Positions 1 through 64,000 of a stretch of 64,000 nucleotides of DNA are shown here, in pieces. Positions within the stretch are counted from its first letter, which is position 1. Every line of letters starts with the position of its first letter. This DNA comes from Microcoleus sp. bin48.metabat.b7b8b9.023 (GTDB taxonomy: Bacteria; Cyanobacteriota; Cyanobacteriia; Cyanobacteriales; Microcoleaceae): NCBI RefSeq assembly GCF_013299185.1, contig NZ_JAAFKG010000015.1, positions 1 to 64,000 on the forward strand, given 5' to 3'. The notes beneath the pieces were generated by a model. That model was not told the DNA's origin and made no database searches. It saw only the letters and a program-made list of their open reading frames with translations. A program made the position numbers and the translations under genes.

Positions 1-101
1 GCAGTAGTATATTGCAGGGTGACTTGTCTCGTGAAATAATATGAAGCGTCATGTCTCCTATTTTATAACACTTTTTTTACTCTGCTTACTTTTTTTCTCG
101 G

Positions 102-524
102 CTACCCCGAATTATTGAGCGGATACAAAGCATCTACAATCACAGCAAGAGATGCAACTTGCTGACTCGCATCTAAAGACTTTTTTAGGGCATCGATTAA
201 TAATAGTTCACCAAACCCTCTCCCTTTTTGGTTATTATCAACTGCAAGACGACCTAGTAGTGTTGCAGGTAATGCTGGGTAAGGGGGTAATCTTTTGGCA
301 AGTTTTTCTTCTAAAGCTGTGACATTGACAGTGTACGAGGAGAGCGTATAGTAACCTAAAACATTCTTCTCAGGCTCATCAACTAAAACAAAGACGGTGG
401 AGACTCGCTTTTTGAGATCCTGAGATGCTTGCTTGCACAGGTAGCTATCCAAACTTTCTTCTCCACAGCAAAAGCGCGAACGGATATGGGTTCGGCTATC
501 GAGAAGGTCGATCGTGAGAACCAT
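102..524 (-). CDS. GNAT acetyltransferase toxin, TacT-like, C-terminally truncated
   Basis: This is a GCN5-type N-acetyltransferase of the toxin class that acetylates charged tRNA. The N-terminal part (CGEESLDSYL, then LGYYTLSS) and the acetyl-CoA loop region (LGRLAVDNNQKGRGFGELLL) fit the family well. The protein stops after VIVDALYPLNNSG at 140 residues, whereas relatives run to about 160-170 and end with a conserved FYxxxGF segment. That segment is not found in any frame downstream to the window edge. The start codon overlaps the antitoxin stop by one base (TAATG), as expected for a coupled pair. The family call is firm. Loss of activity is inferred from the missing end, so the gene may be a decaying toxin. 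Confidence 0.82.
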   Translation of the reverse strand: MVLTIDLLDSRTHIRSRFCCGEESLDSYLCKQASQDLKKRVSTVFVLVDEPEKNVLGYYTLSSYTVNVTALEEKLAKRLPPYPALPATLLGRLAVDNNQKGRGFGELLLIDALKKSLDASQQVASLAVIVDALYPLNNSG

Positions 525-811
525 TAAATTGACATTGTTTGTTTATACCGTAAAGCCGCCGATTTTAAGGCTCGATTGGGCTTCGGAGGATTGAGAATTG
601 CTTCAACAAAAGCGTTACTATCTTTAAGGCTGAGCGTCAGGGTTTGGTGCTGCTCGATCGCCCTACGAGCTTCTGCTAGCACAGCGGCAATCACAAAGTC
701 TGTAAGGGTTCTTCCTTCCAAGTCAGCAGCTTTTTGCACGAGAGCCTTGGCTTCTTGACCGATCCGAAGTTCTAGCCGCGCCGGCGATTTTGAATCACTT
801 GCATTAGTCAT
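524..811 (-). CDS. DUF1778 antitoxin, TacA-like
   Basis: A 95-residue ribbon-helix-helix antitoxin of the DUF1778 family. The N-terminus (RLELRIGQEAKALVQKAA) is the beta strand plus helix of the RHH fold, followed by GRTLTDFVIAAVLAEARR. The C-terminal tail would wrap the acetyltransferase toxin and block its acetyl-CoA site. The gene lies directly upstream of the GNAT gene and shares one base with it. Antitoxins of this type repress their own promoter; a perfect 19-bp palindrome lies 38 bases upstream of the start and is the likely operator. Confidence 0.85.
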   Translation of the reverse strand: MTNASDSKSPARLELRIGQEAKALVQKAADLEGRTLTDFVIAAVLAEARRAIEQHQTLTLSLKDSNAFVEAILNPPKPNRALKSAALRYKQTMSI

Positions 812-849
812 GGCGTTAGAGCCGTAAAATAAGGTATTAAATTAATGAT

Positions 850-868
850 ATACGGCAATTTGCCGTAT
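850..868. promoter_or_regulatory. palindromic operator upstream of the TacA-TacT pair
   Basis: ATACGGCAATTTGCCGTAT is a perfect inverted repeat with a single central base (859). It sits just upstream of the antitoxin start at 811. RHH antitoxins bind such palindromes, so autoregulation is inferred from position. Confidence 0.55.
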
Positions 869-1043
869 GTCAATTAAGGCTCTCACGAATGAATCGTAAA
901 TTTTTAACCCCACCCCTGCCCTTACTAAGGGGAGAGAGTAAGAATTTTACAAACCATTTGCGATCTTTATATCATAATATTCATCAAGCAATCGATTTCG
1001 CATTTCGTGATTTTATTCATAGGAATTTCGATCGCGCTTTTCA

Positions 1044-3872
1044 TCATTTACCTCCTTTACGTTTCGCAGACTTTTTTGGGAGCGGTTGCTGACTGGTCAT
1101 TTTTGTATACAATTCAAACAGTTTTTCCAATCGTTCTGTATCGTTTTTGAAGCGGCGGCCGATGTAGATTCGTTCCAGGATTTCGTCATTGCGATCGTGC
1201 GCTTCCCTAACCAATGGGAATTCGGTATCCAGCCGATCGCGATCGTACATATCTGCGATCGTGGCGGGGAAATAGTTCTCCCGTGCTAGCAGGATGTCTT
1301 CGGCGCTGCGGGTGAGATCGGCTTTATTGCGATCGGTGAGCGTAGGGACGGGGAAGGTGTTCCAGCCGAGGGTGTTGGAGTAGCGATATCGAGTTTCTAG
1401 CTTGCCGCAGACGGTGGCGATCCAGACTAGGTGGATGCGTGAGGCGATGAGTGCCATGTTCCAGAGTGGGGCATCGTAGAGAGCAAAGCAAAGGTTGCTG
1501 ACTGTAGACCAAGCATCAATTAACCCGACTGGAAGATAATCCCGATTTTCGGACGAAACGGAGGGCATCGAGACTGTCTGCTTTGTTCCGATGTTCATTT
1601 CACGCATTTGGTGAGCACGCGCAGCCATCTTGTTTGTGCCTGCATCTTTGCTTGCAAGGCGCATCGACCGAACGCAGTCAATTCGTCTTCTAATTAATTC
1701 AATAGCTAGCGCGTGCTGTAGCCGATCTCCTGCTATCCAAAGACAATATCGGACAAGGCCACGAATGAACTCGGCAGACCCATAAATACGACGAACCAAT
1801 ATCTGCTTATCTTGATGTGTAAGCGTCAGTTCCCTAAGTTCTTCTGCTGACAGAAGAAGATTGCCACCATCGACTGGCATATTTCCAAAAGACATTTCGT
1901 GTAAACCAGCGATACTATCTTGCTGACTCGTTACAACAATATTCTCTCCTACGGTCAAGTAGGGTGTAATGTTGCCAGCCTCTCTTCCTTCTGTTTCACC
2001 ATTGCGACCTGTATCAAAAAGGTAGCGTTTCTTTTCTTTCGATTGAGAAAGACAAATTATTGAGACAGTTACACCAGCATTATGACTAGCAAGATTTGCC
2101 CATTTAAATGACGTATATGCAAAGCGGATGAGCGAGCCTGTTTCAAAGATTGTAGGCCATAGTATTGGAACGATACGCCCTTGACATATTGAATTTGTAC
2201 TCACAAATGCGGCTTCTGCCACAGTGTGCTGAGCATATTCGGCTGCCTTCATAAACCAGCCACCAACATAGTCAATCTGCTTAGATGAAACCTTATATTG
2301 CTTAAAAACAAGGGCAAGATCTGATTTCTGCTCTTTTGTCTGTGTTTGACTTCCTTTGTATGGTGGATTCCCACAGATATAAGTCTCTCCTCCCTGATTC
2401 TCAAAATCAATCTCCGCCACTTCCCCCATCTCACCAAACAAATCCAAATCCTCCCGCTGCACCTTCACCCCCGTTTCCTTCGATGGGAAGAGACTCAACC
2501 AATCCAACCGCAACGCATTCCCACAAGTAACCCAATTATCATCCTTCAGCGGCAAAAACTCCGCCAGCGCCAACTTTGGCCCCCGATACAACACATCACA
2601 TTGATACTCCGCAATAATCAACGCCAACCGCGCAATCTCACAGGAAAAATGGCGCAATTCAATTCCCCGAAAATTCGTCAGCGGAATCTCAGATTTGCGA
2701 TCCGGTTCCCCCCGCAGACGATTAATTTCCCACTCAATCTCGCGCATCTTCTTATACGCAATCACCAAAAAATTCCCCGAACCACAAGCCGGATCGAACA
2801 CCCGAATTCGCCCTATTCTTTGCCGCAAATTCAACAACTTTCGGGCATTATCTCCTGCCGCTTCTAACTGCGATCGCAAATCATCCAAAAACAGCGGATT
2901 AAGCACTTTGAGGATATTCGGCACACTGGTATAGTGCATCCCCAAAGCACCGCGCTCCTCATCATCCGCCACCGCCTGAATCATCGAGCCGAAAATATCG
3001 GGATTAATCTTTGTCCAATCCAGATTACCAACATGAAGTAAATAAGAACGCGCAATCTTACTAAAACGCGGCACCTCTACCCCACCCGAAAACAGCCCTC
3101 CATTCACATAGGGAAACCGATCTGCCCAACTCCGAATCTGTGCAACTTCTCGCTCTTTCAGCGGCAGACACATCGCCCGAAACAACTCCGACAACACCTC
3201 ATGGGTATTCGACGAATCACTCATTTGCTGGACTGTTTTCGCAAACAAACCTTCACTGTGGAAAATATTCGTATCCTCCGCAAAGAAACAGAAAATCAGT
3301 CGCGCCATGAAGTGATTGAGCGCTTCCCGATTCTCCGATTTATCCCACTCCGGGTTCTCCTTCAACAGCTCCACATAAAGGCGATTCAGACGCGCCGTAG
3401 CCTTGATATCAAAGGCATTCTCCCGGATTTGCCTAACCGTCGTAATCCCCGCCAACGGCAGAAAAAAACCAAAATGATCGTGAAAATCGTGGTAATCGCA
3501 AGCGACTGTCTCCCCATCAGCCAAATTCTCCGCCTCAAAACTTTTGCCATCGGTAGCAAGGATAAACTTAGCCTTATGTCTAGCAGTCGCCGCACTTTCC
3601 CGCAAAGCAGTGAGGGTATTTGTCACCTCACCTTCGGAGCAAACCTTCAAATGAATATTGTTATGCTGAAGTACGCCACCGACATCCGATTTGTTTGAAC
3701 CACCGCTTTTGCTTTTGAGCTTCTTGATGGTAGTTGACTTGTTACCAAAAGCTTCGAGGAAAGCAAAGGGAAACTCTTCCGAGTCAAAGGGCGATTCAGC
3801 AAGCCGGGAAACGGCTTCTTCGATTTCGACTGCATTCATAGTTGTAGTTGTAGGGTGCGTCAGTTGCGACAT
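1044..3872 (-). CDS. MmeI-like class I DNA adenine methyltransferase, nuclease motif absent
   Basis: A 942-residue protein of the MmeI/type IIL family, predicted to methylate adenine N6 in DNA. Methylase motif I is DPACGSG at about 360-366 and motif IV is NPPY at 502-505. Target recognition is expected from the part beyond residue 600. MmeI enzymes carry a D-x(9)-ExK nuclease site near residue 70-85; the matching stretch here (NNIHLKVCSEGE) has no such residues, though the following segment (FILATDGKSFEAENL) keeps the family pattern. The protein may be a methylase only, or a defence module using another effector; no restriction partner is adjacent. The first 11 residues derive from a repeat element, and Met12 (base 3839, MNAVEIEEA) is an attractive alternative start. 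Confidence 0.85.
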   Translation of the reverse strand: MSQLTHPTTTTMNAVEIEEAVSRLAESPFDSEEFPFAFLEAFGNKSTTIKKLKSKSGGSNKSDVGGVLQHNNIHLKVCSEGEVTNTLTALRESAATARHKAKFILATDGKSFEAENLADGETVACDYHDFHDHFGFFLPLAGITTVRQIRENAFDIKATARLNRLYVELLKENPEWDKSENREALNHFMARLIFCFFAEDTNIFHSEGLFAKTVQQMSDSSNTHEVLSELFRAMCLPLKEREVAQIRSWADRFPYVNGGLFSGGVEVPRFSKIARSYLLHVGNLDWTKINPDIFGSMIQAVADDEERGALGMHYTSVPNILKVLNPLFLDDLRSQLEAAGDNARKLLNLRQRIGRIRVFDPACGSGNFLVIAYKKMREIEWEINRLRGEPDRKSEIPLTNFRGIELRHFSCEIARLALIIAEYQCDVLYRGPKLALAEFLPLKDDNWVTCGNALRLDWLSLFPSKETGVKVQREDLDLFGEMGEVAEIDFENQGGETYICGNPPYKGSQTQTKEQKSDLALVFKQYKVSSKQIDYVGGWFMKAAEYAQHTVAEAAFVSTNSICQGRIVPILWPTIFETGSLIRFAYTSFKWANLASHNAGVTVSIICLSQSKEKKRYLFDTGRNGETEGREAGNITPYLTVGENIVVTSQQDSIAGLHEMSFGNMPVDGGNLLLSAEELRELTLTHQDKQILVRRIYGSAEFIRGLVRYCLWIAGDRLQHALAIELIRRRIDCVRSMRLASKDAGTNKMAARAHQMREMNIGTKQTVSMPSVSSENRDYLPVGLIDAWSTVSNLCFALYDAPLWNMALIASRIHLVWIATVCGKLETRYRYSNTLGWNTFPVPTLTDRNKADLTRSAEDILLARENYFPATIADMYDRDRLDTEFPLVREAHDRNDEILERIYIGRRFKNDTERLEKLFELYTKMTSQQPLPKKSAKRKGGK

Positions 3873-3908
3873 TACGAATCACCACCAAAAGTATAATTCT
3901 GACGCACC
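3854..3908. repeat. inverted repeat GGTGCGTCAG / CTGACGCACC
   Basis: Ten-base arms at 3854-3863 and 3899-3908 are exact reverse complements, 35 bases apart. Related GGTGCGTC-type pieces occur near 5840-5900. The left arm overlaps the annotated 5' end of the methyltransferase gene. Confidence 0.6.
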
Positions 3909-4086
3909 TTGAGTTTAAACCGAAAACGATCGTAGCTGACACATCCTACTAATAACTTTTTGTGGAACGGGCATCTTGCCCGTTTCGGAAAAATGTAAAA
4001 TATTGTTACAAATCACTGGAAACCAGGAACTAAATCTAGATTACCACTGACTATAATTGGTGATCGTAAGGAAATCCCAAAATTCC

Positions 4087-5196
4087 ATGCAGAAACTAAC
4101 TCGAATTTTATTCACTACAGCCTTAACCCTAAGTATTCTGTGCTCCCCCACAGCCGCTTTCGCCAAAGCAAAAATTCAGATAGCCATCCTTTTAGATTCT
4201 AGTAATAGCATGGATGGACTGATCGACCAGACTCGCAATCAACTTTGGCAAATTGTGAATTTTTTATCTAAGGTCAGAAAAGATGGCGAAGTTCCAGATT
4301 TAGAAGTTGCTCTCTATCATTATGGCAATGATAGTTTACCATCTTCGGAAGGTTTTGTCAGATTATTAACTGGATTTACTCCTGAATTAGATTTGGTGTC
4401 CGAAAAGCTATTTAGTATCAAAACTAACGGCGGTCAAGAATATGCTGGCTGGGTAATTCGATCGGCAATGCAAGAATTAAACTGGAGTAAAGATCCGGCA
4501 GATTTTCGCGTGATTTTTATCGCTGGCAATGAACCATTCGATCAAGGCCCTATAGTTTGGACTCAATCTGTCAATCTGGCTGTTAAAGGAGATACTCTTG
4601 TTAATACTATCTACTGTGGTTCAGCGGAAAGTCAGGAACGACAACTTTGGGCATCTGGAGCTATTTTGGCAAAAGGTAGTAACTTCAACATCAATCAAAA
4701 TCAAGTAATTGTGGTAATTAAGTCGCCTTATGATGAGGAAATTTCTAGTTGGAATACTAAATTAAATGAAACTTATATTCCCTATGGCAGACAAGGAAGA
4801 ATCGGACAACAACGTCAAGCTACTGAAGATAGTAATGCTGGCGCAAATATTGCAATGCGTGGTGCCTCCAAAGCTTCTGAATACTATAGTAATTATTCTT
4901 GGGATTTACTCGACGCTCTTGAAACTGGAAAAGTGAAACTAGAGGAAATATCAGATGAGAGCTTACCGGAAATCATGCGAGGTATGACATTAACTGAAAA
5001 AAGAACATATGTAGCTGGCAAGAAAACCGAAAGAGAAAGGATTAAAAAAACGATCCGCGAGTTATCTCAAAAGCGTACCGAATATGTCGAACGCCAACGC
5101 AAAGCCAGTACAGACAAAGGTGAAAATACTGTCGATAGTGTCATAATTCAAAGTCTGCGCCAACAATTAGCTGCTAAGGGATTTAAGCTTCAGTAA
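4087..5196 (+). CDS. secreted vWA-domain protein
   Basis: The protein has a signal peptide (MQKLTRILFTTALTLSILC, cleavage likely after TAAFA) and then a von Willebrand factor A domain. The metal-ion-dependent adhesion motif DSSNS (DxSxS) follows IAILL at the domain start. The C-terminal 120 residues are charged and helical (LTEKRTYVAGKKTERERI onward), probably coiled coil. Function is unknown: a periplasmic or extracellular protein-binding or calcium/magnesium-dependent role is the general family inference. A GTG 30 bases upstream (4057) is in frame; the ATG at 4087 gives the more typical signal peptide. The gene appears to stand alone. Confidence 0.72.
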   Translation: MQKLTRILFTTALTLSILCSPTAAFAKAKIQIAILLDSSNSMDGLIDQTRNQLWQIVNFLSKVRKDGEVPDLEVALYHYGNDSLPSSEGFVRLLTGFTPELDLVSEKLFSIKTNGGQEYAGWVIRSAMQELNWSKDPADFRVIFIAGNEPFDQGPIVWTQSVNLAVKGDTLVNTIYCGSAESQERQLWASGAILAKGSNFNINQNQVIVVIKSPYDEEISSWNTKLNETYIPYGRQGRIGQQRQATEDSNAGANIAMRGASKASEYYSNYSWDLLDALETGKVKLEEISDESLPEIMRGMTLTEKRTYVAGKKTERERIKKTIRELSQKRTEYVERQRKASTDKGENTVDSVIIQSLRQQLAAKGFKLQ

Positions 5197-6162
5197 TTCT
5201 TTGAGTTTTATCCGCCCTTGGGTGCAATTGAGGATATTTATTCAGTTTGTCTGCCTTGCCGATAGTTTCTATGTGAGTGTTCAATCTTTAAATACAAAGG
5301 TAATATCAATTCCGCTTGTATCGGAATGATTTACCGCTCTTGACACAGAGAATGCAGAGGGACAGAGGAGAAAGATGAATAATTATGATGCTAACGAAAT
5401 TAATATATAGCGGCTCCATCGAAATAACGGGTACGTTGTTGGGCTTTAGCCCTCTTATTTGAGTGTTATATAAGCTGTATGTCATGCCCGATCTTTTTGA
5501 GAAAAACTACAATATCAATCAAGTTAAATTAATAGTAATACCAATTAAAAAAATAAATGCAACAATATTGGTAGGCGCGGCTCCATTTATGCTAGGCAAG
5601 AAAAAACGAAAAACCTAGCAAGCGACGCAAAGCGTGCGACAATATTTGAATAAACCAACTCAACGAAGAGCGTTGAAGCAAGGATTTTTGAAATTAATAT
5701 TAATTGAGCCGTATTGGGGTTTAATTTCTCACCCTTTGAAAAGAAGAGGTGCATTGCTCGCTCGATTATCGCTCTTTATTGAGTCTTGTCTGTGGTGGCA
5801 CACCTACCACTAAAACCTTTGAAAAGAAGAGGTGCGTCGCTATGAGATAGTCGCTCTTTCTTGAGTATTTTCTATGGCGACACACCCTACAACTACAACT
5901 ACCTATCAACAATTTATGAATCGCCGCACCCGATCGACAAAAAAGTATAACAACACACACTTTTTTGCCAAGATGGTATAAAATCGAGGAGATCGTTGAA
6001 ATAATTGACCACAAGCGTAGTAAGTTCTATTTAGACAAAGAAAATAATTTAGCAAAATCTAGCAATGTTTGATATCAGAAAATCGCTGCTATTAGTTTCT
6101 GTAAGTCAATAAAAAAGCGATCGCTCTTACAAAGTCTTGGAATTCTATAATCAGCAAAGACA
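5197..6162. other. gene-free region with repeat fragments
   Basis: No convincing gene is seen. It holds one copy of the GGTACGTTGTTGGGC / TTTAGCCCTC repeat (about 5430-5457), a CGCAGAG-type repeat (about 5341-5370), and two related copies of an element running from AAGAAGAGGTGC to a CACACC end (about 5742-5810 and 5822-5890). The last 150 bases are AT-rich and should contain the promoter of the histidine kinase gene. Confidence 0.5.
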
Positions 6163-9100
6163 ATGACAAATATTTCAGGTTTAGGCGACTACTCAAGGCA
6201 TAAAAATCAGTCAAAAGAACAATTGCGATTGACGGTTGTTTTGCTTTGTTTGCTGGTCTTAGGGTATTTGGGTAACTATTTCAGTATTCCAATTATTCTC
6301 TACACAGATTGGCTCTTTGGCAGTGTTTTTGTCATGTTGGTTATGAGATTGTATGGATTAGGCTGGGGAACGCTCGCTGCGGTAATTGCCAATTTCCGTA
6401 CAATTTTAATTTGGTATCATCCCTACGCTTTTATTCTTTGGACAGTGGAGGCAATCTTTGTCGGATTGGGACTGCGCCGAAGTAAAAATTTATTATTAAT
6501 TGATGTTATTTTCTGGGCAACGATTGGATTTCCATTGCTTTGGTTTCTTTATGTGGTTTGTGGGAAAGTTTCTCCTCAATCTGTTCTGTTGATTTCCTTC
6601 AGAAATCCAGTCAACCAAATCTGTAATGCTTTGATTGCTAGTCTGATTCTGACTCACACTCCTATTGCTAAGTGGCTCCGCGTCAATACTCTCAAAACTC
6701 AGGATTTTGAACAAACTCTTCTAAATTTGCTGGTAGCTTTTGTCTTGCTACCGGCATTGGTGTTAACTATTTGGAACTGTCAGGATGCTACTAATGTTCA
6801 ACAAAAAAATCTTCTAGGCCAGCTAGAAAACAGCAGACAAGCTGTGAGTACGGATTTACAGGAGTGGCACCAGAAAAGTCTGGAGAACCTACAAAAACTG
6901 GCATCTAATGTTCAGGATAGCAATCTCTTGGACGCTTCACAGATGCAGGAAAAAATTCAAATAGCCCGATCGACTCTTTCAGGGTTCAGCAATCTCTACA
7001 TTACAGACACCAACGGGCAAATTCTGAATTCCACTACTGTCCAAAATACCGATCGCAATTCAGTCACAAAACTCGATAGTTTGCCATTGCAGGCTTTACT
7101 GACAGCCAAGCAGCCGGTGCTCTCCGATCTCGTTACGGTGTCGAACTCGCCGACGATCGCCCAAACAGTACCCATTTTCCGGGATAACAACCTGGTAGGT
7201 CAAGTTTTTGCAGAAGTTGACACCAACAAATTAAAACAATTTTTGCTCGCCAGTCAAGCCGGATCGACTCGGATGGTGAGTTTGCTCGATCGCGAAAATC
7301 GCGTTATTTCCAGCACTCGCGAGGATCTAAAGGAAGCACAACCCTTTGATAAAAATGGGAATGGTGAAATTAATCCGTTGAATCAAAACACCAATATTTG
7401 GATACCCATCCTCCCCAACACGCCTAAGGTTATGCGGTGGAGAAAGTCATTTTACGTGAATAAAACTGCTGTTGGCGGTGATTTTTCTTGGATAATTGCG
7501 ATCGAACAACCCAGCGCTTCCCATTTAGCAGTGTTCGATAGAATTTATACCAAAAGCTTCGCGATTCTCATGGCGATCGCACTTCTCGCCCCGCTTCTGG
7601 CAAAATCTATTAGTCGCAGTCTAGTCAAACCCTTGCTGCAACTTGCCAATATTACCAACAATTTGCCCGATAAACTTACAGAACAACAATCGCTGCAAAT
7701 TCCCAACAGTTCCATCAGCGAAATAAACACCCTGTCCAATAACTTCCAACTGATGGCTATAGCCCTGCAAGATAAGTTTCAGGAAATTCAACAAGCCAAC
7801 GTCGATATTCAACAAGCCAAAGAAACAGCCGAATTTGCCAATCAAGCCAAAAGCGAATTCTTAGCCAACATGAGTCACGAATTGCGGACACCCCTCAACG
7901 GGATTCTGGGCTACACCCAAATCCTGCAACGCAGCGAACCCCTCACCCCGAAAGCAAGCAACGGCATCAACATCATCTACCAGTGCGGCTCTCACTTGCT
8001 CACCCTGATTAACGATATATTGGATCTTTCCAAAATCGAAGCCCGAAAACTCGAACTGAATCCCGCACCTTTGCACCTACCTTCCTTCCTGCAAAGTGTC
8101 GTCGAAATCCACCGCATCCGTGCCGAAGAAAAAGGGATTTACTTTGAATTTAAAGCGGAAAAAGGCTTGCCTGTGGGAGTTTTTGCAGATCAAAAACGCC
8201 TCCGTCAAGTTTTGATTAACCTACTGGGAAATGCGATTAAATTTACCGATCGCGGCGGTGTCACCTTCAAAGTTGAATCTGTTGGCAAAAAGATTCGCTT
8301 TCACATTCAAGATACCGGAGTTGGCATGACCCCGCAAGAAATCGAGAAAATTTTCCTGCCCTTTGAACAAGTTGGTGATACCAAAAAGCAAGCTGAAGGC
8401 ACAGGTTTAGGACTCGCAATTAGCCACAAAATTGTTTCGATCATGGGCGGTGAAATTAGCGTCGGCAGTATCTCGGGTGAAGGCAGCACCTTCTCCTTTG
8501 AAGTAGAACTCCCCGTCGCCGACAATTGGGCATCCGTTGCGAAAGTATCTCACCAACGGGCGATCGCTGGATATCAAGGTAAAAAACACAAAATTCTCGT
8601 TATTGATGACTCTTGGGAAAATCGCTCGGTTCTACTCAATCTTTTAGAACCGATCGGTTTTGAGATCGTTGAAGCCAGCAACGGACTCGAAGGAATTGAA
8701 CAAACTCTCAAGACTTCACCAGATTTAATTATTACCGATTTAAGTATGCCTGTGATGGATGGGTATGAGTTTTTGCGGAAGCTACAGACTTATCCCCAAC
8801 TCAAAGAAACCATCGTTATCGTCTCTTCTGCGAGCGTATTTGAAAGCGATCGCCACAAGAGTCTGGAAGCTGGTGGAAGTGACTTTTTGCCCAAACCCGT
8901 AGAAGCTGATACCTTACTGGAACTAATGCAAAAACATCTGCAATTGGATTGGATTTGCGACACCAATAACAATCCAAACCAGAATGCTGATGTTGCAACA
9001 GAGTCAATTAAGCCACCTGCAACCGAAATTTTAAACGAACTATTTGAGTTAGCACAAAACGGAGAACTTGACGGCATTATCGAAATTGCAGAACAACTTC

Positions 9101-9201
9101 AAGATGAGAACCGGGCTGCCTTTGCCAGAGAACTGATTCGTCTTGCCGAAGCTTGCGAAGTCCGACAACTGCAAGCATTTATCCAACAATATTTCAGTTA
9201 A
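6163..9201 (+). CDS. membrane-bound hybrid histidine kinase
   Basis: A 1012-residue sensor kinase. The N-terminus (about 20-180) is a multi-pass membrane sensor of MASE-like appearance. Another membrane helix near 185-205 leads to a periplasmic region of about 250 residues resembling a Cache-type ligand domain, then a helix at about 466-484 and a HAMP linker. The HisKA box [10 protein letters not shown] puts the phosphorylated His at 572. An ATPase domain with GTGLGLAI follows, then a receiver domain with DD near 810 and phospho-acceptor Asp859 ([12 protein letters not shown]). The C-terminal 60 residues form a helical tail without a clear phosphotransfer His. No response regulator is adjacent, so the output partner is unknown. 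Confidence 0.9.
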
Positions 9202-9212
9202 AATCTAAATAC

Positions 9213-9917
9213 AAAAAAGGTACGTTGTTGGGCTTGGGCCCTCTTTCCTAATCTTATCAATAGTACGATAGAAAAAAAAGGTACGTTGTTGGGCTTTAGC
9301 CCTCTTTCTGATATCCGGAAAGAGCGCTGAAGCGCAACTACGTACCTTGGCTGGACTTTCATAACACAAAAAAGGTACGTTGTTGGGCTTTAGCCCTCTT
9401 TCTGATATCCGGAAAGAGCGCTGAAGCGCAACTACGTACCTTGGCTGGACTTTCATAACACAAAAAAGGTACGTTGTTGGGCTTTAGCCCTCTTTCTGAT
9501 ATCCGGAAAGAGCGCTGAAGCGCAACTACGTACCTTGGCTGGACTTTCATAACACAAAAAAGGTACGTTGTTGGGCTTTAGCCCTCTTTCTGATATCCGG
9601 AAAGAGCGGTGAAGCGCAACTACGTACCTTGGCTGGACTTTCATAACACAAAAAAGGTACGTTGTTGGGCTTTAGCCCTCTTTCTGGTATCCGGAAAGAG
9701 CGCTGAAGCGCAACTACGTACCTTGGCTGGACTTTCATAACACAAAAAAGGTACGTTGTTGGGCTTTAGCCCTCTTTCTGAGATCCGGAAAGAGCGCCCA
9801 AGCGCAACAACGTACCTTGGCTGGACTTTCATAACACAAAAAAGGTACGTTGTTGGGCTTTAGCCCTCTTTCTGGTATCCGGAAAGAGCGCTGAAGCGCA
9901 ACTACGTACCTTTTTTT
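9213..9917. repeat. 94-bp tandem hairpin array, seven copies
   Basis: Seven near-identical 94-bp units start at 9280, 9374, 9468, 9562, 9656, 9750 and 9844, with a decayed copy at about 9218. Each unit is an imperfect hairpin: GGTACGTTGTTGGGC on the left, a GATATCC-type loop, and GCGCAACTACGTACC on the right. A run of A precedes it and the last copy is followed by T(7), so it resembles a bidirectional terminator. The array fills the space between the convergent kinase and ABC1 genes. Open frames across it are repeat translations, not genes. Confidence 0.9.
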
Positions 9918-9928
9918 ATCTGATCTAA

Positions 9929-12022
9929 CTACTTCGCCGCCGGCAAAGACAACTGAGGCGAAGTCTGAGAATAGCTGCCATTTTCAGGAATAGCTGCTGG
10001 TTTCTCGGAAAGTAAAAACTCGCGAATTAACCTAGCAACTGCTCTTTGAGCTAAGCCGCCGACGACTTGCTGGCCCATATTCTGCACTTCTGGTTTCACC
10101 AACAACTGTGGCAGTAGTTGCAATACTTTCATGCCGTCAAAACCCGGAGTTGATTGCAAAATATCCCAAATCCGCTTGATGTGTTCTAAGTTATTTTGTT
10201 CGGTTTGTGAAACTACAGGTAGGCTTGCTTTGACTCCAAACCATTCGCCGACAACTGCTTTGGCGTTAGCAACAGCATTGCTCGAAAGTGTGTCGAGACT
10301 TTTCACCAATTCAGCAACAATGCGATCGCGAATATAATCTCCTCTTTGCGAAAATAAATACTCTAACGCTTGGTTGAGGATTTTGCTGACATCGTAATCG
10401 TCGCTTTCGCGGGCATTGTTCAGCAAGTTTTCTAAGCGATTCCAGCGGAATTCGCCTTGTTTGAACAATAAATCTTGCAGGGAGGCTCTCAATTCCGGTG
10501 CGGGGTCGCTCAACAGCCGTTTTGCTACGTAAGGATAAGCTTTACTCAGCACTTTGAATTCTGGATCGACATTAATGGCAATCCCTTCTAGCGTAACGAG
10601 CGATCGAATAATCAAAGCATAGTAAGCTGGAACTCGGAAAGGATACTCGTACATCACCGCCGAAAGTTCGTCAGTAATGCTTTTGAAATTGAGTTCCGCA
10701 ACGCTAGCACCCAAAGCATTGTTAAATACCCCAGCCAAAGCCGGAATAATTGGCGTCAAATCGGTGTCTGGCGTTAAAAATTCCAACTTTACGTAATCTC
10801 TGGCCAAACCTTCAAAGTCGCGGTTTACCAAATGCACCACAGCTTCCAACAAGCCGTACCGCTGATAAGGTTTGACTTCGCTCATCATCCCGAAATCGAG
10901 ATAAGCCAACTGACCGTCAGGAGTTGCCAAAAGATTGCCGGGGTGCGGGTCAGCGTGAAAGAAACCGTGTTCTAGAAGCTGTCTGAGAGAGCACTGCACC
11001 CCCACTTCAATTAAGTAAGGAGCGTCGATTCCTTGAGCCTTGACGGCTTCTAAATTAGTGAGTTTGATGCCGGTAATCCACTCCATGGTCAAGACGCGGC
11101 GGCGGGTATATTCCCAGTAGATTTTGGGAACGTAAATATCCTTCAGATTCCCGTAGAGTTCGGCAAAGCGTTCGGCATTTTGTCCTTCGTGGGTGTAGTC
11201 CATTTCTTCGTAAATGCGCTCGCCCAACTCGTCCATAATTCCGGCGAGGTCACTGCGAATTATTTTGAAGTTGTTTTGCGCCCAAACTGCGACGCGCCGC
11301 AGGATGTAAATATCTAAGCCGATGTTTTCGGCTAAACCGGGTCGCTGCACTTTGATGGCGACGGTTTCGCCGGTTTTGAGTTTGCCTTTATAGACTTGTC
11401 CGAGGGATGCTGCTGCGATCGGATCTGCGGTAATTTCGGCGTAAATATCCTTGGGGTGTGCGCCCAATTCTTCTTGTATAAATTGATATGCTACTTCGTT
11501 GGGAAACGCTGGCAATTGGTCTTGCAGCGTGGTTAATTCTTCTAAATATGCTGGCGGTACTAAGTCAGGGCGAGTTGAGAGTGCTTGTCCGATTTTGATG
11601 AAAGCTGGGCCGAGTTGGCTGAGAATTTCTCGCAGGCGGGCGGCGCGGCGCTTTTCGTTGGCTGCGGTGCGGCCTCTCTTTTTGTCCCACCACAAACTGA
11701 AGGCAAAGCTAAAAAATGTCCAAACCACGCTCGACAGCCTTCTCCAGACTTGCAGGGGGCGATTGCGGTACTCGGCTGCGATCGCAACTGGATCGTAGCG
11801 CACAGCTTCTCCGGCCAACTCATAGGCGATATCTTTGGCTGATTTGAGCGGTTGGGGATTTGCTGTAGCTGTGTCTAGTTCTACTTGTACTGCTTGCAGG
11901 GGAACTGTTTTTACCTCTTTGAGATTGTCTGGTGCAGCGTGAGTCCCTGAATTTGAGTAAGTTACTGGGGAGGCTGGCGATACCGTCTTGACATCCATAA
12001 ACTCAGACCTAGTGTGAAGCAT
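9929..12022 (-). CDS. ABC1/UbiB-family atypical kinase
   Basis: A 697-residue AarF/ABC1/UbiB protein. The family signature KIGQ is at 143-146, the alanine-rich nucleotide loop is AAASLGQVYKG (about 203-213), the ATP lysine is K224 (VAIKVQRPG), the catalytic segment is HADPHPGN (356-363), and DFG is at 376-378. The members of this family bind ATP and support prenyl-lipid and quinone metabolism; cyanobacterial copies are thought to act at thylakoid or plasma membranes in quinone or tocopherol homeostasis, which is inference here. The first about 60 residues are Pro/Thr-rich and poorly conserved; Met9 is an alternative start. The 3' end abuts the hairpin array. Confidence 0.9.
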   Translation of the reverse strand: MLHTRSEFMDVKTVSPASPVTYSNSGTHAAPDNLKEVKTVPLQAVQVELDTATANPQPLKSAKDIAYELAGEAVRYDPVAIAAEYRNRPLQVWRRLSSVVWTFFSFAFSLWWDKKRGRTAANEKRRAARLREILSQLGPAFIKIGQALSTRPDLVPPAYLEELTTLQDQLPAFPNEVAYQFIQEELGAHPKDIYAEITADPIAAASLGQVYKGKLKTGETVAIKVQRPGLAENIGLDIYILRRVAVWAQNNFKIIRSDLAGIMDELGERIYEEMDYTHEGQNAERFAELYGNLKDIYVPKIYWEYTRRRVLTMEWITGIKLTNLEAVKAQGIDAPYLIEVGVQCSLRQLLEHGFFHADPHPGNLLATPDGQLAYLDFGMMSEVKPYQRYGLLEAVVHLVNRDFEGLARDYVKLEFLTPDTDLTPIIPALAGVFNNALGASVAELNFKSITDELSAVMYEYPFRVPAYYALIIRSLVTLEGIAINVDPEFKVLSKAYPYVAKRLLSDPAPELRASLQDLLFKQGEFRWNRLENLLNNARESDDYDVSKILNQALEYLFSQRGDYIRDRIVAELVKSLDTLSSNAVANAKAVVGEWFGVKASLPVVSQTEQNNLEHIKRIWDILQSTPGFDGMKVLQLLPQLLVKPEVQNMGQQVVGGLAQRAVARLIREFLLSEKPAAIPENGSYSQTSPQLSLPAAK

Positions 12023-12109
12023 TGTAAAGACATTGTAACAATTTGTGGCCTTCTCGCCACTATTGTGAGATAGAGAAAACCGAATTGGTTAGTCAGTTGG
12101 CAGTTGGTT

Positions 12110-12168
12110 CGTAGTGCGGACTTCAGTCCGCAGAATTAGAGCGGACTGAAGTCCGCACTACGAACCTT
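12110..12168. repeat. hairpin repeat, CGTAGTGCGGACTTCAGTCC family
   Basis: GTAGTGCGGACTTCAGTCCG is followed by its inverted copy CGGACTGAAGTCCGCACTAC. This is the single-copy relative of the arrays at 43.2 kb and 55.6 kb. It sits in the gap upstream of the ABC1 kinase gene and downstream of the Cys-rich gene. Confidence 0.75.
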
Positions 12169-12307
12169 AGTCATTGGTCATTGGTCGAAGACTTATGGGC
12201 TAGGACTAAAGAAACCGGGTTTTTTAGTGGAATATCTGGCGAAAAACCCCATTTCTTGCCACCCTCTCCCCCTCTCCCCCTCTCCCATTCTCCCCCTCTC
12301 CCCCTCT

Positions 12308-12730
12308 TCACTCTCCACCGGTTCTGAGGAGTCGATCGCGAATGCTTGAAAGTTGCGATTTGGTGCTGACGGGCGATCGAGGTTGGGGCATTTCGGTATC
12401 GGGCCAGTTGGGTAAGTCGTAACAAGGACAGCACTCTGGTGGCATTCCGGTTTGTTGGAACACTACGGGCATGGCACAGCGCGCGCAGGGACTGATTTCC
12501 CATGCTGGTGTCAGCAGTTCGGCAATTGTTTCGTTGGTGCCTTGCAGGTGACAGTCTCCGCTGTCGGGGGAGATGATTTTTTGCCAGCATTCTTCAAATT
12601 CGCTGCTGTAGCGATCGCCCGCAATTACCGATTTTGGTAGCAGCGCTTCGGAACCGTTGCGAATAAATACTTTTTTGCCTAACTGAAACCAGTAAGCAAT
12701 ATATTTTCTGACTTCACTTTCTGATGCCAT
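12308..12730 (-). CDS. conserved cyanobacterial hypothetical protein, Cys-rich
   Basis: A 140-residue soluble protein. The middle holds CARCAMPV and, about 20 residues later, CCPCYDLP, giving paired cysteines that could bind zinc or an Fe-S cluster. The N-terminus (ESEVRKYIAYWFQLGKKVFI) is helical. I do not recognise a characterised family; the spacing and codon use look like a genuine gene, and similar Cys patterns occur in small cyanobacterial proteins of unknown function. It is transcribed towards the ABC1 kinase gene with a hairpin repeat and a pyrimidine-rich stretch in between. Confidence 0.6.
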   Translation of the reverse strand: MASESEVRKYIAYWFQLGKKVFIRNGSEALLPKSVIAGDRYSSEFEECWQKIISPDSGDCHLQGTNETIAELLTPAWEISPCARCAMPVVFQQTGMPPECCPCYDLPNWPDTEMPQPRSPVSTKSQLSSIRDRLLRTGGE

Positions 12731-13009
12731 AGCTTTTACTCAATCCTGCAATTCATTGGTAATTTTAGACTTTAAACTTTAAATTCGATCTCTATCTCAA
12801 GAGACATTTGATATTTGACATTCTTTCAAAAGCCGACTATTTTCGGTGTCAAATTTTTGTGCTGGTTGCTGGGCGCGAGTATTTTTTTGGAGTGATTGAT
12901 GTGATTTTTGAGTTTTCGAGCTTAATTGTAATTATAGCTGATTTTTAGTTGAAATTGTCTGCGGGCAAACGGAGCTTTTTGCTCGAAAAGTCGATCGCGC
13001 TTCCGTCTG

Positions 13010-13558
13010 TTAATTCTTGGCGGGGGGTAGCGGCGTACCCAAAGCCGACAGGTTCAAGGCGTAACCTCCGGTGGCGAGATAAACAGTATCGGCGATCGCC
13101 CCGATGTGACGGACGAGAGTGCCGAGGCGATCGCGAAACAGCCGCCCCGCCGGATAAGCAGGCACAACACCCCATCCTGTTTCCTCTCCTACAAAAACTA
13201 CATCCGCCGCAGTTGACTTCAAACTCGCTAGCAAATCTTGCTGTGCAGCAGTCCAAAGTGTGGCTTCTTGTTCTAAAAGATTCGCCGTCCAAGTTCCGAG
13301 GGAATCAATTAACAAGCAATCCGAGGGTTTACCAGTGCGGATAACTGTCGGTAAGTCGATCGGCACTTCTAGGGTTTTCCAATGAACCGGGCGGCGATTT
13401 CGGTGTTGTTCGAGGCGGCCGAGCCACTCCAAATCTGTTTCATTAACCATGCCAGTAGCCACATAGATTACTTGTTTTCCCGAAGCCGCGGCCAGAGTTT
13501 CGGCCCATTCACTTTTACCACTTCGAGCCGGCCCAGTTACTAAGATTATTTTAGTCAT
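13010..13558 (-). CDS. cobU: adenosylcobinamide kinase / guanylyltransferase
   Basis: CobU phosphorylates adenosylcobinamide and transfers GMP to it in the nucleotide-loop assembly step of cobalamin synthesis. The P-loop is GPARSGKS (residues 9-16), followed by EWAETLAA; LEQHRNRRP supplies the histidine expected to carry GMP. LLIDSLGTWTANLL and VFVGEETGWGVVPAYPAGRLFRDRLG are family hallmarks. Length (182) is normal. No other cobalamin gene is adjacent. Its start codon directly abuts a long heptanucleotide repeat, so the leader of the mRNA consists almost entirely of CCAATAA/CCAGTAA units. Confidence 0.93.
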   Translation of the reverse strand: MTKIILVTGPARSGKSEWAETLAAASGKQVIYVATGMVNETDLEWLGRLEQHRNRRPVHWKTLEVPIDLPTVIRTGKPSDCLLIDSLGTWTANLLEQEATLWTAAQQDLLASLKSTAADVVFVGEETGWGVVPAYPAGRLFRDRLGTLVRHIGAIADTVYLATGGYALNLSALGTPLPPAKN

Positions 13559-13760
13559 TGGTTATTGGTTATTTGTTATTGGTTATTTGTTATTTGCGGT
13601 TCCCTGAGCGTAGTCGAAGGGTCGAAGGGTTATTGGTTACTGGTTACTGGTTATTGGTTACTGGTTACTGGTTACTGGTTACTGGTTACTGGTTACTGGT
13701 TATTGGTTATTGGTTACTGGTTATTGGTTGCTGGTTATTGGTTGCTGGTTATTTGTTTGA
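13556..13760. repeat. heptanucleotide STRR, TTGGTTA/CTGGTTA units
   Basis: About 25 imperfect 7-bp units (TTATTGG, TTACTGG) run from the cobU start codon to about 13760. They are interrupted at about 13596-13625 by a GCGGTTCCCTGAGCG / TAGTCGAAGGG insert. Short tandemly repeated repetitive sequences of this kind are typical of filamentous cyanobacteria. Confidence 0.9.
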
Positions 13761-13905
13761 TTACCAATGATTTTTAGGCGATAATAGCATTGATAGGACA
13801 ATATCAGAATAACTACATCAAATTTCCCAACATAGCCGTTTTCCAGCAAGTGAGTTACGCCCTTACCAATTTGCAGAGAGAAGAAAAGAAGCAAAAAATA
13901 GAGAC

Positions 13906-13972
13906 TATCCCCAATGCCCAATGCCCTGCGCGAGCCTTCTTCCCAATGCCCAATGCCCAATGCCCAATGCCC
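13906..13972. repeat. CCCAATG heptamer repeat at the GT2 start
   Basis: CCCAATG/CCAATGC units, partly interrupted by TGCGCGAGCCTTCTT, end exactly at the proposed ATG of the glycosyltransferase. The last ATG of the repeat is the start codon. Confidence 0.75.
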
Positions 13973-14935
13973 AAACCTCAGATATCAGCCATAATTTGCA
14001 CTCACAATCGCGCCAGCTATTTAGCTGGGGCGATCGACAGCTTGCTGGTACAGGATTTTCCCGATAACTTTGAAGTAGTAGTAGTGGATAACGGTTCTAA
14101 CGATTATGCCAGCCCCGAAAGTTCCACTTCGCGCACTCGCGAGGTGGTAGAAGCAAGACTCTCCGACTGCCGCCTCAAGTATGTCTGGGAACCCACAATC
14201 GGTTTATCAGTAGCGCGAAACACCGGCGCCAAGGAAGCTAGCAGCGAAATATTAGCTTATCTCGACGACGACGCTATTGCTGAGCCGAATTGGCTCAGGG
14301 TGCTGCACGCCGCCTATCAAAGCAATCAAAAACTAGCCGTAGCCGGCGGCAAAGTTAACTTGCTGTGGCCTTGTGGAGTCTGTGCACCAAAATGGCTATC
14401 GCCCGGATTGGCCCAAAACTTGGGAGTTTATGATTTAGGGGATACTTGCCAGTACGTAACTGCTGCCGGTTTGACTCCCAGGGGTGTAAACTACTCGATC
14501 CGGCGGGCTTTTCTCGAACAAATTGGTGGCTTCGATGTCAAACTCGGTAGAGTCGGCAAAAAGTTGTTGTCAAATGAAGAATTGCGCGCGACAGAATTAG
14601 CATTAGAGTTAGGCTGGCAAGTGGTTTATCTGCCCGAGGCCCTGGTTCTGCACAATGTGGCTGTAGAAAGGCTCAAGCAAGCTTGGTTTCTCGATCGGGG
14701 TTGGTGGCAAGGCATCAGCGAGTGTTATCGGGAACAATTGTCCGATCGAGCAGGTATTGCTCAGCTTGGACGGGGCGGTGAAAGAATACTGAGGGGAGTA
14801 TACAAGTCTTTTAAATACATTAGAGATCCGGGACTGCGCTTTGAAAATTTCGTTTTTGCTTGGGGTCAAATTGGTTATTTAAGTGCAGCCCTTCGGGGCC
14901 TGATTTTTACACCGAAATCGACCAGCAGGCATTAG
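13967..14935 (+). CDS. glycosyltransferase family 2
   Basis: A GT-A fold transferase of about 322 residues. ISAIICTHNRASYLAGAIDS is the nucleotide-sugar binding start, VVVDNGSND follows, and AYLDDDAIAEPNWL is the DxD metal site. NYSIRRAFLEQIGGFD and the acidic NEELRATELAL match the acceptor half of GT2 enzymes. The reading frame is open 59 codons further upstream, but that part translates CCCAATG heptamers; MPKPQISAI is therefore preferred as the start. It precedes a second GT2 gene on the same strand by 100 bases, suggesting a shared role in surface glycan or glycolipid assembly. Substrate unknown. Confidence 0.88.
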   Translation: MPKPQISAIICTHNRASYLAGAIDSLLVQDFPDNFEVVVVDNGSNDYASPESSTSRTREVVEARLSDCRLKYVWEPTIGLSVARNTGAKEASSEILAYLDDDAIAEPNWLRVLHAAYQSNQKLAVAGGKVNLLWPCGVCAPKWLSPGLAQNLGVYDLGDTCQYVTAAGLTPRGVNYSIRRAFLEQIGGFDVKLGRVGKKLLSNEELRATELALELGWQVVYLPEALVLHNVAVERLKQAWFLDRGWWQGISECYREQLSDRAGIAQLGRGGERILRGVYKSFKYIRDPGLRFENFVFAWGQIGYLSAALRGLIFTPKSTSRH

Positions 14936-15036
14936 GCTAGAGGCAATATCCCTCGCTGTTAAAGTCGTCGGCGCTACCATGCCGATCGCACTTCATCCAC
15001 AATAACTCGACCGCATTCAGGTTCAAGCACTCGATT

Positions 15037-16014
15037 ATGACATCTAGTTCATCCAAGATTCCGGTTTCAGTTCTCATTCCGGCAAAAGACGAAGAACTTA
15101 ATCTACCTGCGTGTCTGGCCAGCATTGCCAGGGCAGATGAAGTTTTTCTGGTGGATTCCCAAAGTAGCGATCGCACGGTAGAAATTGCCATCAGTAGCGG
15201 TGCCAAAGTCGTGCAATTCTATTTTGACAACCGCTGGCCGAAAAAGAAAAATTGGTCTTTGGACAACCTGCCCTTTCGCAACGAATGGGTTTTAATTGTC
15301 GATTGCGACGAGCGCATCCCCCCGGAACTTTGGGACGAAATCGCGCGGGCGATCGCCGATCCGAATTTTGACGGCTACTACCTCAACCGCAAAGTCTTCT
15401 TTTTAGGTCAATGGCTGCGTTACGGCGGCCGATATCCCGACTGGAATTTGCGTTTGTTCAAGCATCAAAAAGGCCGCTACGAAAATCTCGGCACCGAATC
15501 CGTCCCCAATACAGGTGACAACGAAGTACACGAACACGTCATTTTAGCAGGTCAAGTCGGCTACTTAAAACACGACATGATCCACGAAGATTACCGCGAT
15601 TTATTTCACTGGATAGAACGGCACAACCGCTATTCAAATTGGGAAGCCCGCGTTTATTACAATATTATTGAAGGCCGCGACGACAGCGGCACTATTGGCG
15701 CCAACTTATTTGGAGATGCAGTACAGCGGAAGCGATTTCTCAAAAAAGTTTGGGTGCGGCTGCCTTTTAAACCACTACTCAGATTTATTTTATTTTACTT
15801 CATTCAGCTCGGCTTTTTGGATGGAAAAGCTGGCTATATTTATGCAAGATTATTGAGTCAGTACGAGTATCAAATTAATGCTAAACTTTACGAATTGCGC
15901 TGCTGCGGCGGTCAGTTAAATGTGGCAGAACCTGAGCCTACTTTGTCACCGCCAGAGAGTGATTCGGCGGTTAAAACCGCAGCTACACAAACGAAGTCTG
16001 CCTCCGCAGACTAA
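15037..16014 (+). CDS. glycosyltransferase family 2, WaaE/KdtX-like
   Basis: A 325-residue GT2 enzyme similar in layout to beta-1,4-glucosyltransferases of lipopolysaccharide core synthesis. The start VSVLIPAKDEELNLPACL, the nucleotide-binding VDSQSSDRT, the DxD motif IVDCDERIPPE and the acceptor region YGGRYPDWNLRLFKH are all present. The HE-rich stretch NEVHEHVIL is typical. The last about 16 residues (AVKTAATQTKSASAD) are not family sequence: they translate a copy of the dispersed CCGCGGTTT / TTTGTATAG repeat that continues as an array downstream. It probably works with the preceding GT2 and the nearby WcaF-like acetyltransferase. Donor and acceptor are unknown. Confidence 0.88.
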   Translation: MTSSSSKIPVSVLIPAKDEELNLPACLASIARADEVFLVDSQSSDRTVEIAISSGAKVVQFYFDNRWPKKKNWSLDNLPFRNEWVLIVDCDERIPPELWDEIARAIADPNFDGYYLNRKVFFLGQWLRYGGRYPDWNLRLFKHQKGRYENLGTESVPNTGDNEVHEHVILAGQVGYLKHDMIHEDYRDLFHWIERHNRYSNWEARVYYNIIEGRDDSGTIGANLFGDAVQRKRFLKKVWVRLPFKPLLRFILFYFIQLGFLDGKAGYIYARLLSQYEYQINAKLYELRCCGGQLNVAEPEPTLSPPESDSAVKTAATQTKSASAD

Positions 16015-16048
16015 GAAATAAACGGGATATTTAAGCCGAATTTTGTAT

Positions 16049-16392
16049 CAGTCCGCGGAGGCGGACATTGTTTGTATAGCCGCGGTTTCCAACCGCCGGG
16101 TTTCTTCGTCCGCGGAGGCGGACATTGTTTGTATAGCCGCGGTTTCCAACCGCCGGGTTTCTTCGTCCGCGGAGGCGGACATTGTTTGACAAGCCGCGGT
16201 TTCCAACCGCCGGGTTTCTTCGTCCGCGGAGGCGGACATTGTTTGACAAGCCGCGGTTTCCAACCGCCGGGTTTCTTCGTCCGCGGAGGCGGACATTGTT
16301 TGTATAGCCGCGGTTTCCAACCGCCGGGTTTCTTCGTTTGACAAGCCGCGGTTTCCAACCGCCGGGTTTCTTCGTTTGTATCAATGCTATTT
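16049..16392. repeat. 57-bp tandem repeat array
   Basis: Units of 57 bp (GTCCGCGGAGGCGGACATTG, then TTTGTATAGCCGCGGTTTCC, then AACCGCCGGGTTTCTTC) repeat about five times, with shortened copies at the right end. Each unit contains two small hairpins (TCCGCGGAGGCGGA and GCGGTTTCCAACCGC). A related copy forms the 3' end of the preceding gene, and single copies lie at 22.92 kb and 41.65 kb. Open frames on both strands here are repeat translations. Confidence 0.9.
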
Positions 16393-16475
16393 CAACGGCC
16401 GGGTTTCTGCACAAAAGAAGTACAATAATTATGACAAAATAAGAATTATTCAATTAATCGATCGCCATTATCCCA

Positions 16476-16589
16476 ATGACTACCATTACCCAATCAGAAA
16501 TTGAACAATATCGCTCCCAATTACAAGAATATCCCGATGCTCTAAAAGCCCTTGATGTACTTCAAGAGTTGGGTTGGGCGGGTTTTTGA
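16476..16589 (+). pseudogene. short 37-residue ORF, probable gene remnant
   Basis: MTTITQSEIEQYRSQLQEY continues as PDALKALDVLQELGWAGF and stops. The first 30 residues have normal protein composition and resemble the N-terminus of small cyanobacterial proteins. The end coincides with a GGGCGGGTTT / AACCCGCCC repeat, so the gene was probably cut by repeat insertion. This is inference; no family is recognised. Confidence 0.35.
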
Positions 16590-16699
16590 GATTGTTTGTT
16601 TTGGCGCAATTATGGTTGGTGAACCCGCCCCTACAGGATGTATGAAAGATTTCGGAAAAAACCCGGTTTCTTAGATTGCCCTGTCAATTCCACCCATAC

Positions 16700-17107
16700 T
16701 CACCATATTGTCTGAATAATAGTTAACGCTTGAATTTTCGCGTCGCGGGTGACTAACGGAAGACTCAAAGATAAAGCAGTGGCGGCAATAATCCTGTCTG
16801 GCATATCAGGAACCGTTGCCCTGTCAATTTGTTGAATAGTTGCCGAGATATTGCGATCCAAAGGTGCTAGCAAAATCCCCACATTTGGATCGTCCGCAGC
16901 ATTTAAAACTCGTGTCAGCACCTCGCCTGCCAAACGCCCTCGCTCAATTAAGTAAGAAATTTCTACTATTGTAATTGCCGAAAAGTAGATCGAATTTCCC
17001 TCATTAACCGCTTCTTCTAATGCCGTTAATGCTGCTGGCGACAATCTCGGCAGTTCAAAAATGTACCAAATTAGGGTATGGGTATCTGCTACGACTGAGG
17101 GTATCAA
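16700..17107 (-). CDS. PIN-domain toxin, VapC-like
   Basis: A PIN-fold ribonuclease toxin. VVADTHTLIWYI gives the first acidic residue, VEISYLIERGRL the second region, and PDMPDRIIAATALSLSLPLVTRD the last acidic cluster; the set is complete. The chosen start is TTG at 17107, which overlaps the antitoxin stop as TTGA, a coupling arrangement equivalent to ATGA; an ATG nine codons upstream would overlap by 31 bases. Such toxins cleave tRNA or rRNA when the antitoxin is lost. Confidence 0.85.
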   Translation of the reverse strand: MIPSVVADTHTLIWYIFELPRLSPAALTALEEAVNEGNSIYFSAITIVEISYLIERGRLAGEVLTRVLNAADDPNVGILLAPLDRNISATIQQIDRATVPDMPDRIIAATALSLSLPLVTRDAKIQALTIIQTIW

Positions 17108-17328
17108 ACAATCTCCCTGGGAAAATTTCCCCACATTTCTTTTCGGGCTTGGGCGATGTCTTCTTCGGTAATATCTACTTTTAAGTCAGCACACAATCCT
17201 TTGACACTCTTTAGCGGTCGTTTAGCCATAGTTTTTTGTTGAAGAAATTCAGCAAAATCTAAAACTTCTTGCTGTCTCTCTGGGGGCAATCCGCGCAACT
17301 TATCTAAAACTGCTTGCTCTAAATTCAT
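17104..17328 (-). CDS. DUF2281-type antitoxin, VapB-like
   Basis: A 74-residue antitoxin. LRGLPPERQQEVLDFAEFLQ is the DUF2281 signature; the C-terminal half (ITEEDIAQARKEMWGNFP) is the toxin-binding tail often found next to PIN proteins. It is upstream of and overlapping the PIN gene, forming a two-gene operon. Confidence 0.85.
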   Translation of the reverse strand: MNLEQAVLDKLRGLPPERQQEVLDFAEFLQQKTMAKRPLKSVKGLCADLKVDITEEDIAQARKEMWGNFPREIV

Positions 17329-17472
17329 TGTTTTTTTTCCTCCGTTTCTACTTTAGTTGACATAGATTTGATTTTAGTCTGTTCTATTTTGATTGTATAC
17401 CTATCTTTTATACTTTGGATCTTAACCGCAGATGTCGGCGGATAAACGCTGATGAACGCAGAGGTCGAGACA

Positions 17473-18267
17473 TCATTTGATTAGTTCTTCGAGGGATGGA
17501 AACAGGAGTTTTTCGGCGCTGACTCTTTCGCAGTCGCAAGGTTCTTGAATTGCGGAGATTGCCGATACTTTTCCCAGCAGCAATTGGATACTTTCAATCA
17601 GCAATGGTAGAGTTAATAAAATTATTGATACCGATACTAGCAAGCTAATTAAGCCGTCCGCCCAATTCCAGTGCAGCCACGCTACGGCGATCGCAGCTAA
17701 AATTACTCCAACCGACGAAAATATGTCGGCGACTGCGTGCAGAAAGGCGCTTTTGAGGTTCAAGTCGCCGTGACAGCAGGAATGCAAGCAACAAGCATTG
17801 ATCGAGTTGACGCTTAAACCGACAATGGCGGTAATTAACATCGGGAGTCCTTCTACTTCCGGGGTTGGGGACTGCAAGCGGGCGATCGACTCTGCCGCTA
17901 TCCACAGGGCGATCGCCACTAAACTGATACTATTAACTAAAGCAGCAATAATTTCTCCCCGTGCAGGAATTGCCGATCGGGTGATCGCACAATCTACAGC
18001 TTTACTTCTTTGTCGCGACGAATACCAAGTAGCTGTCAAAGTTATTGCTAAAGCTGCTACATCTGACAAAACGTGACCCGCATCTGCCAATAGGGATAAA
18101 CTGTGAGAATTGATGGCGGCGATTAACTCTGCTACAAAAAAGCTGCTAAGCAGTATTAAAGCTGTTTGTAAAAGTCGCACTTTCGGAATGCTGGGATTTG
18201 GATTTTGGCTGTGTGCGAGATCCTTCGTGTTTTCAGAGTTAAAATTGTCCCTAACTGGAGATGTCAT
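17473..18267 (-). CDS. CDF-family metal cation transporter, short C-terminus
   Basis: A cation diffusion facilitator that would export zinc or a similar divalent metal in exchange for protons. Six membrane segments are visible. The metal-site helices are present: HSLSLLADAGHVLSD in TM2 and HAVADIFSSVGV in TM5, each with HxxxD, a zinc-type pattern. A CCLHSCCHGD loop between TM4 and TM5 may bind metal. The usual cytoplasmic ferredoxin-like domain of about 80 residues is missing; the protein ends about 35 residues after TM6 with PCDCERVSAEKLL. The start at 18267 has AAGGA seven bases upstream; a TTG at 18300 is open but weaker. Confidence 0.85.
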   Translation of the reverse strand: MTSPVRDNFNSENTKDLAHSQNPNPSIPKVRLLQTALILLSSFFVAELIAAINSHSLSLLADAGHVLSDVAALAITLTATWYSSRQRSKAVDCAITRSAIPARGEIIAALVNSISLVAIALWIAAESIARLQSPTPEVEGLPMLITAIVGLSVNSINACCLHSCCHGDLNLKSAFLHAVADIFSSVGVILAAIAVAWLHWNWADGLISLLVSVSIILLTLPLLIESIQLLLGKVSAISAIQEPCDCERVSAEKLLFPSLEELIK

Positions 18268-18311
18268 GCAGCAGTCCTTAAAGTTAAACTCGATTTTCAA
18301 TTAAATATTAG

Positions 18312-18992
18312 ATGACTCATTATACGCCAACTCCTGACCCGGAACCGCCGCATCCGATCGCAAATTCGCCAAATCCTGAAATCAACGATCTTCCCATTGG
18401 CAATAACCAACCAAATATTTTAACAGGTGAATCTTTAATTGATTTGCGGCTGTACAACCAGTCAAATTTCGATCGCGGAAGGCCCGGATGGCTAATTTTG
18501 GTTTGGTGGTTGGTGCAGGCGATCGCCTTTCCCCTCACTCCACACCCTTGTAACGGCATCAGAAGCGGCTTGTTGCGGTTATTTGGCGCGAAAATAGGTT
18601 TTGGGGTAATTATCCGCCCTACGGCTCGTTTTACCTATCCCTGGAAAGTTGAAATCGGCGATTATAGTTGGATTGGAGATGATGTTGTATTGTACAGTCT
18701 GGAGCGAATTGCGATCGGCAAACACTGCGTTATTTCTCAAAAAAGCTACCTCTGCACCGGCACTCACGACCCCCAAGACCCAGCCTTTGGGTTAATAACA
18801 GCATCTGTTATCATTAATAACGGCGTTTGGATTGCCGCCGATTGCTTCATTGGCCCTGGTGTTGCGATCGGTGCAAATGCCTTAATCGGAGCTCGCAGCA
18901 GCGTGTTTGAAAATATGCCCGCTGGCTTTGTTTGTATGGGAAATCCTTGTCGTCCGCGCGATCGGCGAGAAATCAAAAAAGTTTGTAGTTAG
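18312..18992 (+). CDS. hexapeptide-repeat acetyltransferase, WcaF-like
   Basis: A left-handed beta-helix O-acetyltransferase similar to those of colanic-acid synthesis. LRLFGAKIGFGVIIRPTARF and the following ISQKSYLCTGTHDPQDPAFG and GVWIAADCFIGPGVAIGANA carry the isoleucine-rich hexads; His in GTHD is the likely catalytic base. The first 60 residues are Pro/Asn-rich and variable. It diverges from the CDF gene across 44 bases. Together with the two GT2 genes 2-4 kb upstream it points to exopolysaccharide modification. Confidence 0.85.
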   Translation: MTHYTPTPDPEPPHPIANSPNPEINDLPIGNNQPNILTGESLIDLRLYNQSNFDRGRPGWLILVWWLVQAIAFPLTPHPCNGIRSGLLRLFGAKIGFGVIIRPTARFTYPWKVEIGDYSWIGDDVVLYSLERIAIGKHCVISQKSYLCTGTHDPQDPAFGLITASVIINNGVWIAADCFIGPGVAIGANALIGARSSVFENMPAGFVCMGNPCRPRDRREIKKVCS

Positions 18993-19169
18993 GACTTCAG
19001 TCCTTTCTTCTACCACTTCGTTGATAAATATAGCAATCCTAAATTATTTGTGTAACTTTTGTAGGGGTTCTTCCCGAACTCGATTGCGCGATAGATAGGG
19101 CGTAGGTACGGGGGCACTACCCTACAAATTTATATGAATCATTCATAAATGCTATATTACTTAAACGAA

Positions 19170-19199
19170 AATAAGAGGGCTAAAGCCCAACAACGTACC
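19170..19199. repeat. single copy of the GGTACGTTGTTGGGC repeat
   Basis: AGAGGGCTAAAGCCCAACAA followed by CGTACC is the inverted form of the left half of the 94-bp unit at 9.3-9.9 kb. It lies between the WcaF-like and Rpn-like genes. Confidence 0.8.
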
Positions 19200-19275
19200 T
19201 CATATTTCTTAGAACTGCTGTAAATAAATATCGCACATCTGCTATTATTAACGGATAAAGTTAATCGTAATTCCT

Positions 19276-20406
19276 ATGACGCGATTTATTCACGATCGCT
19301 TTGCTAAAGAATTTCTGGAAGAATTGCTTTCCCCGCTAGGAACGGTGAATGTCGGCCGCGATGTGACGAGCGAAGTTCGAGAAATCGATGTTTATTTCAC
19401 TCCTGGCACTGCAATTCCCGAATACTCCGAAAATCTAGGCTTGTTGGGAAAAATGGCGGGTACGACTGCTATTTTTGAGCCGTTTCGCAATCCGGCAAAC
19501 CCCAGCGAAATTTGTAGCTGTTTGGGCAAATTATTGGACGTGCGAGGCGAGTTGGAGCGAAAATTTAGAAGAGAAAATACTCGCTATGATGACTCTCAGT
19601 TACCCAAACTGTGGATTTTGACACCGACAGCATCGAAAGCCTTGGTAGATAGCTTTAATGCGACACCAGATACAGAGAATTGGATGCAGGGAATCTATTT
19701 TTTGGGGGAATCTTTGCGATCGGCAATTGTGGTGATTCACCAGTTGCCAGAAACTCCCGAAACTCTGTGGTTGAGGATTTTGGGCAAAGGGAAAGTGCAG
19801 GAAAGGGCGATCGCCCAATTGAGCGCTTTAGCCACAAACGATCCGTTGCGGATTATCGCGCTAGAATTATTGTATCGGTTACAGTCAAATTTAGTAACCG
19901 ACATCCCACAGGAATTAGAGCCAGAAGAGCGGGAGTTAATTATGACGATAGCACCACTTTTTCGAGAAGAAATACAAGCTGCACAGCAACAAGCTAGGGA
20001 AGAAGGATTAGAAGAAGGGCTGGAACAAGGGCTAGAACGAGGACTGGAACGAGGCAGACAAGAACAACAGCGGTTAATCTTAGAAAATTTTCTGCGAGTT
20101 CGCTTTGGAGAATTAAGCCCGAAAATGACGGCTTTTCTATCTCCCATATCCAAGTTATTGGCTGCGGATTTTACGGTTTTGTTGCTGGCAATGTCGATGC
20201 TGACAGTCGATGAATCGGGGCGGGAAGAAGCGGTCAAGTTGTTGGCTGAAAGTGTCTTGAAAATGTTTGTTACTAACTTGCAGGATATTCTGCCCCAGGC
20301 TGTGACTAATTTATTGGCTTTGCCTTTGGCAGAATTGACTTTGTTTGTGGAACAACTGCCACATTTATCAGATGCTCAATTGAGGGAAAGGTTAGTTGGC
20401 AGTTGA
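19276..20406 (+). CDS. Rpn/YhgA-like family protein with coiled coil
   Basis: A 376-residue protein. The first 90 residues (MTRFIHDRFAKEFLEELLSP, VREIDVYFTPG, FEPFRNP) resemble cyanobacterial Rpn-like proteins, whose fold belongs to the PD-(D/E)XK nuclease group. A short acidic coiled coil of repeated EEGLEQGLERG units lies around residue 240-265. The C-terminal 110 residues (LRVRFGELSPKMTAFLSPIS) match the helical region often found after such coils. Nuclease activity is not demonstrated by the sequence: D in EIDVYF is present, but the lysine of a classic ExK is not obvious. Often misnamed FliH-like because of the coil. Confidence 0.6.
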   Translation: MTRFIHDRFAKEFLEELLSPLGTVNVGRDVTSEVREIDVYFTPGTAIPEYSENLGLLGKMAGTTAIFEPFRNPANPSEICSCLGKLLDVRGELERKFRRENTRYDDSQLPKLWILTPTASKALVDSFNATPDTENWMQGIYFLGESLRSAIVVIHQLPETPETLWLRILGKGKVQERAIAQLSALATNDPLRIIALELLYRLQSNLVTDIPQELEPEERELIMTIAPLFREEIQAAQQQAREEGLEEGLEQGLERGLERGRQEQQRLILENFLRVRFGELSPKMTAFLSPISKLLAADFTVLLLAMSMLTVDESGREEAVKLLAESVLKMFVTNLQDILPQAVTNLLALPLAELTLFVEQLPHLSDAQLRERLVGS

Positions 20407-20445
20407 CAGTTGACAGTTGACAGTTGACAGTTGACAGTTGACAGT
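20399..20445. repeat. GTTGACA heptamer STRR
   Basis: Six or seven GTTGACA units start at the stop codon of the Rpn-like gene; the first unit supplies its TGA. Similar tracts occur at 31.75, 41.39 and 42.38 kb. Confidence 0.9.
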
Positions 20446-20534
20446 TTGTAGGGGCGGTGCCAAGAGTGCCCGCCCTCTTCGTTGACAGTTGACAGCGGGA
20501 GCATCTCAGGTTTGCAAAAAGCATTTTTTTATTA

Positions 20535-20600
20535 TTATAGTGCGAGCGTCCCCGCTCGCGATTTGTAGAATACGCGAGCGGGGACGCTCGCACTACTATA
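20535..20600. repeat. GTGCGAGCGTCCCCGCTCGC hairpin repeat
   Basis: TAGTGCGAGCGTCCCCGCTC, an AT-rich loop, then GAGCGGGGACGCTCGCACTA form a long near-perfect hairpin in the gap between the convergent Rpn-like and TetR genes. A fragment recurs at about 60.42 kb between feoB and feoC. Confidence 0.8.
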
Positions 20601-20738
20601 AATGCAAAACTCAGATGCTCCCGTTGACAGCAAAGTTTGAAAGCTCAAATGATGGGGAAAAGGGAGAGGGAAAGCGACTACTCAAAACCTCAAAAATTAA
20701 CCCGATCGCCCCATCTTCCCATCAACATTCGATCGCAC

Positions 20739-21347
20739 TTAGGAATTTGACTGCGATCGCAAAATCAAGTGCAGCAGAGCATCGATTACTCGATCGCGCT
20801 CCATGGGCATAATATCTTTACCGTGCATCATCTCCTGCGTTAACTGGAAATATACCAGAGAGCCAATAAAAATCCGCGCCGTCGCCTCAGGATCGGGCAA
20901 TTTTAACTCTGGATGCAATGTTAAATATTCAGTCAGGCGATCGATACCCGGTTTAGCTAAGTTTCTCACAAAAGTCTGCGCTAGCTGGGGAAAACGCCCC
21001 GACTCCGCAATCACTAGCCTGACGAAATTGAGAAATTCGGGTTCGTGCGTCGCCTGATCCAATATAGTTGTGGCAATGAATCGCAGCGCTACGGCGGGTT
21101 CTTCATCCAGAACTGTAAAATGGACTTTTTTTCGCGCCAGCCACTGCACCAAGGCCGCGAACAATCCCTCTTTATCTTGAAAGTAGCTGTAAACCGTGGC
21201 TTTGGAAACTCCCCCCGTCTTGGCTACCTTGTCCATACTCGTACCCGCGTAGCCGTGGGTTAAAAATTCTTGCATCGCACCTTGCAGGATTTGCTCGCTT
21301 TTATCACCTAATGTTGCGTCTGGTTCGATTGGTTTTGTCCTTGCCAT
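20739..21347 (-). CDS. TetR/AcrR-family transcriptional repressor
   Basis: A 202-residue TetR-type repressor. The N-terminal helix-turn-helix is EQILQGAMQEFLTHGYAGTS then VAKTGGVSKATVYSYFQDKE, the canonical signature. The C-terminal half is the variable ligand-binding domain, similar to the AefR-like group (LTEYLTLHPELKLPDPEATA). The gene diverges from devB, with two matching palindromes in the 102-base gap. It most likely represses the exporter operon and itself until a ligand binds. Confidence 0.92.
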   Translation of the reverse strand: MARTKPIEPDATLGDKSEQILQGAMQEFLTHGYAGTSMDKVAKTGGVSKATVYSYFQDKEGLFAALVQWLARKKVHFTVLDEEPAVALRFIATTILDQATHEPEFLNFVRLVIAESGRFPQLAQTFVRNLAKPGIDRLTEYLTLHPELKLPDPEATARIFIGSLVYFQLTQEMMHGKDIMPMERDRVIDALLHLILRSQSNS

Positions 21348-21377
21348 CTCTGGTTTCTGTAATTTTTGCTTCGGGTA

Positions 21378-21407
21378 TTGACATCATTATACTGAACGGT
21401 TTAGTAT
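21378..21407 (+). promoter_or_regulatory. candidate promoter for devBCA
   Basis: TTGACA at 21378-21383 and TAGTAT at 21402-21407 are 18 bases apart, on the strand leading into devB. The first TetR operator overlaps the spacer and the -10 box. Confidence 0.5.
21391..21405. promoter_or_regulatory. TetR operator 1
   Basis: ACTGAACGGTTTAGT is an inverted repeat (ACTGAAC-G-GTTTAGT) with one mismatch. It matches operator 2 and overlaps the devB promoter. Confidence 0.6.
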
Positions 21408-21415
21408 TTATTTAT

Positions 21416-21434
21416 AAACTAAACCGTTTAGTTT
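21416..21434. promoter_or_regulatory. TetR operator 2
   Basis: AAACTAAACCGTTTAGTTT is a perfect 9+1+9 inverted repeat centred on 21425, 27 bases from the centre of operator 1. It would cover the transcription start of devB. Confidence 0.7.
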
Positions 21435-21449
21435 TTACCTACCCAAATC

Positions 21450-22883
21450 ATGAGGTGTGTCATGGTACACCGCTTAACCGCAGAAAGCTTATCTTCCAAT
21501 TCACCCTTAGTTAAACAACTCGTAGTTGTAGCAGCCTTAGCAACTCTGGCGGCTGGGGGAACTACTGGTTACACGATCTGGCGATCGCGCCAGCCAGATC
21601 CCAACGCAGCAACCGCAGCAGCAGCAGTCACAGCATCCCAATTAACCACAGTGACAGCTTTGGGGCGACTTGAACCGAGGGGAGAAGTGATTAAAGTTTC
21701 GGGCTCTGGGGCGGCGGATGGAAACAGGATCGATCGACTCCTGGTAAAAGAAGGAGACAGAGTGAAAACAGGTGAAACGATCGCAATTTTGGACAATCGC
21801 GATCGCCAGCAAGCAGCCTTTGACCAAGCACAAGAACAAGTGCGCGTTGCCCGGGCAAATCTCGCAAAAGTGAAAGCAGGAGCCAAAAATGGCGAAATTC
21901 AAGCCCAGAAAGCCACCATTGGCCGCTTAGAAGCCGATCGCAGCAACGAGATCGCAGCGCAACAGGCGATCGTTGCTCGCTTAGAAGTCGATCGCAGTAC
22001 CGAAATTAGAGCCCAACAAGCCACCATTGCTCGTTTAAGGGCCGAACAGCAAGGGGAAATTCAAACCCAACAAGCAGCAATTGCTCGCATAGAAGCCGAA
22101 CTCCGCAACGCTAGAAACGAACAGCGACGCTACTCGCAACTGTACCAACAAGGAGCAATTTCTGCCTCAACTAGCGACAGCAAAACCCTCGCCGCCGAAA
22201 CAGCCCAACAGCAACTCAACGAAGGAAAAGCCAAACTGAATCAAATTCAGCAATCTCGCCAACAACAAATTTATGAAGCGCAAGCCAAACTGAATCAAAT
22301 TCAGCAGTCTCGCCAGCAGCAGATTAATGAAGCGCAAGCCAAACTCAGCCAAATTCAGGAATCTCGACAGCAGCAAATCGGCGAAGCGGAAGCAAATCTC
22401 GATCGCATCGCCGAAGTGCGCCCCGTTGACATAGAAGCAGCCGCCGCCGAAGTCGGTTCCGCCCAAGCCGCCGCCAAACAAGCCAAAGCCAATCTAGATC
22501 TAGCTTACATCCGCGCTCCCAGAGATGCTCAAGTCCTAAAAATTCACACGTATCCTGGGGAAAAAGTTGGAAATGACGGCATTGTCGAACTCGGACAAAC
22601 TCGCGAAATGCTGGCGGTGGCTGAAATCTACCAAAGTGATGTGGACAAAGTACGGATTGGACAGCCAGCCAAAATTACTAGCGATTCTTTGAATGGGGAA
22701 TTGCAGGGAAGTGTCGAATACATCGGTTTGCAGGTGCAGCGGCAAAACATTGTTAACACCGAGCCTTCTGCGAATATTGATGCGCGAATTGTGGAGGTAA
22801 AAGTGCGTTTAGATGCAGCTTCCAGTCAGAAAGTAGCGGGTTTGACTAATTTGCAAGTCAAAGTTGCGATCGGCGGGAATTAA
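21450..22883 (+). CDS. devB: DevB-type membrane-fusion protein of an ABC exporter
   Basis: A 477-residue HlyD-like periplasmic adaptor of the DevBCA class, which in heterocyst formers exports glycolipids through a TolC-like channel. A single membrane anchor lies at about 20-40, then the biotinyl-lipoyl half (GRLEPRGEVIKVSG, VKEGDRVKTGETIAILDN). Residues about 150-330 form a long coiled-coil hairpin with near-identical 18-residue blocks (KLNQIQQSRQQQI) repeated three to four times. The C-terminal beta barrel contains IRAPRDAQVLKIHTYPGEKV. Start ATG 21450; a second ATG at 21462. The operon devB-devC-devA is complete and probably TetR controlled. The last 42 bases are duplicated downstream. Confidence 0.92.
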   Translation: MRCVMVHRLTAESLSSNSPLVKQLVVVAALATLAAGGTTGYTIWRSRQPDPNAATAAAAVTASQLTTVTALGRLEPRGEVIKVSGSGAADGNRIDRLLVKEGDRVKTGETIAILDNRDRQQAAFDQAQEQVRVARANLAKVKAGAKNGEIQAQKATIGRLEADRSNEIAAQQAIVARLEVDRSTEIRAQQATIARLRAEQQGEIQTQQAAIARIEAELRNARNEQRRYSQLYQQGAISASTSDSKTLAAETAQQQLNEGKAKLNQIQQSRQQQIYEAQAKLNQIQQSRQQQINEAQAKLSQIQESRQQQIGEAEANLDRIAEVRPVDIEAAAAEVGSAQAAAKQAKANLDLAYIRAPRDAQVLKIHTYPGEKVGNDGIVELGQTREMLAVAEIYQSDVDKVRIGQPAKITSDSLNGELQGSVEYIGLQVQRQNIVNTEPSANIDARIVEVKVRLDAASSQKVAGLTNLQVKVAIGGN

Positions 22884-23015
22884 ATATCAATCAAATCCGC
22901 CTTAAATAGCATTCTTGAGTCTGCGGAGGCAGACTTCGTTTGTGTAGTTGCGATTTCAATCGCCGATTCAAAATTGACTAATTTGCAAGTCAAAGTGGCG
23001 ATCGGCGGGAATTAA
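22842..23015. repeat. 42-bp duplication of the devB 3' end flanking a hairpin repeat
   Basis: TTGACTAATTTGCAAGTCAA and the following 22 bases at 22842-22883 recur at 22974-23015 with one mismatch (AAGTTGCG versus AAGTGGCG). Between them is a copy of the TCTGCGGAGGCAGACTTCG / TTTGTGTAGTTGCGATTTC repeat (about 22917-22965). Confidence 0.85.
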
Positions 23016-23082
23016 GAATTAAGATTTTTTAACCGCAGAGAGCGCAGAGAACGCAGAGAAAATAGAGGAAGAGAAGAGAGAT

Positions 23083-24267
23083 ATGATTGGACTAATTAAA
23101 CCTTTACAACAGTTAAGAAACAGAACTCCTCTCGGATGGCTGCAACTGAGTCACGACAAAGGACGAATGGCGGTTGCAGTTGCAGGAATTGCCTTTGCTG
23201 ACGTTTTGATGTTCATGCAGTTGGGATTTCAAAATGCGCTTTACAGTAGCAATACGCGCCTGCACCAAACTTTGCAAACTGACTTAGTTTTGATGAATCC
23301 CCAAGGCCGGAATTTGCTGAATTTATCTTCTTTTCCAAGGCGCAGATTATATCAGGCGATGAATGTACCTGGTGTGAAATCAGCCGATCCACTTTATGTC
23401 AAAATTGCTACTTGGAAAGTTCCTGAAACTCGGCGGGAAACGTCGATTATGGTGTTGGGATTTAATCCCGATCGCCCTGCATTTGACCTGCCAGAAGTCA
23501 ACAAAAATTTGAATTTGATTAAATTGCCGGATACTGTGTTATTTGACCGAGCTTCAAGGGGAGATTATCAAGGGTCTATCGCCCAAATTAATCAGGGACA
23601 ATCTGTTAAAACTGAGATCGATCGGCGCACAATTGCGATCGGCGGTTTATTTACAGTTGGAGCATCTTTTGCCGCTGACGGAGCTTTAATCACCAGCGAT
23701 CAAAATTATCTACGCCTGTTTCCCCGACAGGATTCTGCAAGCGTAAATGCCGGATTAATTCAACTGCAACCCGGTGCTGACTCGCTGCAAGTCCAACAAG
23801 TTTTAAAAGCATATTTGCCATCGGATGTCAAGGTTTTGACCAAACAAGAATTTATCGAGTTCGAGAAAAATTATTGGGCTAAAAATACTGCGATCGGCTT
23901 TGTCTTTAATTTAGGCGTAGCGATGGGTTTTGTAGTAGGAGTAATTATCGTTTACCAAGTTCTCTCAACCGATGTCAGCGACCACATGGGAGAATATGCT
24001 ACTTTTAAAGCGATGGGCTACCGGAATGTTTATTTGCTCGGCATTGTTTTTGAAGAAGCTATTATTCTTTCTGTCCTCGGTTTTTTACCTGGAGTAGGAG
24101 TCTCTGTAGCACTATATCATGTGACTCGTCAAGCTACAAATTTACCCTTATACATGACCATAGGTCGAGCATTAGCAGTATTAATTTTGAACATGGTTAT
24201 GTGCAGTATTTCAGGAGCTATTGCCACTCGTAAACTGCAAGCAGCCGACCCCGCCGACATTTTTTAA
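23083..24267 (+). CDS. devC: DevC-type ABC exporter permease
   Basis: The membrane subunit of the DevBCA exporter (394 residues, normal length). A first helix (VAVAGIAFADVLMFMQLGFQ) precedes a large periplasmic region, and three C-terminal helices follow (FVFNLGVAMGFVVGVIIVYQ, LLGIVFEEAIILSVLGFLPG, LAVLILNMVMCSISGAIA), the MacB/FtsX topology. MGEYATFKAMGYRN is the conserved cytoplasmic loop that contacts the ATPase. It lies 199 bases after devB because of the duplicated repeat insert, and 80 bases before devA. Confidence 0.92.
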   Translation: MIGLIKPLQQLRNRTPLGWLQLSHDKGRMAVAVAGIAFADVLMFMQLGFQNALYSSNTRLHQTLQTDLVLMNPQGRNLLNLSSFPRRRLYQAMNVPGVKSADPLYVKIATWKVPETRRETSIMVLGFNPDRPAFDLPEVNKNLNLIKLPDTVLFDRASRGDYQGSIAQINQGQSVKTEIDRRTIAIGGLFTVGASFAADGALITSDQNYLRLFPRQDSASVNAGLIQLQPGADSLQVQQVLKAYLPSDVKVLTKQEFIEFEKNYWAKNTAIGFVFNLGVAMGFVVGVIIVYQVLSTDVSDHMGEYATFKAMGYRNVYLLGIVFEEAIILSVLGFLPGVGVSVALYHVTRQATNLPLYMTIGRALAVLILNMVMCSISGAIATRKLQAADPADIF

Positions 24268-24347
24268 TCCCAATTATTCATCTCTCTCTGATCTTTCTCT
24301 GTGTTCTCTGCGCCCTCTGTGGTTAAAAAAATCCGAATCCTTAACTT

Positions 24348-25064
24348 ATGAAATCCGCTATTCTCAACCCCACAGCCAACAACCTACAGATTTCCGAGCC
24401 TGTAATTTCCATGCACAAACTCGACCATTACTTCGGTCAAGGTCAACTCCGAAAACAGGTACTTTTTGACATCAACCTTGAGATATATGCAGGTGAAATT
24501 GTGCTGATGACCGGGCCTTCCGGTTCGGGAAAAACCACGCTTTTAACATTGATTGGCGCACTGCGTTCTGGTCAATCTGGTAGTCTCAAAATTCTCGGTC
24601 AAGAGATGTGCAATGCCAGTTCAGATAAATTGGTAAAGACGCGGCGCAAAATTGGCTATATTTTTCAGGCGCACAATTTACACCGCAGTTTGACCGCGCT
24701 ACAAAACGTGCAAATGGGTTTGGAAGTTCACGGAAATTTGTCACGTTCCCAGATGCGCGATCGATCTACAAAAATGCTAGAATTAGTAGGACTGGAACAA
24801 CGACTTAACTATTATCCAGATGACTTGTCAGGGGGACAAAAACAAAGAGTTGCGATCGCCCGTGCCTTAGTTAGTCGCCCGCAAATTGTTTTGGCTGATG
24901 AACCAACAGCGGCCCTAGACAGCAAATCCGGGCGGGAAGTGGTGAATTTGATGCAGCAACTTGCCAGAGAGCAGGGTTGTACGATTTTGTTAGTTACCCA
25001 CGATAACCGTATTTTGGATATTGCCGATCGCATTGTTAACATGGAAGATGGAAAATTAGCATAA
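24348..25064 (+). CDS. devA: DevA-type ABC exporter ATPase
   Basis: The ATP-binding subunit (238 residues). Walker A is GPSGSGKTT, the Q-loop is FQAHNLHRSLTALQNVQMGL, the ABC signature is LSGGQKQRVAIARAL, Walker B is IVLADEPTAALDS, and the switch histidine is in LLVTHDNRILDIADRIVNME. The N-terminal SEPVISMHKLDHYFGQGQLR is typical of DevA, with LDHYFG. It completes the exporter. A CGCAGAG-type repeat in reverse orientation lies between devC and devA (about 24290-24330). Confidence 0.93.
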   Translation: MKSAILNPTANNLQISEPVISMHKLDHYFGQGQLRKQVLFDINLEIYAGEIVLMTGPSGSGKTTLLTLIGALRSGQSGSLKILGQEMCNASSDKLVKTRRKIGYIFQAHNLHRSLTALQNVQMGLEVHGNLSRSQMRDRSTKMLELVGLEQRLNYYPDDLSGGQKQRVAIARALVSRPQIVLADEPTAALDSKSGREVVNLMQQLAREQGCTILLVTHDNRILDIADRIVNMEDGKLA

Positions 25065-25173
25065 TTTTTAAGTTCTCAAAGAATCGACATCACCCATAAC
25101 CCCCAACTTTTAATTTTGGATGCTCTAGAGTCTATCCAAAATCGCAAATTGTAACTCGTCCTCGGACTATTAA

Positions 25174-26214
25174 CTAATTGCTAACAACTAATCCTGGGCG
25201 ATAAATCCCTAAATTTTCCCGGTACATTTTTTCGAGTTTGGGCAGCGACGAGTCCACGGAACCGCCAAAACGCCGAAAAGAAGGCCAGATGTAAGCGAGT
25301 TTTCTGACTGCTGGCTCCAATCGACCCGCTTTGATATCTTCTAATGCACCTCGTTCTCGAATTAACTCTATAGCCATTAGGTCTTGATTTTCTGGACTGA
25401 AATCCTTGACACCGAATTTTTTGGCGAATCTGTCCCAAGTTGTGCTGAGAAACTGATACCGCCCCGCAGCGTCGGAACAGAGTTTTTTGCCGTAGCGGCG
25501 GCCGCATCTCATTTCTCTGGGATGGTCGCTGAAACTGGCAAATTTGGTTCCTGTGTACTGGGTGTGGTAGCCATCGGCAGCAGCGGTGCCTTCGGCGCTG
25601 GCGATGGTGTCGAGAAATGCTTTTACCCGATCGCGCTCAATGCTATCGTCGTTATCCTCGTTCTTATCTCTTTTGTCTGGTGGCTCGTCAGTTGCAACTT
25701 TCGGCAACGCTTCTGATGCCGAAGCCGGCGAGCTTTCTGCCGAGGCAGTCAGGCGTTTTGGAGGTGGCGACATTTCTGCCGAGACTGTTTGTCCCCAGAG
25801 TTTCGGGGCCATTCTACCCAAAAAAAAGCACAAACAGATGCACAAACTCCACCCCAGCCTCAAACGGAGTTGTTTGTACTGCTGGCTGCGCTCTCGCACC
25901 GGCCACGCGTACAGGGGGATAGCTGCGGGCAAGACTCCGGTTTGCTGGCCGAAGGCGAACAGCGATTTTAGAGCTAGCAAGGTTTGCTTGTAGAAACGGG
26001 GTGGAACTTTGCGAGCCCTCATCGCTGCGGCGAAAGTCTGGATATCTGTCAGAGTCACTTGTGCCAGCGGTTTGTCTACAAACAGTCGAAAACCGTTGGC
26101 GGCCTGCCAGCTAAAGCGCTTGCTGGGGGTAGATTTGCGGTTTACCCACAGACGAATTAGCTCTTGGTCGGACATACGAAGCAGATGTCTTCCCAGATGT
26201 TCTGATGCGTACAA
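25174..26214 (-). CDS. membrane-anchored GH104-type lysozyme with integrase-like N-terminus
   Basis: A 346-residue fusion. Residues about 15-100 (MSDQELIRLWVNRKSTPSKR, then QVTLTDIQTFAAAMRARKVP, PPRFYKQTLLALKSLFAFGQ) look like the core-binding SAM-like domain of tyrosine recombinases, without the catalytic domain. A single membrane helix follows (about 119-134, LGWSLCICLCFFLGRM), then a Ser/Pro/acidic linker. Residues about 192-340 match phage lambda R-type (GH104) peptidoglycan lysozymes: catalytic Glu208 in ASAEGT, FSDHPREM, AGRYQFLSTTWD, DFSPENQDLMAIELIRERGA. A role in wall remodelling from the cytoplasmic membrane is inferred; the N-terminus may bind DNA or protein. No phage genes surround it. 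Confidence 0.82.
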   Translation of the reverse strand: MYASEHLGRHLLRMSDQELIRLWVNRKSTPSKRFSWQAANGFRLFVDKPLAQVTLTDIQTFAAAMRARKVPPRFYKQTLLALKSLFAFGQQTGVLPAAIPLYAWPVRERSQQYKQLRLRLGWSLCICLCFFLGRMAPKLWGQTVSAEMSPPPKRLTASAESSPASASEALPKVATDEPPDKRDKNEDNDDSIERDRVKAFLDTIASAEGTAAADGYHTQYTGTKFASFSDHPREMRCGRRYGKKLCSDAAGRYQFLSTTWDRFAKKFGVKDFSPENQDLMAIELIRERGALEDIKAGRLEPAVRKLAYIWPSFRRFGGSVDSSLPKLEKMYRENLGIYRPGLVVSN

Positions 26215-26314
26215 GAGTACCTCCTCATATCACTTCTAGTTGAAGGTTCCCAGTTTATAGATGAGATGGATAGGGATCGAGGGAAACAGGCTTCAACCAT
26301 ACTAAGTGATACTA

Positions 26315-27583
26315 CTAAGCGCTCACGGGGTCAAGTTTCATCGCCGATTTTTCGAGCAGTTGAGTGTAAAGTTGACCGAGTTGGGAGGCCACACCGTCCC
26401 AACTGAAATTGGTTTGGACGCGCACTCTGCCTGCTTGTCCGAGTTGCTGGCGCCATACTGAGTCAACTAACAGCCGATCGATCGCACTTGCAAAGGCTGC
26501 TTCATTTTTCACAGGCGCGAGCAAACCTGTTTCTCGCGGCACTACGGTATATTTGAGCCCTCCCACGTCGGAGGCGACTACGGGCGTGCCGCAGGCCATC
26601 GCTTCAATGGCGACTAAACCGAAGGGTTCGTAATGGCTGGGAACCACGCAGACATCGGCGGCTGCGTAGTAGGCGGGGAGAATCTCTCGGCTCAAACCGC
26701 CGGGAAAGCTGGTAATGTCGCTTAAGCCTAATTCTTCCACGATGCTGCCGATTCGATCGCGCTCTTTGCCGTCGCATTCCCCCTCGCGCCAGCCACCGCC
26801 GATAATTAGTTTTAAATCCCCTTTGCGCCGCAGCGCCGACAGACTGACGGCGCGGACTAAGGTTTCGATGCCCTTGCGGGGGTCAAAACGACCGACGTAC
26901 AGCACGACTTTGGTTTCGGGGGCTATTCCCAACTGGCGGCGGGCTGCCGATCGCGCGATCGACCCAAACTGCTGAGTGTCGGTACCGCAGGGAATGAGGT
27001 CTATATTGCCTTTTGAGGACACCAGAGACCTCATGTGTTCTTTTTCTTGGGGACTGGTAGCCACCACGCGATCGGCTGTTTCCAGAAGAGTTTTTTCTAC
27101 TTGCAGCCTGGTTTTGGCAATCATCGGAATAGTCGCAACCGACTTGTATTTAACTGCTGCCAAAGAATGGTAAGTATGAACTTGTCGCAGGGGTTGGGAT
27201 TTTTTCAACTCCATTCCCACCCAAGAAGACAGCCAGTAATTCGTGTGAACTAAGGGATATTGAAAGCCTGACTCTAACTGAAACTTCTGAAATTCGCGAA
27301 CAAAAATTGGCAAATATCCGTAAAGTTCGTCGCGGGGAATAAATTCTTGCGGCCCTGCTACTAGGCGAATTGTCCGGCAATTGGGGCTGTGCTGGACAAT
27401 CCTTGCTTGTTGGCGATCGGATGAGCGGGTGAACATATCAACTTGCCATCCTTGTTTCGCCAAAGATTCTCCTACTTGACGCACGTAAACGTTTTGCCCG
27501 CCCGCTTCTTCTTTGCCAATTTCCACAGCCGGATCGCCGTGCACCGAGATCAGGGCGATGCGTTTTTTTGTTAATGAAATCAT
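26315..27583 (-). CDS. glycosyltransferase family 4 (GT-B)
   Basis: A 422-residue retaining GT-B enzyme. HGDPAVEIGKEEAGGQNVYV is the donor-loop region shared with sucrose-phosphate synthases and MshA-like enzymes; VLYVGRFDPRKGIETLVRA starts the nucleotide-sugar domain; HYEPFGLVAIEAMACGTPVV is the E-x(7)-E motif. Length and motifs are complete. Substrate cannot be fixed: sucrose-phosphate synthase-like, inositol-type or polysaccharide synthesis are all possible. It stands alone between the lysozyme gene and a gene-free stretch. Confidence 0.88.
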   Translation of the reverse strand: MISLTKKRIALISVHGDPAVEIGKEEAGGQNVYVRQVGESLAKQGWQVDMFTRSSDRQQARIVQHSPNCRTIRLVAGPQEFIPRDELYGYLPIFVREFQKFQLESGFQYPLVHTNYWLSSWVGMELKKSQPLRQVHTYHSLAAVKYKSVATIPMIAKTRLQVEKTLLETADRVVATSPQEKEHMRSLVSSKGNIDLIPCGTDTQQFGSIARSAARRQLGIAPETKVVLYVGRFDPRKGIETLVRAVSLSALRRKGDLKLIIGGGWREGECDGKERDRIGSIVEELGLSDITSFPGGLSREILPAYYAAADVCVVPSHYEPFGLVAIEAMACGTPVVASDVGGLKYTVVPRETGLLAPVKNEAAFASAIDRLLVDSVWRQQLGQAGRVRVQTNFSWDGVASQLGQLYTQLLEKSAMKLDPVSA

Positions 27584-28112
27584 GATTGTTTACCAAAATT
27601 TTAAAAAAATGCAGCCGATTAATGTGCGATTTTGGCTACTGCGCGGGGAATGAAATGTAGCTGCTAATTGTTATTAAAGTCAAAATAGGCGATCGATAAA
27701 TCATCCCTCAGGGATAATTTCACTGGAAAAATTGACAAACGACTTCCTTCTGCTGACAGAGACCAGCAGCAGCTAAAACTCTAGATAATCTAAATGGAAA
27801 TGAACGAGGGTGAAAAGAATTTCCCGGATTTGAGCAGTTGTCAAACTCGAACCAGCTTTCAGCTTGCTGTTCGAGCCGATCCCGTCAGTCGGAGGTAAAA
27901 TTTTTACCTGTCGCGATAAATAATTTGAACTGTGGAGAAAGCAGAAGTAAATCTTCCCAAAGACAGAATTTGACATGGCGCTCGAAGAGAAAGATAAATT
28001 ATTGCCTTCAAAATTTTTCTTTCCTTCCGCCTTCCGCTTTCTGGCTGCTTCGCTCTTGCTTTTATCAAAGCCGGGGATAGACTTTAACCTCAAATTTCCC
28101 AATTGTCAAATA
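27584..28112. other. gene-free region
   Basis: Overlapping frames exist on both strands (for example 27773-28102 minus, 109 codons), but none has recognisable protein features and they are mutually exclusive. I see no structural element except short AT-rich stretches. Confidence 0.4.
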
Positions 28113-29159
28113 TTAAGAATTTTTTCGATGTTTGCGTGTGGAGGATTCCCCCTTTTCACTGTGCAGGGTATTATTTCGCGAACCTCGCATTCGAGAGCCG
28201 TATCGGTTAGCCCAAACTTGGGTAAACTCGGCACCTAAGAACAGAATTTGAGCGGAATAATTAATCCAAAGCAGGATAATTACGAACGATCCCGCAGCAC
28301 CGTAGGTAGAGGCAATACCGCTACCTCCCAGGTAAACTCCTATTAGCGATTTGCCGATCGTAAACAGGACTGAGGTGATGGCGGCGCCGATCCACACATC
28401 ATTCCAAGCAAGATCGACATCGGGCAAAAGTTTGTAAATCAAGGCAAACAGCAGCGTAACTACACCAAAGGATATCCCAAAATCCACAATCTGCCAAATA
28501 TTGACTGGTAATTGCAGCAAGCCGTTCAACCAATAGCTGACGGCTGCTAAAACGGCGCTAATTACTAAAGATACTAACAATAGAAAGCCGATGCCTAAAA
28601 TCATCGCAAAAGACAATACGCGGTCTTGCAAAAATCCCCAAATGCCGCGTCCCGGAGGCGGTGAAACATTCCAAATAGTATTGAGAGCTTCTTTGAGGTT
28701 AGTAAATACGTTGGAAGCGCCCCACAAAAGTGTAGCGAGACCAACTATAGTAGCAATCATTCCCGACTTGGGTTCGGAAGCTTTAAGGATTAGTTCTTGG
28801 ACAGTTTGAGCGCCATCTTTGCCGATTAAACTTTGAAGTTGGGCGACGATTTGACCTTGGGCTGCATCTGCACCAAAGACTAAACCGACGATCGCAATTA
28901 CGATAATTAGCAGCGGGGCGAGGGAGAAAACTGTGTAATAGGCTAGGGCGGCTGCTAGGGTTGGTGCTTTATCTTCTTGCCATTCAGTAAAAGTTTGTTT
29001 TAGCAGCGATACGACTGTTTTTAAGTTCACGACCTTTGGTTTCCTTATACTTGTCTTTGCACCAATAAATCGTAATATGTTATGAGTTTTTTCTCGTCGG
29101 CCAGAAGATAGATTTATGGATGGCAAATTGCTTTTTTTATCTATTTGTAGGGTGTGCAA
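28113..29159 (-). CDS. YihY/BrkB-family membrane protein
   Basis: A six-helix inner-membrane protein, formerly called ribonuclease BN. KQTFTEWQEDKAPTLAAALAYYTVFSLAPLL is broken here as EDKAPTLAAALAYYT plus FSLAPLLIIV, the family hallmark. IVGLATLLWGASNVFTNLKE and GSFVIILLWINYSAQILFLG are also typical. Function is unresolved; transport or virulence-factor secretion has been proposed in relatives. The ATG at 29159 lies inside a palindromic repeat (GTGTGCAATGCACACC), so the first about 40 residues may not be native; a GTG at about codon 43 is a candidate start. Confidence 0.85.
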   Translation of the reverse strand: MHTLQIDKKSNLPSINLSSGRREKTHNILRFIGAKTSIRKPKVVNLKTVVSLLKQTFTEWQEDKAPTLAAALAYYTVFSLAPLLIIVIAIVGLVFGADAAQGQIVAQLQSLIGKDGAQTVQELILKASEPKSGMIATIVGLATLLWGASNVFTNLKEALNTIWNVSPPPGRGIWGFLQDRVLSFAMILGIGFLLLVSLVISAVLAAVSYWLNGLLQLPVNIWQIVDFGISFGVVTLLFALIYKLLPDVDLAWNDVWIGAAITSVLFTIGKSLIGVYLGGSGIASTYGAAGSFVIILLWINYSAQILFLGAEFTQVWANRYGSRMRGSRNNTLHSEKGESSTRKHRKNS

Positions 29160-29277
29160 TGCACACCTTACGAAGACCCGTAGTGCGGATATCCGATATG
29201 TGGAGCCGTCAATCTATCTGAATTGCAAGCTAAGATGAAATGATTAACCTAAACATCTATCAGATTAGATATCTATC

Positions 29278-30171
29278 TTGAATAACCTTACTTGTCTGGA
29301 AATAGAAGTCGCCGAAACACTGTTGAGGTTAGCAATGTTGCTGGGCTTAACACTTTTAATCGCGTTTTTTGTGGCGTCAGAACTAGCATTAGTATCAGCC
29401 GATCGCCATCAAATCAGCCAACTTGCCCAGTTGCGCGATCGCCCAAACGCGAAAACCGCCGAACTCGTCCATCTAGCGCAGAACAACATACCGCATTACC
29501 TGTCGGTGACTCAAACAGGCACAACAGCCGGAAGTCTGCTGTTGGGATGGTTGGGCGAGGGTGCGACTGTACACTGGATCGAGCCCTGGATCGACAAATT
29601 GCCGATCGGGCATTTTCCCGCGATGCTGACGGCGCATTCGATCGCAGTTCCCGTAGCATTCATCTTCGTTACATACATCGAGATAGTATTAGGAGAACTC
29701 ATCCCCAAAGTATTAGCAACCCACGCCCCAGAACGCACAGCTTTGTTACTGATGCCCGCCCTGGAAGTCTGCTCGAAAATACTCTGGCCGCTGCTAGCAG
29801 TTCTCAACGGTACGGTACGGATGCTGACAGGTTGGATTACCAGTAAACAGTCAGAATCGCTGCTACCAGCTTCCGAAGCAACTCTGATTGAAAAAGACGC
29901 TCATTCAGCCCTAATTTCCGGCGTCTGGGAAGTAACAGCAGTTAACGAAAAACTCGGGTTAAACCTGCCAACCAACCAAGCGTACCAAACAATCGCCGGA
30001 TTCGCGATCCATACTTTTGGTAGAATGCCTGCTCAGGGCGATCGATTCTTGTGGGGAGAATTAGAAATAGAAGCAGCAGATGTAGTAGAAGGCAGTTTAG
30101 AAACAGTGCTGCTGCGCCAGGTAACACGCCCTTTGTTTGAGCCACAACATCCAGAACTCGTGTTGAATTAA
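29278..30171 (+). CDS. CNNM/CorC-type transporter-like protein lacking CBS domains
   Basis: A 297-residue member of the HlyC/CorC (CNNM, DUF21) group of magnesium/cobalt efflux-related proteins. The DUF21 membrane domain is complete (LTLLIAFFVASELALVSADR, TAGSLLLGWLGEGATVHWIE, IVLGELIPKVLATHAPERTA). Residues about 190-285 form the C-terminal transporter-associated domain (WEVTAVNEKLGLNLPTNQAY, TIAGFAIHTFGRMPAQGDRF). The paired CBS domains that normally separate these (about 120-130 residues) are absent, so nucleotide sensing should be lost. The start is TTG at 29278; an in-frame ATG lies 19 codons later. Confidence 0.82.
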   Translation: MNNLTCLEIEVAETLLRLAMLLGLTLLIAFFVASELALVSADRHQISQLAQLRDRPNAKTAELVHLAQNNIPHYLSVTQTGTTAGSLLLGWLGEGATVHWIEPWIDKLPIGHFPAMLTAHSIAVPVAFIFVTYIEIVLGELIPKVLATHAPERTALLLMPALEVCSKILWPLLAVLNGTVRMLTGWITSKQSESLLPASEATLIEKDAHSALISGVWEVTAVNEKLGLNLPTNQAYQTIAGFAIHTFGRMPAQGDRFLWGELEIEAADVVEGSLETVLLRQVTRPLFEPQHPELVLN

Positions 30172-30274
30172 TCCTAAGTCAGGCTTAAATACTTCCTCGA
30201 TCTATGTGTCTTAGGTTGTAATTGTGCGACAATGTATCAAAAATCTGCAAATTGCGTAAAGCACAGTTTATGAG

Positions 30275-30478
30275 GTGGATATGCTGAAAACACTTTGGGC
30301 TACTGTTCGACAAGGAAAAATTGAACTGCTAGAGTTATCAGAGTTACCCGAAGGGGCAAAAGTATTAGTAACACTCTTACCTGATGAAGAAACTGAGTTT
30401 TGGCTTCAAGCCAGTCAAACATCACTAGATACAGTTTGGGATAATACTGAGGATGATATCTATGCCCAGTTACTCTAA
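30275..30478 (+). CDS. antitoxin of a MazEF-like pair
   Basis: A 67-residue protein typical of those before PemK/MazF toxins in cyanobacteria. MLKTLWATVRQGKIELLELS followed by ELPEGAKVLVTLLPDEE is the small beta-barrel, DNA-binding part; TEFWLQASQTSLDTVWDNTE is the acidic, toxin-binding tail. It overlaps the toxin start. Confidence 0.78.
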   Translation: MDMLKTLWATVRQGKIELLELSELPEGAKVLVTLLPDEETEFWLQASQTSLDTVWDNTEDDIYAQLL

Positions 30479-30812
30479 AAATGACATAATTTTGGTTAGA
30501 TATCCCTTTTCAAACTTGTCTAGTTCTAAGGTAAGAGTAGCAATTGTTGTGAGTTCGCCACACGTATCTCAAGAGATTATGATTGTGCCATTGACAAGCA
30601 AAACTGCATCCTTAATTGAGGGTGAGTTCATACTCACTGAATGGTCAGCAGCAGGGTTAAATGTGGCTACAGCAGTCAAGCGAGGTTTGCATACAGTACA
30701 TGAAAGCTTAGTTGTAAGGAAGATTGGCATATTAGCAGATTCTGATGCTGAGCGACTGGAGCAATCTCTCCAAGATTGGTTGGGGTTTCAGTGCAACAGC
30801 GACAGTTTTTAA
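30462..30812 (+). CDS. PemK/MazF-family endoribonuclease toxin
   Basis: A MazF-fold mRNA interferase. The start MPSYSKNDIILVRYPFSNLS and VRVAIVVSSPHVSQEIMIVP match the SH3-like barrel; the conserved TSKTAS and VKRGLHTVHESLVVRKIGIL follow. The chosen ATG (30462) overlaps the antitoxin gene by 17 bases; an in-frame start three codons upstream is also open. Length (116) is normal, so the toxin looks intact. Confidence 0.85.
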   Translation: MPSYSKNDIILVRYPFSNLSSSKVRVAIVVSSPHVSQEIMIVPLTSKTASLIEGEFILTEWSAAGLNVATAVKRGLHTVHESLVVRKIGILADSDAERLEQSLQDWLGFQCNSDSF

Positions 30813-30878
30813 CTGATTCCCAGCCAGAGCCTGGGAACGAGGAAAGACAGTCAAACATAACTATATACACATATTCGC

Positions 30879-31445
30879 TTAATTTAACCGTTCCCAGATA
30901 TATTCATATTGCCTCTTAAAGCTTTCGATACTTTCCTGAGAAACTTCCGTATCTTCATCGATACAGATTAGGATAGCAGAATCTTTAAAATCCATATCGC
31001 CAAGAACATAAATTCTCAGATGTTTGGGAATAGCATCGTAAGCTTCTCGCAAGCTATTTTTATTTTCTGGTGTTGGCAAGGTTAGGAATCTAGCAAAGGC
31101 TTCAACACAAGTCTTTGCAACTGTTTGCTTGCCCTGAAGCAGGTTTATGGTATCTTCCACTTCTTTGACAAACTCATCAATCTCTATATAAAACTCTAAA
31201 GTCGAGTTTCCATAATAGAGATGGTGACAGCTTATCCTCGCACCCTTGGGAACTTGGGTAACAACCCATCCCTCAGCAACTTTGGTTTTGAATTCCTCAA
31301 AGTCAACCAATCCCCAACAATCGATTTTACCATCTTCAAAGACTTTGATGATAGTTTCATGGTAGTTCACATTGTGTATAAATGCCGACAGCCCTTGACC
31401 CCGAATTATTTCTCCATTTGCACCATTTCTATAGATTTGAAGCAT
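30879..31445 (-). CDS. hypothetical protein, DUF7638-like
   Basis: A 188-residue soluble protein. The first half (MLQIYRNGANGEIIRGQGLS, VNYHETIIKVFEDGKIDCWG) resembles small cyanobacterial proteins with a beta-rich fold; the second half is helical and ends acidic (DEDTEVSQESIESFKRQYEY). No catalytic motif is seen. It converges with the MazF-like gene 66 bases away. I do not know its function; an immunity-like or adaptor role is only a guess from its size and acidity. Confidence 0.55.
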   Translation of the reverse strand: MLQIYRNGANGEIIRGQGLSAFIHNVNYHETIIKVFEDGKIDCWGLVDFEEFKTKVAEGWVVTQVPKGARISCHHLYYGNSTLEFYIEIDEFVKEVEDTINLLQGKQTVAKTCVEAFARFLTLPTPENKNSLREAYDAIPKHLRIYVLGDMDFKDSAILICIDEDTEVSQESIESFKRQYEYIWERLN

Positions 31446-31788
31446 TTATTTTGTCCTTCAAAATCAAGTTACAATTGCCTAATTAATTGCGCCAGACAGG
31501 GCTGGGTAATATGCGCCCCAGCCTGCGTTATGCCAGTTTGTATCATTTCCAGTTGTATAGGAATGATTTAACCGCAGAGAGCACAGAGGGCACAGAGAGA
31601 GAAGATATAGATGAATACAGGAGGATGCAACCGGATTTGATATTACCAGAAAGAATTGGTTGAAAGCCCGCCCGCCTTTGAGGGAGAAATTAAAATCAGA
31701 CGATTCATTACTCAAATCCTCTTGTTTCTAGGTTGAGGTCGCTCTCCCATGGTCAACTGTCAACTGTCAACTGTCAACCGTCAACTGT
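31446..31788. repeat. cluster of dispersed repeats, no gene
   Basis: It contains an AACCGCAGAGAGCACAGAGG repeat (about 31571-31602), a roughly 100-bp element (about 31640-31740, inverse copy at 41427-41530), and a GTCAACT heptamer tract (31752-31790) that ends at the stop of the 2242-codon gene. Confidence 0.75.
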
Positions 31789-34700
31789 TTACTTCACAGC
31801 CACCTGAACCGCACCCCCAACAAACTGCTCGTAATCTTCAAACAACCATTCAGGTAAACAACTATCCGCATCCTGAACTTGCAACTGTCCAGCGCGACAA
31901 AACAGCCTCGCCGCCAACAAATAATTCACAGCTTGAGGCATTCCAAACCCTTTACTCAACTCACCCACCAACGCATTCAAAACAGTACGTTCAGTATCAG
32001 TAAGCGGATCGTTAACAAACCCACTCCCGAGCATTGCCTTGTAACCTTTACCCAAATCGCTCCGGTACAAAAGTTCAAGTTGTTCGCCGGAAACCTTCAG
32101 CCACAAGTCAGCAATTTGTTTGCGAATTTCCCGCAAATCTGCTATTACCATTTCCGCCGTCGGTTCGATTTCATAAAGATTCAGGGCAGCAGTTAATTGA
32201 TTGAGAAACTGCGGGAGATAATCTTGGTTGACAATCGTTTGTTGATTGTCCGCGAATGGGATTTCAAAGATTTTTTCGTAATCGTCTATCAACCACTGTG
32301 GCAAGCGGGTGCGAGGGTCGGAAACCCGCATTTTTCCTGGTACAAAGTACAGCATTCCACCCAGCAAAGCATTGATAGCTTGAGGATGCACTAACCCTTT
32401 GCTAATTTCGGTCACTTGCTGCAAAAAGTTTTGTTCGGCTTCCGTCATTGATTGTGCTTGCAAGCCGCAGTTAAGTATTGCTTGATATGCTTTGCGAACT
32501 TCCCCTCGGTAAATATTTTCCAGTTTTTCTGGGGGAACAATCAGCCAAAAATCAGCCAGTTGTTTGCGGATTTGGCGGAGTTCCAAAACTACCGATTCGT
32601 CTGACGGATCGATCCGGTAAAGATTGACGCATCCTAATAGTTGATTTACAAATTGCGGCGATTGAATGTATTGAGCGAGTAAGTCAGAACTTGACTCCTT
32701 CTCGACGGTATCTTCTGTTTCAAAAACTTGTTTGTAATCGCCGATTAACCAGTGTGGCAAGCGGTTGCGAGCGTCGGGAATCCGCATGGTTCCCGGCGGG
32801 AAATACAGCATTGCTGCGAGCAAGGCGTTGACAGCTTTAGGATGCACTAATCCTTTGCTAATCTGCGTTAATTGCTGCAAAAATATTTGTTCGCCTTCCA
32901 TCATCGCTTGATGTTGAAAGTAGCTGTGCAGCAGCATTTGATAGCTTTTTCCGGCAGCACTTTTATAGGTGGCTTCCAGGTTTTCGGTGGGAACATTTAG
33001 CCAGAAATCAGCGATTTGTTTGCGGATTTGGCGGAGTTCGGATATTGCTGAGATGTTTGATGAGTTTCTTTGGTAAAGCTGGACGTTATGCAAGAGTTTC
33101 TCACCCAAGTCTGGCTGTTTGGGAATGCTATTCTGCAAGCTGCGGGAGGCTTCTAGGTGGCTTTTTTGCCAGTTGCTAAAGAGTTCTTGAAATAGTTTTG
33201 CGATCGCCCCTGAGTATGCAACACTGTCAAAACAGGCGGGATTGGCTTGCATTTTTTGCACAATTTCCTGGCGTTTTTGCTGCCGCAGTTGCGGGTTAGT
33301 GGCGAGATTGACGGCTAGCTGAATGTAGGATGCCTCGTCACGGGCGATTAAATCGGGCATCAAGAGCGATCGTACCACTGCTGCTCCCATGCGCGATCGT
33401 AAAGTATCACCATCCCTGACAACAGTCGGCAACCCCACCTCCAGCGGATCCACCAGAGAAGTAGTCCCCGCATAGGGGTAAGAATCCAAATAAACATCAC
33501 CCAACTTCAAAACTTCCTTGACATCCGCACGATTTGGCAAAGCCTTCACCACCCGCAAACGCTGACTCTCAACCCCATACTTCGCCAAAATCCCTTGCAT
33601 ATTATTAACAAAAGCCGCCCCAGGATAATAATTAGTCCAGCTAGGGCCAAAAGGCATTAAAAACAGTATGGAATTAGGAACAGCAGCCAAAATCTTCGCC
33701 CAAGTTTCCCTTAACTCCGGCACCAACTTATACAAATTAGCGCTGGAAATAAACACAACCGATTCCTCAGAAATTCCCAGACTATTTCTAGTCATTTGAA
33801 GATTAGGAGTATAGGGTTCGAGGGTATAGCTAAAACAGCAACCCAAACCGTCAACAGTGGCTAATTCCTCGCGATAGTGCGCGCGTCCCTCAATGGCAGG
33901 TTCCATCAACTTGCCAGCAATATAATAGTCAACGTGGCGCATTCCCGTAGTCACAGGAGAATTAAAACAAGTAGTTTGTACCCGCGCCAATCGATGCTGC
34001 GCCAGCAAACTAATCGGATGAGTGACAGCAGTAATATTCGTAGCAACCAACAGAATATCCAAGTCATCAGCGCGGATAGTCTGAACTTGACTCGGCAAAT
34101 CACTCGGCAATTGCACCAACCTATCCGCGCGACTCTGGCAATACTGTTCTAATTTATTACCATCCAAATTGATAGCATACAAAATAATTTCAAACTGTTC
34201 TCGATTCAGATATTCAAAAGCAGGCAAAGTCGCGAAAGTTTCCGTCATCGCCCCGAAATGCTTAGTCAGAACTCCGACGCGAATTTTCTGTCTGTTTGCA
34301 GGCCTCGCCGGAAAAATGCAATCAATGGCAGCCCCGCGATTTTTCATCGCAAATTCAATAATTTCTGCCCGTTTGGTGTAAACTTGCTTGAGATTTTCGC
34401 TATTGAAATACAAAGGGATAAAGTTAGCGGTTTGAGTGAAAAACCAGGCAATTTCCTGCCAAATTTGTGAATTCTGGTTTTGGAATATATTGCGGTGGAC
34501 GTAACTAACCCATCCCTGAAAGTAGCGGCAATAATTGTCAGCCTCTCCTAGTTCTTGAAAGAGAGTCGGCGCGGCAAACATAAACTTGAGATAGTCGTTG
34601 ACAAACCAATTGGGTATAGCTGCATTTTCATACTTTAGCAATAACTGATCGGCACGACGGTAAAGAGAGGCTGCTAGTAAGTAGCTAACATCTTTTAGAG

Positions 34701-37700
34701 TTTTAATTCCCTGGGATAGATGTGTTTCCAGTTGACCGATTAAACTCTGTTCAGTATCTGTTATTGCTTCATATTTGATTGTACTATTTAGCAGCATTTG
34801 ATGTGCCTTACCTGCCTCACCGGAATAGGCAGTTTCTAGTTTCTCTGCGGGCAGATTCACAAAATAATCGGCAAGTTGTCGGCGCAGTTGGCGGATATGA
34901 GCGAGAGCAACTTGATTGGTTTGGTCTTTTTGATACTCTCCCAGGTGTTGGGGAAGGGAAGCTAAAGACTGTTCGGGTGTATTAACTTGAGCTAATTCAT
35001 CAGCAATCAAGTTACCGTGTTGCTGCAAAACTTTTTCTGACCAACTCACTTCTTCAGGTTTGTAAAGTTGAGAGTGCAGGCGAACAATTGTAGCCCTCAT
35101 CAAGTCTAATTTGGCGCGTTCTGCGGCCATTTTTTGGGTTCTGCTAGAGCCGTCGCCGTGTTGCCTGTAGTAGAGATAAGGCTGAGGCAAACGATCGCCT
35201 AACCAGCCTTTTTCATAGGCAGAAATCCAAAATTCCCAATCTTCGCATCCCAGCTTCATCACTTTTTTCAAGCCGCCTACTTGCTCGTAAATTTCTCTTC
35301 TAAATAAGGAAGTCGCCGGGGCTTGATTGTCTCTCAAAAACTTATTGGGGTCAAAATCGCCGTGGTTGACTAAATCGCAGTTTGCTCCGAAGTGCTGCAC
35401 ATCTGTATAAACAAAACCCACCTCCGGTTTCGCTGCTAAAACTTCAACGCACTCCTCTAGAAATTTGGGATGAATTTTATCATCGGCATCTAGAAATAAA
35501 ACAAACTTTCCTGACGATTGCTGAACACCAATATTTCTGGAATCAGCGGGCCCCGTGTTGGGTTTGTCGATGAGGCGCAGCGCTTTTTGAGGATATAATT
35601 GAATTAAATAATTGGCGAAGTTGCTGGTATCGTCGGTGCTACCGTCGTTGACAATGATGCACTCCCAATTTTGATAGGTTTGATTGACAACACTTTCAAC
35701 AGCTTCTCTGAGTAGATTGGCGTGGTTGTAGCAGGGGATGATGATGCTGACGAGTGCTGTTTCGGGCGTGCGGTAGGGCATGGCGTTTAGCTGTGATACA
35801 GAGATGGCAACGGGGACGGTAGTAGCGGGTTTGATACCTCGGCGGATGATGCCGTATTCATTCCATATCTTAAGCGTTTCTTGTTGCGATCGCCCTGAAC
35901 CATGTTCTAAACCTTGCTCGTTGTGGTAGTAAAGCCCAATTATTTCCGGGATGCGGCACATATTTTCGGTTTTTCCCGCCCGCAACCAAAATTCGTAATC
36001 GCCAGCCGCAGTCAATTCTGCTCGGAAATAGCCGTGTTTTTCGTGTAGCGATTTTCTCCACATTGGCCCAGAACCCACGATGCAGCGTCGTTCCAGTTCC
36101 CCATAGGAAAAGTCCGGCCAATTCCACCGCGTTTGAGCTTGCGTCGCAACCCAGGTATCATTAACAACGTTCGTAATTAATTGATCGCCGTAAACCAGAG
36201 CAGTTTCTGGTTGCGAGTCCAAATAATTAGCCATGATTTCCAAGGCGTCGGGGCGGTGTCTGTCATCAGCGTTAGCATTAGTAATGTATCTGCCGCGCGA
36301 CATCTCGATTCCTCGATTCCAAGCGGCATAAATTGTTTCTCGCTGTGGTATCCGGCAATAAATTATGTTGGGATATTTTGCTTGAAACTCCCGGGCGATA
36401 TCTCCTTCGTTCTGTTCGGAATTGCTGTCAATGACAATGATTTCCAGTTCGCCTTTTTGGTAAATCGTTTGGTTTACCAAGTCTTCCAAACAGCCGCGAA
36501 TAAACTTTTCTGAGTTGTAGGTAGAAACGATCGCAGATACTTTGAAAGCTGACGGGACAGGCTGCGATGTGTCATAATTCGATAATTCGCTCTGTAAGGC
36601 TGGATCGGCTTGCGGTTGAACGGAACGCTCAGCTACTTGAACCAAAACTGAGCTAACAGTTGCAGCCATTTTCGACCAGGAAAACTTCTTAGCTTGCTCT
36701 AGCCCCGCCGCAATTAATGAATTGCGAACAGCAGGCTTCTGTATTTCCCGCAAAGCATTGACAAGCCCGCCGACATCATCGGCATCTACATAAACCGCTG
36801 CTTTTCCTGCTACTTCCGGAATCGAACCGTTTGGACAAGTGATGACTGGACAACCGCAAGCCATAGCCTCGATGACTGGTAACCCAAAGCCTTCATATTT
36901 CGACGGATAAACTAATACCGCAGCACCCGAATAAGCAACTCTCAATTCGCTATCGCTTAGTTGCAGCGTGCGGACAGTGATTCCAGAACAATACAATTGC
37001 AGATCGGGTTCTAATACAGGTTTTCCGCCTGTGCAGACTATATCAAAGTCAAACTTATTGGCAAGTTGAGAAAAGGCTTTGAAGAATAATATCCCATTCT
37101 TGTAACCATGCCAGCCTACCCTCTCGCCTACCAAAAGAAAATAGGGTTTAGCAATGCCGTACTTTGACTTAAAACCTGCGATTTCTTCTCTATCGGCTGG
37201 CGAGAAATTGGCGTCTATTCCGCAGTGCGCTACAGCTACAGAAGCTGAAGATATCTGCGGAAAAACCTTAACTAAATCGCGGGCTGTATTTTCGGAAATG
37301 GCGATGTAGGCTGAGGCGTGACGGATACCGCAATGCTTTTCTCTCCACTCGGAATGAGCAAGATTTTGTCCCATCAACTCTGGAATCATGTCATAGGCCA
37401 TGAATACCGATCGCGTTGACAAAGGCGTTGTATAATAAGTAGAAATAAACAAGTCTGCATTTTCTTCATCGCAGATTTGCTGTAGCATTTGGCGGTCTGC
37501 ATCGGTTTGGCTGTAGTCGTAGCGGGCTACATTCCGGTACTGGATGCCGGGAATTTTGGGGGCGGTTCCCGCTCTGTCAAGAACTAGAATTTGCTTAGCA
37601 AAACCATTTTCTGCCCAGTTTTCTAGCAGCGATGTCCAGACGCGACCAATGCCGGTGCTGTTAAGCTGATAAAATACGCCGTCAATCACAATCTTTTTTA

Positions 37701-38517
37701 AATTTTTAGGAGATAGGGCTGCTGGAGTTCTCATTGATTTGCGGTTCTCTATGTCGGCAATTTTTCTCAAAGCTGCCTCGTAATCCTCTTGGAGTAATGA
37801 GGCTTTTTTCAATTCCGGTTCTTGGCAATATGATAGGCTTTGAAAAAGTTGATGCGGGATTCCCTTTTCTGTCAAGAGGTGCAAAGAATCGCCGTTAGAG
37901 TAAAAATTTAAATTGAATTTTTCGGCAATTATAGACAGTGCCTTGGTGGTATAAATAGAAATGTGCTGACCTTCATCTAGGGCATAGTACCACCATTCGC
38001 TGGGCTGCGGATTGTTGGCTGGCAGCAATCTGGTACTGAATAAAATATTGCGAGAATATTTGAAGATTTTTTCGATCTCCGACAGCGGGTTAACAAAATG
38101 CTCAAATACTTCAAATGCTGTGACTAATTCGTAGGGGTAGCTGCTGTTTGCCTCGGCCTCAAATCCTTGTGCAAATATATTTTGGCAATATTTATCATGC
38201 CATGAAAAATCAAATCCTAAATCTCTCATCATCCGAACAAATACACCGTAGCCGCCCCCGTAGTCTAAAAATTTACCGCGGTGATTAAACAAATTAAAAA
38301 TAATATTATTGGCTGCGGTGGAGAACATCGTGCTTCTCGATAACATTCCCACGTCGCTGCTAGCTATGGCTTCAGAATAAGCCTCCTCAAGCCAGTACGG
38401 TTCCTCGGTTTGAACAAATCCGCAATTTGAGCATTGAAAATACTCAACGTTATATTTTTTTAGTACCGTAGCCGCAGCCAAGCTGTTTGTTGGAGAATCA
38501 CAAATATTGCACTTCAT
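31789..38517 (-). CDS. 2242-residue methyltransferase / multi-glycosyltransferase fusion
   Basis: One uninterrupted gene with at least five enzyme domains. (1) 1-270: zinc site C3, C6, C29, C32, then a SAM methyltransferase (FLDYGGGYGVFVRMM). (2) about 275-635: GT4 (KIVIDGVFYQLNSTGIGRVW; EGFGLPVIEAMACGCPV near 546). (3) about 655-890: GT2 (VSAIVSTYNSEKF; NANADDRHRPD near 750). (4) about 920-1150: second GT2 (VSIIIPCYNHANLLREAVES; FLDADDKIHP). (5) about 1410-1770: OGT/SPINDLY-like GT41 (IRVGVLTKHFGAM; GTTSLVDPLEVGLPTVVRDG). A roughly 110-residue repeat, starting LRxIRKQxADxWL, occurs at about 1205, 1827, 1977 and 2129. Such proteins probably build a whole glycan on a surface protein or lipid carrier. 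No internal stops or frameshift are seen. Confidence 0.88.
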   Translation of the reverse strand: MKCNICDSPTNSLAAATVLKKYNVEYFQCSNCGFVQTEEPYWLEEAYSEAIASSDVGMLSRSTMFSTAANNIIFNLFNHRGKFLDYGGGYGVFVRMMRDLGFDFSWHDKYCQNIFAQGFEAEANSSYPYELVTAFEVFEHFVNPLSEIEKIFKYSRNILFSTRLLPANNPQPSEWWYYALDEGQHISIYTTKALSIIAEKFNLNFYSNGDSLHLLTEKGIPHQLFQSLSYCQEPELKKASLLQEDYEAALRKIADIENRKSMRTPAALSPKNLKKIVIDGVFYQLNSTGIGRVWTSLLENWAENGFAKQILVLDRAGTAPKIPGIQYRNVARYDYSQTDADRQMLQQICDEENADLFISTYYTTPLSTRSVFMAYDMIPELMGQNLAHSEWREKHCGIRHASAYIAISENTARDLVKVFPQISSASVAVAHCGIDANFSPADREEIAGFKSKYGIAKPYFLLVGERVGWHGYKNGILFFKAFSQLANKFDFDIVCTGGKPVLEPDLQLYCSGITVRTLQLSDSELRVAYSGAAVLVYPSKYEGFGLPVIEAMACGCPVITCPNGSIPEVAGKAAVYVDADDVGGLVNALREIQKPAVRNSLIAAGLEQAKKFSWSKMAATVSSVLVQVAERSVQPQADPALQSELSNYDTSQPVPSAFKVSAIVSTYNSEKFIRGCLEDLVNQTIYQKGELEIIVIDSNSEQNEGDIAREFQAKYPNIIYCRIPQRETIYAAWNRGIEMSRGRYITNANADDRHRPDALEIMANYLDSQPETALVYGDQLITNVVNDTWVATQAQTRWNWPDFSYGELERRCIVGSGPMWRKSLHEKHGYFRAELTAAGDYEFWLRAGKTENMCRIPEIIGLYYHNEQGLEHGSGRSQQETLKIWNEYGIIRRGIKPATTVPVAISVSQLNAMPYRTPETALVSIIIPCYNHANLLREAVESVVNQTYQNWECIIVNDGSTDDTSNFANYLIQLYPQKALRLIDKPNTGPADSRNIGVQQSSGKFVLFLDADDKIHPKFLEECVEVLAAKPEVGFVYTDVQHFGANCDLVNHGDFDPNKFLRDNQAPATSLFRREIYEQVGGLKKVMKLGCEDWEFWISAYEKGWLGDRLPQPYLYYRQHGDGSSRTQKMAAERAKLDLMRATIVRLHSQLYKPEEVSWSEKVLQQHGNLIADELAQVNTPEQSLASLPQHLGEYQKDQTNQVALAHIRQLRRQLADYFVNLPAEKLETAYSGEAGKAHQMLLNSTIKYEAITDTEQSLIGQLETHLSQGIKTLKDVSYLLAASLYRRADQLLLKYENAAIPNWFVNDYLKFMFAAPTLFQELGEADNYCRYFQGWVSYVHRNIFQNQNSQIWQEIAWFFTQTANFIPLYFNSENLKQVYTKRAEIIEFAMKNRGAAIDCIFPARPANRQKIRVGVLTKHFGAMTETFATLPAFEYLNREQFEIILYAINLDGNKLEQYCQSRADRLVQLPSDLPSQVQTIRADDLDILLVATNITAVTHPISLLAQHRLARVQTTCFNSPVTTGMRHVDYYIAGKLMEPAIEGRAHYREELATVDGLGCCFSYTLEPYTPNLQMTRNSLGISEESVVFISSANLYKLVPELRETWAKILAAVPNSILFLMPFGPSWTNYYPGAAFVNNMQGILAKYGVESQRLRVVKALPNRADVKEVLKLGDVYLDSYPYAGTTSLVDPLEVGLPTVVRDGDTLRSRMGAAVVRSLLMPDLIARDEASYIQLAVNLATNPQLRQQKRQEIVQKMQANPACFDSVAYSGAIAKLFQELFSNWQKSHLEASRSLQNSIPKQPDLGEKLLHNVQLYQRNSSNISAISELRQIRKQIADFWLNVPTENLEATYKSAAGKSYQMLLHSYFQHQAMMEGEQIFLQQLTQISKGLVHPKAVNALLAAMLYFPPGTMRIPDARNRLPHWLIGDYKQVFETEDTVEKESSSDLLAQYIQSPQFVNQLLGCVNLYRIDPSDESVVLELRQIRKQLADFWLIVPPEKLENIYRGEVRKAYQAILNCGLQAQSMTEAEQNFLQQVTEISKGLVHPQAINALLGGMLYFVPGKMRVSDPRTRLPQWLIDDYEKIFEIPFADNQQTIVNQDYLPQFLNQLTAALNLYEIEPTAEMVIADLREIRKQIADLWLKVSGEQLELLYRSDLGKGYKAMLGSGFVNDPLTDTERTVLNALVGELSKGFGMPQAVNYLLAARLFCRAGQLQVQDADSCLPEWLFEDYEQFVGGAVQVAVK

Positions 38518-39015
38518 TTTTTTTTGATTATCTAAATTTACACAATTATTAAAGTGACTGTCTGTATTGGAATGCCGAATATCTCTCGCTCTTAACTCAA
38601 TTTTTAATCTGGCAAAGTGATGGCAATGGGTAGGCTAGACTGTTTTAATGCTGAGGCTTGAAATCTTCGGACGGTTCCTCAACGGTCGATCGTTGTATAT
38701 GAAGAGTGAATAAACAGGAACATCCTACACCAATGCAGCCCTGACTCAGAGATCTTATCAGGAGTCCGTCCCCTCAAGATTACTTCGACTAAAGGCTTGA
38801 CAATTTTTAATTTATGCTATATGTGACTCCTTAGTAAAACACTCCCATCTCCTGACGGCTTTCAGGGCAGTTCGGTTTCCACCACCTCAGACGAGCGATC
38901 GCCCTTGCCGGGATTCCTCACAACACAAAAATAGGTTACAATTACGTTAAGATTGATGAACATAAATAAAAATTCCCAAATCACAGGGACTAAATAATTA
39001 GGAGGATCGACCTCG
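38518..39015. other. intergenic region upstream of ftsH
   Basis: No gene is seen between the divergent fusion gene and ftsH. TTGACA at 38797-38802 is followed by TATATG at 38818, a 15-base spacer, so it is a weak promoter candidate. The ftsH ribosome-binding site AGGAGG lies just before its GTG start. Confidence 0.4.
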
Positions 39016-40854
39016 GTGAATAAACGGTGGAGAAACGCTGGACTGTACGCACTGCTGGCTATTGTAGTCATTGCCCTAGCCACGGCATTTTTTGACAAAC
39101 AGCCCCCTAGTCGGGAAGTTTGGAAGTACAGCCAATTCATTCAGGAAGTCGAAGGCAACAGAGTAGACAAAATAAATATCAGTTCCGATCGCAGCAAAGC
39201 TCTCGTAACGGCTCAAGACGGCAGCAAGGTAATTGTCAATCTGCCTAACGACCCCGAACTGATTAACATCCTGACCAAAAATAAGGTAGATATTTCAGTT
39301 CTGCCCCAAAACGACGAAGGCTTCTGGGTAAAAGCCCTCAGCAGCCTGTTCTTCCCGATCCTGCTCTTGGTGGGACTGTTTTTCCTGGTGCGGCGCGCCC
39401 AAAACGGGCCCGGCAACCAAGCCATGAACTTCGGCAAATCGAAAGCTAGAGTCCAAATGGAGCCTCAAACTCAGGTGACTTTCGGCGACGTAGCCGGCAT
39501 CGAACAAGCCAAGCTAGAACTCGCTGAAGTCGTGGACTTCCTGAAAAATGCCGATCGCTTCACCGCAGTCGGAGCTAAAATCCCCAAAGGCGTGCTGCTA
39601 GTCGGCCCTCCCGGAACAGGCAAAACCTTGCTCGCTAAAGCAGTCGCTGGAGAAGCTGGCGTTCCTTTCTTCTCGATTTCCGGTTCGGAATTTGTGGAAA
39701 TGTTCGTAGGTGTGGGTGCTTCCCGCGTCCGCGACTTGTTTGAACAAGCTAAAACAAACGCTCCTTGTATCGTATTTATTGATGAAATTGACGCCGTAGG
39801 CCGCCAGCGGGGAGCTGGTTTGGGCGGTGGTAACGACGAACGGGAACAAACCCTGAACCAGTTACTGACCGAAATGGACGGTTTTGAAGGCAATACAGGC
39901 ATCATTTTGATTGCTGCTACTAACCGCCCCGACGTGCTGGATGCTGCCTTGCTGCGCCCAGGCCGTTTCGATCGCCAAGTTGTGGTCGATCGCCCCGATT
40001 TCTCCGGCCGCCTGGAAATTCTTAACGTTCACGCCCGCGGCAAAACCTTGTCGAAAGACGTGGATTTGGAAAAAATCGCCCGCCGCACTCCCGGTTTCAC
40101 CGGTGCTGATTTGGCTAACCTGCTCAATGAAGCAGCAATTTTGGCAGCCCGCCGCAATTTGACCGAAGTCTCGATGGATGAAGTCAACGATGCGATCGAT
40201 CGCGTCCTCGCCGGCCCAGAAAAGAAAGACCGCGTGATGAGCGAAAAGCGCAAAACCTTAGTTGCTTACCACGAAGCCGGTCACGCTTTAGTTGGTGCCC
40301 TGATGCCCGATTATGACCCAGTTCAGAAAATCAGCATTATCCCCCGCGGCCGCGCTGGCGGTTTGACTTGGTTCACACCTAGCGAAGATCGCATGGATTC
40401 TGGCTTGTATTCTCGCTCTTACTTGCAAAATCAAATGGCGGTAGCTTTGGGCGGCCGCATCGCTGAAGAGATTGTCTTCGGCGAGGAAGAAGTCACCACC
40501 GGTGCTTCCAATGACTTGCAACAAGTAGCCAGAGTAGCACGCCAAATGGTAACTCGCTTCGGAATGAGCGATCGGCTAGGCCCTGTAGCTCTCGGTCGCC
40601 AACAAGGGAATATGTTCATGGGTCGCGATATCATGGCCGAACGGGACTTTTCTGAAGAAACCGCAGCTACGATCGATGACGAAGTTCGCTTGTTGGTAGA
40701 AGAAGCTTACCGTCGCGCTAAAGACGTGCTCGTCGGCAACCGCCACGTGCTCAACGCCTTGGCAGATATGCTAGTTGACAAGGAAACTGTCGATGCTGAT
40801 GAATTGCAAAATTTGTTAGCTAACAGCGATGTCAAGATGGCGACAATTGCCTAA
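39016..40854 (+). CDS. ftsH: FtsH ATP-dependent zinc metalloprotease
   Basis: A membrane-anchored AAA+ protease that degrades damaged membrane proteins, in cyanobacteria including photosystem II subunits. Two N-terminal helices (about 8-25 and 108-126) flank a periplasmic or lumenal loop. Walker A GPPGTGKT is at 197-204, Walker [13 protein letters not shown] follows, then the second region of homology [20 protein letters not shown] and the zinc site HEAGH at 419-423. The start is GTG with GGAGG nine bases upstream. The N-terminus ([20 protein letters not shown]) resembles the FtsH3 (slr1604) type of Synechocystis, the copy found with FtsH1 or FtsH2; the subtype call is inference. Confidence 0.96.
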
Positions 40855-40856
40855 TT

Positions 40857-40892
40857 GATTTTAGATTTTGGATTTTAGATTTTAGATTTAAT
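40857..40892. repeat. TTTTAGA heptamer tract
   Basis: TTTTAGATTTTGGATTTTAG and following units form a short 7-bp tandem tract right after the ftsH stop codon. A related tract lies at about 45344-45365. Confidence 0.75.
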
Positions 40893-41001
40893 CTAAAGCT
40901 TAAAATCGATAATTGGGGTGCTTCTGGTATTGTCTGGAATCGCCCCGATTTTTTTTGGGGCATACAGGAAGCAGCGGAAAACTGCATTGGAGTAGCAAAC
41001 T

Positions 41002-41364
41002 ATGATCCTCACCGAAGATAGAGCGCGCGAACTTGCACGTGATTGGGTAGAAGCTTGGAATACTCATAACCTCGATCGCATCATGTCGCATTACGCAGAA
41101 GATGTAATTCTGATCTCGCCTGTCGCAGCGCAACTGCTAAACGAACCATCTGGGACAGTGACAGGCAAAGAAGCACTACGAAACTACTTCAAAAAGGGGC
41201 TGGAAGTTTATCCTAACCTCAAGTTTGAGCTGCTCGATGTCATGTGGGGAATTTCCAGTCTTGTCCTGTACTACATCAACCAAAAAGGCACGAAAACAGG
41301 TGAGTTTATGGAAGTCAGTTCAACCGGAAAAGTGACTAAAGTTGTTGCTCATTACAACGGGTAG
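41002..41364 (+). CDS. SnoaL/NTF2-like protein
   Basis: A 120-residue cone-shaped alpha+beta barrel protein. The helix LARDWVEAWNTHNLDRIMSH with YAEDVIL, the loop GTVTGKEALRNYF and the strands FELLDVMWGISSLVLYYINQ match SnoaL-like polyketide-cyclase folds. Members are enzymes or binding proteins; no catalytic pair is certain here. It stands alone. Confidence 0.78.
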   Translation: MILTEDRARELARDWVEAWNTHNLDRIMSHYAEDVILISPVAAQLLNEPSGTVTGKEALRNYFKKGLEVYPNLKFELLDVMWGISSLVLYYINQKGTKTGEFMEVSSTGKVTKVVAHYNG

Positions 41365-41741
41365 AGCGAGGTTCTGCAAATGGCGTTCAACAGTTGACTT
41401 TTGACCGTTGACCGTTGACAGTTTGAGAGCGACCTCTATCTAGAAGTCCGAGGATTGGAGTAATGGATAGTCTGATTTTAATTTCTCCCGATCGGGGAGA
41501 GGCTTTCAACCAATTCTTTCTGGTAATATGGATGGCACAACCGACCGATGCTGAGGCTTTACTTGCTCTAGCCACGGAGTCAAACGCAGTCCACTCGCCT
41601 GTAGTGTAAAAAAAATAACGCAATTTCAACCGCTCTATTTTCAACCCACGGAGGTGGGTTTTATTTGTATAGACGCGGTTTCAACCGCTCGGTATTCCGA
41701 TCTGAACTGTATAGAATTATCTGGGGGCAAAATCAGTTAGC
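41365..41741. other. gene-free region with repeats
   Basis: It contains a GTTGACC heptamer tract (41390-41420), the roughly 100-bp element and one copy of the GGAGGTGGGTTTTATTTGTA / TAGACGCGGTTTC repeat (about 41645-41690). A 48-codon frame from 41463 lacks protein-like features. Confidence 0.6.
41427..41530. repeat. dispersed ~100-bp repeat shared with 31.64 kb
   Basis: GAGAGCGACCTCTATCTAGA through TTTCAACCAATTCTTTCTGG and GTAAT matches, in inverted orientation, the segment around 31640-31740. Both copies lie next to GTTGACA heptamers. Confidence 0.75.
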
Positions 41742-42380
41742 ATGAATCATCAATCATGGTTGACACTACTAAAAAAACACCGGGCGATCGCCGTGATCCG
41801 TTCATCCGAACAGGAAGTCGCTTGGCAGATGGCAAAATCTGTAGCAGCAGGAGGAATCCAATTTATTGAAATTACCTGGAATACCCACAAAGCCGCTGAA
41901 TTAATTTCGCAACTCCGCTCAGAATTGCCCGATTTTACTATTGGTACTGGCACTTTATTACACTTAGAACAGTTGCAGCAAGCCATAGATTGCGGGGCTC
42001 AATTCCTGTTTACTCCGCACACCGATGTAACCATGATTCAAGCAGCAGTTGATGCGAGAGTGCCGATCGTCCCTGGTGCTTTTTCTCCCACAGAAATTAT
42101 GACGGCGTGGCAAGCAGGTGCTACCTGCGTGAAAGTTTTTCCGATCGCGGGTTTGGGAGGCGCTGCTTACCTGAAAAGCCTGCAAGGCCCTCTGGGCGAC
42201 ATTCCTTTGATTCCCACGGGCGGGGTGACGCTGGAAAATGCCAAGGTATTTATTGACGCTGGGGCGATCGCCGTTGGTTTAGCCGGAGACTTATTTCCCA
42301 AACACTTAGTGCAAAATCGAGATTGGCGGGCGATCGTCGAAATTGCCAAAACTCTCACCCAAAACTTAACAACTTGTTAA
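41742..42380 (+). CDS. eda: KDPG/KHG aldolase
   Basis: 2-dehydro-3-deoxy-phosphogluconate / 4-hydroxy-2-oxoglutarate aldolase, the last Entner-Doudoroff step that gives pyruvate and glyceraldehyde-3-phosphate. The Schiff-base lysine is in CVKVFPIAGLG; the substrate and phosphate loops are IEITWNT, IGTGTLL, GAFSPTEI and IPTGGVTLENA. Length (212) is normal. It stands alone; heptamer repeats follow its stop codon. Confidence 0.93.
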   Translation: MNHQSWLTLLKKHRAIAVIRSSEQEVAWQMAKSVAAGGIQFIEITWNTHKAAELISQLRSELPDFTIGTGTLLHLEQLQQAIDCGAQFLFTPHTDVTMIQAAVDARVPIVPGAFSPTEIMTAWQAGATCVKVFPIAGLGGAAYLKSLQGPLGDIPLIPTGGVTLENAKVFIDAGAIAVGLAGDLFPKHLVQNRDWRAIVEIAKTLTQNLTTC

Positions 42381-42421
42381 ACAGTTGACAGTTGACAGTT
42401 GATAGTTGACAGTTGAAGCAT
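42381..42421. repeat. GTTGACA heptamer STRR after eda
   Basis: Five GTTGACA-like units (one GTTGATA) directly follow the eda stop; a further unit occurs at about 42449. Confidence 0.85.
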
Positions 42422-42629
42422 AAGATTTTTAAGATGAAGATTTAAACAGTTGACAGTTGCAGGGTAGCGTATTGGTTTAAAGGGGGTTGATGAGGATCGA
42501 ATTTTGAAAATTTATGCCCAAAATCTTAACATTATGTTGCTAAAATAAGCTGCTCACAATCGCTTGAGATATCCTGTAAATAAGGAGTCCTCCAAAGATA
42601 TAGTTTTCTAGATTCAAGAGGTGTGAGAA

Positions 42630-43151
42630 ATGAAAAGCATTATAAACTCAAATTATTTACGCTGCGCTGGAACTTTTTGTGCCAGTTTCGCGCTGACTCT
42701 GGCTGCTGTCTGTGGCGGTTACACACCTGCAATTGCAGGTCAACAGCGCAACATAATTGCCAATAGAATTATGCAGTTGCAAGAATCCAACCAGCGCTGG
42801 ATTGAAATTGATTTGTCCAGACAAAAGTTAGTAGCTTGGGAAGGCAATAAATCCGTTTACGCTGTCAATGTTTCCACTGGAAAATCATCGACTCCCACCC
42901 GGACGGGAACCTTTGCCATTCAAACCAAACACCGCGTTACTAGAATGACTGGCGATGACTACGACGTGCCCGACGTTCCCTATACAATGTATTACGATGG
43001 AGGTATGGCAATTCACGGCGCTTACTGGCACAATTTGTTTGGCAATCCCGTCACTCACGGCTGCACAAATGTCGCTGTAGATCATGCAAAATGGCTGTTC
43101 AATTGGGCCTCGGTGGGGACGCCTGTAGTGGTGCACAAATCTGAAATTTAA
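42630..43151 (+). CDS. secreted L,D-transpeptidase (YkuD)
   Basis: A 173-residue periplasmic cross-linking enzyme of peptidoglycan. The N-terminus is a signal peptide ending around TPAIA. The YkuD domain begins RWIEIDLSRQKLVAWEGNKS; HGAYWHNLFGNPVTHGCTN carries the catalytic His and Cys145 (HGCTN). Ribosome-binding site GAGGTG lies six bases before the ATG. It is followed by a long hairpin array in the convergent gap with the Hsp70 gene. Confidence 0.92.
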   Translation: MKSIINSNYLRCAGTFCASFALTLAAVCGGYTPAIAGQQRNIIANRIMQLQESNQRWIEIDLSRQKLVAWEGNKSVYAVNVSTGKSSTPTRTGTFAIQTKHRVTRMTGDDYDVPDVPYTMYYDGGMAIHGAYWHNLFGNPVTHGCTNVAVDHAKWLFNWASVGTPVVVHKSEI

Positions 43152-43159
43152 CTAATAGG

Positions 43160-43545
43160 TTCGTAGTGAGGACTTTAGTCCTCAGAAAAGAAAGGACTGA
43201 AGTCCTCACTACGAACCTGGACTTTAGTCCTCAGAAAAGAAAGGACTGAAGTCCTCACTACGAACCTGTAATTAGAAATACACCTTAGAAAAGAAAGGAC
43301 TGAAGTCCTCACTACGAACCTGGACTTTAGTCCTCAGAAAAGAAAGGACTGAAGTCCTCACTACGAACCTGTAATTAGAAATACACCTTAGAAAAGAAAG
43401 GACTGAAGTCCTCACTACGAACCTGGACTTTAGTCCTCAGAAAAGAAAGGACTGAAGTCCTCACTACGAACCTGTAATTAGAAATACACCTTAGAAAAGA
43501 AAGGACTGAAGTCCTCACTACGAACCTATAATTAGAAATACACCT
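43160..43545. repeat. array of 103-bp higher-order hairpin units
   Basis: The unit joins GGACTTTAGTCCTCAGAAAA, GAAAGGACTGAAGTCCTCAC, TACGAACC and a GTAATTAGAAATACACC linker. Linkers recur at 43268, 43371, 43474 (103-bp period) and 43528 (54-bp step). Each half is a hairpin (AGTGAGGACTTTAGTCCTC and its complement). It separates the convergent L,D-transpeptidase and Hsp70 genes. Confidence 0.88.
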
Positions 43546-45134
43546 TAACTTAACTGCACTACTGCTTGCTCCTCTAACAAATTTTGATTGGTTAGCAAAT
43601 CTTCCACAGTAATCCGCAAAAAGCGCTGTTCGTCAACGCGGAAGAAGATTTTGACTCGATCGCTCCCCGGATACCCAGGAGGCGTCAATTGCGCGATACT
43701 GCGAGCTCCCTCTTTGTCATTTAGCGGCTGTACGGATCTTTCGCCCGCGAGTTGGCGAGTAATTAGCCTGTCGCCGTCAAAATAGATCTCCGTCCCACCA
43801 GTTTCCGCTCCCAATTCGCCGATAATTAATTCTATGCTGGGCTGATTTTCCAAAGAAGCTCCCAAGACTAATTCTACTGGTTCGGTCATCGGATAAGACT
43901 GACCGGATTTGATTAAACTGTGCCAACTGTGGCAATTGTCGCGGCGGTTCCAGTAGCGAATGCCGTAACTGTGATAGAGAAAATCTTTGATTTCTATGCC
44001 TTGACTTAATTGTAGGGCGCCTTGGGCGATCGCCTCAAAGGGTTTGTCGCACCGAATTTTTGCCGGATCGAAATATTGCTGCACCCAACGCTGCACCGCT
44101 GGAATTTGGACAGTACCCCCAACGAGCAAAACTGCATTAATGTCGCCAATTTCTAAGCCTTGGCGCCGCGCTTGCTGCAATACTTGATTCATGCACTCGT
44201 CGAGGTTCTCAAAAAACTGATGTTCGGCGAGGATAGATTCAAAGCCCGATCTGTCCAATTCTAATTCGTAACTCTCAAAACTTTCGTCATCAAAATAAAC
44301 CTCAGTCGCATTATTTAGCAAAGATAACTGAATTTTTAACCTTTCTGCCAATCTCGTCGTAATCGGAGATTTTGCCAACTTTTTCGTTTTAACAAAATAG
44401 TCAACCAACCAATTGTCAATATCAGAACCGCCTAAATTTTGTCCGGCTTTAGCCAAAACCCTGGCAACTTTTGTCTTTTGTGCAGAAGATTCAGCTAACA
44501 ACTTTTCGCCCCATTTCAGCAAAAACCCCAAAGGCTTTTTGTTGGCATTAACATCGAGGCGTACCAATGAAATATCGAGAGTGCCGCCGCCGAAATCAAT
44601 CACTAATAGAATTTCGCGATCGGCCAAACCGTAACCCAAAGCAGCCGCCGTAGGCTCATCCAACATCCGCACCTGTTCCACTTGCAGAGATTCAGAAACT
44701 TTACCCAACCAATGGCGGTAAGCTTCAAAACTATCTACCGGCACAGTAAAAACCAAAGAATCTACCGACAAAGGCAGTTCGCGAATTGAGTTCACAATTT
44801 GGCTCAAATACCACTCGCCGACTCGTTCAAAATCAACAATTTGCCCGTCAATTTCCGGCACAAAACCCTGCACAGAAGTGCCAATTCCCCGCTTAAAATT
44901 GCGGAAAAACCGAGAATCTCCACTCAGATCGAGGCCTTTGTCGCGGACTTGCTGACCGAGGATTACTTTACTTTGAGCAGCGTCCTCAACGTAGAGTAAA
45001 CTGGGAATTAGGGGTGGATTTTGAACCGAGATTGCCGACAATCCCGGTAATTTCAAAGTTTCCGGCTGCTGGAGAGCCTGATTCCAGCGAGCGACGACGG
45101 TGTTGCTAGTTCCAAAATCGATTGCGATCGCCAT
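43545..45134 (-). CDS. Hsp70-family (DnaK-like) ATPase, short form
   Basis: A roughly 530-residue actin-fold chaperone relative. The phosphate-1 loop is AIDFGTSNTVVARW, phosphate-2 LLVIDFGGGTLDISLV, and the adenosine motif LLVGGTVQIPAVQRWVQQYF. The C-terminal part is shorter and less hydrophobic than the DnaK peptide-binding domain and lacks a lid and the EEVD-type end. Such proteins are common in cyanobacteria as DnaK paralogues of unknown client. MAIAIDFG (45134) is preferred as start; the frame is open 24 codons upstream. Confidence 0.88.
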   Translation of the reverse strand: MAIAIDFGTSNTVVARWNQALQQPETLKLPGLSAISVQNPPLIPSLLYVEDAAQSKVILGQQVRDKGLDLSGDSRFFRNFKRGIGTSVQGFVPEIDGQIVDFERVGEWYLSQIVNSIRELPLSVDSLVFTVPVDSFEAYRHWLGKVSESLQVEQVRMLDEPTAAALGYGLADREILLVIDFGGGTLDISLVRLDVNANKKPLGFLLKWGEKLLAESSAQKTKVARVLAKAGQNLGGSDIDNWLVDYFVKTKKLAKSPITTRLAERLKIQLSLLNNATEVYFDDESFESYELELDRSGFESILAEHQFFENLDECMNQVLQQARRQGLEIGDINAVLLVGGTVQIPAVQRWVQQYFDPAKIRCDKPFEAIAQGALQLSQGIEIKDFLYHSYGIRYWNRRDNCHSWHSLIKSGQSYPMTEPVELVLGASLENQPSIELIIGELGAETGGTEIYFDGDRLITRQLAGERSVQPLNDKEGARSIAQLTPPGYPGSDRVKIFFRVDEQRFLRITVEDLLTNQNLLEEQAVVQLS

Positions 45135-45206
45135 TGGGCCAAAATACACAGCTACTACGGATTCAATCATCTTATGGTATTTGGAGCCGCAAATGCAAAA
45201 ATCCAA

Positions 45207-45597
45207 TCAAAATGTTCTTGCACGAACATTTTGTTGTTGCCGAAACGGCTTGAGTGGCTGATTGTTCAATTTTGTGCAACTGCATATTTTGGGATGTAAC
45301 AAAGACGCACCACTTTGATAAGCGGCACAAAACTCATACTATTTTAGATTTTAGATTTTAGATTGGGCATGACTGACGGCATCAGAATTTCAGGTTTGGC
45401 TAAAGTTAAATTTTTGTAAAACTGGTATGGCAATTCTAAATCATTTGTGAATTTCTTACTCCCTCCCCTTAATAAGGGGAGGGTTGGGGTGGGGTAAAAA
45501 ACTTTACGACTCCTGCAAGGACTGCTATATCACCTCTGGGAACCGGCCAAGCTTTTACCTTTGATGTCAATCCAAATTTTCAAAGGTGGCGTAAAAA
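45207..45597. other. intergenic region between Hsp70 and CPBP genes
   Basis: Contains the inverted repeat at 45208-45233, a TTTTAGA tract (45344-45365), and a CCCTCCCCTTAATAAGGGG / AGGG repeat at about 45465-45490 of a kind also found at about 903-945. No gene is seen. Confidence 0.5.
45208..45233. promoter_or_regulatory. inverted repeat upstream of the Hsp70 gene
   Basis: CAAAATGTTC, loop TTGCAC, then GAACATTTTG are perfect 10-bp arms. It lies 73 bases before the Hsp70 start. It is not a CIRCE element. Operator or terminator function is unknown. Confidence 0.4.
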
Positions 45598-46287
45598 ATG
45601 CTGGAAATTGGCGATCGCAAAACAGCACTCTTAGCTCTCACACTGCTCGTCCCCGCTGCGAGTATTGGTATTATAACAGGCTTGTATATTGCCCCCGGAA
45701 GCTGGGGACAAACAGCATCAGCCTTGTGTCAACTTTGGTTGCTCCTTTTCCCGATCGCCTGGTGTGTTTTAGTCGATCGGCAAAAACTGCATTTATCCCT
45801 CCCCAAGCGGCGAGAATTGCTGGCTGGAGCCATTTGGGGAATAGCCATGTTTGCGGTAATTGTGGGTATCTACAGCCTTTTCGGCCAGCACTGGATCGAT
45901 CCTGTAGCGGCCAAAGAAAAAGCTCGCCAATTGGGAACCAACAGCCAAAATATTTACTTAATTGTTGAAGCATATTTTGTGCTAGTTAACTCGCTGATTG
46001 AAGAATTTACTTGGCGGTGGTTTGTCTGCAACAAATGCCAGATTCTGACACCAGGAAAACCAGCCATATTTCTCAGTTCACTATTTTTCACCCTCCACCA
46101 CATTTTTGTAATCGCAGCCTACAGCGACTGGCGCGCTGTGATTTTAGGCTCCTTCGCCGTCTTCACCGCCGGGATAATTTGGTCGCACTGTTATCTAACT
46201 TACCGTTCGCTGTGGCCTAGTTATATCAGCCACGCGATCGCAGATTTAGCCCTCGCAATGATTGCTTGGCAAATCCTCTTTAACTAG
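45598..46287 (+). CDS. CPBP-family intramembrane protease
   Basis: A 229-residue multi-pass CAAX-type (Rce1-like) protease. The catalytic motif EEFTWRW (EExxxR type), the second motif FFTLHHIF and the third SHAIADLA match the family. AGG followed by TGG upstream serves as ribosome-binding site. Substrates are unknown; relatives process prenylated or bacteriocin peptides. Confidence 0.88.
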   Translation: MLEIGDRKTALLALTLLVPAASIGIITGLYIAPGSWGQTASALCQLWLLLFPIAWCVLVDRQKLHLSLPKRRELLAGAIWGIAMFAVIVGIYSLFGQHWIDPVAAKEKARQLGTNSQNIYLIVEAYFVLVNSLIEEFTWRWFVCNKCQILTPGKPAIFLSSLFFTLHHIFVIAAYSDWRAVILGSFAVFTAGIIWSHCYLTYRSLWPSYISHAIADLALAMIAWQILFN

Positions 46288-47764
46288 CCAGTTTTTGAGC
46301 AACTATAGCCCAATACCCTTGGGCTAACACTTTTTGTCCGCAGCCATGGGCCCCCAAAGCAATCTCCGTGTCTATTTTTCAAATCGTTATGACTGCGGGA
46401 CTCTCTTAACTAAACCGTATTGGACGCTGCTGGGATTTTGACTGATGCTGTACAACAATTGAAAGTTCCTGTATTCCCACCGAGAAATGCTTTGTGTGAA
46501 GACATCTGTTTAAAGTTAGAGATTTTGTTGCGCTGGCGCATAATGTTGACTGCGTGAAAACTGTCAAACCATATCGTTGCCACCCTGGACAGCACAACGC
46601 CCAAAAGTACACCGATTGTCCTTCCGAATCGCCAACTCAGGAAATCTGATTCTTTCATAACAGGATTTTTTTGCAAGCGAGCTCGTTTGATACATACCGC
46701 TAAGCTGCGGCTACCAATTAAGAGTCAAGGTTGCCACGATCTATATCACTGCACCCTGACAATTACTGTGATATTTAGACGATCGTTAGGTAATTGGGGG
46801 AACTTGATTTTTACGGTAATTACTTAGACACCTGTTGGGCACGCTACATACTCGGTGGAAAAGTGGCAGTCACTTTTGGGGATACTTTCAGGCGATCGCC
46901 TGCCATTAAAAAATTTAAAACTCAGGCAGTTAATTAAATTGATACCAATCAAATTATATATTCTGTAGCGATCGACAAACCTACCTTTTTCAGCAGTCCA
47001 GACGCATCAAACGGTTTTTTAAGATATTTATGACAACAAAGATCGAAAAACAGTTAAAAAAACCAGTTTTTCCTGATTAACCTATCCATGACTGTGATTT
47101 CCGCGATTCCCTTTCATAATTAGCTCGCGTCCGTGCAGGTGTTTGAGTAAATTACATCTCTGAATTCAGAATAAATAATATATTTTTAAGCGAAACAGAG
47201 CGTGCAGTCACTTAGGAAACACAGTCAAATATCAGTATTTTTAGCGATAGTAGCTATCGTAAGTCAACTTCTTATAACTAATAATTTAATTTAATAATAT
47301 TTTATAACCCAGTTTTCCGGACGGCGATTGTCAATCTCCGGAATATTGTTACGCTGGCTACCTTTACCCAACACTAAAGTTTGGAGAGTTTCGGTTTACC
47401 GTAACTATCTGTCGGTAAGATAAGCAAGTGATGTTATGTTAGGTAGGAAGTGTTGTAGAGCTTCGTGTGGGGCGAAAAAAGCTGATGTTAGATCGCGTAT
47501 CTGTCTTGAGAAGTAACTTTCCGAGACCCAAAACAATATGCCTGCGGAACAGTTTCGCGATCGAATCCATCATTACTATAAATAGAATGACAGCGAAATT
47601 GTCGATCGATACTGGGGTGTTGCGAACAGTCGCTAGGTTTGATTCTATGCCCACACCGGGAAAGCGGTAATTAAGATTCACCCGCCCCTCTTTCCTGTCG
47701 GCTCTCACAAAGCACGCTCATCGCAGCGTCGAAACCGAGTCGGATTATTCAGCGGGAGTTAAAC
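46288..47764. other. 1.5-kb stretch with no recognisable gene
   Basis: Small frames (46410-46676 minus, 47439-47708 minus) have no recognisable domains; the first has one possible membrane helix (RFGRTIGVLLGVVLSRVATI). The part from about 46900 to 47330 is AT-rich. The region could hold a decayed gene, an RNA or a long leader for the following glycosyltransferase, none of which I can show. Confidence 0.35.
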
Positions 47765-48937
47765 ATGAAAATCACCTTTGTTCTTCCAACTCTGTGTCTG
47801 ACTGGTGGAATACGAGTAGTATCTATTTTCGCAGAACTTTTGAGAAAACGAGGGCACTCCGTGTTCGTCATCTCTGTACCCCACACCCCAGCGAGTCTGC
47901 GCCAGCAAGTCAAGTCGCTGCTGCGGGGAAGGGGTTGGATTTCCACACCTGAAAATGAACCATCATTTTTCGATAATCTGAGTGTAGAACACAAAATTAT
48001 CGATCGCTCGCGCCCAGTAGAAGACAAAGATGTGCCTGACGCTGACGTAGTAGTTGCCACCTGGTGGGAAACCGCCGAGTGGGTAGCAAAACTCTCCCCG
48101 AGCAAAGGAGCTAAAGCTTATTTTATCCAGCACCATGAAGTTTTTGACTATCTACCTGAAGGTAGAGTCGAAGCAACCTGGATGCTACCCATGCACAAAA
48201 TTACGATTTCTGACTGGTTAGTTGACCTAGCTCGGACTAAATATGGCGATAGCCAAGTTTCCTCAGCTCCTCCGAGCGTTGACACCAAGCAATTTTATGC
48301 CTGCCCTCGCCACAAACAATCGGTTCCTACCATTGGCATGATGTACTCTACAATTTACTGGAAAGGAACCGACATCGCACTCAAAGCTTTTTCCCTAGCC
48401 GCTGAAAAAATTCCCAACCTGCGTCTGGTTGCCTTCGGTACAGAGGCCCCATCCCCGGAATTGCCGCTACCAGCCAATGCCGAGTATGTAATTAGACCCG
48501 ACCAAGACAAACTCAAAGATTATTACAGCAAATGCGATGCGTGGCTGCTGGCGAGTCGCTCTGAAGGCTTCGGCTTGCCAATTATCGAAGCGATGGCGTG
48601 CCGCACTCCCGTCATCAGTACCACAGCAGGCGCTGCTCCTGAAATTTTGAGCGGCGGTACTGGCATACTTGTCAGCCCAGAAGATCCCGAAGAAATGGCA
48701 AAAGCCATAGAATCTATGTGTCATTTGTCAAATGCCCAGTGGCAAGCCATGTCGGAAGCCGCCTATGCTAAGGTGACCAATTACTCTTGGAAAGATGCCA
48801 CGGAGCATTTTGAAGCAGGATTGAAAGTTGCTGTAGAGAAATCTCAACAGCGTGAAGTTAACATAGTTTCCTGTTCTCCCTACTATGTGCGGGGCCCATT
48901 ACCATGCCGGGTTCCCACTGGCGCCGGAAAAAGTTAA
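47765..48937 (+). CDS. glycosyltransferase family 4, copy 1
   Basis: A 390-residue GT-B transferase. MKITFVLPTLCLTGGIRVVS is the acceptor-domain start; VVATWWETAEWVAKLSPSKG is shared with copy 2; SEGFGLPIIEAMACRTPVIS is the nucleotide-sugar binding E-x(7)-E motif. The C-terminus (INIVSCSPYYVRG-like end) differs from copy 2. It opens a likely exopolysaccharide cluster with copy 2, a Wzy-like protein and a WecG/TagA transferase. A tnpB-type insertion separates the two copies. Confidence 0.9.
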   Translation: MKITFVLPTLCLTGGIRVVSIFAELLRKRGHSVFVISVPHTPASLRQQVKSLLRGRGWISTPENEPSFFDNLSVEHKIIDRSRPVEDKDVPDADVVVATWWETAEWVAKLSPSKGAKAYFIQHHEVFDYLPEGRVEATWMLPMHKITISDWLVDLARTKYGDSQVSSAPPSVDTKQFYACPRHKQSVPTIGMMYSTIYWKGTDIALKAFSLAAEKIPNLRLVAFGTEAPSPELPLPANAEYVIRPDQDKLKDYYSKCDAWLLASRSEGFGLPIIEAMACRTPVISTTAGAAPEILSGGTGILVSPEDPEEMAKAIESMCHLSNAQWQAMSEAAYAKVTNYSWKDATEHFEAGLKVAVEKSQQREVNIVSCSPYYVRGPLPCRVPTGAGKS

Positions 48938-49232
48938 GCTTTGATGTTAACAGCAGCAATTTGAAATTCTGCGCTAGTGATGCCAGCGATCGCGGGATTC
49001 TGCATAGGAACTCAATTATCGTTTGGTGGGGTGCTTCTACTAAAACTCACATCGGCGGTGTCCTGTTTTCTACCCAGCAGTTTCGACACTAATTCTGACC
49101 GCATCTACCTCAAATACTGGTTTCCTGTTACTGCCGGCCAAAATCTCAACCCGAGTTCAACGGATGTTTGAAAGCTCAGGCTGCTTTCGTATAGTAAACG
49201 ATTTCTTGTAAATTCCTTGAAGATAGCGGTAG
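48938..49232. other. gene-free stretch before the insertion element
   Basis: Short frames here (up to 64 codons) are not protein-like. The left border of the IS607-like element should lie in or near this stretch but is not defined. Confidence 0.35.
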
Positions 49233-49409
49233 ACATTGATACTATGTAATCAACAAAAAACCACCGTGTATGACGAATTCCAATACATTGGATACGGACT
49301 CAACTTCACACGCCAAGAAATTCTTGCCTTTTTGGGACAAGTCATGTCAGGAGATATCGAGACAGTTGTGGTCGTCGATCGCTTTGACCTACTCGCGCCC
49401 AGGAGTTGA
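49233..49409 (+). pseudogene. remnant of an IS607-type serine recombinase (tnpA)
   Basis: Read in the frame of base 49266, the DNA encodes VYDEFQYIGYGLNFTRQEIL followed by AFLGQVMSGDIETVVVVDRF. This fits the IS607 TnpA resolvase segment with consensus SGLN-x(2)-R ... G-x-I-x-x-VVV-x-x-x-DRL. The catalytic serine part and the downstream end are gone, and a stop follows at 49407. It is read out of frame by the longer frame that continues into tnpB. Confidence 0.6.
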
Positions 49410-49461
49410 CAGATCCATATTATCAAGTGGATCTGTCAACAGCAAAATTGCTAACTCCTGG
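49399..49461. repeat. nested inverted repeats inside the IS element
   Basis: An inner hairpin GTTGACAGATCC / GGATCTGTCAAC (49405-49416, 49429-49440) lies within an outer pair CCAGGAGTT / AACTCCTGG (49399-49407, 49453-49461). It sits between the tnpA remnant and tnpB. Confidence 0.65.
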
Positions 49462-49500
49462 TTCTGTGCCGAACAGACTTATCTCCCCAACCAGAAATGG

Positions 49501-50724
49501 TTGAAGATATCCTATGAATCATCCAGGCTGACGATTGCGGACTCTACTCCCAGCGTCAAGACAAATCTACTATCCAAAAAGATCCGAGTCTACCCGGAAA
49601 CAAAACTAGCTCAGAAATGGCGGACATGGATAGCCGCAAGCAGATGGTGTTACAATCAAGCAATTGCCATTCTCAAAAATGAAAAAATCGGTAAATATGA
49701 ATTGCGTAAACGCATCATGGATTCAGCGCCTGAATGGGTGTCTCAACAGCCATACAACCCGCGTCAACTAGCAGTATTTCAAGCCTGTGAAGCACACAAA
49801 GCAGCTTGTAAATCCCAAGGTACAGCCAAATTTAGAAGTTGTAAAGCTCCTACTCAAACTATTAGGTTTCAAACAGCAAACTGGAAATCAAACACATTCT
49901 ATCCGCGCGAAACCAAAGGCTTGTCTTTTAAAGCGTCTGAAGCAATAGTGGAGGTAATGCAACACGAACCAACCCTTAGTATTATCAACGATCAATGGTT
50001 TATCTGCTATGCGGTTGACACTGTTGCACCGCCTCCGACTCAATCCGAATTAGCGATTGCCTTAGACCCGGGAATCAGAACATTTATGACAGGATTTGAC
50101 GGTCATAATATACTGAAATTAGGCAAAAGTGATATCGGTCGCATTTATCGGTTAGCCAGACATTTAGACAAGTTAATGTCTCGGCTCGGAAAAAGCAAAG
50201 GTAGTCAGTTTAAGCGGCTGCGGTATCGATCGAGAAAAGTAGCAGCCAGGATTCGTGTTAAGATTAAGAACTTAGTTTCGGAATTGCACAATAAGGCGGC
50301 TAATTACCTAGTTAGCAAGTATAAGTTAATTTTCTTGCCAACATTTGAAACGCAGCAAATGGTAAAAAAGGGTAAGCGAAAACTTGCCACGAAGACAGCT
50401 AGAGCGATGGTAACTTTGAGTCATTATCGTTTTAAACAAACGTTGAAGCATCAAGCATCCAAGTACGGTTGTGTTGTAGTAGACGTGACAGAAGAGTACA
50501 CCAGTAAGACTTGCTCAAAATGCGGTCATATCCATAGTAAGTTGGGCGGCTTAAAAACGTTTAAATGTCCCGAATGCGGACACACTCTGGACAGGGATTT
50601 AAACGGCGCTTTCAATATTCTGTTGAAAGCTTTGAGGGATACCTCCATGTCTGGTAAGCTGCAAGCTTTCCAGATTATGCCATACACAGTAGATTTGGGT
50701 GGATTCCTAGATTTACCGGGTTAA
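49501..50724 (+). CDS. tnpB: TnpB, RNA-guided nuclease-type protein of an IS607-like element
   Basis: A TnpB protein, ancestor type of Cas12. RuvC residues are in place (numbering from the upstream frame at 49270): Asp266 in ALDPGIRTFMTG, Glu360 in LPTFETQQM, Asp443 in DRDLNGAFNIL. The zinc finger is C415, C418, C433, C436. The frame is open from 49270, but its first 45 residues are an out-of-frame reading of the tnpA remnant and the next 20 cross a hairpin, so a start near 49501 (TTG) or a little later is preferred. KTNLLSKKIRVYPETKLAQK is the usual TnpB start region. An omega-RNA is expected from the 3' end. TnpB lies between the two GT4 genes. Confidence 0.82.
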   Translation: MKISYESSRLTIADSTPSVKTNLLSKKIRVYPETKLAQKWRTWIAASRWCYNQAIAILKNEKIGKYELRKRIMDSAPEWVSQQPYNPRQLAVFQACEAHKAACKSQGTAKFRSCKAPTQTIRFQTANWKSNTFYPRETKGLSFKASEAIVEVMQHEPTLSIINDQWFICYAVDTVAPPPTQSELAIALDPGIRTFMTGFDGHNILKLGKSDIGRIYRLARHLDKLMSRLGKSKGSQFKRLRYRSRKVAARIRVKIKNLVSELHNKAANYLVSKYKLIFLPTFETQQMVKKGKRKLATKTARAMVTLSHYRFKQTLKHQASKYGCVVVDVTEEYTSKTCSKCGHIHSKLGGLKTFKCPECGHTLDRDLNGAFNILLKALRDTSMSGKLQAFQIMPYTVDLGGFLDLPG

Positions 50725-50949
50725 ATGTATCTGTTAAAGGTTAGACTTGTCTAATTCTCACACATCTCCTGATTTGTCATTGGCAAAAGTCCCTGACGAC
50801 AAAGTACGGCCGGCTCGACATCAAGTAACGATCGCCTCGATCTTTGACCTAAACCCTGCGCCAAACCCAAAAAGAGACTCGTCAGTGCAAATAGATTAGG
50901 ATGGAGAAGCTCGATCGACCAGTTTTGATCTTTCACATCTACCTATACT

Positions 50950-52077
50950 ATGAGAATTACTTTTGTCCTTCCTACCCTTGCTCTTACAGGTGGCATGAGG
51001 GTTTTGTCTATCTACACACAAATTCTCCAACAGCGAGGACACAAAATATGTATCGTCTCTACACCTCACGAACGACCAAGTTTAATGCAACAATTGCGCT
51101 CTGTGGTCAGAGGTAAGGGTTGGGAACCCGCTCAGGCGAGAGGGCCGTCTCACTTTGACCGTATAGATGTCGAAAGTCGAGTTACCGAAACCTACCGTCC
51201 AATTACCGACAGGGACGTACCTGATGCCGATATTATCATGGCTACTTGGTGGGAAACTGCCGAGTGGGTGTCTAAACTCTCCCCCAGCAAAGGAGCGAAA
51301 GTATATTTTCTCCAACACTACGAGGCTTTTGACTACACACCAAAAGCTCGAGTAGATGCAACTTGGCGGCTGCCGATGCACAAAATTGCCGTGGCTAAGT
51401 GGCTGGAAGACAAGGCTAGGAATGAATTTGGTAATTTGTCTGTATCTCTCGTGCCTCCGACTGTTGACACCACACAATTTTATGACCCCCGATCGCGATC
51501 GGGGCAGCCGCGGGGCAAGCAGTCGGTTCCCACAGTCGGGATGTACTATTCTATAGCTCCTTGGAAAGGGTGTGCTCTTGCCATTGAAGCTTTCAATCTA
51601 GCGGCCAAAAGAATCCCTAATCTTCGTTTAGTTGCCTTTGGTTCCGGCGAAACTGCTCCTCCGGATTTGTTGCAGCATAATATTGAGTATTATAAGATAC
51701 CTAGTCAAGACGAACTCAAAGAACTTTACAGCAAATGCGATGCTTGGCTGTTTGCCAGCCAAACCGAAGGCTTCGGCTTGCCAATTTTAGAAGCGATGGC
51801 TTGTGGCACTCCAGTGATCGGCACTCCTGCTGGCGCGGCTCCGGAACTCCTAGCTGGCGGGGGTGGAATACTTGTGAAACCAGAAGACCCAGAGGATATG
51901 GCAAAAGCGATCGAGCAGATTTGTCAGTTGTCTGATGCCGAATGGCGGGCCATGTCTGAGACTGCTTTGGACACGGTGATACATTATACCTGGGAGGATG
52001 CAACCGATATCTTCGAGGCTGCACTGTACACCGCACTCGAACGTCAGCCACAATTAACGGACAACCTGTACAAATAG
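50950..52077 (+). CDS. glycosyltransferase family 4, copy 2
   Basis: A 375-residue GT4 enzyme closely similar to copy 1 over its full length (MRITFVLPTLALTGGMRVLS; IMATWWETAEWVSKLSPSKG; TEGFGLPILEAMACGTPVIG). The motif set is complete. The pair looks like a tandem duplication that was later separated by the tnpB element, or two steps of one glycan built by related enzymes. It ends 213 bases before the Wzy-like gene. Confidence 0.92.
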   Translation: MRITFVLPTLALTGGMRVLSIYTQILQQRGHKICIVSTPHERPSLMQQLRSVVRGKGWEPAQARGPSHFDRIDVESRVTETYRPITDRDVPDADIIMATWWETAEWVSKLSPSKGAKVYFLQHYEAFDYTPKARVDATWRLPMHKIAVAKWLEDKARNEFGNLSVSLVPPTVDTTQFYDPRSRSGQPRGKQSVPTVGMYYSIAPWKGCALAIEAFNLAAKRIPNLRLVAFGSGETAPPDLLQHNIEYYKIPSQDELKELYSKCDAWLFASQTEGFGLPILEAMACGTPVIGTPAGAAPELLAGGGGILVKPEDPEDMAKAIEQICQLSDAEWRAMSETALDTVIHYTWEDATDIFEAALYTALERQPQLTDNLYK

Positions 52078-52290
52078 AAAGCTATTTATAGCCTTTCGAG
52101 CTGCCCTATGAGGTACTCATGGGCATAGGGCATTGGGCATAGGCCTCCGTCATAGGTCTCCGTGGGCATACCTCACCACGCTTGAGAACCGCTTTATCAA
52201 GATCGGGTAAAGAGGCGATCGTCAGAGCGAGAATTCAGATCCGGGAAATAAAGTAGTCTTTCTACCACCATTTTACTGCCAAAAAAACCT

Positions 52291-53658
52291 ATGGCTGCAT
52301 TAATCCCATTGACGATGTTCGGTTTGATCCCGATCGTTCTTTACTTGTTTGTGAGGTTTCCGACTCAGCGGGCGGTAATTATCACTTTTGTGGCAGCGTG
52401 GCTGTTTTTACCACAAGTTTCTTATCCCATCCCCATATTGCCCGCCTATACCAAAGTTTCCGCATCTTGCTACGCCATTTTGCTGGGTGTTATTATCTAC
52501 GACACTGAGCGCATCACCAAATTTAAGCCTGGCTGGCTGGACGTGCCAGTCGTAATTTGCTGTTTGTCTCCAATTGTTTCACAACTTACTAATGGCGGTA
52601 GCCCGATTTCTCCGACTTTCAACCAAATCGTTACTTGGGGTCTGCCTTATTTTTTTGGACGGTTGTATATGGGTAGTTTAGACGGGCTGCGACAATTGGC
52701 GATCGGGATTTTTGCAGGTGGTTTAGCCTACGTTCCTTTTACTTTATTGGAAGGGGTTAAGGGCCCACTTCTGCACCAAATGGTTTACGGCGTCAACGCC
52801 TTTGAGGACTGGGGTCAAGCAAGGCGCATGGGGGGGTGGAGACCTGTAGTATTTATGCAGCACGGTTTGATGGTAGGCGTGTGGATGATGACAGCAGCCT
52901 TAATCGCAGTTTGGCTCTGGCAAACTGGGTCGCTCAAAAAGTTTCAGGGCAAAAACATTAAGACTCTAGCAATTGTATTAACTATCGCTTTTTTCCTCTG
53001 CCGTTCTACAGGTGCCTATACTTTATTTTTTATCGCGTTGCTCATATTATTTTGTGCCAAGTGGTTTCGGACTTCTTTGCCACTACTATTCGTAATTGGA
53101 TATATAGCGTTTTATCTGTACGTAGCTGCATCGGGTCAATTTTCGAGCCGCGACGTGATGAGCGTAATCAATCCCATATTTGGCGAAGAACGGGCCGCCT
53201 CTCTGAAGTTTAGATTTGACATGGAAGAGATATTAGGAGATAAAGCGCGACAAAGATTTATTTTTGGCTGGGGGGATTCGGGCGGAAACCGCGTGTACGA
53301 CGGGTACGGTAAAGATATCTCGGTCACTGACAGCTTGTGGATTATTGCATTTGGCATCAACGGTGCAGTCGGTTTAGTTAGTTTATTTTCTTCATTTTTA
53401 CTTCCTGTTGTCGTCTTTGCGTTCAAGTATCCCGCCAGAACCTGGTCTCATCCGAAAGTAGCGCCCGCTGCGGCCCTGGGAGTAGCCGTAACTATGTATA
53501 TGTTTGACTGTGTTTTGAACGCTATGGCTAACCCGATTTTTGCGGTTATTGCTGGAGGAATATCGGGTCTGGTTTTAAAAGCTCCAGAAAGTCTCAAGGC
53601 AAAGAAAACCAGTTTGCCACCAAGAAGACAGTCGCTGGTTCACCAAAAATCAGGATGA
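52291..53658 (+). CDS. O-antigen polymerase/ligase-like membrane protein
   Basis: A 455-residue protein with about ten to twelve membrane segments and a large outside loop (FIFGWGDSGGNRVYDGYGKD with the preceding FSSRDVMSVINPIFGEERAA). The topology and position among glycosyltransferases fit Wzy polymerases or O-antigen ligases, which lack strict motifs. It probably polymerises or transfers the repeat unit made by the neighbouring enzymes. The C-terminal 25 residues are basic and cytoplasmic. A perfect 34-bp palindrome follows the stop codon. Confidence 0.75.
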   Translation: MAALIPLTMFGLIPIVLYLFVRFPTQRAVIITFVAAWLFLPQVSYPIPILPAYTKVSASCYAILLGVIIYDTERITKFKPGWLDVPVVICCLSPIVSQLTNGGSPISPTFNQIVTWGLPYFFGRLYMGSLDGLRQLAIGIFAGGLAYVPFTLLEGVKGPLLHQMVYGVNAFEDWGQARRMGGWRPVVFMQHGLMVGVWMMTAALIAVWLWQTGSLKKFQGKNIKTLAIVLTIAFFLCRSTGAYTLFFIALLILFCAKWFRTSLPLLFVIGYIAFYLYVAASGQFSSRDVMSVINPIFGEERAASLKFRFDMEEILGDKARQRFIFGWGDSGGNRVYDGYGKDISVTDSLWIIAFGINGAVGLVSLFSSFLLPVVVFAFKYPARTWSHPKVAPAAALGVAVTMYMFDCVLNAMANPIFAVIAGGISGLVLKAPESLKAKKTSLPPRRQSLVHQKSG

Positions 53659-53692
53659 TTTTCAAGCTTTGAGCGCGCTCAAAGCTTGAAAA
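53659..53692. terminator. perfect 34-bp palindrome after the Wzy-like gene
   Basis: TTTTCAAGCTTTGAGCG and its exact complement meet at 53675/53676 with no loop. It begins at the first base after the stop codon. The flanking T/A runs would give a weak terminator; a protein-binding site is also possible. Confidence 0.5.
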
Positions 53693-54090
53693 TATATTGG
53701 GTTCTCTAGATACAAAAATTCAAAAATCTACTATGTTTGTATTAAATCTAGTCACGAAGTTGCAATCTCTTTCTCAGTTTGCTCAAAATTAATGTAATAA
53801 AATAAAATATCGATATTAATTGGCAAGGTTTCAAACATTAGCACCGGATTGTGTTTTGATTAAAACTGTGTTGCGAGTTGTAAAGCAAATTAGCTTTATA
53901 CACTTTTTCCTAAAAGCCGCAGATTCTTTACACAATCTTTAAACATTCTGACTGGACAGGTAGGGTGTAGGGCGATATACTAAAAAAAGTATATTCACCC
54001 CCACGCCCAAGTAGTGAAAACACTCTTGCTGTATCGTGGGTTTATGGTTTGAGTTGTAGTTGAATATCAAGGCTGGATGGGAATAACAAA
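53693..54090. other. AT-rich intergenic region
   Basis: No gene is seen. A region near 53965-54000 (GTAGGGCGATATACTAAAAA) is not palindromic. It probably contains the promoter of the WecG/TagA gene. Confidence 0.4.
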
Positions 54091-54852
54091 ATGAAAACCG
54101 TTAATTTATTGAATGTAGCGATAGATAACTTTACAATTACAGAGTTATTTGAAAAACTAGACGACGAAGGTGGTGTCGTATTTACACCCAATGTAGACCA
54201 CTTAATTAAGTTGCAATATGACCGCGACTTTTATGAAGCTTACAATACATCGAGTTATAGAGTCTGCGACAGTCAAATTTTGATGTATGCCTCAAAATTT
54301 TTGGGTACTCCTATCAAGGAAAAGATTTCGGGTTCTGATTTGTTTCCGGCATTTTATATCTATCACAAGGATAACGAGGACGTTAAAATATTTTTGCTAG
54401 GAGCGGCTGAAGGAATTGCCAGGAAAGCTCAGGAAAAAATCAATCAAAAAATTGGTAGAGAAATAGTTGTTGAAGCACTTTCTCCTTCTTTTGGATTTGA
54501 AAAAAATGAGGAGGAGTGTGAAGCAATAATTGACACGATCAATAAATCAGGAGCTACAGTTCTGGCTATAGGAGTGGGAGCGCCGAAGCAAGAGAAGTGG
54601 CTGGTTAAATACAGAAGTAAATTCACGCACGTGAAAGTTTTCTTGGCCGTAGGTGCAACCATTGATTTTGAAGCTGGTTGCAAAGCAAGATCTCCTAAAT
54701 GGATGAGCGAAGTTGGCATCGAATGGGCGTACCGACTGTTAAGCGAACCGAGAAGGTTGTGGAGAAGATATTTGATAGAAGGTCTGCCGTTTTTCCGCTT
54801 GATCGTAGAACAAAAATTAGGGTTTTATAAAATGCCTTTCGTGGACAGTTAA
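54091..54852 (+). CDS. WecG/TagA/CpsF-family glycosyltransferase
   Basis: A 253-residue GT26 enzyme (UDP-N-acetyl-D-mannosaminuronic acid or UDP-ManNAc transferase type) that adds the second sugar to a lipid-linked GlcNAc. VVFTPNVDHLIKLQYDRDFY, the acidic VCDSQILMYASKFLG, the FLLGAAEGIARKAQEKINQK block and VLAIGVGAPKQEKWL with GATIDFEAG are typical. It would act early in the polysaccharide made by this cluster. Confidence 0.92.
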   Translation: MKTVNLLNVAIDNFTITELFEKLDDEGGVVFTPNVDHLIKLQYDRDFYEAYNTSSYRVCDSQILMYASKFLGTPIKEKISGSDLFPAFYIYHKDNEDVKIFLLGAAEGIARKAQEKINQKIGREIVVEALSPSFGFEKNEEECEAIIDTINKSGATVLAIGVGAPKQEKWLVKYRSKFTHVKVFLAVGATIDFEAGCKARSPKWMSEVGIEWAYRLLSEPRRLWRRYLIEGLPFFRLIVEQKLGFYKMPFVDS

Positions 54853-55088
54853 ACCCCGAAGCTAGAAGGGAAGGGGCTTGGGAAACACTCTTATTTACAA
54901 ATCAATAACGTCAATGAATCTGAGTGTGATATCCGGCGTTTGAATTGGGCCCAGACAGATGGAATCTGTGGAAAGTGCGATCGCACTTTCTGCCAATAAT
55001 TCTGCCAACTATATTCATTTTTGGTTTCAGGTGCAGGTAAAATCGGAAAGAAACCTTTGTTGCAAATCCCTAACTCGGGATTTAAATC

Positions 55089-55532
55089 ATGAATCTGCCT
55101 TCTTTCTTGTGGTTGTGGAAAATAGCGGCGTGGTCAATGGGTGCGGCGCTTTTGGCTTACCTGTTGTTGGCCGTTACTGGAACGTGGATGTTTGCCGCCC
55201 GCAGCACGAAACAGCCGCGCCCAAAATGGCTGCGTCCCTTTCATTTGGGGACTGGTGCGGGGATGGCGACTCTGGTAATTTTACTGCTCTTAATTGGGGT
55301 AGTCGGTACGCTGGGAGAGTACGGCAAGTTGGGTCATTCGGTTCATTTGCCGGCGGGGTTGGCTGTGGTGGCGTTGGTGTTGGTTTCTGTAGGAAGCGGG
55401 CTGCAAATTGGCCCTAAAAATCCTTGGGCGCGTCCGCTACACATTGGCACTAATTTGGCTTTGTGTGGGGGATTTGTGATTGTTTTGCTCACCGGATGGA
55501 CGATTGTACAAAAGTATTTACCGAAAGTTTAA
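55089..55532 (+). CDS. DUF4079 membrane protein
   Basis: A 147-residue protein with four membrane helices (about 9-32, 55-77, 86-105, 118-137) and conserved histidines (RPFHLGTGAGMAT, LGHSVHLPAGL, RPLHIGTNLALCG) that suggest haem or metal binding. Known from cyanobacteria and plants; function unknown. Confidence 0.85.
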   Translation: MNLPSFLWLWKIAAWSMGAALLAYLLLAVTGTWMFAARSTKQPRPKWLRPFHLGTGAGMATLVILLLLIGVVGTLGEYGKLGHSVHLPAGLAVVALVLVSVGSGLQIGPKNPWARPLHIGTNLALCGGFVIVLLTGWTIVQKYLPKV

Positions 55533-55539
55533 CGTTTGA

Positions 55540-55873
55540 TGGTTCGGACTTCAGTCCTCTGATAGGTAGATGCGGACTGAAGTCCTCACTACGAACCCGA
55601 ACCTGAGATGCGGACTGAAGTCCTCACTACGAACCTGAGATGCGGACTGAAGTCCTCACTACGAACCTGAGATGCGGACTGAAGTCCTCACTACGAACCC
55701 GAACCTGAGATGCGGACTGAAGTCCTCACTACGAACCTGAACCTGAGATGCGGACTGAAGTCCTCACTACGAACCTGAGATGCGGACTGAAGTCCTCACT
55801 ACGAACCTGAGATGCGGACTGAAGTCCTCACTACGAACCTGAGATGCGGACTGAAGTCCTCACTACGAACCTG
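55540..55873. repeat. 32-bp direct-repeat array, GCGGACTGAAGTCCTCAC family
   Basis: About nine copies of GATGCGGACTGAAGTCCTCA plus CTACGAACCTGA, mostly at a 32-bp period with occasional CCCGAA inserts. There are no unique spacers, so it is not a CRISPR array. It fills the convergent gap and extends into the last codons of the hydrolase gene. Confidence 0.9.
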
Positions 55874-56762
55874 CTACTTTAGCTATGAAATCTAAGATAT
55901 GTTGAGCGGTAATCTGTGGTTTTTCTAAGTGGGGAACGTGTCCGCAATCCGGTATCCAAATTAGTTGGGAATTTGCGATCGCACTTTTAAACTTTTCTGC
56001 ATCCGCTGTCCCTAAAATTCTATCTTGTTTTCCCCACAAAATCAAGGTTTGCTGCTGAATTTGCGACAGCTTTGCCCCAAAACCGCCGTAACCTCCACTT
56101 TTGGTAAACGCAATTAAAGCTTGATTCCAGTTGGGCATTTCTAAGTGCAAGGCCGCGCAGGTTTGTGCGTCAACAGAAGCTAAAGTTTCGTCGAAATAAG
56201 CATTGACGCTAATTTTTTGGCGAATTCTTGGGTTCCGCAAAAATGAAGTTGCCAGATATCCTAAAGGAGGGATTAAAAATTTTCCCTTATTAGATGTTAC
56301 TGCAAAACCAGCACTGTCTATTAATACTAATTTTTTGACAGCTTCGGGATGATTGAGAGTGAAATCTATTGCTGCTGCACCTCCCATCGACGCGCCAACT
56401 AAGATTACAGGCTGCGAAATCAGCGTTTTCCAGAAATAATAGAGGTGACTTCCAATCGCTTTTTGACTGAATGGCAAATCCGCCGCTCTTTCTGTAAAGC
56501 CAAAACCCAACAAATCAACGGCCCAAGTCTCATTTTTTTCGGCAAGCAGCGGCAACAGGCGGCGGTATTCAAATACGGAACTGTCGAAGCCGTGAATTAA
56601 CAAAATTGGCGTATTTCCACTGCCTTGGCGCGCGTAGGTTGTGGCAATTGGCTCCTGTGTTATGGGAGTTGTAATTGCCTCTTGTTGGATGTTTTGGGCT
56701 AAGCTAATTGAGGTAGATTCTGTGAGTTGTGCGATCGACTTTGGGAGAAAACTTGCTGGCAT
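55863..56762 (-). CDS. alpha/beta-hydrolase
   Basis: A 299-residue alpha/beta-fold hydrolase. LLIHGFDSSVFEYRRLLPLL holds the oxyanion strand; the nucleophile is Ser in VGASMGGAAAIDF; WIPDCGHVPHLEKP gives the catalytic His, with Asp in the DRILGTAD loop before it. The first about 50 residues are a Thr/Gln-rich, poorly conserved extension. Substrate unknown. The final residues AGS and the TAG stop lie in the downstream repeat array. Confidence 0.88.
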   Translation of the reverse strand: MPASFLPKSIAQLTESTSISLAQNIQQEAITTPITQEPIATTYARQGSGNTPILLIHGFDSSVFEYRRLLPLLAEKNETWAVDLLGFGFTERAADLPFSQKAIGSHLYYFWKTLISQPVILVGASMGGAAAIDFTLNHPEAVKKLVLIDSAGFAVTSNKGKFLIPPLGYLATSFLRNPRIRQKISVNAYFDETLASVDAQTCAALHLEMPNWNQALIAFTKSGGYGGFGAKLSQIQQQTLILWGKQDRILGTADAEKFKSAIANSQLIWIPDCGHVPHLEKPQITAQHILDFIAKVAGS

Positions 56763-57265
56763 AATTCTTGATAAATTGTGAATCGGTAGGGCCGATGCCT
56801 CCGCGATCGCCCCTTTCCCTCAAACATTTAAGTATATATGCTCGATCGCCTCCTACTTGAGGATTTAGGGCGATCGACCTCTGAAACCAGGATCTATATT
56901 TAGTCTCGTGGTGTCTCGGCTAAGGCTGAGTTGGTTAACTATATGTTAAAATATTTGAGAATAGTTGCTAATAATTCCTTTTTAATTTACTATGCTTAAG
57001 AGCAGTAGGTATTGCTTCGTGGGGGTTAAAGCGCACATTGGCATCTAACGCAAGAGAGATTAAAACTACGAACTCGCCAAAAAATCGTCTTTCTGGGCTG
57101 GTTGGATGGCTGCGTCCGAAATATTAACAGGGAAAGAGTTCGCTGAAACTGGAAATTTAGCGATGTATACCATTGTGCGCTGCCAGTATTGAGAATTAAT
57201 CTCAAGTCTGGCGCACAAGCAAGCCCAAGCAAAAAGTTACTAAAATCGATCGACAACCAGAAGAG
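56763..57265. other. intergenic region upstream of feoA
   Basis: TTGAGAATAGTTGCTAATAA (56955-56977 with flanking TT) resembles a degenerate Fur box, but the match to the hexamer consensus is partial. No gene is seen; the divergent promoters of the hydrolase and feo operon should lie here. Confidence 0.35.
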
Positions 57266-57640
57266 ATGAAAGAAAACACCCAAGAATACAGCCAACAAAA
57301 CGAACAGCTAAACCCAAGACAGTTCGGGGCTTTTACCTTTTACGGCGAGACACCAGAAGTCTCTCAAACCGCAGAGGATAGCACAGAAGTTCAGCCAGAC
57401 TCAGCTCAGGGTAAATCATTCCCGCTAGCAATGGCAAGCGTTGGCGACAAGCTGCGGATAGTCAAACTCAAAGGTTCAGAAGGCACAGTGCGACGCCTCA
57501 TCGGCATGGGATTAGTCCCCGGCATCGAAGTTCAAATCGTCAGCAATTCTGGGGGATCGGTGATTGTGGGGATTTGCGACAACCGCATCGGTTTGGGGGC
57601 GGGTATGGCACAGAAAATTATGTGTACGAATCTTGTCTAG
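57266..57640 (+). CDS. FeoA domain protein, first copy
   Basis: A 124-residue FeoA (SH3-like) protein. The domain starts at LAMASVGDKLRIVKLKGSEG and contains RRLIGMGLVPGIEVQIVS and GGSVIVGICDNRIGLGAGMA. An N-terminal extension of about 50 residues is Gln/Glu/Thr-rich. It is the first gene of a ferrous-iron uptake operon and likely helps or controls FeoB. Confidence 0.88.
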   Translation: MKENTQEYSQQNEQLNPRQFGAFTFYGETPEVSQTAEDSTEVQPDSAQGKSFPLAMASVGDKLRIVKLKGSEGTVRRLIGMGLVPGIEVQIVSNSGGSVIVGICDNRIGLGAGMAQKIMCTNLV

Positions 57641-57825
57641 GGAAATTATCAAAAAATTGTATCTACAGCAATTTTATTTGATTTGTGACAAAGATTTTCT
57701 TTTTTTTACCGCAGAGGGCGCAGAGGGCGCAGAGGAAGAGTAAAGAGAGGTGTTCGCACATTTTGAAAGGGTTGCTAGATTCAGGAATTTAATTTGTTCA
57801 AATTTAGACTGCATTCAAACAACTG

Positions 57826-58068
57826 ATGAACGAGAAAAAACAACTAGGGGATTTGGCTGTCGGCGCAATCGGCCGCGTTATTGGCTATGAGAAAACAGCC
57901 CGCGCTTATAAGGGCAAATTGTTGGCAATGGGGCTGACACCGGGAACTGAGTTTACTGTTACTCGCTATGCACCTTTGGGAGATCCGATAGAAATCCTGG
58001 TGCGGGGTTTTAAACTCAGTTTACGCAAAGATGAAGCTAAAACTCTATTTGTAGAAGAAGTGAAATAA
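57826..58068 (+). CDS. feoA: FeoA, second copy
   Basis: An 80-residue FeoA of normal length: GDLAVGAIGRVIGYEKTARA, LLAMGLTPGTEFTVTRYAPL, IEILVRGFKLSLRKDEAKTL. Its stop overlaps the feoB start (TAATG), so this is the copy directly coupled to FeoB. A CGCAGAG repeat lies in the 185-base gap after the first feoA. Confidence 0.92.
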   Translation: MNEKKQLGDLAVGAIGRVIGYEKTARAYKGKLLAMGLTPGTEFTVTRYAPLGDPIEILVRGFKLSLRKDEAKTLFVEEVK

Positions 58069-60404
58069 TGACTAAGCAAATTATTGGATTGGTGGGCAAC
58101 CCCAACTGTGGAAAAACTACTTTATTTAATGCCCTGACTGGTGCTAATCAACGAGTAGGTAATTGGCCTGGAGTAACAGTTGAACGCAAAGAGGGAAAAT
58201 ACGCTCACGACGGTTTAGCAATTACGATTGTTGACTTGCCGGGAGTTTATTCTATCGATGCCGAAGACGGAGATACCGGACTCGATGAATTGGTAGCGCG
58301 AGATTATTTGCTATCTGGCGAAGCTGATGTGATTGTGAATATTGTTGATGCTTCCAACTTAGAACGAAATTTGTATCTCACAACGCAAATTTTAGAGATG
58401 CGCGTGCCGATGATAGTCGCGCTAAACATGATGGATGTTGCCAAGGAACGAGACATCCGAATTAATGTTAGCAAACTCGCAGAACGCCTCGGCTGTATGG
58501 TAGTGCCGATGAGTGCTACGTCAAATGACGGGGTGCCTTTGTTGCGCGATGCTGTGAATAAGGCGCTGGTTAAGCCGATCGTACCATCTAGCTATGTAGC
58601 TTATCCGGCTGTCATCGAAGATGCGATCGCCCAACTAATCCCGCATATCCAACAGCATAGCCCAAACCGCAGTATCGATGCCCGCTGGACAGCCCTGAAA
58701 CTCCTAGAATACCAGGATGAAGTCGCCCCGGAACTCGCCGATACAGAGTTAGAAAAAATAGTCGTCCCGCACCGCCGCCGAGTCCACGAAACCCTCGATG
58801 ACGACTTAGATATTATCATTGCCGACAGCCGCTACACCTTCATCCACACCCTCACCCAAGGCGTCGCCGAATCTTCCAGAGAAGTCAAGGCCAATCTTTC
58901 CGATAAAATTGACCAAATTGTACTCAACCGCTGGTTAGGCATTCCCGTATTCTTGATGGTGATGTACTTAATGTTCACCATTTCGATTAACGTTGGGGGA
59001 GTGTTTATCGACTTCTTTGACCAATTCTTCGGGACAATTTTTGTAGACGGTTTCGGTGATATTTTAGAAAGTATCGATTCCCCTGGATGGTTGATCGGAC
59101 TGCTTGCAAAAGGTGCTGGTGGCGGGATTCAAACCACATCTACTTTTATTCCCCAAATTGGGATGATGTTCTTGTGCTTGTCGGCTCTCGAAGACTCCGG
59201 CTACATGGCACGGGCAGCTTTTGTGATGGACAGATTAATGCGATTTGTGGGACTTCCCGGTAAATCCTTTGTACCGATGATGATCGGTTTTGGGTGCAAT
59301 ATTCCGGGAATCATGGCGACGCGGACATTAGAAAATAAGCGCGATCGCACGATGACGATTATGATGAATCCATTCATGTCTTGTAGTGCCAGATTAGCAG
59401 TTTACGCCCTGTTTTGTGGCGCATTCTTCCAAGTGGGCGGTCAAAACATGGTGTTGGGGCTTTACCTGTTAGGCATTTTAGCAGCAGTGATTACTGGACT
59501 AATCTTAAAAAACACCATCCTGCAAGGAGAAGCTGCACCGTTTGTGATGGAACTGCCACCCTACCACATTCCTAAGCTTAAAGGCGTGCTGCTGCGGACT
59601 TGGGACAGATTGCAGGCTTTTATCAAAAAGGCAGGAATTGCGATCGTCATCATGGTAATTGTACTGGGATTCATGAACTCCGTGGGTACTGATGGTTCCT
59701 TCGGCAAAGAAAACAGCCAAGATTCAATTCTGAGTGCAGTTGGCCGCACAGTCACACCCGTCTTTGCTCCGATGGGAGTCACCCAAGAAAACTGGCCCGC
59801 TAGCGTCGGTTTACTAACAGGAGTATTTGCCAAAGAAGTAATGGTTGGCACCTTAGACTCTCTCTACACCCAACTAGGAGAGGAACAAAAAGCAGCAGGT
59901 GCAGAACCTGAAAAAGCAGAATTTAGCTTGTGGGGTGGTATCAGCAAAGCATTTCTCACTATTCCAGAGAATCTCACAAAACTTCCAGGCCAACTTTTTG
60001 ACCCCCTCGGTTTAAGTTCGGCCAATATTACAGACAAACAAGCAGCAGCAGATGCTCAAGGTATTTCTGGTAGCACCTACGGACAAATGTCTAAACGCTT
60101 TGGTTCTAATAGTGCGGCCTTTGCTTATTTGTTGTTTGTATTGCTGTATTTCCCGTGCGTCTCCGCAACCGCAGCACTTTACCGCGAAACTAATTTTGGC
60201 TGGACAGTATTTGCCTGTACTTGGACTACAGGTTTAGCTTATTTTACGGCAGTTGAATACTATCAAATTGCCACATTTGTAGAGCATCCAGCATCATCTA
60301 TTGCTTGGATTGGAGGACTGGCGGTAACTATGGCTGCCGCCATTTTCGGATTAAAAATTGCTGGTTCAAAACGCCACAAACGGCGCGAAGTGATGAGTCA
60401 GTAG
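58068..60404 (+). CDS. feoB: FeoB ferrous-iron transporter
   Basis: A 778-residue Fe(II) transporter with a cytoplasmic G domain. G1 is GNPNCGKT (10-17), G2 lies in NWPGVTVERKEGKY, G3 is DLPGVYSI, and G4 NMMDVAKE near 120. The GDI-like helical region follows, then the membrane part from about 290 with the two Gate motifs (EDSGYMARAAFVMDRLMRFV, GFGCNIPGIMATRTLENKRD; AKEVMVGTLDSLY). A roughly 80-residue insert (QLGEEQKAAGAEPEKAEF onward) precedes the last helices. Co-transcribed with feoA. Confidence 0.96.
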   Translation: MTKQIIGLVGNPNCGKTTLFNALTGANQRVGNWPGVTVERKEGKYAHDGLAITIVDLPGVYSIDAEDGDTGLDELVARDYLLSGEADVIVNIVDASNLERNLYLTTQILEMRVPMIVALNMMDVAKERDIRINVSKLAERLGCMVVPMSATSNDGVPLLRDAVNKALVKPIVPSSYVAYPAVIEDAIAQLIPHIQQHSPNRSIDARWTALKLLEYQDEVAPELADTELEKIVVPHRRRVHETLDDDLDIIIADSRYTFIHTLTQGVAESSREVKANLSDKIDQIVLNRWLGIPVFLMVMYLMFTISINVGGVFIDFFDQFFGTIFVDGFGDILESIDSPGWLIGLLAKGAGGGIQTTSTFIPQIGMMFLCLSALEDSGYMARAAFVMDRLMRFVGLPGKSFVPMMIGFGCNIPGIMATRTLENKRDRTMTIMMNPFMSCSARLAVYALFCGAFFQVGGQNMVLGLYLLGILAAVITGLILKNTILQGEAAPFVMELPPYHIPKLKGVLLRTWDRLQAFIKKAGIAIVIMVIVLGFMNSVGTDGSFGKENSQDSILSAVGRTVTPVFAPMGVTQENWPASVGLLTGVFAKEVMVGTLDSLYTQLGEEQKAAGAEPEKAEFSLWGGISKAFLTIPENLTKLPGQLFDPLGLSSANITDKQAAADAQGISGSTYGQMSKRFGSNSAAFAYLLFVLLYFPCVSATAALYRETNFGWTVFACTWTTGLAYFTAVEYYQIATFVEHPASSIAWIGGLAVTMAAAIFGLKIAGSKRHKRREVMSQ

Positions 60405-60469
60405 TCAGTCGCACTGCATATCCTCGCGAGCGGGGACAGCACTTCCTACTATAACAAAGGAGAAAAAAC

Positions 60470-60736
60470 ATGATTTTAAGCGAAATCCAGCAGTTTATTT
60501 CCCAAAATAAAAGAGCCTCTCTCGCTGATTTGAAACTCCATTTTCGCATGGACGGCGATGCTTTGCGCGGAATGCTGAATCGCCTCATCCGTAAAGGCCG
60601 CATCAGTAAAATGGCAGAAGCGAAAAAGTGCGGCGGATGTCACAGTTGCAGCGACGATGCTACGGAGATTTATCTGTGGGTAAATGCCGATAAATCCGCA
60701 CCCGCAGAAGAACCAGTTTCTGCAAATTGCCATTAA
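60470..60736 (+). CDS. FeoC-like winged-helix protein with Cys cluster
   Basis: An 88-residue FeoC-type protein. MILSEIQQFISQNKRASLAD and LKLHFRMDGDALRGMLNRLI form the winged helix; KKCGGCHSC carries the cysteines that bind an Fe-S cluster in some FeoC proteins. AAGGAG lies before the ATG. A GAGCGGGGAC hairpin fragment separates it from feoB. It probably regulates or stabilises FeoB. Confidence 0.85.
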   Translation: MILSEIQQFISQNKRASLADLKLHFRMDGDALRGMLNRLIRKGRISKMAEAKKCGGCHSCSDDATEIYLWVNADKSAPAEEPVSANCH

Positions 60737-60769
60737 TCTCATGTTCGCTCAATTACCCGGAATCAAAAA

Positions 60770-60825
60770 GGTTCGTAGTGAGGACTTTAGTCCTAAGATG
60801 AGGACTAAAGTCCTCACTACCAACA
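60770..60825. repeat. GTAGTGAGGACTTTAGTCCT hairpin repeat
   Basis: One copy of the family found in arrays at 43.2 and 55.6 kb. A reverse CGCAGAG-type repeat follows at about 60870-60905. Confidence 0.8.
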
Positions 60826-60963
60826 GCAATCACCCTCAGTCCCTCTCCTTCCCTCTTCCTCTTTCTTATCCTCTCTTTCTCTGCGCCATATGCAGCCTCT
60901 GCGGTTAATTAAAAAAAATCTTGTTCGCAAATCCCAGAAAATTAGGATACCATTTACTCAGAC

Positions 60964-60980
60964 ATCTGAATATATGTTCA
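60964..60980. promoter_or_regulatory. SmtB/ZiaR-type metal-responsive operator
   Basis: ATCTGAATATATGTTCA matches the SmtB/ArsR 12-2-12 operator core (TGAACA-N3-ATTCAGAT, read on the other strand) at every fixed position. It lies 45 bases before the P1B ATPase gene, where the -35 box would be for the TATAAT at 60989-60994. Zinc release of an SmtB-like repressor would open this promoter. Confidence 0.7.
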
Positions 60981-60988
60981 ATAATTGT

Positions 60989-60994
60989 TATAAT
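60989..60994 (+). promoter_or_regulatory. -10 box of the P1B ATPase gene
   Basis: TATAAT with the SmtB-type operator just upstream; no good -35 hexamer is visible, as expected for a repressed or activated promoter. Confidence 0.5.
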
Positions 60995-61024
60995 CATTCT
61001 AAAATCTCAAAAGGATACTGAATA

Positions 61025-63232
61025 ATGACTCAAACTCCTTCCCTCAAAACGCTACAAACTAAAATTGGCGGAATGGACTGCGGCAATTGCGCCAAAACCG
61101 TAGCAGCAGGCTTGCAAAAACTGCCTGGACTTACTGACATCAATGTAGTTTTTGCAACAGAAAGTTTGCGGTTAAATTACGACCCTCAACAAGTAACAGA
61201 AAAAGCTATTTTCGATCGCATTCAAACTTTAGGCTACACTATCGAACAGCCCTCCGCAGCAGTATCCTCGAAGGAGGAGTGTTGTTCGGGCGAACACCAT
61301 CACGAACACCATCACCAGCATTCTACAGTCCAGAAAACTCAAAAAACCAACCCAACTAACTGGGAATTCTGGCTTCGCAATCGCCGGGGACAAAGTGTCA
61401 TCTTAGCTGGAATAGGATTAATTCTGGGATTGCTAACTCAGCATTTAGCCCTGACAATTTGGATATCGCGGGCTTTTTACGGTATCGGTATTATTGTAGC
61501 CGGATTTGCGATCGCCCGCGCCGGCCTGATGGAGTTGCGCTTGCGCCGCGCCGACATGAATTTGTTGATGACAATTTCGGTAATTGGCGCGGTGGCTTTA
61601 GGCGATTGGTTTGAAGCAGCATTAGTTGTATTCCTGTTTAGTCTGGGAACAACTTTGCAAACTTTCACTTTCAGCCGCACTCGCCATGCTATTGCTAGTT
61701 TGATGGACATAACACCACCGACTGCAACTGTCAAGCGCGACAATAATCGTGAAGTGACGCTGCGGGTTGAGGAAATTCAAGTTGGAGAAATTCTGACAAT
61801 TCGTCCCGGGCAAAGGGTAGCATTAGATGGAGTTGTGGTATCGGGGAATTCGGCGATCGACCAATCGCCAATTACGGGCGAATCTATCCCCGAAGATAAG
61901 GAAACGGGCGATCGCGTTTTTGCCGGAACCTTAAATCAAACTGGCTTTCTGGAAGTCAAAGTTACTCACACTGCGAATGATACCACGGTTGCGAAAATTG
62001 TGCACTTAGTCGAGTCGGCGCAGTCGAGCCGCGCCCCAACTCAGCAGTGGGTGGACAAATTTGCAGAGATTTATACTCCTATTGTGATTGTAAGTGCGAT
62101 CGCGCTTACACTAATTGGGCCCTTAATTTTTGGTCAACCCTTCAGCGTTTGGTTTTACCGAGCCCTGGTAATGTTAGTCATAGCCTGTCCCTGCGCCTTA
62201 GTAATTTCCACTCCGGTTTCCATTGTCAGCGCCATTGGTGCAGCCACCAGCCAAGGCGTGTTATTTAAGGGCGGAAACGGCTTAGAAAATGCTGGAAAAA
62301 TTAAGAGTCTGGCTTTTGATAAAACCGGAACTTTGACTGAAGGTAAACCCGTTGTGCAAAAGGTTTACGACTTGGGAGAATTGAGCGCCAGCACGGTATT
62401 GTTAATTGCAGCTTCTTTGGAACAAAAATCGGAACATCCTTTAGCTAAGGCAATTATTGCCAAAGCGAAGGAAGCAGGAATCGAGTTAGAAACTCCCGAA
62501 AATTTTACGGCTTATCCGGGTAAAGGAATTGCTGCTAATTTTGCAAACAACCTCTATCTTGTCGGAAATCGCCGCTTATTTGCCGACCAAAATATCGAAC
62601 TGCCAACATCAGCAGTCTCTCTGCTAGATGATATCGAGAAATTAGGGCAAACTCCCGTTTTAGTCGGCAGCAGCCGCGGTTTGTTGGGAGTGATTGCTTT
62701 GGCTGACGGCTTGCGACTGGAAGCTGCCGAAGCCATACATTTGCTCAAACAGATGGGTTTGAACAATCTGGTGATGCTTACGGGCGATCGCACTTTTGTA
62801 GCTCAGCAAATAGCCCAACAACTCAATTTATCTGAGTATAAAGCAGAATTGCTACCATTCGACAAACTCCAATCAATTCAAGAATTGCGAAAATTTGGGG
62901 CTGTAGGAATGGTGGGCGACGGAATTAACGATGCCCCAGCTTTAGCAGCCGCCGATATCAGCTTTGCAGTTGGCGGCATTGATATAGCCCTAGAAACCGC
63001 TGATGTAGTGCTAGTTGGTAGCGATTTGAGAAAACTCGCCTATGCAGTCGATTTGAGCCGCCGCACAGTAAGTGTTATTCAGCAGAATGTAATTTTTTCG
63101 TTAGTCACAAAAGCACTGTTTTTATTGTTGGGAACCTTTGGGTTTGTAGGGTTAGCTGTGGCAGTTTTGGCAGACACCGGAACTTCGTTAATTGTTACCG
63201 CCAATGGGATGCGGCTGTTCCGTTCTAAATAG
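61025..63232 (+). CDS. zinc/cadmium-type P1B ATPase, ZiaA-like
   Basis: A 735-residue heavy-metal exporting ATPase. The N-terminal metal-binding domain has GMDCGNC (C19, C22); a His-rich linker HHHEHHHQH at 91-99 follows. Transmembrane CPC is at 388-390, the phosphorylated Asp is D432 in DKTGTLT, and GDGINDAPAL is the hinge. The combination of His-rich linker and CPC and the SmtB-type operator upstream argue for zinc (ZiaA-like); cadmium or cobalt remain possible. It ends with a TTSLIVTANGMRLFR-like tail typical of the zinc group. No regulator gene is adjacent. Confidence 0.92.
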   Translation: MTQTPSLKTLQTKIGGMDCGNCAKTVAAGLQKLPGLTDINVVFATESLRLNYDPQQVTEKAIFDRIQTLGYTIEQPSAAVSSKEECCSGEHHHEHHHQHSTVQKTQKTNPTNWEFWLRNRRGQSVILAGIGLILGLLTQHLALTIWISRAFYGIGIIVAGFAIARAGLMELRLRRADMNLLMTISVIGAVALGDWFEAALVVFLFSLGTTLQTFTFSRTRHAIASLMDITPPTATVKRDNNREVTLRVEEIQVGEILTIRPGQRVALDGVVVSGNSAIDQSPITGESIPEDKETGDRVFAGTLNQTGFLEVKVTHTANDTTVAKIVHLVESAQSSRAPTQQWVDKFAEIYTPIVIVSAIALTLIGPLIFGQPFSVWFYRALVMLVIACPCALVISTPVSIVSAIGAATSQGVLFKGGNGLENAGKIKSLAFDKTGTLTEGKPVVQKVYDLGELSASTVLLIAASLEQKSEHPLAKAIIAKAKEAGIELETPENFTAYPGKGIAANFANNLYLVGNRRLFADQNIELPTSAVSLLDDIEKLGQTPVLVGSSRGLLGVIALADGLRLEAAEAIHLLKQMGLNNLVMLTGDRTFVAQQIAQQLNLSEYKAELLPFDKLQSIQELRKFGAVGMVGDGINDAPALAAADISFAVGGIDIALETADVVLVGSDLRKLAYAVDLSRRTVSVIQQNVIFSLVTKALFLLLGTFGFVGLAVAVLADTGTSLIVTANGMRLFRSK

Positions 63233-63276
63233 CCACAAGGCGCGGAGTAAGACGGCGGTTGCAACCGCCGAGTCTT

Positions 63277-64000
63277 CTACTTCTTCGCCCCTACCCCAAC
63301 ATACATAATCGATATATCCTCATTAATTTTGATTTTAAACAACCCAGATTTTTTGTAATCAACATAGTTAGCGATATTAGACAACAGCACTTGAGAAACT
63401 TGTTGGACACTTGCCAGGGAAGGCAATATCTGCTTTCCACTGGTAAGATTTTCCCAAAAACCGTGCATCTCGCTTAAAACAGCCCCCATTTCTCCAAACA
63501 TATCAAAACCTTTAATTTCAATCTTGTCGAAACCCGTATCCCGCATTACCGCAGACAGTTCCTCCGGGGTGATAAACTTTTCCCAATCGTGAACGCCTCG
63601 CTTAATTTCCTGCAAGGTATTTTCCATTAGTCCAATCATCACAATTTGCGAGGAAAAAGTTCGGTTGATTGTATCGAAAAAGAACATTCCCCCGGGCTTA
63701 AGAATTCTGTGAACCTCTGACACAACTTGTTTGTAATCGGCAACGTGTTCTAAAACATCCACGCAGATTACCACATCGAAGGCATTGTTAGCGTAGGGCA
63801 TATTTTCGGCAAAGCCTTGTCTGTAGTCTATCTCGAAACCGCTGGTAACTGCGTGATTCTGGGCTGCTACAATACATTTGTGCGATCGATCTATTCCCGA
63901 AACCACAGCGCCCCTCTCGGCCATAAACTCGCAGGAAAAACCGCCGCCGCACCCAACATCTAAGGTTTTCAGCCCTCGCCAATTGGTCGCGTGTCTGTCA
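63277..64000 (-). CDS. UbiG-like SAM methyltransferase (partial; 5' end beyond window)
   Basis: The reading frame runs from the right edge to 63277; the start lies outside. The SAM loop LDVGCGGGFSCEF, then GIDRSHKCIVAAQNHAVTSG, FDVVICVDVLEHVADYKQVV and ILKPGGMFFFDTINRTF fit the UbiG/Coq3 group of O-methyltransferases. FITPEELSAVMRDTGFDKIE is a family block. The exact substrate (quinone precursor or other phenol) is unknown. An ATG at 63924 is internal. Confidence 0.85.
   Translation of the reverse strand, partial: DRHATNWRGLKTLDVGCGGGFSCEFMAERGAVVSGIDRSHKCIVAAQNHAVTSGFEIDYRQGFAENMPYANNAFDVVICVDVLEHVADYKQVVSEVHRILKPGGMFFFDTINRTFSSQIVMIGLMENTLQEIKRGVHDWEKFITPEELSAVMRDTGFDKIEIKGFDMFGEMGAVLSEMHGFWENLTSGKQILPSLASVQQVSQVLLSNIANYVDYKKSGLFKIKINEDISIMYVGVGAKK

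Follow-up and report, generated by a model that had tools for sequence, protein, structure and literature searches.

What does a single polypeptide that joins a methyltransferase to four glycosyltransferase domains produce, and on which acceptor? The question is raised by an ORF for 2242 amino acids, with an ATG start, at 31789..38517 on the minus strand of the window, i.e., the whole 64,000-nucleotide stretch of contig NZ_JAAFKG010000015.1 of Microcoleus sp. bin48.metabat.b7b8b9.023 that was analysed. The initial annotation suggested that the protein may be a single-chain assembly line that builds and caps a complete oligosaccharide on one substrate. With WsaE and chlorovirus A064R as precedents, a single-chain glycan assembly enzyme appears to be the best functional reading, and we think it probable that the protein is a soluble, multi-module enzyme for assembling a protein-bound glycan, encoded at a recombining, serotype-like locus.

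One reading frame and its modules

Four full-length orthologues (96, 91, 89, and 81% identity over nearly the whole length) contain no stop codon and share the same first ten residues. Thus, the frame is no artefact. Its reported length of 2242 residues is confirmed. With a dN/dS of 0.18-0.20 for the whole ORF against each of these four, positions 31789-38517 constitute one intact frame under selection. The annotated order of methyltransferase, GT4, GT2, GT2, and OGT/SPINDLY-like domain was also borne out: in a Pfam profile search, Methyltransf_23, GT4, two GT2 stretches, and Glyco_transf_41 all exceeded the curated cut-offs, placing a methyltransferase and at least two glycosyltransferases in one frame. 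The earlier description lacked four copies of a helical domain of ~112 residues (REP), one before GT41 and three after it. The complete order from the N to the C terminus is methyltransferase, GT4, GT2, GT2, REP1, GT41, REP2-4, all on the minus strand.

The class I methyltransferase module (residues 1-255; 37753..38517) was assigned by Pfam (PF13489, Methyltransf_23, at residues 64-205), motifs, and alignment. It carries LDYGGGYG at residues 84-91 and CxxC pairs at 3-6 and 29-32. Its designation as zinc-type holds in so far as these pairs are kept in all 11 aligned sequences, but since no Pfam zinc-binding model reached an E-value of 0.01 in the 2242-residue protein, we infer metal binding by the pairs rather than assign it. 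The GT4 module (residues 268-635; 36613..37716) matches PF13692/PF00534, with the best stretches inside residues 289-592, and contains the motif E542...E550. Both GT2 modules match PF00535; GT2a (residues 655-905; 35803..36555) has NADD at 749-752, and GT2b (residues 918-1170; 35008..35766) has LDADD within 1008-1015 and ED at 1092-1093.

REP1 (residues 1198-1312; 34582..34926), an unannotated domain predicted to be helical by AlphaFold2, directly precedes the GT41 domain, which is followed by REP2 (residues 1818-1938; 32704..33066), REP3 (residues 1972-2090; 32248..32604), and REP4 (residues 2117-2235; 31813..32169). REP matched none of the 12 Pfam families found in the protein, nor any of the 25 listed of 47 NCBIfam families.

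The GT41 domain and its acceptor

The GT41 (OGT/SPINDLY-like) catalytic domain (residues 1390-1795; 33133..34350) matches PF13844 with 97.7 bits against a curated cut-off of 25, and solved SPINDLY and OGT by profile as well as by structure. K1597, at what we take to be the position of the catalytic Lys of SPINDLY and OGT, aligns with a Lys of 7y4i and is Lys in 43 of 44 aligned sequences. The domain has the GT-B catalytic fold, the catalytic Lys position, a UDP-site motif, and a domain in front that is predicted to be helical in common with OGT, SPINDLY, and HMW1C/NGT. Unlike in OGT and SPINDLY, REP replaces the TPRs by sequence: no TPR family was detected by Pfam at an E-value of 0.01 in the 2242 residues, and REP1 occupies that position instead. 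Also different is the position of the active-site His of OGT, which we take to be H498 in the human enzyme, in a DFGNHPTSH-like motif. This position is M1424 here and is His in 2 of the 44 aligned sequences, whilst position 1426 is Glu in 43 of them. Thus, sugar and acceptor may differ from those of OGT. Furthermore, unlike in OGT, SPINDLY, and HMW1C/NGT, GT41 here shares its chain with a methyltransferase and three further glycosyltransferases.

The replacement of this His in nearly the whole subfamily is consistent with another possibility, i.e., that GT41 has come to act on a carbohydrate acceptor and that the enzyme makes an exopolysaccharide, lipopolysaccharide, or glycolipid at a one-gene O-antigen-like locus. 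Two GT/MT fusions with established functions, WsaE (PMC2943079) and Klebsiella O7 ORF6 (PMC11231755), act on lipid-linked glycans according to the sections of these sources used here. On one side of the gene, a GT4 gene is found at 4 kb and HlyD-, FtsX-, and ABC-type genes at 7-10 kb, and on the other side, at a distance of 9-16 kb, there are GT4, WecG-like, and weakly Wzy-like (below cut-off) genes. However, the immediate neighbours, i.e., FtsH, DUF7638, a MazF-like gene, and CorC, are not export or ligase genes, and six of nine stand-alone MT-GT4 proteins adjoin the pilA-ogt locus (see below), the other three being located on truncated contigs. Moreover, the characterised relatives OGT, SPINDLY, and HMW1C/NGT are protein glycosyltransferases. 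A carbohydrate acceptor is, in our opinion, unlikely. A point against a protein-bound glycan, however, is that no recognisable acceptor was found near the gene in the neighbourhood searched.

If the glycan is protein-bound, as we prefer, GT41 and the helical REP domains would bind a protein that is cytoplasmic or still awaits export and place the first sugar on it. Further sugars would be added by GT2b, GT2a, and GT4, probably in this order, and the N-terminal methyltransferase may modify or cap the chain.

Such an enzyme has partial precedents. WsaE of Geobacillus stearothermophilus, whose methyltransferase caps the S-layer glycan, is likewise a soluble single chain; it has this methyltransferase at the N terminus and two glycosyltransferase domains. 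It differs in having three active domains and in building the repeats of a glycan that is attached to protein only after its export; the sections of the source used here mention neither GT41, REP, nor allelic module exchange (PMC2943079). A064R of chlorovirus PBCV-1, with two glycosyltransferases and a methyltransferase in one chain, builds and methylates the end of a protein-linked glycan in vitro. With domains of ~200 residues, it has only 638 residues in total, and GT41, REP, or exchangeable arrays are not mentioned in the excerpted account (PMC9614988). A111/114R of the same virus is described there as having three glycosyltransferase domains (PMC7826918, in part). ORF6 of Klebsiella O7 and WbbB of O12 are also large and have a terminating unit at the N terminus and GT modules at the C terminus, but they function in O-polysaccharide assembly; ORF6 has a coiled-coil region, and the portion of the source cited makes no mention of GT41 (PMC11231755).

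Fused and split relatives

The view that such fusions are unusual had to be abandoned for this family. In the best 120 of 573 relatives found, a sample biased towards this architecture, REP directly precedes GT41 in all 120 and also follows it in 118. At least one glycosyltransferase module is present in front of REP-GT41 in all 120, and at least two assigned modules in 102. These 120 carry 44 different N-terminal arrays, counted with stretch lengths rounded to 100. P0007 stems from an 8.1-kb assembly and is possibly chimeric; the argument rests on P0010 (11 member sequences) and the P0031/P0023 pair.

Six sister alleles of this locus have separate ORFs of 442 and 977-1037 amino acids upstream of a gene for a GT4-REP-GT41-REPx3 protein. 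In one such pair of ORFs, Pfam detected GT4 in one and a methyltransferase and GT4 in the other. Covalent linkage is therefore not essential: the proposal of a single-chain assembly line is partly supported, by the architecture and by the precedents WsaE and A064R, but one chain is not required. Separate ORFs for part of the modules would also be expected if the fusion had no assembly-line meaning, with modules acting in different pathways, or with the chain being processed to separate enzymes, and the fusion only fixing dosage. The C-terminal REP domains would fit as well, as AlphaFold2 predicts REP2-4 as loosely connected units (pTM 0.41). However, the core gene and the 442-aa ORF of the split alleles are on one strand and in five of the six are separated by only 21-25 nt including the stop codon, with a gap of 394 nt in the remaining one (G007), and the next ORF follows at 23-305 nt. 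With such short same-strand gaps, the split alleles still look like one operon, and their position beside the core lends indirect support to modules that would act in turn on a single acceptor. Also the recurrence of fused module strings in the arrays described above argues against a fusion without assembly-line meaning, which we consider improbable.

A polymorphic locus with conserved flanks

The more notable finding, which was not visible to the initial annotation, is the polymorphism of the locus. In 27 Microcoleus-type genomes (G003 and G024 of the 29 genomes of the genus, with gene fragments only, were excluded), the gene is found at one locus, on the FtsH side. FtsH (39016..40854, plus strand; Pfam), the conserved left flank, occupies this position in 25 of the 27 genomes; two of the loci end at contig edges, and array ORFs or other ORFs are present in the interval in some genomes. 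The conserved right flank encodes a CNNM/CorC-domain protein (29278..30171, plus strand; Pfam), found over 80% of its length in 20 of the 27. The N-terminal module array is variable, with at least seven kinds, and the catalytic core, i.e., REP1 and most of GT41, occurs as two alleles, in 10 and 17 genomes, which are 61-67% identical. These core alleles are old; in a quick tree of the family, they fall into separate deep clades (SH-aLRT 97). Core allele and gyrB show a weak residual correlation (Spearman 0.13, permutation p 0.04, with a gyrB tree of one gene and 9 of its 24 inner branches starred): the core allele is almost unlinked to gyrB relatedness, though not wholly free of ancestry. Matching arrays were found on both core alleles; hence, array and core have been exchanged separately. 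The last ~500 residues of the protein, like FtsH, track the species. CorC and BrkB track gyrB at 0.32 and 0.36 only, which indicates recombination in the right flank as well.

The left-hand boundary of the variable segment lies between the gene and FtsH (38826..38929; blastn against 25 loci), ~310-410 nt before the start codon; from here on, the DNA is again similar to that of alleles with other arrays. It is visible in 20 of the 21 loci with another array, the 21st (G026) being cut by a contig edge. The right-hand recombination boundary is located inside the gene, at codons about 1715-1735 (33313..33375, minus strand). The locus is thus polymorphic, with conserved flanks and alternative biosynthetic alleles. 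Strains would swap the segment between these boundaries by homologous recombination between conserved anchors, namely FtsH to the left and REP2-4 together with the CorC gene to the right, and the constant REP tail may dock a constant partner. As a consequence of such exchange, the glycan would differ between close relatives, possibly under diversifying selection for escape from phages or grazers.

Capsule and O-antigen switch loci are characterized by conserved flanks, alternative biosynthetic alleles, and incongruence with the genome tree. The present locus resembles them in its flanks, its alternative alleles, and an allele distribution largely unrelated to strain relatedness, but here a single reading frame comprises most of the alternative pathway, and one anchor lies inside this frame. 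It also differs from within-strain antigenic variation with silent cassettes: in its own genome (an assembly of 125 contigs), no silent donor core copies were found, the next best GT41-core match being 43% identical.

The closest stand-alone versions of the joined MT and GT4 modules, 62-66% identical to residues 1-628, adjoin pilA-ogt. This known cyanobacterial locus similarly combines GT41 with a variable GT4-containing protein (MT-GT4, FkbM-GT4, GT2-MT-GT4, and others), but as separate genes next to a pilin, according to the part of the source cited (PMC12288463). REP had no match in the pilA-side GT41 proteins scanned. Since the pilA-side loci were picked by GT4 match, the presence of a GT4 protein there is by selection; the set does not include G041, and two long-ORF GT4-GT2 matches (G000:C74 and G018:C1:265839) are uncounted. 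No pilin-type match of the own genome lies on C74. PilA sequence was not related to the core allele (mean distance 0.438 for the same core and 0.413 for different cores; 105 pairs, 15 genomes), nor to the type of array next to pilA (13 genomes; Spearman -0.15, permutation p 0.12), results that speak against our preferred reading.

Which array a genome has at the pilA locus is also unrelated to gyrB (Spearman -0.03), and exchange may therefore be general in the genus. Hence, the polymorphism could be real but neutral, if the segment is a hotspot of recombination or an old mobile element and no diversifying selection acts on a surface glycan. Consistently, dN/dS is low in each module and only short linkers approach or exceed 1, so that positive selection within an allele is not indicated. 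However, neither FtsH nor the C-terminal tail of the gene is scrambled as strongly, and two cores from different deep clades persist 10:17 across the genus. Neutrality thus seems doubtful to us. A one-gene protein-glycan serotype system, in which an exchangeable transferase string, one of two ancient cores, and a constant docking tail are dealt out nearly independently of descent, probably through pressure from phages or grazers, with pilA-ogt as a second polymorphic locus carrying the same modules as separate genes, is a suggestion that we make tentatively.

Glycan diversification would then take place inside one reading frame, with module junctions that have been recombined many times in nature. 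Glycan programming would thereby become testable as in polyketide synthases, by swapping a module and reading out the sugars. To our knowledge, the phage receptors and recognition signals of soil and mat cyanobacteria are little understood, and this locus, whose two core alleles can be counted and whose arrays are of several types, is a concrete candidate. One module has a history of its own: against G008, dS of GT2a is not raised (0.14 vs. 0.07 and 0.16 for GT4 and GT2b), but against G001, G014, and G022 it is 0.70, 0.64, and 1.30, respectively, as compared with 0.16-0.63 for the GT4 and GT2b modules.

Frame and modules of the giant protein

The frame of the giant gene (31789-38517, - strand) is real. 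The initial annotation had read it as a single open frame, and four orthologues that span residues 1-2239 or more, with identities of 96, 91, 89, and 81% and no stop, bear this out. The N-terminal start residues are identical between the giant protein and these four near-full-length orthologues, and whole-ORF dN/dS values against the four are 0.18, 0.20, 0.19, and 0.19. Each module carries the expected motif, i.e., LDYGGGYG in the methyltransferase (MT), E542...E550 in GT4, NADD in GT2a, LDADD and ED in GT2b, and K1597 in GT41, all motifs with established functional roles. A hydropathy scan of the protein found no membrane segment. Only two of 44 aligned subfamily sequences carry the OGT-type active-site His; since this residue is missing in nearly the whole subfamily, GlcNAc or Ser/Thr specificity is not predicted.

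The giant-protein family is modular. Among the best 120 of 573 relatives, REP, a helical domain of ~112 residues without annotation, lies immediately N-terminal to GT41 in all 120 and also C-terminal to it in 118. On the N-terminal side of these 120, methyltransferase, GT4, and GT2 modules and unassigned stretches are arranged in 44 distinct strings, with at least two assigned modules N-terminal to REP-GT41 in 102. These strings were derived with local profiles and rounded lengths, and 88 of the 120 hold a stretch of >120 residues matching no profile; Pfam scans of such stretches identified FkbM methyltransferases in two genomes and no recognizable domain in two others. In further relatives, GT41 occurs together with sulfotransferase, CmcI-type, PF01531, or TPR domains (precomputed Pfam, co-occurrence only).

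A polymorphic locus with segments of different history

The locus was compared in the window and 26 genomes of the genus (27/29; G003 and G024, with gene fragments only, were left out). FtsH is found on the same side of the giant gene in 25 of the 27, with array or other ORFs intervening in some, and the remaining two stop at contig edges. The same FtsH position is seen at four of the five loci taken from other genera in the family (L074-L077, not L064). On the right side, a CorC-domain gene matched over >80% of its length is present in 20/27 genomes; a MazF/PemK-like gene between the giant gene and CorC (30453-30812) is at this place in some genomes only.

The locus is polymorphic in the array, i.e., the modules N-terminal to REP1-GT41. 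The domain order described in the initial annotation recurs, as five genomes including the window have MT-GT4-GT2-GT2. GT4 alone is found in seven genomes (one at a contig end), GT2-GT4 preceded by ~510 or 750 residues in six, four GT2 modules in three, ~740 residues followed by GT2-GT2 in three (FkbM in the one scanned), and FkbM-GT4-GT2-GT2 and ~280 unassigned residues followed by GT2-GT2 in one each; one array is incomplete at a contig edge. Six of the seven GT4-alone genomes encode two further proteins, of 442 and 977-1037 aa, in separate ORFs upstream and on the strand of the giant gene; the gap to the nearer ORF is 21-25 nt in five of them and 394 nt in G007. Pfam assigned GT4 to one ORF of one such pair and methyltransferase plus GT4 to the other.

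Segments of the giant gene differ in history. From residue ~1741 onward, the window protein shares 67-88% identity, with dS of 0.2-0.8, with four alleles that differ from it in array and carry the other core (REP1 and most of GT41); over residues 1201-1740, identity is 42-75% and dS is mostly saturated. Over all 351 pairs, residues 1320-1735 divide the genomes into exactly two clusters (10 and 17 members), with identities of 0.61-0.67 between and 0.82-0.99 within clusters; for residues 1745-2238, 25 genomes group together and the remaining 2 make up a second cluster. Saturated dS occurs in all 170 different-core pairs for residues 1311-1560, in 153 of them for residues 1561-1735, and in 129 for REP1. 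For the GT41 end, REP2, REP3, and REP4, median dS is 0.57, 0.64, 0.49, and 0.43 in these pairs and 0.58, 0.72, 0.55, and 0.47 in the 181 same-core pairs; in the flanking genes FtsH, CorC, and BrkB, it is 0.37-0.47. At the right boundary, DNA identity recovers between approximately codons 1715 and 1735. At the left, similarity resumes at 38826-38929, ~310-410 nt upstream of the start codon, and this applies to 20 of the 21 alleles whose array differs. Within the MT-GT4-GT2-GT2 class, dS against G001 is 0.70 in GT2a and only 0.16 and 0.24 in GT4 and GT2b. This spike in GT2a (35803-36555), also observed against G014 and G022 with lower values in adjoining modules, points to the in-frame exchange of a single module.

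Core alleles, arrays, and ancestry

The core allele is almost independent of ancestry. Mapped onto a gyrB tree for these 27 genomes, the core labels require nine changes, compared with a shuffled mean of 8.3-8.4 (414-425 of 500 shuffles as low), and a gyrB tree forced to unite core 1 was rejected (AU test). Seven array labels together require 15 changes (shuffled mean 16.3; 48/200 as low). Cores are shared by 4/8 pairs at gyrB identity ≥0.97 and, in lower bands in falling order, by 12/25, 12/28, 62/130, and 91/160. G018 and G020, both one-contig genomes with 98.4% identical gyrB, have DNA identities of 94% in the C-terminal tail and 65% in the core, and their arrays differ. A weak link remains: core distance correlates with gyrB distance at a Spearman coefficient of 0.13 (permutation p 0.04), compared with 0.59 (p 0.001) in the tail, 0.55 in FtsH, and only 0.32 in CorC and 0.36 in BrkB. 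In a quick family-wide core tree (77 rows), a branch with SH-aLRT 97 separates core 1 from core 2, and the core split is therefore taken as older than the genus.

Arrays are exchanged separately from cores. The relatives P0010 (Microcoleus, 11 member sequences) and P0007 have the window's array on core 2, and the first 516 residues of P0031 (core 2) and P0023 (core 1) are 98% identical. Across the genus, the GyrB open frames themselves (loci L078-L106) have either 666-668 or 1069-1654 codons, with matches interrupted by an insert; the pattern resembles that of polymorphic inteins, and some genes perhaps have two.

Proposed reaction order and the pilA-ogt locus

The chain is probably read from C to N: the REP domains would dock the acceptor, GT41 would start the glycan, GT2b, GT2a, and GT4 would extend it, and the methyltransferase would finish it. 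What is observed is the presence of the modules and their order in the chain; the reaction order is suggested by analogy with WsaE and A064R, in which the methyltransferase reportedly works at the chain end. WsaE, A064R, and Klebsiella O7 ORF6 are known single chains combining methyltransferase and glycosyltransferase, and the enzyme type is therefore a variation on a known theme. A description of such a chain combined with GT41 and REP, with modules exchanged in frame at a single locus, was not found. Neither the giant protein nor REP nor the polymorphic locus was mentioned in titles and abstract beginnings among the matches listed, with subscription papers mostly outside the scope, and a search for the term "glycosyl" in the main text of a Microcoleus speciation study (PMC10923798) gave no hit.

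Outside the giant gene, the GT4 with the highest identity in the window's genome (68%) belongs to an ORF adjoining pilA and an ogt gene; a GT4-GT2 match on contig C74 is longer but less identical (57%) and lies away from pilA-ogt. Among 31 loci from 31 genomes, chosen around other GT4 or MT-GT4 matches, 23 contain PilA and a GT41 gene. The others are L123, L134, L138, and L145, and L128, L133, L147, and L148, the last four being contigs of 3-13 kb that terminate in or close to the gene. An MT-GT4 protein is encoded in nine of the 31 loci, six times at pilA-ogt, including one locus from another family (L132), and otherwise in L128, L147, and L148; the one in L148 leaves the contig end and may be a giant. 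Seven aligned MT-GT4 proteins are 62-66% identical to giant residues 1-628. According to a review (PMC12288463), Ogt encoded next to pilA is involved in PilA glycosylation. Together with the MT-GT4 pairs at pilA-ogt, this supports the idea that an MT-GT4 pair elaborates a protein glycan begun by GT41, which does not imply that PilA is the giant's acceptor. PilA sequence was tested directly for linkage to the core allele, with a negative result. The pilA-side protein is variable N-terminal to GT4, and its type is independent of gyrB distance (Spearman -0.03; 13 genomes). The GT4-containing gene at pilA-ogt (L120-L150) is polymorphic, with MT-GT4, GT2-MT-GT4, FkbM-GT4, FkbM-FkbM-GT4, and other forms.

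Other contigs of the window's genome contain further very long glycosyltransferase ORFs with other module strings (L065, L066, L069, L070, L071, and L072, of 2428, 1526, 1798, 1446, 1482, and 1168 aa, respectively). In the window, an IS605-type OrfB/TnpB gene flanked by two GT4 genes (49270-50724) is followed by weakly Wzy-like and WecG-like genes, and an MmeI-type restriction-modification enzyme is encoded close to the window edge (1044-3872).
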